Origin: Bacillota bacterium
Lineage (GTDB): Bacteria > Bacillota > Bacilli > Bu12
Length of the DNA stretch: 41,467 nt
Assembly: GCA_014896485.1 (NCBI GenBank)
Contig: JADBKH010000016.1
Coordinates: 1-41,467 of the forward strand
Reading direction: 5' to 3'
Both the position numbers and the translations under genes were made by a program. Below the pieces are notes generated by a model, which had not been told where the DNA came from, did no database searches, and worked only from the letters and a program-made list of their open reading frames with translations. Shown in pieces: positions 1 to 41,467 of the stretch; the stretch's first letter is position 1; every line of letters starts with the position of its first letter.

Positions 1-53
1 GCAATATAGACCGCACTGTCAATTGCTGTAAGACATCGCGGGGGCAGGAACGC

Positions 54-752
54 TCAAGGTTTACTCGGGGCAGTCACTCCGGGAACAATCTGTGTGGTCG
101 ATCCAGGCTGCAAAAAGACACCAGGTACCTGACCAGGCAATATCGCATAGGCAACAGGAACGGGGTTTTGTATCGTCATGATGTTCGTGATAAAGGGCAT
201 CACAATCTGAATCTGGGCGGTAACATTCAAATCAACTTCGATCACGGCCTGATTGATACCGACATTGCGCTCCCGAGGCACCGTATCGACCTGGACAGCA
301 CCATAGGGTACCAATGAAATGGGAATCCGTGGACCGAGTTGGGATAAGATGGCGCTGCCCGTTGCCTGCCCCAGCGGCAATTGAATGGGTTCATTGCGCA
401 TTTGATCGAGTCGCTCCTGCACCTTTACTGCTGTCTCTGAAGAGAGATGTTCCGCTTCCACTGTATTGACAGTACCGACCGTCACATTTCCGCTGCTATC
501 TTGTTGGACCGTGAAAAGTTGCATGGAGTTTGTTGCAGGCATGATATCTTTCAGAATCACTTGGTTGATCGCTTGAATCACCACCACCTTGGCCCGCATC
601 TGCGCAATCGCGCTCAGGTTGGGCCGTAGCGTGGTCTCAACATAAGCGAAACTCCCCACGAGTAAAGCAATCCAGGCAACACCGGCAACACCCAGCCAAA
701 ACAAGCGGCGCTGGCGCCGGCGCTCGGCAAAACCCCATAAGAAGGCGCGCAG
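54..752 (-). CDS. yunB: Sporulation protein YunB-like
   Basis: Resembles YunB, a mother-cell sporulation protein of Bacilli. The chain has a strongly basic stretch, one N-terminal membrane segment (LFWLGVAGVAW onward), then a long extracytoplasmic part with the typical 'LRPNLSAIAQMRAKVVVIQAIN' type start (seen here over about 20 residues after the membrane segment) and beta-rich repeats ending in a Pro-rich tail. Length is slightly short for the family. The start is uncertain. A TTG at 704 lies inside the basic stretch without a ribosome site. A CTG at 752 keeps the whole basic stretch and follows GAGGGG closely. A TGA at 759-761 blocks any longer frame. It is the last gene of the leftward run after tyrS. 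Family assignment is from recognition of the sequence, the start is inference. Confidence 0.7.
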   Translation of the reverse strand: MRAFLWGFAERRRQRRLFWLGVAGVAWIALLVGSFAYVETTLRPNLSAIAQMRAKVVVIQAINQVILKDIMPATNSMQLFTVQQDSSGNVTVGTVNTVEAEHLSSETAVKVQERLDQMRNEPIQLPLGQATGSAILSQLGPRIPISLVPYGAVQVDTVPRERNVGINQAVIEVDLNVTAQIQIVMPFITNIMTIQNPVPVAYAILPGQVPGVFLQPGSTTQIVPGVTAPSKP

Positions 753-867
753 TACCCCTCACCCCAACTCCACAGCAAATAGAGCCAACGCAGGCGGTAC
801 GCCCCTCTTACGTGTATGCCTATCATCGCCCATCTTGCACAGCGCGCCCAGACTGCGTGCGACCTTT

Positions 868-2133
868 TTACGCTCTGATTTTCAAGCGAGCGAATCGACG
901 TTTTCCAACTTGAAGCACGTCACCTTCTTGCGGCACGATTTCAACCGATGGATCCCGCAATCGGTTTCCATTGAGCATCACCGCCCCTTGCTCGATCAAG
1001 CGACGGGCTTCCCCATGACTGTGCGTCAAACCCAGGGAGACCATTAAACGAGGCAGCCAGATTGGCTGGCTGGCTACGGCGTATTCTGGCATCTGTTCGG
1101 GGAGATCGCCGCTGTGAAAAATACGTACAAATCGCGCTTCGGCTTGCTCAGCAGCCTCTGCTCCCCAAAAGCGTTGAACGATAGCGCCAGCCAACCGAAG
1201 CTTTGCATCCCGTGGATGCAACGTGTTTTCTTCAAGCGCTTGCAAGATCTCTTGGATTTGTTGAAGCGGCAAACCAGAAACAAGCTGGTAATAACGTGGC
1301 ATCAGACCATCTGGAATGGACATTACCTTCCCAAACATCTCATCGGGAGGCTCGTTAAGGCCAATGTAGTTCCCTAGGCTCTTGCTCATCTTCTGTTTGC
1401 CATCGGTTCCTTCCAGGATCTCTACCATGATCGCTGCCTGTGGAACCTGGCCGAAATTCTCCTGCAAATGGCGGCCAACGATGAGGTTAAAACGCTGATC
1501 GGTGCCACCCACTTCGATATCACTATGTAAGGCAACCGAATCGTACCCTTGCATCAAGGGATAAAGGAACTCATGCACACCGATGGGTAAGTTCTGCTGA
1601 AAGCGTTTGGAAAAATCATCTCTCTCCAGCATGCGCGCCACCGTATAGGTAGCCGTAATTTCGAGGACATCTCCCAATGTGAGCGGACTTAGCCAACTGC
1701 TGTTGTAATGCAGGGTTGTCCGTGCTGGATCGAGAATGCGAAAGACCTGATCGGCATAGCTCTTTGCATTCTCGGCAATCTGTTCTGGCGTCATCGGCTT
1801 GCGCGTCTCCGAGCGGCCACTCGGATCCCCAATGCGTGCAGTGAAATCTCCAATCACCAGATCTACTTCATGCCCCATCTCTTGCAGTTCGCGGAGCAAT
1901 GAAAGCGGCACTGCGTGTCCAAGATGGACGTCTGGTGCGGTCGGATCCATACCAAGTTTGATTCGCAGCGGACGTCGTTCTACCGCAGCACGCCGTAACT
2001 TCTCATAAAGTCCGTCTTCCGGAACAACATCGCGCACCATCGAACGTAACTTTTCTGCCTGCCGGACAATGGTTTGCTCTTCTTCATCTGTCAATGGCGC
2101 TCGGTCCACATTCATCCTCCACTCACCGGCCAT
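868..2133 (-). CDS. tyrS: Tyrosyl-tRNA synthetase (TyrZ/type 2 class)
   Basis: Charges tRNA-Tyr with tyrosine in the cytoplasm. It is a class I synthetase: the HIGH signature appears as HLGH in 'DPTAPDVHLGH' near residue 70, and KMSKS is present in 'GKQKMSKSLGN' near residue 250. A C-terminal S4 RNA-binding domain covers about residues 355-421. The 'GMDPTAPDVHLGH' form and 421-residue length fit the type 2 (TyrZ-like) branch rather than the commoner TyrS of Bacillus. Start choice is open: ATG at 2133 has GAGG seven bases upstream; a GTG at 2109 is six bases after a perfect GGAGG, so the protein may be eight residues shorter. It lies 90 bp downstream of mutS2 on the same strand. I found no T-box in that gap. 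Confidence 0.95.
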   Translation of the reverse strand: MAGEWRMNVDRAPLTDEEEQTIVRQAEKLRSMVRDVVPEDGLYEKLRRAAVERRPLRIKLGMDPTAPDVHLGHAVPLSLLRELQEMGHEVDLVIGDFTARIGDPSGRSETRKPMTPEQIAENAKSYADQVFRILDPARTTLHYNSSWLSPLTLGDVLEITATYTVARMLERDDFSKRFQQNLPIGVHEFLYPLMQGYDSVALHSDIEVGGTDQRFNLIVGRHLQENFGQVPQAAIMVEILEGTDGKQKMSKSLGNYIGLNEPPDEMFGKVMSIPDGLMPRYYQLVSGLPLQQIQEILQALEENTLHPRDAKLRLAGAIVQRFWGAEAAEQAEARFVRIFHSGDLPEQMPEYAVASQPIWLPRLMVSLGLTHSHGEARRLIEQGAVMLNGNRLRDPSVEIVPQEGDVLQVGKRRFARLKIRA

Positions 2134-2223
2134 TTCCTACCCTCGCTTTGCCACATCTGATTGCATCCAACGCCAAGCCCTTCCTGCCTGTTCAAGACCT
2201 ACATTCCCATTGACGGCATTCCA

Positions 2224-4575
2224 TCAGGAACGAAGCGTCACAACCGTAACGCCGAAATCCCCTTCTCCCCATGAACCCAGCCGATAGCCAGCCACATTGG
2301 GATCGTTCTTAAAGGATTGGTGCAATGCTTGCCGCAAGGCACCGGTGCCCTTGCCATGGATGATCCGCACCTCATGCAACCCGGCTGCACGAGCATCGGC
2401 CAAGTAGCGTGCCACCACTTGCTGTGCTTCTGCCACTGTCTTGCCGCGGACGTCGATCTCAGCTGGAACGGCCGATGCGGTATGTAGCTTTCGACCGCGC
2501 TCCGGTGAAAAGGAACGTCGCTTTTGGGAAGGTTCACGGCGTTCAATCTCTGCGATTGGCACCTGCAAACGGATTGGCCCCGCTTGGACAACCACTTCGT
2601 CGCCATTGACGGAGAGCACTTCCCCCGTCACCTGACCTCGTCGGACAAAAACCTGTTCACCGGGTTGTGGCACCTGCGGCGAAGATTTTTGCACAGATTG
2701 TGTGCTCGGAAAGTAAGAGGTGATCTGTTCCTGTACCCGCGATCGCGCCTGCGTCAATTCGTGTTCGCGCAACTCCCCGGTCTTGGCTTTTTCGCGCAGC
2801 TGACTGAGCATCGCTTCGATCTCTTGTCGGGCACGATTGGCAGCCAACAAGGCATCTTCTCGGACTTGACGCAGGTAGCGCTCTCTTTCTCTTTCCAACT
2901 GCTGACGCATTTGTTGCAGCTCACGCAATGCTCGCGCCACCTGCTCCTGCTCTCGTTGCGCTTTCAAGCGATCTTCTATTGCTTTCTGATGGGCCTCGGT
3001 CATCTCCAGCATCAGCGCATCTAGCCGCAGCTTCTCACGGGAAAGCTGCGCTTTGGCCAAAGCGATGACCTCCGCCGGAAGCCCCAGCCGCTCGGCTACC
3101 ACCAAGGCGCTGCTTGAACCAGAGACATCATAGACCAGATGATAGGTTGGCTTCAGTTGCTCAGTGTCAAAAGAGACCGCAGCGTTACGGGCACCCGCTT
3201 GTGCAGCGGCCCAAGCTTTGACTGCAGGATAATGGGTAGTAGCTACCGTAAGCAAACCACGCTGATGCAAGGTCTCCAATACGGCGACAGCGATAGCAGC
3301 ACCCTCATCGGGATCGGTTCCAGCCCCCACTTCATCTAGGAGCACCAGGGCCGGTGATGTTGCCTTCCGAAGTATTGCTGCGATCTGAACGATATGGGCA
3401 GAGAAAGTCGAAAGATCTTCTGCAATCGACTGACGATCACCGATATCCGCCCAGAGGCTTTCTACCCAAGGAAGAAGCGCTTCCTCTTTAGCTGGCACAG
3501 CAAGTCCTGCGTGCGCCATCGCCACCAAAAGTCCCACGCTTTTCAAGGCAACTGTCTTGCCGCCGGTATTGGGCCCGGAAATCACCAGGGTCGGTCGATC
3601 TTCATCGAGATAGAGATCAATCGGAACGACGCGATCGTGCTCTATCAGCGGATGACGGACACCTTCTAAGCGTAAGATGCCATTGAAGGTAAGTTGGGGG
3701 ACAACGGCATTCATCTGGAGAGCCAGTTCTCCCTTGGCAAAGGTAAAGTCAAACCAGGTAAGCAGTTCGACATCTGTTGTGAGCGGCTCTGCGAGCGTCC
3801 CAATCTCGCTAGAACATTCTTTCAAAATGCGCTCTTCTTCCCGGGCTTCTTCAGCACGCAAGCGTTTGAGCTCATTTTCTAGGCGAACAATTGGCGTTGG
3901 CTCAATATAGACCGTCTGTCCCGTTGCCGATTCGCCCAGTTCAATGCCGTCGACACGATGCCGTGCTTCTTGCTTCACGGGAAGGACAAAATGATCTTCT
4001 CGCACTGTCACAATGCGTTCTTGTAGGGCATCCCGCCAAGCGCCAGAGGTTAGCAAAGTGTCGAGCTGCTGATGAATCCGCCGTTCGCTTTCACGGATCC
4101 GTCTCCGCAAGGTGTCCAACGCTGATGAAGCTGTATCTAAAAGCTGCCCGTCTTCACCCACACTGCGAGCCAAACGGCTCCGCAGCGCTTGCACATCGAT
4201 CAGTTTTTGCAAGCGCCTGCAAAGCAGAGGAGCGTGCAACCGTACCTCTTCTCGTGCAGCATAAGGAAGCAACAACGCTACCCATTGCAACAAATGCATC
4301 ACGTCACGCAGCTGTACTCCGTCCAACAAGCCTCCCTGGGCAGCACGCTGTAAGACCGGCTGCAGATCCGGCAGCGGGTAAACCGAAGGAGGGTAACGCT
4401 GCAGCAAGAGCATGGCTTCTCCTACTTCGGTCAAAGCGGTGCGTACCGACTCAAGGTGATCCAACGGCATCAAATGAAGCGCCTGCTGCTGTGCCCGTCT
4501 CCCAGCACAGCAATGGGCCAAACGCTCCCGGATACCTGGAAAATCAATCGCCTGCAGTGTTGCCTCTTGCATCAT
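2224..4575 (-). CDS. mutS2: Endonuclease MutS2
   Basis: MutS-family ATPase that acts on branched DNA and, as shown for Bacillus homologues, on collided ribosomes; it is not the mismatch sensor MutS. Visible parts: MutS core and lever region, Walker A 'GPNTGGKT' near residue 335, Walker B 'ALVLLDEVGAGTDPDEG', a long charged coiled-coil around 510-620, a KOW-like linker ('PGEQVFVRRGQVTGEV'), and a C-terminal Smr nuclease domain with 'IDVRGKT' and 'HGKGTGALR'. At 783 residues it is full length and intact. Two adjacent ATGs at 4575 and 4572 are both possible starts behind a weak GAGGG. It is followed by tyrS 90 bp downstream and is divergent from the small membrane gene at 4666, so promoters for both must lie in the 90-bp gap between them. 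Confidence 0.96.
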   Translation of the reverse strand: MMQEATLQAIDFPGIRERLAHCCAGRRAQQQALHLMPLDHLESVRTALTEVGEAMLLLQRYPPSVYPLPDLQPVLQRAAQGGLLDGVQLRDVMHLLQWVALLLPYAAREEVRLHAPLLCRRLQKLIDVQALRSRLARSVGEDGQLLDTASSALDTLRRRIRESERRIHQQLDTLLTSGAWRDALQERIVTVREDHFVLPVKQEARHRVDGIELGESATGQTVYIEPTPIVRLENELKRLRAEEAREEERILKECSSEIGTLAEPLTTDVELLTWFDFTFAKGELALQMNAVVPQLTFNGILRLEGVRHPLIEHDRVVPIDLYLDEDRPTLVISGPNTGGKTVALKSVGLLVAMAHAGLAVPAKEEALLPWVESLWADIGDRQSIAEDLSTFSAHIVQIAAILRKATSPALVLLDEVGAGTDPDEGAAIAVAVLETLHQRGLLTVATTHYPAVKAWAAAQAGARNAAVSFDTEQLKPTYHLVYDVSGSSSALVVAERLGLPAEVIALAKAQLSREKLRLDALMLEMTEAHQKAIEDRLKAQREQEQVARALRELQQMRQQLERERERYLRQVREDALLAANRARQEIEAMLSQLREKAKTGELREHELTQARSRVQEQITSYFPSTQSVQKSSPQVPQPGEQVFVRRGQVTGEVLSVNGDEVVVQAGPIRLQVPIAEIERREPSQKRRSFSPERGRKLHTASAVPAEIDVRGKTVAEAQQVVARYLADARAAGLHEVRIIHGKGTGALRQALHQSFKNDPNVAGYRLGSWGEGDFGVTVVTLRS

Positions 4576-4665
4576 CTGACACGCATTCCCTCGTATAGCA
4601 CGCTGTCGTACCGCCCCATGCTAAGCCGGAAGGGAATTGAAAAGAAAAGCAAAGGAGGACCTCCT

Positions 4666-5034
4666 GTGAACGTCATCGGTTCCATTGTGCGCTTTGCTGT
4701 CTCTGCCTTGGTGCTCATGTTTCTCGGTCTCATCGTCCCCGGTTTGAGTACGATGAACTTTCCGCAGGCAGTATTGGCTGCGTTGGTCATTGCGGCGTTG
4801 GGCCTGATCATCGAGCAGATATTGGGTCGCAGACTTTCTCCTTACACGCGCGGAATCACGGGTTTTCTCGCCAGCGCATTCGTCATCTACCTTGCCCAAT
4901 TTTTTGTACCAGGCATGCATGTCGGTGTATTGGGAGCCCTGATCGCTTCGCTGCTGGTAGGTGTAATCGACCTTTTTGTTCCCACAACCATTCGCAGCAC
5001 CCCCTTTGTACCCGACAAGCGTGTTCGTCAATAG
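4666..5034 (+). CDS. Phage-holin-like (superfamily IV) small membrane protein
   Basis: A 122-residue protein that is almost entirely membrane segments: four hydrophobic helices separated by short loops, ending in a short basic tail (DKRVRQ). The pattern and spacing ('VPGLSTMNFPQAVLAALVIA', then 'IYLAQFFVPGMHVG') fit the PF04020 'holin 4 superfamily' proteins common in Bacilli; despite the name there is no evidence of a lytic role, and the function is unknown. The GTG start at 4666 is chosen because AAAGGAGG ends seven bases upstream. The ribosome site is the left arm of a small inverted repeat (see findings). It is the only rightward gene among leftward neighbours and its stop overlaps the end of cvpA by 7 bp. 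Confidence 0.75.
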   Translation: MNVIGSIVRFAVSALVLMFLGLIVPGLSTMNFPQAVLAALVIAALGLIIEQILGRRLSPYTRGITGFLASAFVIYLAQFFVPGMHVGVLGALIASLLVGVIDLFVPTTIRSTPFVPDKRVRQ

Positions 5035-5594
5035 ACCGGCGGCGTGGGCGGAGCGGTAGGCGAAAGGGGATGTACGCGGGATGGCAATCGGATGCCCGTT
5101 GCCTGCCAAGCATCATCGAATACGGCAACAGCCGTATGGGCCAGCGTACTTTCCCGCAGCCAACTTCCAAACCAGGTTGGACTTTCCCCCAGTGTCGAAA
5201 CGCAGATCACCAATATAAGGATAAGGAAAGCTGCTGTAATCGCACCGTGAAAGAGGGCACCTGCGAAACGATTGACAAGTCCTAGGATTGGAAGTCGAAA
5301 GAGCTTTTCCAAGCCATTGCCCAAACGTAACAACAAACGTCTGGCTATGGCCAATAAAATGAGAACGAGCACAATCAAGAGGCCCAACCGCGCCCAGGGC
5401 GTTTCGTTCATCCCGGCTTGCCGTTCCAAGAAGGGCCACAACCACGTTGCGAGCGGACCACTGAGAAAATAGGCAACAGCCAAGCCAGCCAGCCAGGAGA
5501 AAAGACCGATCCATCCTCCCACAAACCCGTCTCGCCATCCACGAATCAAGGCGAAGATCAGGACAATAACGAGAATCCAGTCGAGTACATTCAT
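5028..5594 (-). CDS. cvpA: CvpA-family membrane protein
   Basis: Integral membrane protein of the CvpA/colicin V production family (YshB in B. subtilis). It is 188 residues with four predicted membrane helices and the family N-terminus 'NVLDWILVIVLIFALIRGWRDGFV'. The biochemical role is unsettled; members are linked to envelope stress and purine-operon context in enterics. Its ATG overlaps the zapA stop codon as ATGA, so the two are very likely translationally coupled. The same zapA-cvpA pairing exists in Bacillus between pheT and mutS2, and here the polX gene usually lying between cvpA and mutS2 is missing, replaced by the convergent membrane gene. Confidence 0.88.
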   Translation of the reverse strand: MNVLDWILVIVLIFALIRGWRDGFVGGWIGLFSWLAGLAVAYFLSGPLATWLWPFLERQAGMNETPWARLGLLIVLVLILLAIARRLLLRLGNGLEKLFRLPILGLVNRFAGALFHGAITAAFLILILVICVSTLGESPTWFGSWLRESTLAHTAVAVFDDAWQATGIRLPSRVHPLSPTAPPTPPVY

Positions 5595-5848
5595 GAGGGA
5601 TCCGAGTTGCGTACAGCCGCCGCAACCTCACGATACTCGTCGCGCAACTGGAAGTATTGATCCGCGATATTGACACACGCCAAGACCGCAATTTGAGTTA
5701 AACTCAGACGCGGATTCTGGTTCTGCACCCGGCGCATCTGCTCATCAACAAAGTCAGCCAATCGAATGAGGGAGTCTTCCGATTGGTTGCCAACCAGGGT
5801 ATAGGTTTGGCCAAAGATTTCGACCGACACCCGTCCGTTCTTTGCCAC
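5591..5848 (-). CDS. zapA: Cell division protein ZapA
   Basis: Small cytoplasmic FtsZ-binding protein that promotes Z-ring bundling. It has 85 residues, with the N-terminal 'VSVEIFGQTYTLVG' fold followed by a long helix able to form the antiparallel coiled-coil tetramer. Start is GTG at 5848, preceded at about eight bases by AAAGGGGG. It follows pheT by 22 bp on the same strand and overlaps cvpA by 4 bp, so it probably belongs to the pheST transcript. The rnhC gene found next to zapA in some Bacilli is not present here. Confidence 0.93.
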   Translation of the reverse strand: MAKNGRVSVEIFGQTYTLVGNQSEDSLIRLADFVDEQMRRVQNQNPRLSLTQIAVLACVNIADQYFQLRDEYREVAAAVRNSDPS

Positions 5849-5870
5849 CGTAAGGCACCCCCTTTACTCC

Positions 5871-8270
5871 TTAGTGCCGCAGTGTAGCGCCAAAGCGCTC
5901 GTGGAGCACCGTTAAAAGTTGATCGACCCGCTCCTGCAGCTCCTGATCGGTCATCGATCGTTGTGTCGGCTCCACCTGTATTCGAAAGGCGAGCGCTTTT
6001 CTCCCTTCGCCAACCTGTGGACCCATATACACGTCAAAAAGGGTCACCTTCGTCTCTCCAAAATCCGTTCCCACCTGCTGAAGCGCCGTCTGTAATGCCG
6101 CAGCCGGTTGTCGGATATCAACGACGAGATCGAGGTCGCGGACAGCGACAGGAAAACGGCTTAAGGGGTGAAAAACTGGGCGTAAATGGGCTTTTTCTGC
6201 CCAAACCGACAAAGGAAGCTCAAAGAGCATAACCCCTTGTGGAAGCTCGAGCTGCTGCGCTACCTGAGGATGAAGTGCAGCCACCCATCCTGCAGGAATC
6301 CCATCCAAGAGGATCTCGGCAGCTTGTCCTGGGTGGGTACCAGGATGCGGATGCTGCTGTAGATCAACAAGGAGCCCAGCACGTGCAGCCAGCGCCTCGA
6401 CGATCCCTTTGGCATCAAAAAAGTCGAACTGACGTCGGGAACCGTACCAGCTCAACGGTTCGGCAGCTCCCCATAACACTCCGGCGGCAGCCGTTTCTTC
6501 CACGAAAGCACCGCCTTCTCGGCGAAAACGTTGCCCCACTTCGAAGAGCGCGACACGCGGTCGATTCCGATTCACATTGTATCGCAGGGCAGAAAGAAGT
6601 CCCACGACCAAGGTTGTTCGCAGTGTGCGGCGCTCGGCTGTCATTGGCGTGCGTACGTGCACTTGTCCTGTCGGCTCCTCAAAGAGTGACAGTTGTTCGG
6701 GAGATTGAAGGGAATACGTGATCACCTCAGACAGCCCACAGGTTATCAATGTCTCCCGAATCAACCGCTTGAAGTCCGCATCAGGATCCAAACGGCCAAA
6801 AGTTGCACTTGCAGGCAGCGAAGTCGGGATGACCGCGTAGCCGACAATACGAGCCACCTCTTCGATGAGGTCAGCTTCGATGGCGACATCCGCCCGACGT
6901 GTCGGTACCGTCACTTCCCATTGCGAAGCGAGATGGTCTTTTACTGCGAAACCCAACCGTTCCAGCGCCTCTCTCATGGAATCTGTCGACCAATCTGTCC
7001 CCAGCAGCGCGTTGGCACGATCGGGCCGAAAGATGACGCGTACTGGTTCTGCAGTCGCCTTACCGACCACCACGCGGCCGGGCACGATTCGGCCCCCTGC
7101 AACCTCTTGTAACAAAGCGGCAGCGCGATCCAACGCTGGCAGAAGGACATTGGGATCGACGCCCCGTCCAAAGCGCAGCGACGCTTCGGAAAAAAGGCCG
7201 AGTGCTCGCGAAGTCTCACGGACAGACCGAGGTTCAAAACGGGCCGATTCAAGGATAATCTGCTGGGTCTGCGGAACGATTTGACTGTTTGCTCCTCCCA
7301 TGACACCACCGACACCGACGGGTACTTCTCCGTTGGTGATCAGGACAGCACCTTGTGGCAGCTGGCGCAAGGTACCGTCGAGGGTTTGCATCTGCTCCCC
7401 TGCACGGGCCTCTCGGACGACAATGCGGGAGCCGATCGCCGATCGATCAAAGGCGTGCAAAGGTTGTCCAAACTCAAGCATGACATAATTGGTTACATCC
7501 ACCACGGCAGAGATGGGGCGGATTCCAGCTGCCATCAAACGGTGCTGCATCGATAGGGGAGAGGCTTTCCAGCTCACCCCCTCGACACATCGTGCTGCAT
7601 AGGCGGAACAGGACGATGTCTGCAGCTCGATGGATAGCGTCGTTTCCAAAGGAAGTCCTTCTTCCTCTGAGAGCTTGATCTGCGGCACATGCACCTGACG
7701 CCCGAGCAGAGCCGCAACCTCATAGGCAACGCCCAAGATGGAAAGGCAATCGGAACGGTTGTAGGTGAGATCGAGATCGAGCACGGTATCGTTCAACCAA
7801 AGCGCGTCCTGTACCACACGCCCCACAGGCAAGGGTGTCTCAAGAAGCCAAAGCCCATCGGCAATCTCTTTGGGAACGACATTCTCCTCAAAGCCGAGCT
7901 CCTGAGCCGAGCAGATCATCCCTTCTGAACGTACACCGCGCAATACAGAAGGCTCTATCCGACGTCCTCCCGGTAGGCGCGCTCCCGGCAGTGCCACAGG
8001 GTAGAAGGCTCCTGCCCGCGCATTGGGGGCACCTGTGACGATTGTGCGGACAGCATCTCCACAATCAACACGACAGATGTAGAGGTGATCGGCGTTGGGA
8101 TGGGGGATGACCTCGAGTATTTGACCGATCACCACCTGGCTGATCTCTGCATCCAGATGTCGGATCGCTGCCACCTCGATACCGCTCACTGTTAACTGCT
8201 GCGCGACAGATTCGGGTGTTTGATCGGCAAGATCTAAGAAGTCACACAGCCATAGCCAGGGAACAAGCAC
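5871..8270 (-). CDS. pheT: Phenylalanyl-tRNA synthetase beta subunit
   Basis: Large subunit of the alpha2-beta2 PheRS. Domains in order: N-terminal tRNA-binding OB-fold (about 40-150, 'VVIGQILEVIPHPNADHLYICRVD'), B3/B4 editing domain (about 210-380), B5 domain (about 410-475), the catalytic-like core, and a C-terminal FDX-ACB anticodon-binding domain ending the 799-residue chain. The open frame extends 43 codons further upstream, but the extension overlaps pheS; GTG at 8270 gives the family N-terminus 'VLVPWLWLCDFLDL' and has GAGAGGAG eight bases upstream. It sits 43 bp after pheS and is controlled by the T-box in front of that gene. Confidence 0.96.
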   Translation of the reverse strand: MLVPWLWLCDFLDLADQTPESVAQQLTVSGIEVAAIRHLDAEISQVVIGQILEVIPHPNADHLYICRVDCGDAVRTIVTGAPNARAGAFYPVALPGARLPGGRRIEPSVLRGVRSEGMICSAQELGFEENVVPKEIADGLWLLETPLPVGRVVQDALWLNDTVLDLDLTYNRSDCLSILGVAYEVAALLGRQVHVPQIKLSEEEGLPLETTLSIELQTSSCSAYAARCVEGVSWKASPLSMQHRLMAAGIRPISAVVDVTNYVMLEFGQPLHAFDRSAIGSRIVVREARAGEQMQTLDGTLRQLPQGAVLITNGEVPVGVGGVMGGANSQIVPQTQQIILESARFEPRSVRETSRALGLFSEASLRFGRGVDPNVLLPALDRAAALLQEVAGGRIVPGRVVVGKATAEPVRVIFRPDRANALLGTDWSTDSMREALERLGFAVKDHLASQWEVTVPTRRADVAIEADLIEEVARIVGYAVIPTSLPASATFGRLDPDADFKRLIRETLITCGLSEVITYSLQSPEQLSLFEEPTGQVHVRTPMTAERRTLRTTLVVGLLSALRYNVNRNRPRVALFEVGQRFRREGGAFVEETAAAGVLWGAAEPLSWYGSRRQFDFFDAKGIVEALAARAGLLVDLQQHPHPGTHPGQAAEILLDGIPAGWVAALHPQVAQQLELPQGVMLFELPLSVWAEKAHLRPVFHPLSRFPVAVRDLDLVVDIRQPAAALQTALQQVGTDFGETKVTLFDVYMGPQVGEGRKALAFRIQVEPTQRSMTDQELQERVDQLLTVLHERFGATLRH

Positions 8271-8313
8271 GCCTACTGCTCCTCTCTTTTTTACCGTGAG
8301 AAGTCGCTTTCGT

Positions 8314-9378
8314 TCAGATACGGGTGAATTGTTCCAAAAAGCGCAGATCATTAAGATAGAAGTGGCGGATTTCATCGAGCCCAAAATAGAGCATGGCAAT
8401 CCGCTCGATGCCCACTCCTACTGCAAAACCACTCACCTGCTCCGGATCATAGCCTGCCATCTCCAAGACATGGGGGTGAACCATTCCACTACCCAGCACC
8501 TCGATCCAACCTGTCTCTTTGCAAATGCGGCAACCCTTCCCTCCACAATAGAGGCAACGGAGATCCACTTCTGCGCTCGGCTCTGTAAAAGGAAAGAAAC
8601 TCGGGCGTAAGCGCACTTCCTGTTGTGGGCCGAACATGGCGCGGGCGAAATGTAATAGCGTCCCCTTCAAGTGAGCCATCGTGATGCCCCGATCGACGCA
8701 GAGAACCTCCAGTTGCATGAACTGATGGGAATGGGTGGCATCATCCTGATCCCGTCGATAGACTTTTCCTGGCGATACGATCTTGACCGGTACAGCCGGG
8801 CGACGTGCTTGGAGGGTGCGAATCTGCATGGGAGAAGTCTGGGTCCGCAGCAGGTATTCGTTATCAATATAGAAGGTATCTTGTTCCTCACGTGCCGGAT
8901 GTCCCTTGGGCAGGTTGAGCGCTTCAAAATTATAATAATCTGTCTCTAGCTCCGGACCTTCAACCATTTCGTAACCAAGGCCGACAAAGATCTCCAAGAT
9001 ACGCTGTAGGACGAGAGTCAGTGGATGATAGGTCCCCAGCGGCGGGCAGCGGCCAGGGAGCGTGACATCGATTTGCTCCCGCGCCAAACGCTGCTGCATC
9101 CGTTCTTGCTGAAAAAGTGTATCGCGTTCTTCCAAAGCGGAACTGAGCCGTTCTTTCACTTGATTGGCGCGCTGGCCAACGACAGGTCGATCGTGGCTGG
9201 AAAGCGAACCCATCCTGCGCAGCGTTGCTGTCAACAAGCCTTTTTTCCCTAGGTAGCGCACACGAATCTCTTCGAGTTGCTCTGGACTTTCGCTTTGTGC
9301 CACCTCCTGCAAGGCGGATTTTTCCAACGCATCGAGCGCTGCAAGCAACGCTTCGGCTTCCGGTGTCTGCGTTTCCAC
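8314..9378 (-). CDS. pheS: Phenylalanyl-tRNA synthetase alpha subunit
   Basis: Catalytic subunit of PheRS, joining phenylalanine to tRNA-Phe. It is 354 residues: an N-terminal coiled-coil for tRNA binding, then the class II core with 'FRPSFFPFTEPSAEVDLRC', a CxxC...CxxC insertion ('CLYCGGKGCRIC') as in other Firmicutes PheS proteins, and motif 3 'GVGIERIAML'. GTG at 9378 is chosen because GGAGGG lies five bases upstream; the frame stays open further upstream through the T-box leader, which is RNA rather than coding. First gene of the pheST-zapA-cvpA group. Confidence 0.96.
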   Translation of the reverse strand: METQTPEAEALLAALDALEKSALQEVAQSESPEQLEEIRVRYLGKKGLLTATLRRMGSLSSHDRPVVGQRANQVKERLSSALEERDTLFQQERMQQRLAREQIDVTLPGRCPPLGTYHPLTLVLQRILEIFVGLGYEMVEGPELETDYYNFEALNLPKGHPAREEQDTFYIDNEYLLRTQTSPMQIRTLQARRPAVPVKIVSPGKVYRRDQDDATHSHQFMQLEVLCVDRGITMAHLKGTLLHFARAMFGPQQEVRLRPSFFPFTEPSAEVDLRCLYCGGKGCRICKETGWIEVLGSGMVHPHVLEMAGYDPEQVSGFAVGVGIERIAMLYFGLDEIRHFYLNDLRFLEQFTRI

Positions 9379-9407
9379 TCCAGCCCTCCGTTCTATCAAC
9401 CCCGGGT

Positions 9408-9600
9408 AAGATGCAAAAAGACCCCGTCGAAAGGGACGGAGTCTCCGCGGTACCACCCTTGTTGGCTGCAAGAAGCGCAGCCCAACTCTTTGCGCGATAA
9501 CGGACGCATCCGGATCATGGAAAATCGCTCCGGTGTGAATTCGCCGAAACAACGGACCGCTTCCACCTCCCGGCCCTCGCTGTCGTCGTTTTTTTTCGGC
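9408..9600 (-). promoter_or_regulatory. T-box leader of pheST
   Basis: Untranslated leader that senses uncharged tRNA-Phe. The diagnostic T-box sequence AAGGGTGGTACCGCGG lies at 9445-9460 on the minus strand and is followed by the terminator hairpin with which it competes. Upstream are a stem III-like hairpin (arms around GTTGGGCTGC and GCAGCCAAC) and the conserved CGTTATC element. In the stem I region a GAATTC at 9537-9542 places UUC, a Phe codon, as candidate specifier. The 5' boundary is approximate and touches the end of the methyltransferase gene. Class assignment follows from the motif; the specifier is inference. Confidence 0.92.
9412..9443 (-). terminator. T-box attenuator terminator
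   Basis: On the minus strand GACTCCGTC and GACGGGGTC form a hairpin over about 9420-9443, followed by CTTTTTGC. It is the regulated terminator: uncharged tRNA-Phe would stabilise the alternative antiterminator that uses the T-box sequence. Confidence 0.88.
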
Positions 9601-9610
9601 TACGGCACCT

Positions 9611-10417
9611 TCATCGCGACGAAGGTTCTACCTTTTCTAGGTAGTGACCCCGCTCAAAAAGCAAGATGGAGCCACTGATAGCAGCATTGAGCGACTCCAC
9701 GCCACGCTGCAGAGGAATGGCGAGATGCACCTGGGCCGATTGTCGCAAATTGGCCGACAGGCCCTTGCCTTCGCTCCCAATGGCAAGGGCCAGACGAGGC
9801 GGCCATGATACAGCCGTATACGTCGTTCCCTCGTGCGGATCTGCAACCCATAACGGAAGGTGGGCTTCGCGCAGCGCCGCAATCAACCTTTCCGGCTCCC
9901 ACTCGACGATCGGTAACGTAAGCACGCTGGCGGCAGATGCCCGCACTGCCTTGGGGGAAAATGGATCTGCAGTCCCAGGCAAGGTGATGAGAAGATCCAC
10001 ACCGGCCGCACAAGCACTGCGCACCAATGTGCCCACATTCCCTGGATCTTGTACGCCATCCAAGATCAGCACAGTCTGAGCGTTCTGCAAAAGCGCAGTG
10101 GGATCCTGGGCCGAAGGCCGTTTGGCAACTGCAAGGAGCCCTTGATTGGTTTCAACTTGCGAGAGGCGTCTAAACAGTGTGGGACTCAGCAGAATACGAG
10201 GGAGATGCTCTCCCGTTGGCCCCAAACTGTGTACCCGTGCAGCTTGCCCCTCACAAACCACCAACAGCTCAATGCATCCAGCCTGCAATCCATCCGCAAT
10301 CGCTTTGCGTCCTTCCAAGAGGAAAGCATCTTGCTCGCGCCGTCCTTTGGCCGTCAGTAACTTCTCCAAACGTCGAAAACGCGGATTGGATGAAGAGACG
10401 ATAGGCTCGACTCGCAT
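9611..10417 (-). CDS. SpoU/TrmH-family RNA 2'-O-methyltransferase (YsgA-like)
   Basis: Predicted SAM-dependent 2'-O-ribose methyltransferase acting on rRNA or tRNA; the exact target cannot be told from sequence. An N-terminal L30e-like substrate-binding domain (about 1-105) precedes the trefoil-knot SPOUT domain with its three motifs: 'ILDGVQDPGNVGTLVRSA', 'LAIGSEGKGLS' and 'IPLQRGVESLNAAISGSILLFE'. ATG at 10417. It lies 15 bp after rplT and directly before the pheST T-box, the same order (rplT-ysgA-pheS) as in Bacillus, which supports the YsgA identity. Intact, 268 residues. Confidence 0.9.
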   Translation of the reverse strand: MRVEPIVSSSNPRFRRLEKLLTAKGRREQDAFLLEGRKAIADGLQAGCIELLVVCEGQAARVHSLGPTGEHLPRILLSPTLFRRLSQVETNQGLLAVAKRPSAQDPTALLQNAQTVLILDGVQDPGNVGTLVRSACAAGVDLLITLPGTADPFSPKAVRASAASVLTLPIVEWEPERLIAALREAHLPLWVADPHEGTTYTAVSWPPRLALAIGSEGKGLSANLRQSAQVHLAIPLQRGVESLNAAISGSILLFERGHYLEKVEPSSR

Positions 10418-10432
10418 CCTACTCGTACTTCT

Positions 10433-10813
10433 CTAAGCGCCTTGTACGCTGCGATCCTGCTGCTGCAACTGGGATTTTGCTACTTCGACAACTTGGGCAA
10501 AACCGTTCGGATCATGGATGGCCATCTCTGCCAGCATTTTGCGGTTGAGTGAAATGCCAGCGAGCTTGAGGCCATGCATCAGGTTCGAGTAAGAGAGTCC
10601 ATACATTCTCGCTCCTGCATTGATCCGTGCAATCCACAGCTTTCGAAAGTCGCGCTTGCGCTGCCGGCGATCCCGGTATGCATACTGCAGTGACTTCATC
10701 ACTTGCTGGTTTGCAATACGATAATGGGTATGACGAACGCCCTTGTAGCCCTTGGCCAACTGCAGGACACGCTTGTGACGTCTGCGTGTCTTCACGCCAC
10801 CCTTGACTCTCAT
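10433..10813 (-). CDS. rplT: 50S ribosomal protein L20
   Basis: Large-subunit assembly protein and autoregulator of its own operon in Firmicutes. It is 126 residues, with the Arg/Lys-rich N-terminal tail '[20 protein letters not shown]' and the conserved '[30 protein letters not shown]' region (quoted in part) for 23S rRNA binding. It is 47 bp after rpmI in the infC-rpmI-rplT operon. L20 is expected to bind the leader at 11600-11755. The C-terminal tail is a little longer than usual. Confidence 0.98.
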
Positions 10814-10860
10814 TGCGTCACCTCATCTCTTTGCCGATTCAAACCGTGTATCCCAACCGA

Positions 10861-11061
10861 TCAGCGGGGTAAAAGCCGCTCCAATCGCTGGCGCTCACTT
10901 GCCGGAAGCACCTTTGCCCGACGAAGTCGCCGCTTGCGTTTGGCATCCTTGTGCAGGAACAGATGGCTGTGATAAGCATGATGTGCCACGATTTTACCAC
11001 TGCCCGTCCGTTTCAGACGCTTTGCCGCACCGCGGTGGCTTTTTACCTTCATTTTGGCCAT
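10861..11061 (-). CDS. rpmI: 50S ribosomal protein L35
   Basis: Small basic ribosomal protein of 66 residues, 'MAKMKVKSHRGAAKRLKRT' at the N-terminus and an Arg-rich C-terminus typical of L35. It lies 11 bp after infC with a GGAGG site, and before rplT. Standard member of the translation operon, nothing unusual. Confidence 0.97.
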   Translation of the reverse strand: MAKMKVKSHRGAAKRLKRTGSGKIVAHHAYHSHLFLHKDAKRKRRLRRAKVLPASERQRLERLLPR

Positions 11062-11072
11062 ACCGTTTCCTC

Positions 11073-11594
11073 CTACGCCGCCTTGGGTGCCAAGATCATG
11101 ATCATCTGTCGCCCTTCCAGCTTGGGTGAGCGCTCAATAATAACATGAATTCCCTCTTTGTCGAGGTCTTCCACCATACGTCGCAATACCGCTTCACCCA
11201 GCGAAGCATGGGTCACTTCACGGCCGCGAAACCGAACCGCGATTTTTACCTTGGCACCATCTTGCAAAAAGCTCTTGATCGCACGCAGTTTGGTATCGTA
11301 ATCATGTTGATCGATGGTTGCAGTGAGACGCACTTCTTTGATTTCGACCTGATGTTGATTTTTCCGGGCTTCTTTGTCCCTCTTGGCCTGCTCGTACTTG
11401 TATTTGCCGTAATCCATAATCCGGCAAACAGGCGGGTGTGCTGTTGGCGCCACAGCGACAAGATCCAAATTGCGCTCTTCTGCCATCCGGCGTGCCTCCC
11501 GGAGAGGCACGATGCCCAGCTGCTCACCGCTTTCGCTGACCAAGCGCACTTCACGCGCACGAATCTCATCATTCACCAAGAGGTCTTTCGGAAT
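11073..11594 (-). CDS. infC: Translation initiation factor IF-3, AUU start
   Basis: IF-3 binds the 30S subunit, discriminates start codons and prevents premature subunit joining. N-domain 'VNDEIRAREVRLVSESGEQLG', linker, and C-domain with 'AIKSFLQDGAKVKIAVRFRGRE' are all present. The start is placed at ATT (11594-11592): it gives the family N-terminus IPKDLLVNDEI and lies seven bases after GGAGGAG, whereas the TTG at 11579 would cut off five conserved residues and has no ribosome site. An AUU start is the classical self-control device of infC, since IF-3 rejects non-canonical starts. First gene of infC-rpmI-rplT; 173 residues. Confidence 0.96.
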   Translation of the reverse strand: MPKDLLVNDEIRAREVRLVSESGEQLGIVPLREARRMAEERNLDLVAVAPTAHPPVCRIMDYGKYKYEQAKRDKEARKNQHQVEIKEVRLTATIDQHDYDTKLRAIKSFLQDGAKVKIAVRFRGREVTHASLGEAVLRRMVEDLDKEGIHVIIERSPKLEGRQMIMILAPKAA

Positions 11595-11599
11595 GACAT

Positions 11600-11755
11600 A
11601 TCTCCTCCTCTAGTCCTACTTTCGACAAAAAGAGAGCGCACTTGCGCCCTCTTTCTTCTTTCCGAACCTTTTTCGCGAAAGAAACCATCCGACGCCTTGG
11701 TCGGGGAGGTGAGAAGCGCTGCTTCTACTTGATTTTTTTCGTTCCTTCGAACGCT
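11600..11755 (-). ncRNA. L20-type leader of infC-rpmI-rplT
   Basis: The gap between the infC ribosome site and the promoter at 11761-11790 folds into several hairpins and ends in a terminator. By position and architecture it matches the Firmicutes L20 leader, in which L20 binds an mRNA mimic of its 23S rRNA site and causes premature termination. I recognise the setting and terminator, not a full secondary-structure match, so the class is inferred. Confidence 0.75.
11624..11653 (-). terminator. Attenuator hairpin upstream of infC
   Basis: Minus-strand GAGGGCGC and GCGCTCTC arms around AAGT, followed by TTTTTG. It lies 30 bases before the infC ribosome site, as expected for the regulated terminator of an L20 leader. 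Confidence 0.85.
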
Positions 11756-11760
11756 GGTTC

Positions 11761-11790
11761 AGTGTAGCATGCGCAACAAGTGACGGTCAA
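11761..11790 (-). promoter_or_regulatory. SigmaA-type promoter of infC operon
   Basis: Minus strand: TTGACC (11790-11785), an 18-bp spacer, and TACACT (11766-11761). A start near 11754 would leave a leader of about 160 nt before infC. Confidence 0.65.
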
Positions 11791-12014
11791 CTCTATGCGA
11801 TCACGTCCTTCCAGTTCAATACGTCAGACAGCGAGGCCACACGGGGTCTTGTGCGGAGAAGCGGAAAATGTGGACAACAATAACCACTATTGGCGGTTCG
11901 CTTCACTCGCACGATGGCCCCACCTTCTCCCTTCCGATCTTCGTGACTGCCAAACCCCCAGCCGCGCAATACTACTGGTGAAGAGAGAAAAGACCATGGG
12001 GAGGAGATTGTCGA

Positions 12015-12620
12015 ATGTTTTTTGTCCTAATTGCGGTCATCGTAGCCGCTACCCTCGTGCTCCTCTTTCTCATGCGCCGCGCCCGCACTGACCGTACAAT
12101 AGAAGCGGCCCGCCGTCCCCTGCCAACATCGACCCAAGACAGAGAATCACAAAAGCAGCGCCCGGTCTCTGAGAGAGAACCACCCGATGCAAACACCGAC
12201 AGAGCTCCTGATAGGCCCTCAAAAACAGCCGACTGCCCCATCGCACTCCATGCGTTGCCGATCAATCCAACCATGATCTATCTATACTGGGAAAAAAATA
12301 AACAACCCCTGGATGAAACGCGTCTACAATTAAATGTACGTGACGCCGACACGGGTACCATCTGGTGGAGCGCAGCCGTCGACATAGAAGGGAGTTACTT
12401 TCTACGGGATCTTCCTCCGCATCATGCTTTCCAGATCGAATTGGGGCCAGAAAAGGGTGGACAGCCCATTGCAAGAGTCCAGGCGCACACGCCTGCTGCA
12501 ACACCCTCGTCGATCATCGACCCGGATTGGGCGCCTTTGTGGGAAGAAGAGACGCCCTTCTATCAGCCTTATCACACTTCCTCTTGGCATATCGATGAAT
12601 CATTTGGGAACCACGCATGA
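12015..12620 (+). CDS. Membrane-anchored DUF4912 protein
   Basis: 201 residues: an N-terminal membrane helix (about 3-20, FVLIAVIVAATLVLLFLM), a charged low-complexity linker (about 21-72), then a DUF4912 domain ('NPTMIYLYWEKN', 'GTIWWSAAVDIEGSYFLRDLP') and an acidic, aromatic tail. DUF4912 proteins are of unknown function; they recur next to GH57 glucan branching enzymes. ATG at 12015 follows GGAGGAG at eight bases. The stop codon overlaps the start of the GH57 gene (ATGATG), so the pair is translationally coupled, which suggests that this protein tethers or assists glucan synthesis at the membrane. The tether idea is inference. Confidence 0.82.
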   Translation: MFFVLIAVIVAATLVLLFLMRRARTDRTIEAARRPLPTSTQDRESQKQRPVSEREPPDANTDRAPDRPSKTADCPIALHALPINPTMIYLYWEKNKQPLDETRLQLNVRDADTGTIWWSAAVDIEGSYFLRDLPPHHAFQIELGPEKGGQPIARVQAHTPAATPSSIIDPDWAPLWEEETPFYQPYHTSSWHIDESFGNHA

Positions 12621-14143
12621 TGCCGGCTGCTTCGGTCTGTCTGATCCTCCACGCCCATTTGCCTTGGGTCTTTCACCCGGATCAACCCCATGCGATTGAA
12701 CAGCGTTGGTTGCCCGAATGCTTACTTGAATCGTATCTGCCCCTGCTGATGATGCTTGAAAAACTGGCCCAGGAAGGGGTACCCTATCACCTTGCTTTCT
12801 CCATCTCTCCTTCGCTGCTCTCCATGTGGGAAAACGCGGTACTGATGGACCATTTTGCACGCTACATGGATAACTTGGAGGCACTGTGCCAACAAGAGAT
12901 CGCCCGTGCAAGCTGGAATCGACAACGCCTCTCATTGCTGCGCGACTACCAAGACCGCTTTGCTGCTGTCCGCAGGTACTTCGAACGGTATGGTCGTCGG
13001 CCTGCCGCTGCGCTCAAGCAGCTGATCCAATCCGGCCACATCGAACTGATGACGACATCGGCGACCCATGCATTCTTACCCCTATTGGCGGAAGACCAGC
13101 AAGCCGTCTATCTGCAAATCCATGCGGGCATCGCCTATGTTCGTCGCAAGTTGGAACTTGATCCGCAAGGCTTTTGGCTGCCAGAATGCGGATACTTTCC
13201 CGGGGTGGACCATTTCCTAAAAACAGAGGGCATCCGTTACCTGATCACCGATACCCATGGATTGCTCTATGCTGAACCGCGACCACGCTATGGACCTTTT
13301 GCACCTGTGATCCTCCCTGCCTCTGGGATTGCGGCATTCGCTCGGGATCCCAATGCTTCGCGGGAAGTATGGAGTGCCACAGAAGGGTATCCAGGTGCTC
13401 CTTTTTACCGGGAGTTTTATGCGGATGCTGCTGACGAATTGGATGAGCCAACCCTACGCCGATTTGTACACCCCGAAGGGCTTCGCGTTCAGACAGGACT
13501 GAAGTACTACCGAATCACAGGGCAAACCCATGCCAAAGAACCCTATGACCCTGCGCTCGCACGCGCCCAGGCCAAAGCAGATGCGTACGATTTCGTCTCC
13601 AAACGCGAGCAGGAATCAGCTTTCTTAGCCCATCGCTTTGACCGCCCACCTGCTTTGATTGCCCCCTTTGATGCGGAGCTGTTCGGCCATTGGTGGTATG
13701 AAGGACCACAGTGGCTAGAAGAGGTCCTTCGCCTGCTCGCACGTCGAGAAACGTTGCAAGCGAGCACACCCGGAGACATCCTGCGCGAGCAAGATCGCTT
13801 GCAACCGACTTTTCCAGCGCCTACTTCCTGGGGAGAAGGAGGATACTTTGACCTATGGATCAACCCGAAGACCAGCTGGTTGGTCCCGGCACTGCATCGG
13901 GCAAGTCAGCAAATGCAGGCCCATCAATCAAAGTTGGCTCCACCGCTGTTTGAAGCGGCCATGCGTGAGCTTTTCTTGGCCCAAGCCAGTGACTGGCCTT
14001 TCATCATTGCCACTCAAAGCAACGCTGCCTATGCACAAAAGCGCATCCATACCCATCTCGACCGGTTGACGGCCATCCTCGAGGGCAAAGTCAGGGAAGA
14101 ACGCCTTCAGCAATGGATGCAAGAAGATGCTGTCCTATTTTGA
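12617..14143 (+). CDS. GH57 1,4-alpha-glucan branching enzyme (DUF1957 type)
   Basis: 508 residues of the GH57 family with the branching-enzyme pattern. 'HAHLPW' at 12-17 is conserved region 1; 'GFWLPECGY' places the nucleophile at Glu190; 'APFDAELFGHWW' places the acid/base at Asp352; a helical C-terminal domain includes 'ASDWPF'. Family members cut an alpha-1,4-glucan chain and re-attach it as an alpha-1,6 branch; some members are instead hydrolases or 4-alpha-glucanotransferases, so branching is the best but not the only reading. No signal peptide, hence cytosolic. Coupled to the DUF4912 gene and convergent, 3 bp apart, with pheA; the GT4 gene beyond pheA is the likely partner. Confidence 0.9.
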   Translation: MMPAASVCLILHAHLPWVFHPDQPHAIEQRWLPECLLESYLPLLMMLEKLAQEGVPYHLAFSISPSLLSMWENAVLMDHFARYMDNLEALCQQEIARASWNRQRLSLLRDYQDRFAAVRRYFERYGRRPAAALKQLIQSGHIELMTTSATHAFLPLLAEDQQAVYLQIHAGIAYVRRKLELDPQGFWLPECGYFPGVDHFLKTEGIRYLITDTHGLLYAEPRPRYGPFAPVILPASGIAAFARDPNASREVWSATEGYPGAPFYREFYADAADELDEPTLRRFVHPEGLRVQTGLKYYRITGQTHAKEPYDPALARAQAKADAYDFVSKREQESAFLAHRFDRPPALIAPFDAELFGHWWYEGPQWLEEVLRLLARRETLQASTPGDILREQDRLQPTFPAPTSWGEGGYFDLWINPKTSWLVPALHRASQQMQAHQSKLAPPLFEAAMRELFLAQASDWPFIIATQSNAAYAQKRIHTHLDRLTAILEGKVREERLQQWMQEDAVLF

Positions 14144-14146
14144 GTC

Positions 14147-15007
14147 TTAAGGCACAGCCCTGGGATAGCTGCCCAAAAAGCGGACCCGGGCACCTGCCAT
14201 CTGGATGGCACTCAGTGCGTTAACCAGTCGCCGTTCATGAATGCCAGCATCGACATCGATCCAAAACCAATACGTACCCAACCCTGTCTTGGTGGGGCGA
14301 GACTCGAGGCGCGTCAAGTTGATGCTTTGCTCGGCAAACGCACGCAAGGTTTCGTAGAGCAAGGCCGGACGATCGGGCTCACCCGGATAACGGATGGCCA
14401 AGGAGCTCTTCTCGCCCCGGATCTGCCAAGGTGTTTGTGCACGCTCCACACGCAAAAAACGTGTCGCGTTGCCCGGCTCGTCTTCTGCTTCGGCAATTCG
14501 GATCTCTAATCCAAAGCGCTCCGCCGCCTTTGCAGGGCACAAGACTGCTGCCAAGCGATCTCCGCGTGCTGCAACCTGCTGCGCTGCTTCAGCGGTACTG
14601 GCTGCTTCACGCAGCGTAGCATGGGGAAAACGCTGCGCCAACAGCCGGCCACACTGGGCAAGCGCTTGGGGATGGGAAATAATGCAGGTGATGTTTGCAA
14701 GCGAAACCCCTGGCAACGTCGCCAGCGTTTGGTGAATGGGTACGACATCTTCGCGGACGATCCCCAGCCACGATCGGGTATGCTCCTGTTGTGCGAGGTA
14801 ATCCATGGTCGCCCCAACAGCACCTTCCGTGGAATTTTCTACAGGGATGACTGCCGCATCCAGTTGTCCCTGAAGTACGGCATCCAGCAGATGAAAGAAG
14901 GTCGGGAAGGGCTGTCGCTGCTCTTCCGCCTGACCAAGCCGTTGTGCTGCTACCTCGCTGAAAGTGCCCTCTGGGCCCAGATAACCGACGGTATGCAGAA
15001 AACCCAC
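14147..15007 (-). CDS. pheA: Prephenate dehydratase
   Basis: Converts prephenate to phenylpyruvate in phenylalanine synthesis. It has the monofunctional Firmicutes layout: catalytic domain (about 5-185) with 'NSTEGAV', 'HPQALAQC' and the 'ATRF' motif, then an ACT domain (about 200-280) with the phenylalanine-sensing 'ESRP' motif. GTG at 15007 overlaps GGAGG directly, which is too close; a CTG three codons later, eight bases after GGAGG, gives MHTVGYLGPEG and may be the true start. It lies 71 bp after the GT4 gene on the same strand. It looks unrelated to the surrounding glucan genes. Confidence 0.95.
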   Translation of the reverse strand: MGFLHTVGYLGPEGTFSEVAAQRLGQAEEQRQPFPTFFHLLDAVLQGQLDAAVIPVENSTEGAVGATMDYLAQQEHTRSWLGIVREDVVPIHQTLATLPGVSLANITCIISHPQALAQCGRLLAQRFPHATLREAASTAEAAQQVAARGDRLAAVLCPAKAAERFGLEIRIAEAEDEPGNATRFLRVERAQTPWQIRGEKSSLAIRYPGEPDRPALLYETLRAFAEQSINLTRLESRPTKTGLGTYWFWIDVDAGIHERRLVNALSAIQMAGARVRFLGSYPRAVP

Positions 15008-15078
15008 CTCCGCAGCTGTAGTCTACGCGCAAGCAGAAGCCTCGCCAAGCGGCATACGGTCCACTTGGGAGCCCCACG

Positions 15079-16293
15079 CTACGCATGATGGATCGCTTTC
15101 GGGAAATAAGCGGGTGCTCTTCCCACAAACGTCGATCGGTCTACGGCGGGAGCGTTCGCCTTGGTCAAAAAACTGTCGTAGAGCTGCAATGTCTCTCGCG
15201 CCACGGTGTGCCAGCTGAAGTGCTGCAGAACTCGCAAACGCCCAGCTCGTCCCAGCGTCTCACACCATTTCGGTTGACGCAGAAGGGTGGTCAGCGCCTC
15301 CGCCAGTGCCGTGCTATCCCCAGGAGGCACCAAAAGACCGGTAACGCCCTCTTCGATCACTTCCGGCAATCCGCCAACCCGGGAAGCCACCACTGGCAAG
15401 GCAGCTCCCATCTCCTCCAACGCGACAATACCGAAAGGCTCGTACAGACTCGGCACTACAGCAATGGCAGCTTGTGAAAGCAAGGCGCTTTTCTGTCGAC
15501 CGTTGACCCATCCGATGAAACGTACTTGTTGGGGGTCCAAGGTCGCCTTGGCCTGTGCTTCTAACTGGGCCCGATAAGGACCATCGCCGGCAATGAGCAA
15601 CTGTACATCAGGAAAGAAGTGACGAATCTGGCCAATGGCATCGATGAGAACATGGATGCCCTTCTCGTAAGTCAGGCGTCCCATGTAGAGCACGGTGGCT
15701 GTAGAATGCGCCATTGGGAACTCGTTTTGCTCTACAAGTGAGACGCCATTGGGAATCACGGCAAGTTTTTCCTCAGGAACATGAAAAAGGGCCTGTACTT
15801 CGGCAACCATCGCTCGGCTACAGACGATGACCCGCGTTGCTTCGTAGGTGAGCATACGTTCCACCGCATCGATGTATCGGTTGAGCGGAGAGGAAAGCCC
15901 ACCGTTTCGCCCTGCCTCTGTCGCGTGAATCGTGGCGATAAGTGGACGATGCCAGAGATGCTTGAGTGCTCGCGTAGTTAAAGCAACGGTCCAATCATGC
16001 GCATGCAGCAGATCCGGTGGATCTCCTGCCCATTGAGCGAGCGCTGCTTCCAGGTATGCGATATTGGCTTGTGCAACCCACGCACCCCATTCAGGAGCTG
16101 GAAGATTTCCCCAAAGAGGTACCTCTACAACGTGCACGCCATTATCGTCGCGCTGCACTCCAATCTCTCCGCGTGTCAAAACGCTGACATCAACCCCCAC
16201 TTCAGCCAATGCGCGGGAGAGCCCAGCGATATGACTGCCCAACCCACCATTGACCCGAGGTGGATATTCCCAAGAAAGCATCAACAAGTGCAT
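15079..16293 (-). CDS. GT4 glycosyltransferase, glucan-synthase-like
   Basis: About 404 residues with a GT-B fold. The N-terminal half begins 'MHLLMLSWEYPPRVNGGLG', with the 'GGLG' donor loop, and carries 'LLHAHDWTVAL'; the C-terminal half has 'VLYMGRLTYEKG' and the E-x7-E motif in 'EPFGIVALEEMG'. This is the GlgA-like branch of GT4 ('WEYPP...GGLG', HAHDW), suggesting alpha-glucan elongation, but the sugar donor cannot be read. The frame is open 10 codons further to a TTG at 16323, which would run into a terminator and has no ribosome site, so ATG 16293 is preferred. It is close to GH57, DUF4912 and the starch-binding protein, forming a glucan neighbourhood. Confidence 0.85.
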   Translation of the reverse strand: MHLLMLSWEYPPRVNGGLGSHIAGLSRALAEVGVDVSVLTRGEIGVQRDDNGVHVVEVPLWGNLPAPEWGAWVAQANIAYLEAALAQWAGDPPDLLHAHDWTVALTTRALKHLWHRPLIATIHATEAGRNGGLSSPLNRYIDAVERMLTYEATRVIVCSRAMVAEVQALFHVPEEKLAVIPNGVSLVEQNEFPMAHSTATVLYMGRLTYEKGIHVLIDAIGQIRHFFPDVQLLIAGDGPYRAQLEAQAKATLDPQQVRFIGWVNGRQKSALLSQAAIAVVPSLYEPFGIVALEEMGAALPVVASRVGGLPEVIEEGVTGLLVPPGDSTALAEALTTLLRQPKWCETLGRAGRLRVLQHFSWHTVARETLQLYDSFLTKANAPAVDRSTFVGRAPAYFPKAIHHA

Positions 16294-16318
16294 CGTCTGT
16301 TTACACGCCTCCCTTGAA

Positions 16319-16348
16319 GACAAAGACGCCGCACAGCTGTGTGCGGCG
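16319..16348 (-). terminator. Rho-independent terminator after the CBM25 gene
   Basis: CGCCGCACA (16327-16335) pairs with TGTGCGGCG (16340-16348) around GCTG; on the minus strand it is followed by TCTTTGTCTT. It ends the marR-CBS-CBM25 transcript just before the GT4 start. The other strand also has TTTT, so it may work both ways. Confidence 0.8.
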
Positions 16349-16370
16349 TTTTCAATGCATATCCAGCCCG

Positions 16371-16682
16371 TTAATACAAGTTGCCGTTATGAATCTCCCA
16401 ACTCCAATTATGCCCGCCATTATTGTCCCATTGCCCATATCCGTCATGGAAGCAGACATTGAGGCGAGAGTCATTGGTAATGGCGATCGTCGTTTCAAAT
16501 CCTTGCGTGCCGCGTTCCATAGGATAGTCGGCGACATTTTGCCAAGCGTCCGGAGAACCATATCCGGCATGCGCATAGATGCGTTGCTTTCCTTGTTCAA
16601 AAAGGGATCCACGATACCGCAATTTCACATTTTGGCGGTAGACAACCGGCGTTGGCTCAATGGAAACAACTTGATCGGGCAA
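16371..16682 (-). CDS. Stand-alone CBM25-type starch-binding domain protein
   Basis: 103 residues that consist of one carbohydrate-binding module of the CBM25/CBM53 type: 'NVKLRYRGSL', 'IYAHAGYG', 'DAWQNV', 'PMERG', 'LNVCFHDGYGQWDNNGGHNW'. This family binds starch or glycogen and is normally an appendage of amylases. Here there is no signal peptide and no catalytic domain. TTG at 16682 is the start: GGAGG lies six bases upstream and no other start fits. It follows the CBS gene by 21 bp and ends at a terminator. The likely role is a cytosolic glucan-granule-binding protein or adaptor, by inference from domain and context. Confidence 0.85.
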   Translation of the reverse strand: MPDQVVSIEPTPVVYRQNVKLRYRGSLFEQGKQRIYAHAGYGSPDAWQNVADYPMERGTQGFETTIAITNDSRLNVCFHDGYGQWDNNGGHNWSWEIHNGNLY

Positions 16683-16703
16683 AGTGCACCTCCTCTTTGC
16701 CCG

Positions 16704-17234
16704 TTAGTTTGGCTTCGAAGAAAGCGCGCTATGCTCGTCTTCCCCGTTTTGTGGAATGCTTTCGCCGTGGATCAGACGCACGACGATGCGGACAATATCG
16801 CCCCGACTGATGATGCCGACGAGCTTGCGGCTGTTTTGATTGTCGATCACCGGTACTTTCTTGATCTTTTTCTCCGACAGGACAGCAGCTACATCGCGCA
16901 ACTCCGTATCGGGCGTGATGGCGATGACTTGCTTGGTCATCGCCTTGATCACCGGCACACGTGCCAAAGCTGCCGCCCGTTCCTCCAGCACCCCTTCGTC
17001 GTGCCAAACCAGTGCTGCGACCAATCCATCGAGATAGACAGACTGTTCTCGACGCAAGCGGTACATGATGTCCCCATCGGTGATGATCCCGATCAAACGC
17101 CCTTCATCATCGACGACCGGCATTCCCCCAATGTGATGAGAAGCAAAGCGCTGAAGAACCTCATCGAGGGTTTCCGATGCCTTCGCCGTGATCACCTTCC
17201 GAACCATAATATCGCCAGCAACCATGTCCCTCAT
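16704..17234 (-). CDS. CBS-domain-pair protein
   Basis: About 176 residues with two CBS motifs: 'AGDIMVRKVITAKASETLDEVLQRFASHHIGGMPVV' (quoted in part) near the N-terminus and 'AMTKQVIAITPDTELRDVAAVL...KKVPVID' near the C-terminus; each ends in the typical 'GIITDGDI' or 'GIISRGDI'. Such pairs bind adenine nucleotides and sense energy state, but the ligand is not predictable here. ATG at 17234 is preferred over the GTG at 17264, which has no ribosome site; another ATG lies at 17225. It is located between marR (47 bp) and the CBM25 gene (21 bp) and is probably in one transcript with both. Confidence 0.88.
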   Translation of the reverse strand: MRDMVAGDIMVRKVITAKASETLDEVLQRFASHHIGGMPVVDDEGRLIGIITDGDIMYRLRREQSVYLDGLVAALVWHDEGVLEERAAALARVPVIKAMTKQVIAITPDTELRDVAAVLSEKKIKKVPVIDNQNSRKLVGIISRGDIVRIVVRLIHGESIPQNGEDEHSALSSKPN

Positions 17235-17281
17235 CTTCCTCTCTGCATCGAGAGAGCCGCCCACAAAGGAACGCAGTCGTG

Positions 17282-17713
17282 TTACGCCGTCGGCTCTCCG
17301 CGCAACTTGCGCAGCAACCGCACGAGCTCCTCCAACTCCTGCGGTTGCAGCCGCTGTGTCAGCGTACGCACATGTTCAAGTCGGGCTGCCTGCATCTCCT
17401 GAAGCGCACGACGTCCGGCGTCAACAATCTCAACATAGACTACACGACGGTCGTCTTCACTGCGATCACGGCGAATATATCCAGAAGCCACCATCTTGTC
17501 GGTCAGTCCTGTCACAGCCCCAGGGGTGATCCCCATCTGCTGCGCGACATCCGAAATGCGCATGCGCCCATGGTGCGCCAAAAGGCGCAACAGATAAAAC
17601 TGCGCTCCGGTCAGTGGCTCAGCGCCACGCCGCCGCACCGTTCGAAACGCCCGCGTCAACTCGCTCAACAACTCATCCATTTCAGAAACGATCTCTTCTT
17701 GGACATCCATCAT
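17282..17713 (-). CDS. MarR-family transcriptional regulator
   Basis: About 143 residues with the winged helix-turn-helix 'MRISDVAQQMGITPGAVTGLTDKMVASGYIRR' (quoted in part) and wing 'SEDDRRVVYVEI', flanked by dimerisation helices. Ligand and targets unknown. ATG at 17713 has AGGGA seven bases upstream; ATG 17737 is also possible. It is the first gene of a leftward set with the CBS and CBM25 genes, so autoregulation of the set is a reasonable guess. A promoter is visible upstream at 17755-17782. Confidence 0.9.
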   Translation of the reverse strand: MMDVQEEIVSEMDELLSELTRAFRTVRRRGAEPLTGAQFYLLRLLAHHGRMRISDVAQQMGITPGAVTGLTDKMVASGYIRRDRSEDDRRVVYVEIVDAGRRALQEMQAARLEHVRTLTQRLQPQELEELVRLLRKLRGEPTA

Positions 17714-17754
17714 GGTTCGTCCCTGCCCTTTCGGCATCTTTTTCTTCTACCTCT

Positions 17755-17782
17755 ATTCTGACCAACGATTTTCATCCGTCAA
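17755..17782 (-). promoter_or_regulatory. Probable promoter of marR-CBS-CBM25
   Basis: Minus strand: TTGACG (17782-17777), 16-bp spacer, CAGAAT (17760-17755). The -35 box is good, the -10 moderate. I see no clear palindromic MarR operator over it. Confidence 0.5.
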
Positions 17783-17824
17783 GTATTTTTTGCACATAAA
17801 ATGGTGCGTATACCTAAGAAGCAG

Positions 17825-17854
17825 AAGAAAGAGCGGCGATCGCCGCTCTTTTCA
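17825..17854 (-). terminator. Terminator after tatA (perfect palindrome)
   Basis: 17828-17851 is a perfect 24-bp palindrome (AAAGAGCGGCGA and its complement), GC-rich in the middle, flanked by A and T runs. It ends tatA transcription and separates it from marR. Confidence 0.8.
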
Positions 17855-17885
17855 CCAGACTGTCTCGTTTTCTACATACGTGCGC

Positions 17886-18104
17886 TCAAACAGAAAGTCG
17901 ATGCGCATCATCTGTCGTTGCAGGGGTAGATGCTTCGACTGTCTCTTGTGGTAACGTTCGCTCCCCGTCACGAAGGGCTTGGCGAAACTCCCGAAGGGCT
18001 ACCCCCACCGCCCTGCCCATATGCGGCAATTTCGAAGGCCCAAATAACAGCAACGCAACCACCAAGATGACCAGCCACTCGCCGGTCCCCATATTCTGCA
18101 GCAC
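17886..18104 (-). CDS. tatA: Twin-arginine translocase subunit TatA
   Basis: Pore-forming subunit of the Tat system, which exports folded proteins. It is 72 residues: a short N-terminal part, one membrane helix 'GEWLVILVVALLLF', the hinge 'GPSKLPHMGRAVG', then an amphipathic helix and charged tail. GTG at 18104 is chosen because GAGG lies nine bases upstream; the ATG at 18092 would begin at the usual MGTGEW but lacks a site. No tatC is nearby in this window. It is separated from mrp by 69 bp on the same strand. Confidence 0.92.
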   Translation of the reverse strand: MLQNMGTGEWLVILVVALLLFGPSKLPHMGRAVGVALREFRQALRDGERTLPQETVEASTPATTDDAHRLSV

Positions 18105-18173
18105 GAGGCACCGCCTCTCTTTCAGAAAGGGAGCTTACCCGCAGCCGACGCTTCCCCATCAAGAACCCTATTG

Positions 18174-19253
18174 TCAGGAGACGACACGTTGGCGCAGGCC
18201 CAGTTGCGCCGTGAGGCGTTCAGCGATCTGCTCGTAGTTTTCACACAGCGCATCATCGACAAGCACCGCAGGAATGCCCTGATCGGAGCAGACGCGCACT
18301 TCCGTCTGCAAAGGTAACTCTCCCAATACAGGAATTTCTAACTGCCGTGCCAGTTTCTCACTTTCGCCCTGGCCAAAGATATAGTGCCGCTCTCCGCATT
18401 TGTCGCAGACAAAATATGACATGTTCTCTATCAAACCAACAAGGCGGAAGTGGACCATCTCTGCCATATGCCCGATCCGTCCGGCTACATGTGCAGCTGA
18501 AGACTGCGGCGTCGTCACCATCAGCAGATTTCCTTTGGGCAAGGTTTGCATCACCGTCAACGCTGCATCTCCTGTTCCGGGGGGCAAATCGATCAACAGG
18601 AGATCCGGATCGGCCCAATAGACATCCGTCATAAACTGCTGGATCATTCGAGAGATGATCGGGCCACGCCACACCAAAGGCTGATCTTCCCCATACAGCG
18701 CACCGGCCGAGATCATCCGCACGCCGTCGCGCTCAGGTGGCATGATCATCTCGCCCACCACTGTAGGCTTGACGCCTGTTAACCCCATCAAATGGGGGAT
18801 AGAAAATCCGTAAACATCCGCATCTAGGATCGCTACACTGTATCCCAGTGACTTTAACGCAAATGCCAAATTGACAGTGACGGTAGACTTGCCGACCCCA
18901 CCCTTGCCACTGCCAACTGCCACAACCTTCGTCTTTGGAAAAGGATCCGCCTGCGCCGCATGCCCTTGCCGCAACTGTTGATTGAGTTGATTGCGCTCTT
19001 CGTCACTCATTGTGGTGAAGTGTACCTCAACTTCTCGGATTCCTTCCACTTCCTTGGCCTTCTGTTCAATTTCACCGCGAATGCGCGTCGAGAGTGGGCA
19101 ACCGGTCACGGTCAGCGCAATCTGGATCGTGGCACGCCCCTCAGAGACTTCGACAGAACGAATCATATTCAAATCGGCAATACTTCTGCCGATCTCTGGA
19201 TCCTTGACTTCCCGCAGACGTTCCCGAATCTGTTTTGCGGCATTGGCCGCCAT
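18174..19253 (-). CDS. mrp: Mrp/ApbC-type Fe-S cluster carrier ATPase
   Basis: Carrier that binds and passes on iron-sulfur clusters, in the cytosol. It is 359 residues: an N-terminal MIP18/DUF59 domain (about 5-80, with 'TVTGCPLS') and a ParA-like P-loop ATPase with deviant Walker A 'GSGKGGVGKSTV' and the Mrp signature 'DLPPGTGD'. The 'CDKCG' CxxC pair that holds a bridging cluster at the dimer interface is present. ATG at 19253 follows GGGGGAG at five bases. It is 76 bp after the unrecognised gene on the same strand. Intact and standard. Confidence 0.94.
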   Translation of the reverse strand: MAANAAKQIRERLREVKDPEIGRSIADLNMIRSVEVSEGRATIQIALTVTGCPLSTRIRGEIEQKAKEVEGIREVEVHFTTMSDEERNQLNQQLRQGHAAQADPFPKTKVVAVGSGKGGVGKSTVTVNLAFALKSLGYSVAILDADVYGFSIPHLMGLTGVKPTVVGEMIMPPERDGVRMISAGALYGEDQPLVWRGPIISRMIQQFMTDVYWADPDLLLIDLPPGTGDAALTVMQTLPKGNLLMVTTPQSSAAHVAGRIGHMAEMVHFRLVGLIENMSYFVCDKCGERHYIFGQGESEKLARQLEIPVLGELPLQTEVRVCSDQGIPAVLVDDALCENYEQIAERLTAQLGLRQRVVS

Positions 19254-19329
19254 GCCGTCTCCCCCTTTTCAGGGCCTTCATTCTCTTTCATTCAGTTTAT
19301 TCCTTGTGCAGTTCTTACACAAGGTAGGT

Positions 19330-20085
19330 TCAATCTGCCTGTGACAACGGCCAAGGATCCCCGCAGCTTAGGGCCGAAGAGAGCTGCCATGCTTCATCGG
19401 ACGTCACCGATCCCTCGAGGCGCAAGGTGCCCGCTGCAATGACGCCGGTCATTCCTCCCCTGCGAAAGGCCACTGCACCCGCTTCAAAGCGGGCCATACC
19501 AGTCGGCGCCAGCGTTCGAGCAATCTGATGGGGATCCACATGCGACGAAAAAGGAAGACGAAGAGAGCGGGAGGGAGGCAAGTAGACCGCTTGCCATTGC
19601 AAAGCAGCCGATTGAGGAAATGCCAACCAGCGGTACAGCTGTACAGCCAAGCTCTCTGACGGCGCCAGGGGAGCCTCAAGGAGAGTGGGTCTCCCTCCGA
19701 AAGGTTGACCCGGCAAAAGAGAGGCTGCGCAAAGATCGGGACCTTCTTGCCAGTACCGCAAGACCGTGGCCCCTGCCTTTTTTCCTGCCAAAGCAAGGGC
19801 TTCGGCTTCGGCAACAGTATTGCCGATGACCCACTGATTACAATCCACTGCATGGTCTCCATCTTCCTGCCTTCCCGCTGAGACAAGGCCTCGTGTCCAC
19901 TGCGTGCCCTTCGCCTTAAAGTGCTGGGACAAAACGACAGCAGCTGCACGGGGTGCGGCCGAAGGCAGTGGAGCGGGAAAAGGGGTATCGTCGATGACAA
20001 CCAGGCGATCGATCGCGGCGGGCTGTAGCAACCGTAACAGGCATAGGCTGACACTGTCTAAACCAAAAAGCGCAATTGCCTGCAC
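19330..20085 (-). CDS. Unrecognised protein with Rossmann-like N-terminus
   Basis: 251 residues, not recognised with confidence. The N-terminus 'VQAIALFGLDSVSLCLLRLL' followed by 'IDRLVVIDDTPF' looks like a nucleotide-binding beta-alpha-beta unit of the ThiF/E1 kind, but the glycine loop is poor and no CxxC zinc pairs are visible, so at best it is a degenerate member. The C-terminal half ('GMARFEAGAVAFRRGGMTGV') is beta-rich with no motif I know. No membrane segment. The GTG start at 20085 has GGAGGT six bases upstream; the longer open frame has no ribosome site and crosses the repeats. It is divergent from the kinase-like gene, with two direct repeats between them. Confidence 0.6.
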   Translation of the reverse strand: MQAIALFGLDSVSLCLLRLLQPAAIDRLVVIDDTPFPAPLPSAAPRAAAVVLSQHFKAKGTQWTRGLVSAGRQEDGDHAVDCNQWVIGNTVAEAEALALAGKKAGATVLRYWQEGPDLCAASLLPGQPFGGRPTLLEAPLAPSESLAVQLYRWLAFPQSAALQWQAVYLPPSRSLRLPFSSHVDPHQIARTLAPTGMARFEAGAVAFRRGGMTGVIAAGTLRLEGSVTSDEAWQLSSALSCGDPWPLSQAD

Positions 20086-20105
20086 AAAAGTACCTCCTGT
20101 CTGTA

Positions 20106-20144
20106 CAGCGATTGAAGATATAAGGCAGCGATTGAAGATGTAAG
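20106..20144. repeat. Two tandem 19-bp direct repeats between divergent genes
   Basis: CAGCGATTGAAGATATAAG at 20106-20124 is repeated at 20126-20144 with one change (A to G at 20140). The period is 20 bp, about two helical turns, so both copies face the same side of the helix. They lie 20 bp from the leftward GTG start and 65 bp from the rightward ATG, which is typical for an operator serving both genes. Confidence 0.85.
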
Positions 20145-20209
20145 AGAGACATATGATACACTCAGCATTATGACCAACCCGGTTGTCGTGGGGAGTGCGG
20201 ACAGGCAAC

Positions 20210-21229
20210 ATGGTAGACCGATGGCAAAATGTAATCCAACAATTTGGCCCTGGGATGGGTGCCGCGCTGTTCGACGGGGAAGGAAACGTGTTGAGCTGGT
20301 CTTCGTTCGCAGCTGCTGCAACGGGTATTCCGGCCGACCAAGCCATCGGGCGTAATGCCTGCTTGCTTTTTCAATCCAATACCGCCTATTTGCCCCTTCT
20401 ACGTTTGTTCGATGGCCAAGAAAACACCGCTGTATTTCCCGTATCGGCAGCAGAGCAGCCTGCTCATGTTGTCGTCGGCGCAGTCATTCCACAAGGTTCC
20501 AAAAAGGACGTCGGCGCACTTTTCCTCGATGCCACCCTCTTTTCCGCCGCCACACAAGAAGCATTTTCATGGCAGCGTTCGAAGGTGATCAGTACGATGG
20601 CATCTGGCCTGACACAGGCGCTGCGTGGGCCATTGGCTACTGCCGTCGGCTTTTTGCAGTTACTTGCCCGGGATCTTAAACATCCCTACCTTTCTGAGGC
20701 CATGCGTGAAGTCACGTTGATCTCCAACCTGCTCGATGCCTTGGTCGATACGGCCATCCCCACTTCTCTGCCGACCCCCCAGCCGACCAATATCTACGCG
20801 ATACTCTCTGCCGCGCTGCAACTGAGCCACTTTCAAGCCTTACGCAGCGGGGTGGCCATCGAAGTGGAAGCAGAAGATCGAGATACACTGGTGTTGTGTG
20901 ACGCAGAACAACTCATGCGCAGTTTTCACTACGTGATCCAAAACGCGCTGGAAGCGATGACCGACGGCGGTATTCTGAAAGTGCGACAAGTCAGTTACTT
21001 CAACCGGGGCTGGGTCGAGATTACCTTTCGGGACCACGGGGCTGGGATGGACGAGCAGCAGCGGTCTCTTGCCGGTATCCCCTTTTGGACAACCAAAGCT
21101 GGTCATCTGGGCTTGGGTATTGCCTACGCTACCAATGTGGTCCACCGCTATCATGGAGACTTGCAACTTGAGACACAACCTGCGGCAGGCACACAAGTCC
21201 TTTTCAAATTGCCCATCTACAAAGGCTGA
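20210..21229 (+). CDS. Soluble PAS/histidine-kinase-like protein lacking the H-box His
   Basis: 339 residues, no membrane segment. A PAS-like domain (about 10-115) precedes a HisKA-like helix and a C-terminal HATPase_c domain. The ATP site looks intact: N-box Asn245 in 'YVIQNALEAM', G1 'FRDHGAGMD' (Asp275), F-box 'PFWTTK', G2 'GHLGLGIA', and the closing 'AAGTQVLFKLP'. In the H-box, 'ASGLTQALRGPL' aligns with the usual A-H-E-[IL]-R-N-P-L, so the phospho-acceptor His is Gln136 (codon CAG at 20615). The layout recalls Spo0-type sporulation kinases. It may act without autophosphorylation or regulate another kinase. ATG at 20210 is preferred; the frame is open 9 codons further. hemL follows 21 bp downstream. 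Confidence 0.82.
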   Translation: MVDRWQNVIQQFGPGMGAALFDGEGNVLSWSSFAAAATGIPADQAIGRNACLLFQSNTAYLPLLRLFDGQENTAVFPVSAAEQPAHVVVGAVIPQGSKKDVGALFLDATLFSAATQEAFSWQRSKVISTMASGLTQALRGPLATAVGFLQLLARDLKHPYLSEAMREVTLISNLLDALVDTAIPTSLPTPQPTNIYAILSAALQLSHFQALRSGVAIEVEAEDRDTLVLCDAEQLMRSFHYVIQNALEAMTDGGILKVRQVSYFNRGWVEITFRDHGAGMDEQQRSLAGIPFWTTKAGHLGLGIAYATNVVHRYHGDLQLETQPAAGTQVLFKLPIYKG

Positions 21230-21250
21230 TCAAAAGGAAAGGGTGGACTC

Positions 21251-22549
21251 ATGCAAACCACACGTTCCGAAGCACTTTTTCAACAGGCACAATCCTTTTT
21301 CGTCGGGGGGGTCAACAGCCCTGTCCGTGCCTTTGGCGCCGTTGGGGGAACCCCCCGTTTTATCGCAGGCGGAGAGGGCGCCGAGTTGATTGATGTGGAC
21401 GGCAACCGCTATATCGACTACGTCCTCTCATGGGGACCCTTGATTGTCGGACATGCCCATCCCTACGTCCGGGAGGCACTGACCAAGCAGATTGACCGAG
21501 GTACCTCCTATGGAGCACCCAGCGAAGCAGAGGTCCGGTTAGCAGCACGCATCCAGCGTCACTTTCCCAGTATGGAGCGCATTCGCATGGTCAACTCCGG
21601 TGCCGAAGCGACGCTAGGTGCCCTCCGTTTGGCTCGTGCTTTTACCCGGCGCAACAAGATCGTCAAATTCGACGGTTGTTACCATGGCGCAGTAGACGCT
21701 TTGCTCGTCCGTGCCGGTTCGGGCGTGGCGACCTTGGGGTTACCCGACAGCCCTGGGATACCCGAATCGGTAACTGCTGATACGATCGTTCTGCCTTACA
21801 ACGATCTCGAGGCAGCGCAACGGCTTTTCGCTGCCCAAGGGGAAGAAATCGCAGCAATCATCGTCGAACCGGTGACGAACAATATGGGTGTCATCCTTCC
21901 ACAGACCGGCTTTTTGGAAGGCTTGCGAAAACTGACCGACGCGTACGGTGCTTTGCTCATCTTCGACGAAGTTGCCACAGGCTTTCGCGTCAGCCTGGGT
22001 GGCGCTCAGGGTTCTTTTGGCATACGCCCCGATCTGACAACGTTGGGCAAAGTGGTAGGCGGTGGCCTGCCCGTCGGCGCTTTCGGTGGACGTGCCGACA
22101 TTCTGGAACTGCTCGCGCCCCAGGGGCCAGTCTATCAAGCCGGAACGCTTTCCGGCAATCCCCTGGCAATGGTCGCAGGTGATGCCACTATCGCCCTGCT
22201 CGAACAGCCAGGGAGATGGGAGTACCTCGAAACGATGGCCGAACGGCTGCAGCAAGCGATCGAGACAGCAGCACAGCGCGCCGATCTGCCCGTCGTTGTC
22301 CACCGTGCAGGAACGATGACGGGACTTTTCTTCGCAGAAAACGATCCGCAAAACTTTGAGCAAGCCAAGGCAACCCATGTCGAGTGGTACCCCACCTTCT
22401 TTCATGCGTTGCTCGATGCTGGAATCTATCTTCCACCCTCTCCCTTTGAGACACTTTTTGTCTCAACGGCACACACGCAAGCGCTACTCGATCGGACGGC
22501 TGAAGCATTGAGCGCAGCGATGCAGCACGTACATACCCAGGTCGCATAG
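21251..22549 (+). CDS. hemL: Glutamate-1-semialdehyde 2,1-aminomutase HemL
   Basis: PLP enzyme that makes 5-aminolevulinate from glutamate-1-semialdehyde, the first tetrapyrrole precursor by the C5 route. It is 432 residues and close to HemL in whole-length pattern ('[10 protein letters not shown]', '[11 protein letters not shown]', '[14 protein letters not shown]', '[17 protein letters not shown]' with the PLP lysine in TLGK). Several usually conserved positions differ: YHGH is YHGA (Ala147), DEVMTGFR is DEVATGFR (Ala242) and SGTEA is SGAEA. ATG at 21251 with GAAAGG upstream. It follows the kinase-like gene by 21 bp and precedes its paralogue by 59 bp. The rest of the hem operon is not nearby. 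Confidence 0.92.
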
Positions 22550-22608
22550 CCGTTCTGTGCCCAGGAAAACGAAGTCATGGAAGTCAATAAAGGGAGTGGG
22601 AATGTATC

Positions 22609-23901
22609 ATGCATCCGCTTACCAACGAGAACGCCTGGAAGGCAGCGCAAAAGGTGATTGCTGGGGGAGTCAACAGCCCGTCGCGTCGCTTTGATGCGGT
22701 CGGGGGTGGTACTCCGGTCTTCATTGATCACGGAGAAGGTGCCTACCTCTACGATGTGGAAGGACAGGCCTATATCGATTATCTCGCCGCCTATGGACCC
22801 GTCATCTTAGGCCACGGAGACCCACGCATCACCCGGGCAGTCGCTCAAGCTGCAGCCGGGGGCACGGTCATAGGGACACCGACACCGCAAGAGACACGTT
22901 TTGCCCAACGTCTGCGTGAAGCGATCCCGTCCATGGAGCAACTGCGGTTGGTCAACACGGGAACAGAGGCGATGATGAGTGCCGTACGTGTTGCACGCGC
23001 CTACACCGGTCGTGATTGGATCGTCAAGTTTGCTGGCTCCTATCATGGCCACTTCGACTGGGTTCTCGTCCAAGCCGGTTCCGGCCCTTCAACCATTGGA
23101 CAGCCCGATTCTGCCGGCGTCCCCCCATCGGTCGGACAGCTGGTCGCCACCTTGCCTTTTAACGACGCCGATAGCTTGGCCGCCTTTTTCGAAAGATACC
23201 CCAATCGAGTTGCCGCCGTTTTGGTAGAGCCAATTGTCGGCAACTTCGGCATGGTTATGCCCCAACCCGGTTTTCTCGAAGCTGTCTCGACGTTATCCCA
23301 TCAAGCCGGCGCGTTGGTCATCTATGATGAGGTGATTACCGGATTCCGGTTTCGCTACGGCGCGGCCCAAGATTGGCTCGGTGTACGGCCCGATCTGACC
23401 GCCCTGGGCAAGATCATCGGCGGCGGATTGCCGATCGGCGCTTATGGGGGGAGCAAGGCGATCATGGCCCAGCTGGCACCCTTGGGGGGCAGTTACCAAG
23501 CGGGTACTTTTGCCGGCAACCCCGTCAGTGTTGCTGCTGGTTTGGCGTGCCTCGACGCCCTACAAGACCGTCAGGGGTATCTACGCGTCGACAGGTTGGC
23601 ACAACGCCTGACCACCGGCTTGCAAAAGGAAGCAGAATTGGCCGGAGAACCTGTGACGATCAACCGCATCGGAGGTGCTTTCACCCTCTATTTCGGCGAA
23701 GGGCCCATCACCGATTACGCCAGCGCCCAGCGTAGCGACGGCGAACGATTCGCGCGCTTCTTTCAAGGAATGCTGCGGCGCGGCATTCACCTAGCACCGA
23801 GTAAATACGAAGCCTGGTTTGTCTCCATGGCCCATACGGACCATGAGATCGATACCACACTACAGGCGGCTCACGAGACGTTCCGCGAAATGCATCGATA
23901 G
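22609..23901 (+). CDS. gsaB: GsaB-type glutamate-1-semialdehyde aminotransferase paralogue
   Basis: Second member of the GSA aminomutase family, 430 residues, matching the GsaB branch of Bacillus: 'GGVNSPSRRFDAVGGG', 'IDYLAAYGPVILGH', 'NTGTEAMMSAVRVARAYTG', 'YHGHFD', 'YDEVITGFRF', 'TALGKIIGGGLPIGAYGG', 'SKYEAWF'. The PLP lysine is in TALGK. Its separate role from HemL is not firmly established; it is usually regarded as a second aminolevulinate-forming enzyme. ATG at 22609, behind GGGAGTGGG. It is tandem with hemL and convergent with the flippase gene at a distance of only 9 bp, so a terminator must overlap coding sequence. Confidence 0.9.
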   Translation: MHPLTNENAWKAAQKVIAGGVNSPSRRFDAVGGGTPVFIDHGEGAYLYDVEGQAYIDYLAAYGPVILGHGDPRITRAVAQAAAGGTVIGTPTPQETRFAQRLREAIPSMEQLRLVNTGTEAMMSAVRVARAYTGRDWIVKFAGSYHGHFDWVLVQAGSGPSTIGQPDSAGVPPSVGQLVATLPFNDADSLAAFFERYPNRVAAVLVEPIVGNFGMVMPQPGFLEAVSTLSHQAGALVIYDEVITGFRFRYGAAQDWLGVRPDLTALGKIIGGGLPIGAYGGSKAIMAQLAPLGGSYQAGTFAGNPVSVAAGLACLDALQDRQGYLRVDRLAQRLTTGLQKEAELAGEPVTINRIGGAFTLYFGEGPITDYASAQRSDGERFARFFQGMLRRGIHLAPSKYEAWFVSMAHTDHEIDTTLQAAHETFREMHR

Positions 23902-23910
23902 CAGCAGTTC

Positions 23911-25470
23911 TCAGTGAAACAGATCCAGTGCTGACCACAGGGTGCGCATACGTCCTGCTGACACGCGGACAAGCCTCCACGGCACCGGTTGTAGCCAGCG
24001 TAAAGCCACCAATGCGATACCGACAAAGCTTGCCACCAATCCGATGGCTTGGCGGAGGATCGGCTCTCCAGAGAGCAACAGACCGGTGCCTACCATTCCC
24101 AAGACGATCACAGAAGCAAACCAGATGAGCCGAAGCAGCTGTTCACCCGTAAAGACCGGACCCAGTCGCTGCCGCACTGCCCATAAGTTGAGTAGGGCCA
24201 TCAGCGCCGTCGAAGCGACATCGGCCCACGCTGGGATCAGCAGGACAGCCTGCGCATCAGCTGGACGCAGGGCCAGGACAAACAGATTCGTGGCTACGGA
24301 AGCAACGGCATTTTGGGTAACACGCCTTGCCTCGCCCAGTCCCTCCAGTACCGCCGCCAAGGGTGGAGAGATCGCCGCGAAGACAACCTCGATCGAGAAA
24401 ATTTGCAGATATCGACCGACATCTCCACGATGATAGAGGAGCAAACCCAGTGCAGGTCCAGCAACGAAGAGAAATGCTGCATAAGCCAATCCGAGTGACG
24501 CAGCAAGCAAGAGGGCATGGCGTACTTGATTGCGCAGCTCGTCAACACGATGGACGGAGTGGGCGCTGGATGCGATCGGGTTGAGCATCATGGTCAACGC
24601 CATCGTGAGAATGCCGGGTACCTCGAGCAGCGGAGCAGCCATACCGAAGATAGAACCATAGGCCGCTGTGGCCGCCGATTGACTCAATCCCATTTGGACG
24701 GCCCGAAAACGGTAAAGTAAAGGGGCGACCATTCCTCCAATTGCTTCGATCGTACGCGCCACTGCGATGGGCAGCGCTGTCTGTACGAGTACGTGAACAC
24801 TTTGTCGAGGGTGCAGCTGCGGTGGCGCTGTCCGTGAAAAAGGAGTCTTACGCAGAAACCAGAGAAAGAGGGCAAGATTCAAACAGCTACCTACGGTCAT
24901 GGCGGCCAAAGCGCCGTGCAATGCTGTCATAGTGCCGTAGTGGCGCCCATAGAAGGCCAACGTGGGCACCAATAGTAACCCACTCAAACTGCCGAGCAGC
25001 TCGGCCGCCACCAATACGACCGTATGACGTACTCCCCGAAAGAAGGAGAGCAAGACAGCTGCCACCGCGTGGCACAACACCAAGGGATAAATCCATGGCA
25101 AAAGTCCCTGCGCACGCGAATCTGCCAGCAAGTGTGACGCTACCCTGGGAATGGCCCATGCACCAACGACAATGACCAGCAGAGACGCGCCCAAACAGAA
25201 GAAAAGCACCCCGCGAAACGCTTGCCATGCAGCACCTTCGTCGCCAACTGCATTGCGGTCAGCCACAAATCGGGCCAGTGCCACGGGCAACCCCAACGTT
25301 GCCCCGATCAGCAACAGCCCTGCTGTGGGCATGGCCATCTGCATCAGTCCGAGAGCCTCAGCCCCCAATGCTCGCGAGAGGAAGACTTGAGCTATGAGAT
25401 CCAGGAGCCGTCCAACCGCCCCTGCCCCCACCAAAAGTACCGTACCACCAAGAAGGGAGCGCTGCGCCAT
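23911..25470 (-). CDS. SpoVB/MurJ-like polysaccharide flippase (MOP family)
   Basis: 519 residues, about 14 membrane helices, MOP-superfamily exporter fold. 'SLLGGTVLLVGAGAVGRLLDLIAQVFLSRALGAEALGL' (quoted in part) is the typical start of the SpoVB/YtgP/YabM group, and 'AYGSIFGMAAPLLEVPGILTMAL' fits helix 7-8. Such proteins flip lipid-linked sugars, for example in spore cortex peptidoglycan synthesis. Which member of the group it is cannot be decided without comparison. ATG at 25470. It is followed, in the leftward direction, by the convergent gsaB, and preceded by tRNA-Leu with its own terminator, so it likely has its own promoter in 25471-25555, which I could not pick out. Confidence 0.85.
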   Translation of the reverse strand: MAQRSLLGGTVLLVGAGAVGRLLDLIAQVFLSRALGAEALGLMQMAMPTAGLLLIGATLGLPVALARFVADRNAVGDEGAAWQAFRGVLFFCLGASLLVIVVGAWAIPRVASHLLADSRAQGLLPWIYPLVLCHAVAAVLLSFFRGVRHTVVLVAAELLGSLSGLLLVPTLAFYGRHYGTMTALHGALAAMTVGSCLNLALFLWFLRKTPFSRTAPPQLHPRQSVHVLVQTALPIAVARTIEAIGGMVAPLLYRFRAVQMGLSQSAATAAYGSIFGMAAPLLEVPGILTMALTMMLNPIASSAHSVHRVDELRNQVRHALLLAASLGLAYAAFLFVAGPALGLLLYHRGDVGRYLQIFSIEVVFAAISPPLAAVLEGLGEARRVTQNAVASVATNLFVLALRPADAQAVLLIPAWADVASTALMALLNLWAVRQRLGPVFTGEQLLRLIWFASVIVLGMVGTGLLLSGEPILRQAIGLVASFVGIALVALRWLQPVPWRLVRVSAGRMRTLWSALDLFH

Positions 25471-25555
25471 GCCGCTACTCTATGAGCCAGCGGACAAGCG
25501 TAGACCACTCGGCAGAAGCGCGATTGCTCCTGTTGGGCATCATCTGAATCAACAC

Positions 25556-25592
25556 CGCAAAAAGGAAAGAGCGCAGGAAATGCTGCGCTCTT
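25556..25592 (-). terminator. Terminator after tRNA-Leu(GAG)
   Basis: AAGAGCGCAG (25567-25576) pairs with CTGCGCTCTT (25583-25592); on the minus strand it is followed by TCCTTTTT. It lies 25 bp after the tRNA. Confidence 0.82.
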
Positions 25593-25617
25593 GAATACGA
25601 ATATAGCCACGTATGTA

Positions 25618-25702
25618 TGGTGCCGAGGACGGGACTTGAACCCGTACGGTGTTACCCACACGCCCCTCAAACGTGCGCGTCTGCCTATTCCGCCACCTCG
25701 GC
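25618..25702 (-). tRNA. tRNA-Leu (anticodon GAG)
   Basis: Class II cloverleaf: acceptor GCCGAGG with CCTCGGC, discriminator A and encoded CCA (25620-25618), a long variable arm, and T-arm GGGTTCAAGTCCC. The anticodon loop TTGAGGG gives GAG, reading CUC and CUU. It has its own promoter and terminator. Confidence 0.95.
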
Positions 25703-25712
25703 AGCAAGGGGA

Positions 25713-25742
25713 AGTATAAGCTTGCAAGGACCGCTGTGTCAA
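25713..25742 (-). promoter_or_regulatory. SigmaA promoter of tRNA-Leu(GAG)
   Basis: Minus strand: perfect TTGACA (25742-25737), 18-bp spacer, TATACT (25718-25713). It sits 11 bp before the mature 5' end, typical for a tRNA gene. Confidence 0.8.
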
Positions 25743-25896
25743 TCTCATTCACCTACCATCCGCCCTTTGCAACCCGCCAACCTTCGCACGGTTGCTTCCA
25801 TGCGATGAAGATGGATATAGACACGTGTATACTGACAAAAGATACATCTTCCTTTTTACCGTTTGGAATAAGACAGTTCGATAAAGGAGGGGGCTC

Positions 25897-26934
25897 TTGA
25901 ACTCTCGTGTAGCGGCCTGGAGGACGATTCGCTTGATCCTGCTTCTCGGCGATGGAAAACCCCACCATCTCTCTGACCTTGCCAAGCGGCTCGAAGTAAG
26001 TGAGCGGACAGTCCGTCGTTATCTTGACAATCTCCCCGAGCTACCGATCACCTTAAACAAAAGTTGGGTTCAGATGGAACCCCCTGCCCCGCTGCAGGCG
26101 CTTCCACTAACGGTCGGCGAAGCGCTCGTAACCAGCCTTGCGTTGAACCAGGCCCATCTGACCGGTTTGGATCAGATCGTCTGGGATCACCAATGGGAGA
26201 GCTTGCTCACCAAACTACAAGCACTTCTGCCGCCAAAGTTAAACGAAGCATTGGAATATGCCAAACAGGCGGTGACGATACGTAGTGGACCGCGGTTGCT
26301 TCAGGCAGTACATCCTCAATTCCTAGAAATCATCCGTGATGCCATTCTGCATACCTACTGTCTGAACCTACGCTATCGGGACGCTTCGGGGGAAGAGACA
26401 CAACGTAAGGTGGAGCCGTGGGAACTGGCTTTTCATGAAGGTGGCTACTATTTGATCGGTTATTGCCACTTACGTCAAGATCAAAGAGAATTCCGCGTCG
26501 ACCGAATCTTGGAAGTGGAACCGCTTAAAGAGGAAAGCTTCCTGCTGCCAGAACAGTTTCTTCATCCTTTAGATCAATCATGGGGCGTTGAAATCGGTAG
26601 GGCCTTTGATGCGGTTTTGCTTTTTGACAAGCAGATTGCAGGCTTTATCGCAGAGCGCAAATGGCATGCTTCACAACAGATCAAGCGTCAAGAAGATGGC
26701 ACGTTGCAGTTGCACGTTCACACCAACAGCCTCATCGAATTGAAACAGTGGATCCTCAGTTTTGGATCCCACGTCTGCGTCCTGCGGCCGGTTTGGCTGC
26801 AGAAACAAATCGAAAAACAGTTGCAAGAAGCACTGGCACAGTATGCAAGACCCACTTACCGGTATGCGACCCGCCACAGCGAATCGCAGGCCTTGCAGAA
26901 ACACGAAGAGGCCATGCAACAACCGAGCTCATAA
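25897..26934 (+). CDS. WYL-domain transcriptional regulator
   Basis: 345 residues. An N-terminal HTH_11 winged helix ('HHLSDLAKRLEVSERTVRRYLDNL', quoted in part; about 25-55) is followed by a WYL domain (about 150-230, 'LNLRYRDASGEETQRKVEPW', 'GGYYLIGYCH', 'FRVDRILEVEPL') and a WCX-type C-terminal domain ('WILSFGSHVCVLRPVWL'). WYL proteins respond to nucleic acid or nucleotide ligands and control stress, repair or defence genes; no target is evident. The TTG start at 25897 is firm: AAAGGAGG lies six bases before it. A palindrome ACACGTGT at about 25820 lies in the upstream gap and may be an operator. Convergent with the lytic transglycosylase gene. Confidence 0.88.
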   Translation: MNSRVAAWRTIRLILLLGDGKPHHLSDLAKRLEVSERTVRRYLDNLPELPITLNKSWVQMEPPAPLQALPLTVGEALVTSLALNQAHLTGLDQIVWDHQWESLLTKLQALLPPKLNEALEYAKQAVTIRSGPRLLQAVHPQFLEIIRDAILHTYCLNLRYRDASGEETQRKVEPWELAFHEGGYYLIGYCHLRQDQREFRVDRILEVEPLKEESFLLPEQFLHPLDQSWGVEIGRAFDAVLLFDKQIAGFIAERKWHASQQIKRQEDGTLQLHVHTNSLIELKQWILSFGSHVCVLRPVWLQKQIEKQLQEALAQYARPTYRYATRHSESQALQKHEEAMQQPSS

Positions 26935-26989
26935 GAAAAATCCGGTTGCCCGAAAGCAGCGCCCGTTGCCGTCACCTCGCCAGACTGCT

Positions 26990-27592
26990 TTACGGCATGC
27001 CATAAAGCCAACTGTATCGATCCCAAAAGAAATAGACGCGGGAGACAAAATGCTCGGTCTCTGCATAAGGAATCTGGCTGACATGCTCGCGCGTTCCATC
27101 CCAAGTCTTGTGTGCCAACCAACGGTCGACGGTGTTTGGTCCCGCATTGTACGCAGCAAGCGCCACAGAGATGCGACCGTGGTAGCGATCGATCAGGTAA
27201 CGCAAGTACCACGAGCCCAGCTTGAGGTTATAGCTTGGCGTTGACAGTCGCTCCGGTGTCGGTGGTGGCAACCCTGCCTTGTCGGCAACCCATTGGGCCG
27301 TCTCCGGCATCAGTTGCATCAGACCGTGGGCACCTTTCTGGGAAATGCCCGTCTCTTGAAAGCTCGATTCCACTCGCACCACTGCAGCGATCAGATACGG
27401 GTCCGTCGACGCATCCGATGCAGCTTGCACGATCAGATCACGATAGGGAATGGGATAAATTTGCCGCCAAAACCACCGTGAAGAGAGCAGCAGTGCGAGC
27501 CCCACCACCACGACAACGACAGCCGCGCCCACCCCGAGCCAGCGGCGGCGCTTAGGATGCGTCCTGGACCTCTTGCCGCGCGCATTCGGCAA
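26990..27592 (-). CDS. Membrane-anchored lytic transglycosylase (SLT domain)
   Basis: Cleaves peptidoglycan to anhydro-muropeptides outside the membrane. About 200 residues: a basic N-terminus (RGKRSRTHPKRRR), one membrane helix (VVVVVVGLALLL), then a GH23 SLT domain with the catalytic Glu in 'AAVVRVESSF', 'SQKGAHGLMQLMP' and 'VALAAYNAGPNTVDRWL'. The start is uncertain: TTG at 27592 leaves 40 bp of overlap with coaE and has AAGGGTG upstream; no ATG is available. Last gene of the polA-mutM-coaE group, the same neighbourhood as in Bacillus, though the ytaF gene found there is absent. Confidence 0.88.
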   Translation of the reverse strand: MPNARGKRSRTHPKRRRWLGVGAAVVVVVVGLALLLSSRWFWRQIYPIPYRDLIVQAASDASTDPYLIAAVVRVESSFQETGISQKGAHGLMQLMPETAQWVADKAGLPPPTPERLSTPSYNLKLGSWYLRYLIDRYHGRISVALAAYNAGPNTVDRWLAHKTWDGTREHVSQIPYAETEHFVSRVYFFWDRYSWLYGMP

Positions 27593-28172
27593 GTTCCTGC
27601 CACACCCTTTCTGTCTGCGCCCGCGTCGATTGCAAGCTGCCACTGTTATCGATGACGTAATCAGCCCGTCGCCGCTTTTCATCCAGCGACATCTGGCTCT
27701 TCACCCGGGCTTCTGCCTCTGGCCGCGTCAAGCCATTACGCTGCATCAACCGGGCAATCTGCACTTCGCGTGGAACCCAGACCACCACCACTTTATGCAT
27801 CCACGCATCCATGCCAATTTCATAGAGCAGCGGCACATCAAGTAAGATGACGCGCCCAGGCTCTTGCTCCAGTTGGGCCACCCGTTCGCGTTGCAACTGT
27901 TGCACCGCCGGATGGACAATGGCGTTCAATGCCTGGCGAGCGGCATCATCCGAAAAGATACGCGCTCCCAAAGCCTTGCGGTTGAGCTGCCCATCGGCCA
28001 AGAGGATCTCTCGTCCGAAATAGGCGACGATCGCATCATATGCCAACCCTCCCGGAGCTTCGACTTCGCGCACGAGCGCATCGGCATCAATGAGCACCGC
28101 ACCCAGTTCGACCAGCCATTGCGCCACCGTACTCTTACCGCTGGCAATGCCTCCTGTTAACCCAACTCGCAT
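27552..28172 (-). CDS. coaE: Dephospho-CoA kinase
   Basis: Last step of coenzyme A synthesis: ATP-dependent phosphorylation of dephospho-CoA. It is 206 residues, with P-loop 'GLTGGIASGKST' at the N-terminus, 'LIDADALVREV', and 'LLDVPLLYEIGM' with the CoA-binding region. The longer open frame (to 28220) overlaps mutM; ATG at 28172 with GGGAG eight bases upstream gives the family start MRVGLTGG. It lies 13 bp after mutM and overlaps the transglycosylase gene at its end. Confidence 0.94.
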   Translation of the reverse strand: MRVGLTGGIASGKSTVAQWLVELGAVLIDADALVREVEAPGGLAYDAIVAYFGREILLADGQLNRKALGARIFSDDAARQALNAIVHPAVQQLQRERVAQLEQEPGRVILLDVPLLYEIGMDAWMHKVVVVWVPREVQIARLMQRNGLTRPEAEARVKSQMSLDEKRRRADYVIDNSGSLQSTRAQTERVWQELAECARQEVQDAS

Positions 28173-28185
28173 CTGATCCACTCCC

Positions 28186-29049
28186 TTAAGGGGATAGACG
28201 TCCCTCGTATGGCCCAGCAATCTTCACGGATGTGCGCAAGCGCTGGCATTGCGGACAGAAAGAGGTGCCCCGCCCGGCTATCTTGGCTTTCACAATTGGC
28301 GTTTTGCACCGTTCACAGGGTTCTCCCTGGCGTCCATAGACGTGACAATGCAATTGAAATTGCCCGGCATGTCCAAGCATATCGACAAAACTGCGCACCG
28401 TCGATCCCCCGCACGCGATCGCTTCGTGTAACGTTTCCTGCAACCCCTCATAAAGGGAACGACGTTCGGGCTCACTGAGCCGATCTGCAGGGCACGACGG
28501 ATGCACCCGTGCACGCCAGAGCGCTTCATCTGCATAAATATTTCCGACGCCTGCAAGAACATGCTGATCTAAAAGCAATGCCTTCACCTGGCGTGGACGC
28601 TGGAAACGGGTGGCAAAGTCCTCATAGGAAAGATCCAGCGCGTCCGGACCCAATCCCGCTAAAAAAGGCGCAGATGCTGCTTGCCCTGCCTCGAGTAAAT
28701 CCATCGTACCGAATTTACGCACATCACGGTACCGCAATTGGGAACCGCCATTGAGCGTAAATAGAAGGTGTGTATACCCATCGAGCGGCGCACGTGCATC
28801 AAAGAGACCAAAACGCCCTTCCATCCGAAGGTGGGTCACAAGTTCCCACTTTCCCAATTGGAAAAGCAGGTACTTCCCTCGGCGCCAGATCTCACCGAAC
28901 CGACTTCCTACGATTCGTTTTTCAAAAGCAGCAACCTCTGGCTGCCGCACAATACGTGGAGTCAAGACATGACAGGCAACAATCTCTTTACCGGGAAGCA
29001 CCTGCAGCAACTGCTGGCGCACGATTTCCACCTCAGGCAGCTCTGGCAC
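28186..29049 (-). CDS. mutM: Formamidopyrimidine-DNA glycosylase
   Basis: Removes 8-oxoguanine and formamidopyrimidines and nicks the abasic site. It is 287 residues: catalytic N-terminal Pro-Glu 'PELPEVEIVRQQL', 'RRGKYLLFQL' with the conserved lysine, the H2TH region 'LLDQHVLAGVGNIYADEAL', and a C-terminal zinc finger with CxxC (CERC) and CxxC (CPQC). GTG at 29049 with AAAGGAG about nine bases upstream; 14 bp after polA. Intact. Confidence 0.96.
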   Translation of the reverse strand: MPELPEVEIVRQQLLQVLPGKEIVACHVLTPRIVRQPEVAAFEKRIVGSRFGEIWRRGKYLLFQLGKWELVTHLRMEGRFGLFDARAPLDGYTHLLFTLNGGSQLRYRDVRKFGTMDLLEAGQAASAPFLAGLGPDALDLSYEDFATRFQRPRQVKALLLDQHVLAGVGNIYADEALWRARVHPSCPADRLSEPERRSLYEGLQETLHEAIACGGSTVRSFVDMLGHAGQFQLHCHVYGRQGEPCERCKTPIVKAKIAGRGTSFCPQCQRLRTSVKIAGPYEGRLSP

Positions 29050-29063
29050 CTATCCTTGCTCCT

Positions 29064-31778
29064 TTATTTGGCATCATACCAGGTGTCTCCGACATGAATA
29101 TCGACGACCAGCGGAACTCGGAGGGGAAAAACGTGCTCCATGACCTCTTGTACCATGCCCCGCAGCTGTTCTTCCTCTGACTTTGGAAACTCAAAAACCA
29201 ACTCGTCATGGATCTGCAACAGCATTCTTGACTGAAACTGCTCTTGCTGCAGCCGACGGCTGACTTCGATCATCGCCTTTTTGATAATGTCGGCCGCCGA
29301 GCCCTGGATAGGGGTGTTCATCGCTGTGCGTTCTGCAAAACTGCGCGCATTGTAGTTGGAAGAACGTATCTCCGGGAGATAACGCCTGCGGTTGAGCAGC
29401 GTGGTAACGTAGCCCTTTTCACGTGCCATCTCCACCGCATGATCCAAGTAAGCCTTCACTCCCGAAAAGCGTTCGAAATAGGCCGCAATAAAACTTGCAG
29501 CTTCTTTGCGGGAGATGCCGAGGCGCTCTGAGAGTCCGTAATCGCTGATGCCATAGACAATCCCAAAGTTAACGGTCTTGGCGTGCCTGCGCATCTCTGG
29601 AGTCACTTCTTCTTTTTTGACGCCAAAAAGCGCTGCGGCCGTCTCCGCATGGATATCCTCACCTTCGACAAAGGCACGGATCATGCGCTCGTCTTGGGAG
29701 AGATGGGCCAAAACGCGCAATTCGATCTGCGAGTAATCACTGGAGAGGATACGCCATCCCGGCTGTGAAGCCACGAAAGCCGCCCGTAAGCGTCGACCTT
29801 CCTCCAAGCGGATCGGAATGTTTTGAAGGTTGGGATCGCTGGAAGAAAGCCGCCCCGTCGCCGTCAGTGCCTGATGAAAACGCGTATGGATTTTATGGGT
29901 CTCCGGCTTAATAACTGCGAGTAAGCCATCGATATAGGTGGACCGCAGTTTTTCGATGGTTCGATAATCCAAGATCATTTGCACGACGGGATGCTGCGGT
30001 GCAAGTTTTTCCAAGACCTCCGCACTGGTCGAATAGCCCGTTTTGGTCTTTTTGATCGGAGTCAGTCCGAGCTTTTCAAAAAGGATCTCGCCCAATTGCT
30101 TGGGAGAATTAAGGTTGAATGACGTACCCACTGTATCGTAGATTTTTTGGGTAATTGCGGCAATGCGATCTTCCAACTCTGCACCGATCGCCTTCAGTCG
30201 CTCCACATCCACAGCGATGCCGTTGAGCTCCATCGTCGTCAGCACGCCGACCAAGGGCAACTCCACCTCACGGTAGAGCGATTCCAGTGCGTCTTTCCGT
30301 AAACGCGGCAGCAAGACGTCCAGGAGTGCCAACATCGCCCGGGCCTGCGCAGCGCTCCACTGAGCCAGATCTTCAACACGGCTGTTTTGCCGCGGATACA
30401 ACTGGGCGATCCCTTCCGGTGTGGAAGTCAAATAGGTCTTGCACAGCTCCTGCAGATGTTGCTCGCCATCAGTCGGATTGATCAGGTATCCTGCCAAAAG
30501 CAGATCCTCAGACGGTTCAAAGGGCGTTACCCCTTCACGGCGCAAGCGTACCATCGTGCGCTTGGCATCAAAAAATAGGGTGCCTCCCTGTGACAACTTT
30601 TTTCCGATAGCTGCCTTCCCCTCCTGGGAAAACAGCACATCGGCTGGGAAGAAGAATCCCTGTGTACCATCGGCAATTCCTAGCCCCAAGAAAGGCCCGT
30701 CGTAATAGTTGGCATCGCAGAAAGCCGGAATCACCGCTACCGGTGCCTGCAACTGGTCCAAGGCCTCGGCAATCTGTGCTGCTTCCGCGATCACCTTCAA
30801 CGCACGCACATCCTCCAGCTGTTCCGATGCTTCCTTCGGTTCGTCAAAAATTTCATTAGGTAAACTTTCCAATCGTTGTAACAGCGCATTGAGCTCGTAC
30901 TTGCGCAAAAAAGAGGTGACTGCTTCACGGTCGAAAGAATGGAGTTCCAGCTGCTCCCAAGAAAGTTCCAAGGGCACGTCACAGTCGATTGTGGCAAGTT
31001 GTCGGGAGAGACGTGCACTTTCTTTGTTTTCTTTTAGACGCTGACGCAGTTTTGGGCCGTCCACATCGTCGATATGCGCCAACACACCCTCGACGTCACC
31101 AAACTGATGCAGCAATTTGAGCGCTGTCTTTTCACCGACCCCAGGCACCCCAGGAATGTTGTCGGAACTATCCCCCATTAAACCTTTCAGCTCCACAATC
31201 CCAGACGGTGGCAATCCATATTCATCCAAAATCGCGTGGACGTCGTAGCGCTTCACATCGGTAACACCCTTGCGCGTAAGCAGAACCGTAACCGCATCGT
31301 TCACGAGTTGCAACAGATCGCGATCGCCGGTATAAATCGTGACTTCAAATCCTTCCGCAGCGCCCCGAAGCGCCAAGGTACCGATGATGTCGTCCGCTTC
31401 GAAGTTCGGCAGCTCCGTGTGGGCGATGCCAAAGGCATCCAGCATCTCTTTGATGAGAGGCAACTGCTCCGAAAGCTCTTGAGGTGTCTTTTGCCGCGTT
31501 CCTTTGTATGCAGCATACTGCTTGGTCCGAAACGTCTCTTTACCTGCATCAAAAGCAACCAGCAAATGCGTCGGCCGCACCTCACCCAGCAGTTTGAAAA
31601 GCATGAGTCCGAATCCGTACAACCCATTCGTATACTGGCCACTACGGGTTGAAAGGAGGGGCAACGCGTAGAAAGCCCGGTTGGCCACGCTGTTGCCATC
31701 GACCAAGACCAAATGGCCCTGGTGAGTTGGCTGCCTTTTTCGTCCCGAGGCATTTCTCTGCTTCTGCTCAGCCGCCAT
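29064..31778 (-). CDS. polA: DNA polymerase I, proofreading site lost
   Basis: Okazaki-fragment processing and repair polymerase, 904 residues. A basic 20-residue extension precedes the 5'-nuclease domain ('LVLVDGNSVANRAFYALP', 'EADDIIGTLA', helix-hairpin-helix 'DNIPGVPGVGEKTA'). The middle domain (about 330-490) has the 3'-5' exonuclease fold but lacks the acidic D-x-E and other metal ligands, so it should not proofread, like the Geobacillus enzyme. The polymerase domain has motif A 'LSSDYSQIELRVLAHLS', motif B 'RRHAKTVNFGIVYGISDYGL' (in part) and motif C 'LQIHDELVFE'. ATG at 31778. It leads mutM and coaE and follows the gamma-carbonic anhydrase gene by 9 bp. Confidence 0.97.
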   Translation of the reverse strand: MAAEQKQRNASGRKRQPTHQGHLVLVDGNSVANRAFYALPLLSTRSGQYTNGLYGFGLMLFKLLGEVRPTHLLVAFDAGKETFRTKQYAAYKGTRQKTPQELSEQLPLIKEMLDAFGIAHTELPNFEADDIIGTLALRGAAEGFEVTIYTGDRDLLQLVNDAVTVLLTRKGVTDVKRYDVHAILDEYGLPPSGIVELKGLMGDSSDNIPGVPGVGEKTALKLLHQFGDVEGVLAHIDDVDGPKLRQRLKENKESARLSRQLATIDCDVPLELSWEQLELHSFDREAVTSFLRKYELNALLQRLESLPNEIFDEPKEASEQLEDVRALKVIAEAAQIAEALDQLQAPVAVIPAFCDANYYDGPFLGLGIADGTQGFFFPADVLFSQEGKAAIGKKLSQGGTLFFDAKRTMVRLRREGVTPFEPSEDLLLAGYLINPTDGEQHLQELCKTYLTSTPEGIAQLYPRQNSRVEDLAQWSAAQARAMLALLDVLLPRLRKDALESLYREVELPLVGVLTTMELNGIAVDVERLKAIGAELEDRIAAITQKIYDTVGTSFNLNSPKQLGEILFEKLGLTPIKKTKTGYSTSAEVLEKLAPQHPVVQMILDYRTIEKLRSTYIDGLLAVIKPETHKIHTRFHQALTATGRLSSSDPNLQNIPIRLEEGRRLRAAFVASQPGWRILSSDYSQIELRVLAHLSQDERMIRAFVEGEDIHAETAAALFGVKKEEVTPEMRRHAKTVNFGIVYGISDYGLSERLGISRKEAASFIAAYFERFSGVKAYLDHAVEMAREKGYVTTLLNRRRYLPEIRSSNYNARSFAERTAMNTPIQGSAADIIKKAMIEVSRRLQQEQFQSRMLLQIHDELVFEFPKSEEEQLRGMVQEVMEHVFPLRVPLVVDIHVGDTWYDAK

Positions 31779-31787
31779 CTTTCGCCT

Positions 31788-32315
31788 CTATTCTGCCTCC
31801 TCTGCTGTGGCTTGCCGAGCCTGTGCTGCCAACCGTTCGTACTCTGCTGCCCCAGCATCGATTTTGGCAACTTCTTCAGCACTCAACGGACGAATCACCT
31901 TTGCAGGAACGCCCAAAACCAAGGTACGGGGCGGAACCTTCATCCCTTCGGGGACCAAGGCTCCAGCCCCAACCATCGCATGCTCGCCAATCGTCGCACC
32001 ATTGAGTAAAATGGCGCCCATGCCGATGAGCGCACCATCCTCTACCGTCGCCCCATGGACGATAGCAGCATGCCCAATGGTCACATGTTCCCCAATCGTG
32101 ACGGGATAACCTGGGTCTGTATGGAAAACCGCGTTATCCTGTACGTTGGAAGCCCGGCCAAGGACAATGCGGTCCAAATCGGCACGTAGGACTGCATTAT
32201 ACCAGACGCTTGCTCCTTCCCCTATCTGGACGTCCCCAATTAGCCGTGCACCATCGGCCACAAAACTACTTTGGGCCACCTTTGGTTCTTTATCGCCCAC
32301 TGCATAACGATTCAA
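31788..32315 (-). CDS. Gamma-carbonic-anhydrase-family hexapeptide protein
   Basis: 175 residues, left-handed beta-helix made from hexapeptide repeats ('IGDVQIGEGASVWYNAVLRAD', in part). The three zinc-ligand histidines are in place: one in 'DNAVFHTD' and two in 'TIGHAAIVHG'. Family members (YrdA, PaaY, CaiE) bind zinc; some hydrate CO2, others have no proven activity. A short helical tail follows. TTG at 32315 is the only fitting start, with GGGGG six bases upstream. It is the first gene before polA and probably co-transcribed with it. Confidence 0.88.
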   Translation of the reverse strand: MNRYAVGDKEPKVAQSSFVADGARLIGDVQIGEGASVWYNAVLRADLDRIVLGRASNVQDNAVFHTDPGYPVTIGEHVTIGHAAIVHGATVEDGALIGMGAILLNGATIGEHAMVGAGALVPEGMKVPPRTLVLGVPAKVIRPLSAEEVAKIDAGAAEYERLAAQARQATAEEAE

Positions 32316-32410
32316 TTTCAGCCCCCACCCTCACCATACCGCAGCTTTGCTGTCATTGTAGTCAATCCCATCGACAAGCACCAACCAAGTGATTAGGCTC
32401 TTCCTACAAC

Positions 32411-32460
32411 GCAAAATACTCCCCATCGCAGCTTTATTCCTTCTGCCTGCGATAGGGAGC
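32411..32460 (-). terminator. Terminator after the lipoprotein gene
   Basis: Arms at 32419-32431 and 32447-32459 (CTCCCTATCGCAG with a near-perfect partner) around a 15-nt loop; on the minus strand it is followed by TATTTTG. It ends the lipoprotein transcript in the 186-bp gap before the gamma-carbonic anhydrase gene. Confidence 0.75.
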
Positions 32461-32501
32461 TAGAAAGGTGCTCTGCACAACTCCCCTTCCCATCACGACG
32501 G

Positions 32502-33059
32502 TTACTTTGTCAAATCGATCACGGCTTGACCAAACCCAACAATATTGGGTTCAAAGAGCAACTGCAGTCCCTTGGCAGTCTTGGGGATCTCAAAGGCAAG
32601 TTCTCCCCGCATCTTGTCGCCTGGTGCCAATTCCCCATCCAACTGACCCTTGGCGTCTGAGACGAAGGTGATACTGTACTTATACCCCTCGCTGTCTTTC
32701 AGCGAAAACATCGCCAAGGAACTGATCGCTTCACTTTTTTGCCCGGTATTTTCGAGGGTAGCATTGACAATTTCGTAAACATGCCCCGATTGCGGCTGGT
32801 CAAACTCGCTGCCACTGCTCTGTCGCGCACTGTTTACGGTCAAGACAAGATCGCCCATCTTGACGTGATCGCCGATAGCAAAGTGCTTCGGAGTCTGCTG
32901 CTGAACCGTTGGTGAAGATGCTGGTTTCTCCTGTTGTGTGCTTGAAGAGACACCATTGACGGATACGGGAGTCGTGGTGGATCCACAGCCGACCAGCAAT
33001 CCGGCAGCCAAAAGCAGTGCCGAAACACCCGCAAGGTAGAAGCGCCGATGATCTCCCAT
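32502..33059 (-). CDS. DUF4352-type lipoprotein
   Basis: 185 residues. A lipoprotein signal peptide with basic n-region and lipobox LLVGC (Cys25) precedes a Ser/Thr/Gln-rich linker (about 26-60) and an immunoglobulin-like DUF4352 domain ('DLVLTVNSARQSSGSEF', 'VYEIVNATLENTGQKSEAIS', 'LAPGDKMRGELAFEIPK'). This domain is common in extracytoplasmic Firmicutes proteins; function unknown. ATG at 33059. It stands alone between terminators; a long inverted repeat lies 45 bp upstream. Confidence 0.85.
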   Translation of the reverse strand: MGDHRRFYLAGVSALLLAAGLLVGCGSTTTPVSVNGVSSSTQQEKPASSPTVQQQTPKHFAIGDHVKMGDLVLTVNSARQSSGSEFDQPQSGHVYEIVNATLENTGQKSEAISSLAMFSLKDSEGYKYSITFVSDAKGQLDGELAPGDKMRGELAFEIPKTAKGLQLLFEPNIVGFGQAVIDLTK

Positions 33060-33103
33060 ACAACTTCACATCCCTTCGTCTTTCCTACCGACGAAGATAG
33101 ACC

Positions 33104-33133
33104 AGGCGTGTGACAACGTATTGTCACACGCCT
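33104..33133. repeat. Perfect inverted repeat upstream of the lipoprotein gene
   Basis: AGGCGTGTGACAA (33104-33116) and its exact complement (33121-33133) around CGTA. No T run follows on either strand, so it is not an ordinary terminator. It lies between the lipoprotein start and the tRNA promoter. Confidence 0.85.
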
Positions 33134-33159
33134 CAACGGTTACGGAACGGCTTCTCGAG

Positions 33160-33189
33160 TTGACAGCAGACCCTTCAGGCTGGTATTCT
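33160..33189 (+). promoter_or_regulatory. SigmaA promoter of tRNA-Leu(CAA)
   Basis: TTGACA (33160-33165), 18-bp spacer, TATTCT (33184-33189), 14 bp before the mature tRNA. Confidence 0.75.
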
Positions 33190-33202
33190 TGCCTACACGT
33201 GA

Positions 33203-33288
33203 GCCGAAGTGGCGGAATCGGCAGACGCGCGCGACTCAAAATCGCGTGGGTAACTCCCGTGTGGGTTCGAGTCCCACCTTCGGCACCA
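33203..33288 (+). tRNA. tRNA-Leu (anticodon CAA)
   Basis: Acceptor GCCGAAG pairs with CTTCGGC, discriminator A, encoded CCA. Class II long variable arm, T-arm GGGTTCGAGTCCC. Anticodon loop CTCAAAA gives CAA, reading UUG. Terminator 38 bp downstream. Confidence 0.95.
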
Positions 33289-33326
33289 TAAATGTGTTGC
33301 TTTTCGATCTTTTTCAGCTTGACCAT

Positions 33327-33374
33327 AGGGATCACGGACAGCTTCAGGTTGCATCCGTGATCCCTGTGGTTTTT
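33327..33374 (+). terminator. Terminator after tRNA-Leu(CAA)
   Basis: Perfect 12-bp arms AGGGATCACGGA (33327-33338) and TCCGTGATCCCT (33354-33365), then GTGGTTTTT. Confidence 0.85.
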
Positions 33375-33421
33375 GAGATTCGAGCAATCCCAGGTACGCC
33401 CAACTCACTGCGGAAGGTTGA

Positions 33422-33757
33422 TCAATACTGGGTCCGCGCCGCGTATACGATACTGATAAAGAAAAGCACGATAACCAGCCATTCGGTCCAATTGGTCAGT
33501 TGAGTCCCTGCCTGGTGTAGAAACGGTACCAAGCGCTGCAAGGGAGCGGGGTGTTCCCCTTCTTGCTGTACCTGCTTGGCCTCCTCTTCGAAAGAAGACG
33601 ATTTTTCCCGTAATGTACCGATAGTTTGCTCCTCCTCCGATGCTTCCTCCGTTTCGCGGATACGTGTTACGGCTTGCTGAATGGTTTGTCGTACCGCGTG
33701 AAGCTGTTGCAATGTGGTGCGCATTTCGTCCAACACATCGACCACCGCATCGCTCAA
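33422..33757 (-). CDS. Small coiled-coil protein with C-terminal membrane helix
   Basis: 111 residues, no family recognised. Residues 1-75 are a charged helix rich in Glu and Gln, likely coiled coil ('MRTTLQQLHAVRQTIQQAV'); residues about 90-107 (WLVIVLFFISIVYAA) form one C-terminal membrane helix, giving a tail-anchored layout with the coiled coil in the cytosol. TTG at 33757 is well supported by AAAAGGAGGG six bases upstream. It follows btuD by 29 bp and may be the last gene of the B12-controlled transcript. A role in vitamin uptake is not implied by sequence. Confidence 0.7.
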   Translation of the reverse strand: MSDAVVDVLDEMRTTLQQLHAVRQTIQQAVTRIRETEEASEEEQTIGTLREKSSSFEEEAKQVQQEGEHPAPLQRLVPFLHQAGTQLTNWTEWLVIVLFFISIVYAARTQY

Positions 33758-33786
33758 GAGAATCCCTCCTTTTACTTTTCCACTTT

Positions 33787-34671
33787 TCAGGGTATGGGCA
33801 TTTGCAGGAATGCTCGTGAGGCAGGCGCCTTATCGGCGCGTGATCGCAAATCGACGTGGATACTCGCCCACCCGTCCACGTGAAAGGGAGAGAGAGGCAG
33901 AGAAAATGCCCGTTGCAAAGCATTGGGCCAATCCGGTGAAGTAGAAGGGGCCATCAGGAGGAAGCGGCCTTCATGCAGCAACCAGAGGGAGTTGGCAAAA
34001 GAGAAGCCCTCCTCGAGGTCATGTGTGGCGATGAGCAAACCACAACCATTCCCTGCAAGTCTTCTTGCAAGTCTCCAAAATTCGTATCGATTCATCGGAT
34101 CCAAGCCTGCGGTCGGCTCATCCAAGAGTAGAAAGCGGGGTGCCTGTGCCAAAGCACGGGCAATACTGACCAGCCGCCACTCCCCACCGGAAAGAGAGGT
34201 ACAGGCACGATCGAGCAGAGGGAGGATACCAGTCTGCCCAGCCGCTTGTGCTACACGGGCCGATACCTCATTGGCAGGGGCTGTTTTGCGCGCCGCAGCA
34301 TTCAGCGAGTCGACAACACGCATCGCCAGCGGACGTGGAGGCTCCTGTGGAACATACGCAACAAAACGTGCCCGTTGTACAGCCGGTAGGGAAGCAAGGA
34401 GACGTTCTCCTACCCATACGCTCCCAAGAGTCGGCGTGTAGAAGGCAATGAGTGTTCGCAACAATGTACTTTTGCCCGCTCCATTGCGACCGATAAGGGC
34501 AACGAGCTGTTTAGAACAAAGCTGCCCATCGACGCCGTTTAACACTCGCCGGCCGCGTAGCTGGACATGGAGTTGCTCAAAGTGCAGCACTTGTTCCTTT
34601 TGTTGTCTGGAAGGATCTTTAGCCGATTTCTCGGCACCCATCTTCTGTTTCAGCCTTTGCTCTCCCAGCAC
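33787..34671 (-). CDS. btuD: ABC transporter ATP-binding protein, BtuD-like
   Basis: ATPase of the B12 importer, cytosolic side. Walker A 'GRNGAGKSTLL', Q-loop 'YVPQEP', signature 'LSGGEWRLVSIARAL', Walker B 'FLLLDEPTAGLDP' and H-loop 'IATHDLEEG' are all present. About 45 residues beyond the usual end form a poorly conserved tail. GTG at 34671 is chosen since GGGGGG lies seven bases upstream; a TTG at 34698 and an ATG at 34641 are alternatives, and the N-terminal 35 residues before the ABC fold are unusually charged. It is 31 bp after btuC. Confidence 0.88.
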   Translation of the reverse strand: MLGEQRLKQKMGAEKSAKDPSRQQKEQVLHFEQLHVQLRGRRVLNGVDGQLCSKQLVALIGRNGAGKSTLLRTLIAFYTPTLGSVWVGERLLASLPAVQRARFVAYVPQEPPRPLAMRVVDSLNAAARKTAPANEVSARVAQAAGQTGILPLLDRACTSLSGGEWRLVSIARALAQAPRFLLLDEPTAGLDPMNRYEFWRLARRLAGNGCGLLIATHDLEEGFSFANSLWLLHEGRFLLMAPSTSPDWPNALQRAFSLPLSPFHVDGWASIHVDLRSRADKAPASRAFLQMPIP

Positions 34672-34702
34672 CTGAAATCCCCCCGTCTTCTTTTGCAACC
34701 CT

Positions 34703-35710
34703 TCAGCTCACCCGCCTATGCCGCAGTAAATAAAGAAAGAAGGGGGCACCTAAAAATGCGGTGATCGCACCGACAGGCAATTCGGCTGGCGGTAAGATGC
34801 TGCGCGCCACCAAGTCAATGAGCACGAGGAATGTTGCGCCCCAAAGAGCAGCCATTGGCAGCAAACGCCGATGCGAACCACCAACGATTAGACGTGCTGC
34901 GTGGGGAACGATTAGCCCGACAAACCCGATCATCCCCGATGCCGCCACCATGGCCCCCACCAAGAGGCTCACAGCCCCAAAGAGCTGCCATTGTACCGAA
35001 CGGACACGTACTCCGGCAGAGTGGGCCGCCTCCTCCCCCTGTATCAACAGGTCCATTTCATCAGACAAATACGCCAGCCAGCCGCCTCCCCATACGAGCA
35101 AAGGGGCCAGCCAAACAAGCGTCTGCCAACTGACGGTAGAAAAACCACCCATCAGCCAAAAAAGCAACTCTTGCGTGGCCCGCTGGGCAGCCAACTCCAG
35201 TAGGGCGATGAAGGCAGAACAGAAGCTTCCGACCACAACGCCTGCCAGCAACAGATAGATTCCTCCCGACTGTGCTCCCACAAGGACGTAGATGGCGGCA
35301 AACGTCAACGCTGCTCCAGTCATCGCCAATACTGGCAAGGGGGGCAACGAGATCGCTGGTATCAGAAAGGTGGCCAACAATCCTGCTACGGCAAAGAGTG
35401 CTGCTCCGCTGGAAACTCCCATCGTATAAGGATCGGCGAGCGGATTGCGCAGAAGCGCTTGCGCACCCACCCCTGCAGCGGCCAGTCCAGCGCCACAGAG
35501 CGCTGCTGCCAACACCCGAGGCAATCGCAGTGTCCGAACAATCGTCACTGCCTGGTCAGAAGAGATGAGGGAGGGATGCAACAGAGCTATGGCCACCTCA
35601 CGAAGGGGAAGCCGAACACTGCCCATCGCGATCCCCGCCCACGCCACGGCGAGCAAAAGGGCTACTGAACCGACAAAAAGGAGTGTGGTTTGAAATCGAC
35701 TCAGGTTCAT
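34703..35710 (-). CDS. btuC: FecCD-type ABC permease, BtuC-like
   Basis: Membrane subunit of a type II importer, 335 residues with about ten helices. It has the family marks 'ALCGAGLAAAGVGAQALLRNPLADPYTMGVSSGA' (in part), the cytoplasmic coupling-loop region 'DLLIQGEEAAHSAGVRV' and 'MIGFVGLIVPHAARLIVG'. FecCD permeases carry B12, haem or siderophores; the upstream cobalamin riboswitch decides for B12 or another cobamide. Its ATG overlaps the btuF stop codon as ATGA, with no ribosome site of its own, so it depends on translational coupling. Confidence 0.92.
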   Translation of the reverse strand: MNLSRFQTTLLFVGSVALLLAVAWAGIAMGSVRLPLREVAIALLHPSLISSDQAVTIVRTLRLPRVLAAALCGAGLAAAGVGAQALLRNPLADPYTMGVSSGAALFAVAGLLATFLIPAISLPPLPVLAMTGAALTFAAIYVLVGAQSGGIYLLLAGVVVGSFCSAFIALLELAAQRATQELLFWLMGGFSTVSWQTLVWLAPLLVWGGGWLAYLSDEMDLLIQGEEAAHSAGVRVRSVQWQLFGAVSLLVGAMVAASGMIGFVGLIVPHAARLIVGGSHRRLLPMAALWGATFLVLIDLVARSILPPAELPVGAITAFLGAPFFLYLLRHRRVS

Positions 35711-36702
35711 CGTGGGAACAAGTTTGGATAGAGCGTCTTGGCCAGCAGTTCTACACCATCAATCAAGCGAGGTCCTGCCCGACTGAGCAAATTGGGATCG
35801 ATCGAGGTCACGATCCGTCTCTCTTTCACTGCAACGACGCTGGCCAAGCTGGGATCATTTTGAAGATCAGAGGCCGAACCTCCGGTGAGGACGATGACGT
35901 GGGGATTTTGTATGAGCAGCTGTTCTTTGGAAAGCGCATACCAACCGTTGCCTGACGCGGCGGTATTGATTCCTCCTGCACGCTGAATGACTTCATCATA
36001 GAGGGTCCCCTTGCCGCCTGTGTAACGCTCTTTCGTATCGGTCAAAATGAGTACACGCACCCTTTGCGTCGAGCCGAGCGTTGAGACGCGCTGTTGCACC
36101 GCATTGAGTCGTTGTCGCAGCTGCTGCACCACGCGATCTGCCCGAGAGGGGATCCCGGCAACTTGTCCAATTTGGGTGATCTCTTGAAAGACCTGATCGA
36201 TCGTCTGAGGATTGTATAAGAGCGTCGGGATGTGGGCTTGCTGTAACTTTTCTGCTGCAGTCCGTTGTGAGGGTGAAAATCCGATGACCAGATCGGGATG
36301 CAAGCTGACAATTGCCTCGATATTGGGGTTCATATCGCCGACCTTGGGCTTTTGCTTGGCCTGTGGCGGATAATCACTGAACGCGTCCACCCCCGCCACC
36401 CGATCGCCCAAACCCAGGGCGTAAAGTATTTCGGTATTGCTCGGGGCTAAAGAAACGATGGTTTGTGGTGGATGGGCGATCTGAACCGCGCGGCCCAACC
36501 CATCGGTCACGGTAAGTGGATAGACAGTTCCCTCCGTTGACCGCTGCTGGAGTATGCTCGCATTTCCCTGAGGAGCAGAAGAAGATTCCTGCGCAACGTT
36601 TGCTGCCTGTTGTGCAGGAGATCCAACCGTCGCGTTGCCACATCCGACCAGCAGCAGCGCAATGGCCGCAACGACTCCAGCGAGCCGTCCGTTCCGAAAC
36701 AT
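35707..36702 (-). CDS. btuF: Cobalamin-binding lipoprotein, BtuF-like
   Basis: Substrate-binding subunit of the importer, about 331 residues. Signal peptide with lipobox LLLVGC precedes a low-complexity linker and a type III periplasmic-binding fold ('RIAVQIAHPPQTIVSLAPSNTEILYALGLGDRVAGVD' type N-lobe, seen here as 'PQTIVSLAPSNTEILYALG'; 'DLVIGFSPSQ' and 'WYALSKEQLL' follow). ATG at 36702 with GGGAGG seven bases upstream; the longer frame to 36750 crosses the riboswitch platform. First gene of btuFCD. Confidence 0.92.
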   Translation of the reverse strand: MFRNGRLAGVVAAIALLLVGCGNATVGSPAQQAANVAQESSSAPQGNASILQQRSTEGTVYPLTVTDGLGRAVQIAHPPQTIVSLAPSNTEILYALGLGDRVAGVDAFSDYPPQAKQKPKVGDMNPNIEAIVSLHPDLVIGFSPSQRTAAEKLQQAHIPTLLYNPQTIDQVFQEITQIGQVAGIPSRADRVVQQLRQRLNAVQQRVSTLGSTQRVRVLILTDTKERYTGGKGTLYDEVIQRAGGINTAASGNGWYALSKEQLLIQNPHVIVLTGGSASDLQNDPSLASVVAVKERRIVTSIDPNLLSRAGPRLIDGVELLAKTLYPNLFPR

Positions 36703-36709
36703 AAGAAAA

Positions 36710-36730
36710 CGCCTCCCTTTCGGGCAGGCG
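36710..36730 (-). promoter_or_regulatory. SD-sequestering hairpin of the cobalamin riboswitch
   Basis: Minus strand CGCCTGCCC (36730-36722), GAAA loop, GGGAGGCG (36717-36710): an eight-pair stem with one bulged G. The right arm is the btuF ribosome site, and TTTTCTT follows. It may block translation, terminate transcription, or both. Confidence 0.72.
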
Positions 36731-36789
36731 CATAGCCACCTCTGATGCACCGGAAGAAGGGCACAGAGAACAGCCTAGCGCTTGCCCCC

Positions 36790-37003
36790 TACCCGCGAGG
36801 GGATCAAGTGCGGGACGCAAGGCAGGTCTACTGGCTCTGGTTCACTGCGCTGCTCCCCTTCCACCCCAATGGCGTGGGCTTTGAGCAGTACTCCCCAGGT
36901 ACAGTGGCGGGGCCGCACCGTTTTCTTCGCAAAAGCGAAGGCCGGATTTCCCTATTCTCCCGGTGATGGAATCATCACTGGACACCTTGCGCCGCAGATA
37001 CAC
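36790..37003 (-). promoter_or_regulatory. Cobalamin riboswitch
   Basis: Adenosylcobalamin-type aptamer in the btuF leader. The B12 box AGCCAGTAGACCTGCC is at 36821-36836, with one change from the usual consensus; the core GCCACTGTA and the GGTG...GAATAGGGAA elements lie upstream in the right order. Ligand binding would favour the hairpin at 36710-36730 and shut off btuFCD. 5' and 3' ends are approximate. Confidence 0.92.
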
Positions 37004-37013
37004 GAATACATTG

Positions 37014-37042
37014 AGTATAGGAGTCCCCTGCCACGTGCACAA
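37014..37042 (-). promoter_or_regulatory. Promoter of btuFCD leader
   Basis: Minus strand TTGTGC (37042-37037), 17-bp spacer, TATACT (37019-37014). A start near 37007 fits the beginning of the riboswitch aptamer. Confidence 0.7.
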
Positions 37043-37115
37043 GAGGTTGCGCGGCCATGTATATGCCAGGTACACTGGCAAGCAAGGAAAACAATCCACA
37101 ACCAAGGAGTCACGA

Positions 37116-38275
37116 ATGCGTCGTCCACCGGCACCATTGCGCCCGTTGTTGGGTATTGCTGCGCGCGGAGCAGCTTTGTTGGCCGCTGTTGTGGCGCTTT
37201 ACTTTCTGTTACGTGGCTCTTCCCATATTTTCTTCCATTTATTTTAGCCTTCGTAGTTGCTTTTTTCCTTAATCCCATCGTGCGCTGGCTACAACAATTT
37301 CACATACCACGCGCAGCCTCTTCCGTCTTGCTGATGGTGGTCATTCTTGCCGGAGGTGGTGCGCTCCTCTTTTTCCTGATCGGTCGCCTGATCGGTGAAA
37401 TCAGCGATCTGGTCATCTTCTTACAGTCCCTGCTTCAAGAAGGCTCGATCAACACCTGGATCAATCAGCTTCTTCAGACGATTCAGCGGCAAAGTGCCAC
37501 CTGGCATATTCCTCCCGAATTGGTCACACAATTGACCAATGCACTGCGCAACCTCCTTTCCTTCCTGACCACGCAGCTCGGTCACTTCCTCGGGTGGTTG
37601 ATCAGCCTGGCGACATCGGCTCCTGCCTTTCTCTTTGCCTTCGTCGTAGGGTTAATGGCCACCTTTTTCATCACAAGAGACTTTGATCACATGCGCCCCT
37701 TTTTTGCACGACACTTGCCGAAACGTACCTATCGTACTGCCAGCCGGGTGATCGGTGACTTGCAAGGAGCCATCATCGGGTATGTGAGTGCTGAAGCGAT
37801 CTTGATCACAATCACTGGCGTTCAGGTCTTGATCGGCCTACTGGTGATGCACAACCCTTATGCTTTCCTCTTGGCCCTCATTGCAACAATCCTGGACATC
37901 CTTCCAGTTCTTGGGACAGGAACGCTCTTGATTCCCTGGGCAGGTTTTGCAGGTTTGGTGCAACACCATTGGAGTATGGCGATCGGGCTGCTGATCCTCT
38001 ATGTATGGATCGTCGTCGTGCGTGATTTTCTCGAACCCAACCTGATCTCACACAACGTTGGGCTGCGCCCCCTTCCGACATTGATCGCCATCTATGTGGG
38101 CAGTCGCTTTTGGGGACTGATCGGCTTCATCCTTGGACCATTGCTCCTGTTGGTGGGCATTGCTTTATGGCACTCCGGCTTTTTCCATGATCTGTGGATC
38201 TTGGTACGCGATGGGGAATTCAGCAGTGACGAAGCACCGCCTACTCCCCCTCCAGCGCCTACGGCGCCCCCATGA
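37116..38275 (+). pseudogene. ytvI: YtvI-like AI-2E-family permease, frameshifted
   Basis: Polytopic membrane protein of the AI-2E transporter family, close to the sporulation protein YtvI, which also neighbours pyk in Bacillus. ATG at 37116 follows AAGGAG at six bases and starts MRRPPAPLRPLLG with the first membrane helix, but this frame stops at 37247. The rest of the protein ('WLFPYFLPFILAFVVAFFLNP' to 'GLRPLPTLIAIYVGSRFWGLIGFILGP', both in part) is in the -1 frame, which has no start codon of its own near the expected N-terminus. Joining the frames near 37205-37215 gives a normal N-terminus. So one base is missing, by mutation or assembly error. The C-terminus is Pro-rich. Confidence 0.8.
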
Positions 38276-38281
38276 GAAGAT

Positions 38282-40771
38282 CTAAAAACGGTGAAAACGT
38301 TGTAATGGCGTAGAAGTAGAACGGTGCCGACGGAGTCGCTCCGCCTCTCGACCGTCCATACGTGCCAATTGGGAAATTTGGCGCAATCGGTCATAAACAC
38401 GAGCATGTAAACTGCCCGGCGTGAATTTTCCATCTGCTTCCTTACTTCCAGCAGGCATACCTGTAAGAACCGTCAAAATCTCGTCGACGTGAGAAACGGC
38501 CCAGATGTGGAAGCGATTGTCTTTTACAGCTTCACACACCCGCCGATCGAGCATGAGGGAGGACAGATTGGTCCCAGGGATCACCACACCTTGCCGTCCC
38601 GTTAGGCCGCGGATCTCGCAAACCCGGAAAAACCCCTCAATCTTCTCATTGACAGCGCCGATGGGTTGCACCTGTCCCAGCTGATTGACCGAGCCGGTCA
38701 CCGCAATGCCCTGATTCAGTCCAATCCCTGCCAAGCTGGAAAGCAGAGCACACAGCTCGGCACATGAGGCACTGTCCCCATCGATCTCGTCATACATCTG
38801 TTCAAAGCAGAGGCTTGCCCCAAAAATCAAGGGAAAATCGTGACCATAGGTCCCGGTCATATATCCTTGCAGAATTCCGACACCCTTGCTATGGATCGGC
38901 CCCGAGAGCTCAATCTCCCGCTCAATGTTGACGATCCCCCGTTCCCCAACATAACTGCGCGCCGTGATGCGGTTGGGACGTCCAAAAGCGTATCCCGCAT
39001 CCTCCAGAATCGAAAGCCCATTGATTTGCCCAACAACTTGCCCATCCACGTCGATCAGGTAACTGCCGTCACGAAACATTTCATCCATACGTGTTTCGAG
39101 GGCATTCTGTCGGTAACGAATCCGTGCCAATGCCTCTTCGACATCTCTATCCGTGATGTGCCGCTCTTCCTCAGTGGTTTGGCGTTGTTGCGCAACAGCG
39201 GAAGCCTCAACGAGCAACTGGCGTGCCAAAAGCAAGCGTGCTGAAAGTTTCCGCTGGTCAGAAGCCCAGCGGGAGAGCTGCTCAATGATCGCTGCAATCG
39301 CATTGTCTTCCACTGGCAGCAGGGTCTCTTTGCGCGCGACCCGGTCGATATAACCAGCGATTTGTGCTTCGTGCCCTGCTGTACGTTCCATCTCCGTTTC
39401 GAAATCGGCTCGAATCCCAAAGGACTTGCGAAAAACCTCGTCGTTGTACCACAGATAGCGATAGAACCACCCTGAACCGATCAGGATCAGCTTAACATCG
39501 ACCGAAAGAGGTTGTGGATGCAGTGCAACGGTCGGCAAAGCGCCGTACTGCTCGCCCAGATTTTCGATAGAGACCCGCCCTGTCTGCAGAAAGCGCCGCA
39601 GGCCCTCCCAAGCGCCGGGGGATGCAAAAAGGGCATCGGCAGGAAGGATCAAAAAGCCCCCTTCTGCCCGTTGCAATGCACCCGCTTCGAGCAGGGTCAA
39701 ATCGGTTTCCATCCTTCCAAAATCTCCGCGGTATGCCTGCCGTCCAAACAAATTATAGAAAGTCGGGTTCTCTTCAAAAAGGACAGGAGCCCCTTCTTCC
39801 GGTTCATGGGTCACAAAAGGGTTGACACGAAAACGGGAGAGCTCTCGCTGCCTTCGCATGCGCTCCCAAGCTTGCCACCAATGCTCATCGTCTTCACCCG
39901 GCACAAAATCTGCACTGTTTTCCACGGCATCTTGCTGGACACGATCGAGGTAGGCCAGCACCGCCGGATGCTGCCCAAAGTGTTCCCGAATTGGAGCAAG
40001 CAGTTCCTGAATCACCTATCCGGCTGCCCGTTGGCGCAGCTCCTCCAACCTTTTTTGCATGGTGCGTTGCAGGTCGCGATAACGCTGGAAAAGATCGCGC
40101 AACTGCTCCCGAAGTTGACGGCCTCGATCTTCCATGATCTCGCGTTCTTCTTGGGAGAGCTGTTCATACGCCTCTTCTTGATACGGCTGACCTGTTGCGT
40201 CGAGCGGGACGGTGGCAATGCCATCTTCACGTCGAATCACTCGAAAGCCGAAAGCTTCTGCCTGCTGTTGGGCTTGCTGCCACAGTTGCTGTTCCTGCTC
40301 CTGAAATGCACTGGCCAGCTGACCGCGCTGCCGCGCAAACGTTTCCTGTTCAAAGGCCTCTTGCAAGCGATTCCCCGCTGCTTCGAGGAAACGCTCCATG
40401 GCCGTAGCGAAATAGCGTCCTTCCCCTGCCGGCAATGGGATGCGTTGTGGTGCCAAAGGTTGATCGAAGTTGTAGACGAACACCTGATCATTGGGGGTTG
40501 GCATCTGCTTTGCCAACGCTTTGCACCGGGCTTCGACATAAGAGCGTCGCCCGGTTCCTTCGATCCCAGCCACATAGATATGGTAGGTAGGTTTACGGAT
40601 TCCAAGTCCAGTCTCCAATGCCTGCACGGCGCGGCTTTGGCCGATGATGAGTGGTATTTCCGCTTCGGATTGTTGGCGCCCCTCTCGAACGGCTGACAGA
40701 TCGGCGGCCCGCCACAATTTCTCTGCCGGTACAAGGAGCGACTCAATCAATTCTGGAGTGTTGTTGGTCAC
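38282..40771 (-). pseudogene. LonC-like protease interrupted by one in-frame UAG
   Basis: An AAA_32/LonC-type protease that would be 829 codons long but for TAG at 40016-40018. The N-terminal 251 residues hold the alpha/beta P-loop-like domain and start of the helical coiled-coil region; the 577 residues after the stop continue in the same frame with the LID region and a Lon protease domain whose Ser-Lys dyad is visible in 'DGDSASCAELCALLSSLAG' and 'NEKIEGFF'. The P-loop is atypical: 'GIEGTGRRSYV' has Arg for the usual Lys, in keeping with ATP-independent LonC proteins. GTG at 40771 follows GGGAGG at five bases. A GTG directly after the TAG has no good ribosome site. Mutation, readthrough or error are possible. 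It lies 26 bp after pyk. Confidence 0.85.
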
Positions 40772-40797
40772 TGCACCCTCCCTTGGCGCCCACAGAC

Positions 40798-41467
40798 TCA
40801 ACGGGCGCGTGCACGACCCTTATAGACAAAGCCTCGAACAGGATCGACCGTCACCTCATCACCGTCAGAAAGAAGCTGCGTGGCCCGGTGAACCCCTACT
40901 ACAACAGGAATCCCGGCACTGATGCCACCGACAACGGCAGGCGAAGACAGACCTCCCTCTTCGGCAATGATCGCACAAGCTCGTTTGGTTAGAGATGCAT
41001 TTTCCTCTGTCAAAGAATCGACAACTAAAACAGCTCCGCTGGGAAAACGCTCGGGGTCTTCCCCTGGCCGCCAGGTAAAGACAGGACCGTGAGCGGCTTT
41101 TTTGCCAACTCCAGTTCCTTGCGCAAGCACTTCACCGGCGATCTGCACTTCCAGCAGATTGGTCGTCCCGGCATGACCGATGGGTACCCCGGCTGTGAGC
41201 ACCACGAGATCGCCAGGGGCGATGTAACCATTTTCCATTGCAGCGTGGAGAGCCATATCAAACATTTCATCGGTGGAATGCGTCTGATGGACCAGCACGG
41301 GAAAAACGCCCCAAACAACCCCCAGTTGACGGAATGTTACCGGCGAGGGTGTCGCCGCGACAATGGGTACTTTGGGGCGATATTTGGCAACCATTCGCGG
41401 CGTATACCCGCTCTCTGTACTGGAAACGATGGCGCTTGCCCCCAGTTGATCGGCAATTTCAGCCACC
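40798..41467 (-). CDS. pyk: Pyruvate kinase, C-terminal part
   Basis: Final step of glycolysis. Only the C-terminal 223 residues are inside the window; the catalytic barrel lies beyond the right edge. Visible are the allosteric C domain ('ASAIVSSTESGYTPRMVAKYRP', in part; 'VVLTAGVPIGHAGTTNLLEVQ') and the extra C-terminal PEP-utilising-like sequence ('PAVVGGISAGIPVVVGVHRATQLLSDGDEVTVDPVRGFVYKG', in part) known from Bacillus and Geobacillus enzymes. Two Cys-free segments are joined by a linker as usual. The LonC-like gene follows 26 bp downstream. Confidence 0.95.
   Translation of the reverse strand, partial: VAEIADQLGASAIVSSTESGYTPRMVAKYRPKVPIVAATPSPVTFRQLGVVWGVFPVLVHQTHSTDEMFDMALHAAMENGYIAPGDLVVLTAGVPIGHAGTTNLLEVQIAGEVLAQGTGVGKKAAHGPVFTWRPGEDPERFPSGAVLVVDSLTEENASLTKRACAIIAEEGGLSSPAVVGGISAGIPVVVGVHRATQLLSDGDEVTVDPVRGFVYKGRARAR

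Follow-up and report, generated by a model that had tools for sequence, protein, structure and literature searches.

The closest described systems to the gene studied here belong to the LonC subfamily, represented by MtaLonC of Meiothermus taiwanensis and the TTC1975 peptidase of Thermus (PDB 4FWD). MtaLonC has no canonical Walker B motif, GYLILDA standing in its place, and a LonC-specific insertion, CX3GLX(G/E), follows the helix of the catalytic lysine (PMC3391209). The window, that is, the whole stretch of 41,467 nucleotides analyzed here, carries on its minus strand a LonC-like protease gene (38282..40771) of 829 codons, including one internal in-frame TAG. When the frame is read through, the domains LonC_helical, AAA_32, LonB_AAA-LID, and Lon_C all exceed the Pfam gathering scores, and the first and last of them are common to the window protein and the LonC subfamily. 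Among solved structures, the LonC protease TTC1975/MtaLonC (4FWD) is the closest to it, with a 264-bit match. The motifs of the catalytic serine (GDSASC) and lysine (NEKIEG) are kept and align with those of the family, and the LonC insertion is present as CEIRGLTG in the read-through protein P0001, where it aligns with CKALGLSG of 4FWD. The Walker A-like motif reads GTGRR in the window copy and GTGK in many relatives from the same phylum, and the Walker B region, GGFLILPA, is missing the acidic pair. Both MtaLonC and the window copy have the Ser-Lys dyad motifs and the CX3GLX(G/E) insertion, and both are without a canonical Walker B. As to the LonC criterion of no ATPase activity, what the sequence of the window copy shows is the degenerate Walker motifs. 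The locus appears to be a second, diverged LonC-like (AAA_32-type) protease gene of this genome.

The gene likely starts with a GTG at 40771, preceded by a strong Shine-Dalgarno sequence, AAGGGAGGG (40776..40784, minus strand), which contains GGGAGG; the anti-Shine-Dalgarno duplex at this start has an energy of −12.0 kcal/mol. The gene ends with a TAG at 38284..38282. The premature TAG at 40018..40016 is codon 252 counted from the GTG, equivalent to position 262 of P0001, and is the only internal stop in the frame 40801..38282 of the minus strand. It falls between the LonC_helical and AAA_32 matches, in a helical region, with GGA before it and GTG (40015..40013) directly after it. The 251 codons of the N-terminal half (40019..40771, minus strand) encode the LonC_helical domain and the beginning of the AAA-like module, whose Walker A is degenerate (GIEGTGRRS). 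The C-terminal half (38285..40015, minus strand) continues for 577 codons with no further stop and encodes the AAA_32 region, the LID, and the Lon protease domain. Both halves show a coding signal in their codon usage. The preliminary description had read the codon as a TAG in an otherwise open frame of 829 codons and had assigned both halves to one protein family, and the sequence and the Pfam matches (LonC_helical upstream; AAA_32, LonB_AAA-LID, and Lon_C downstream) bear out both statements. The continuity that it had proposed across the stop is likewise seen in all 60 aligned homologues, in which the region is ungapped and uninterrupted; the locus is therefore one gene interrupted once and not a chance adjacency.

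Upstream of the LonC-like gene lies the 3' part of a pyruvate kinase gene (40798..41466, minus strand; PK_C and PEP-utilizers domains), which is cut by the contig end and whose own end is 26 bases from the start of lonC. This pairing was sought in the flanks of the relatives examined and was not found. An open frame of 394 codons on the plus strand (39512-40696) is antisense to the LonC-like gene and spans the stop site; it is probably a shadow of codon usage.

Matches to the protein were obtained at E ≤ 1e-150 in 141 of 398 genomes of the phylum and at E ≤ 1e-50 in 29 of 399 genomes of the class (the window genome counted in both). The highest identity to any homologue was about 44%, and a scan of genome contigs for close relatives returned homologues at 34-35% only. 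Among the approximately 60 aligned homologues there is no gap around position 262 and none has a stop there, the stop being seen in the window genome only. The residue at this position is highly variable, and several of the residues are one base away from TAG, for which reason the ancestral codon cannot be fixed. A single point change to a stop, suggested earlier in the form of a C-to-T transition, fits the data, but CAG as the ancestor cannot be established. The phylum and class searches flagged 14 copies in relatives for stops, and all were inspected in sequence. In most of them, either the stop lay ahead of the start or close to the normal terminus, or the local alignment contained none. 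A mid-gene stop was present in one of the 14 (G137; L044/L187), namely a TAG in the LID region that corresponds to query position 558. This LonC-like gene of another class genome (G137:C7, L187:5859) has a single in-frame TAG at a site that differs from that in the window, and no other LonC-like copy was matched in that genome. The aligned relatives are all single-chain, and a split gene was not encountered among them, the window genome being the sole member of its order compared.

The window genome itself has an intact LonC-like (AAA_32) paralogue of 822 codons (G000:C26; C26:24098-26356, L035:3961-6429). It belongs to the same domain family and shares 44% identity with the window copy over positions 50-809, but it has no in-frame stop and is uninterrupted across the stop site. 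Its neighbourhood also differs, with an aldehyde ferredoxin oxidoreductase and a broken cstA. The two copies were placed as sisters with an SH-aLRT support of 98; this pairing is not trusted and the sisterhood is unsure, since the branches are long and each copy moves elsewhere in the tree when the other is omitted. Among the phylum members, the window copy had the longest end branch: it measured 1.52 in the first tree, where the median was 0.2, and 1.26 in the tree without the paralogue, the next longest being 0.68. In addition, of the 113 columns with a conservation of 95% or more, the window copy departs at seven, a larger number than in any other row from the same phylum. The long branch and these departures may reflect an old divergence.

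Other interrupted genes were searched for in 954 kb of stretches (44% of the genome) by a codon-usage scan for same-frame coding pairs, followed by Pfam. At least four other genes have a single Pfam domain spanning one or more in-frame stops, and this count is a lower bound, as the scan requires long halves and ten candidates were taken to Pfam. An ABC solute-binding protein gene (L121:7213-8523, G000:C5) has a TAG at 7426 and a TAA at 7942 within SBP_bac_1, and a GH130 family gene (L175:121-1260, G000:C64) has an in-frame TAG at 595 within its domain. On one contig (G000:C11), a transposon-type AAA ATPase (AAA_22; L126:14131-14955) and a phage-type integrase (Phage_integrase; L126:17721-18416) each contain one in-frame TGA. 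The cstA gene for a carbon starvation protein (L035:795-2934, G000:C26), near the intact LonC-like paralogue, is frameshifted, with profile positions 1-357 and 418-560 in two frames. An ABC permease gene (L120:8745-9743, G000:C4) possibly has an in-frame TAA at 9506 in its N-terminal part; its Pfam match starts 3' of this codon and the interruption is unproven.

Taken together, we consider a nonsense mutation in a redundant LonC-like copy, and with it ordinary gene decay, to be the probable explanation, and we infer that the TAG base is real in the organism. The main rival is an artefact of consensus or strain: the TAG would be a consensus error or the base of a minority strain, and the usual gene of the organism would be intact. 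This is rather unlikely in our judgement, although the lesion is the only one in 829 codons, the motifs are intact, and the assembly is fragmented (65 contigs). The single stops and the frameshift in several other genes could also come from error or strain mixture; against this, decay is frequent in the categories to which several of these genes belong (integrase, transposon ATPase, sugar uptake), the solute-binding protein gene has two stops, and the larger window genes tested show no other evident interruption. The long branch of the window copy, for its part, would fit a relaxed constraint. Far less probable is that a full-length protein is made by readthrough or recoding of UAG, through a suppressor tRNA, pyrrolysine, or a changed code; this is the least likely of the readings, even though the frame past the stop is conserved and open. 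ARAGORN found no tRNA with a CUA anticodon in the stretches holding all 39 tRNA-model matches of the genome, PylS was not found in the genome (the assembly is about 96% complete), and RF1 is present above its cut-off. Because the assembly lacks some expected tRNAs, a CUA tRNA could have been missed, but nothing supports this. TAG is the terminator of the LonC-like gene itself and of 93 (about 21%) of the 447 long non-overlapping ORFs in the 954 kb sample, the others ending with TGA (214) or TAA (140), and the interruptions elsewhere in the genome are also by TAA and TGA. The readthrough product suggested earlier thus found no support, and genome-wide recoding of TAG is rejected on the grounds of normal TAG termination, RF1, the missing CUA tRNA and PylS, and interruptions by all three stops. 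A weak tRNA covariance match of 34.7 bits was noted at G000:C7:8499-8558, which ARAGORN does not call.

The other product proposed earlier, a pair of separately made polypeptides, would be a working split protease in which the upstream chain is translated from GTG 40771, the downstream chain arises when translation restarts at the GTG just past the stop, and the chains reassemble. The candidate start adjoins the stop, which permits termination-reinitiation, and the downstream half carries the AAA_32 region together with the entire protease domain. However, as the preliminary description had stated, this GTG is without a good ribosome site (−3.3 kcal/mol, where random positions have a median of −3.5). 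Among the in-frame starts that follow, ATG 39859 is the strongest with −6.5, which is weaker than the random tenth percentile of −7.7, and a GGAGG upstream of the stop is too far for normal use, being approximately 26 bases away. The aligned relatives are single-chain, the genome has an intact paralogue, and the cut falls inside an ungapped, helical-looking stretch of the AAA-like module, not at a domain border. A working split protease is thus very improbable, and a conserved split is rejected, as it is absent from every relative aligned. Slightly less credible still are two chains of which the protease part, made by stop-start reinitiation without a Shine-Dalgarno sequence, is uncoupled from the N-terminal AAA-like part. 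Nothing indicates an evolved reinitiation. A split protease, if true, would be relevant to the way in which LonC links proteolysis to its AAA-like module.

Under the favoured explanation of a nonsense mutation, the LonC-like copy would have acquired the stop probably recently, as we infer. Translation from GTG 40771 would yield 251 residues and stop short of most of the AAA-like module and of the entire protease domain; the 577 downstream codons would probably not be translated efficiently, so that the copy is most likely non-functional and the locus would presumably yield no protease. The full-length paralogue on another contig would make such a loss tolerable. The interrupted state of the second LonC-like copy hints that this lineage can do without it. 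Since there is no second lesion, the catalytic motifs are kept, and the coding signal is present in both halves, the decay itself gives no proof of lost function. For annotation, the proper entry for the locus is a single interrupted LonC-like gene, rather than two genes or a recoded protein.

Compared with 4FWD, the window protein is about 100 residues longer than the solved chain of 732 residues and is interrupted by a stop. Set beside bacterial nonsense pseudogenes, the locus shows nothing distinctive, the GTG after the stop being there by chance; as in those, a redundant gene carries one premature stop in a genome that has other interrupted genes.
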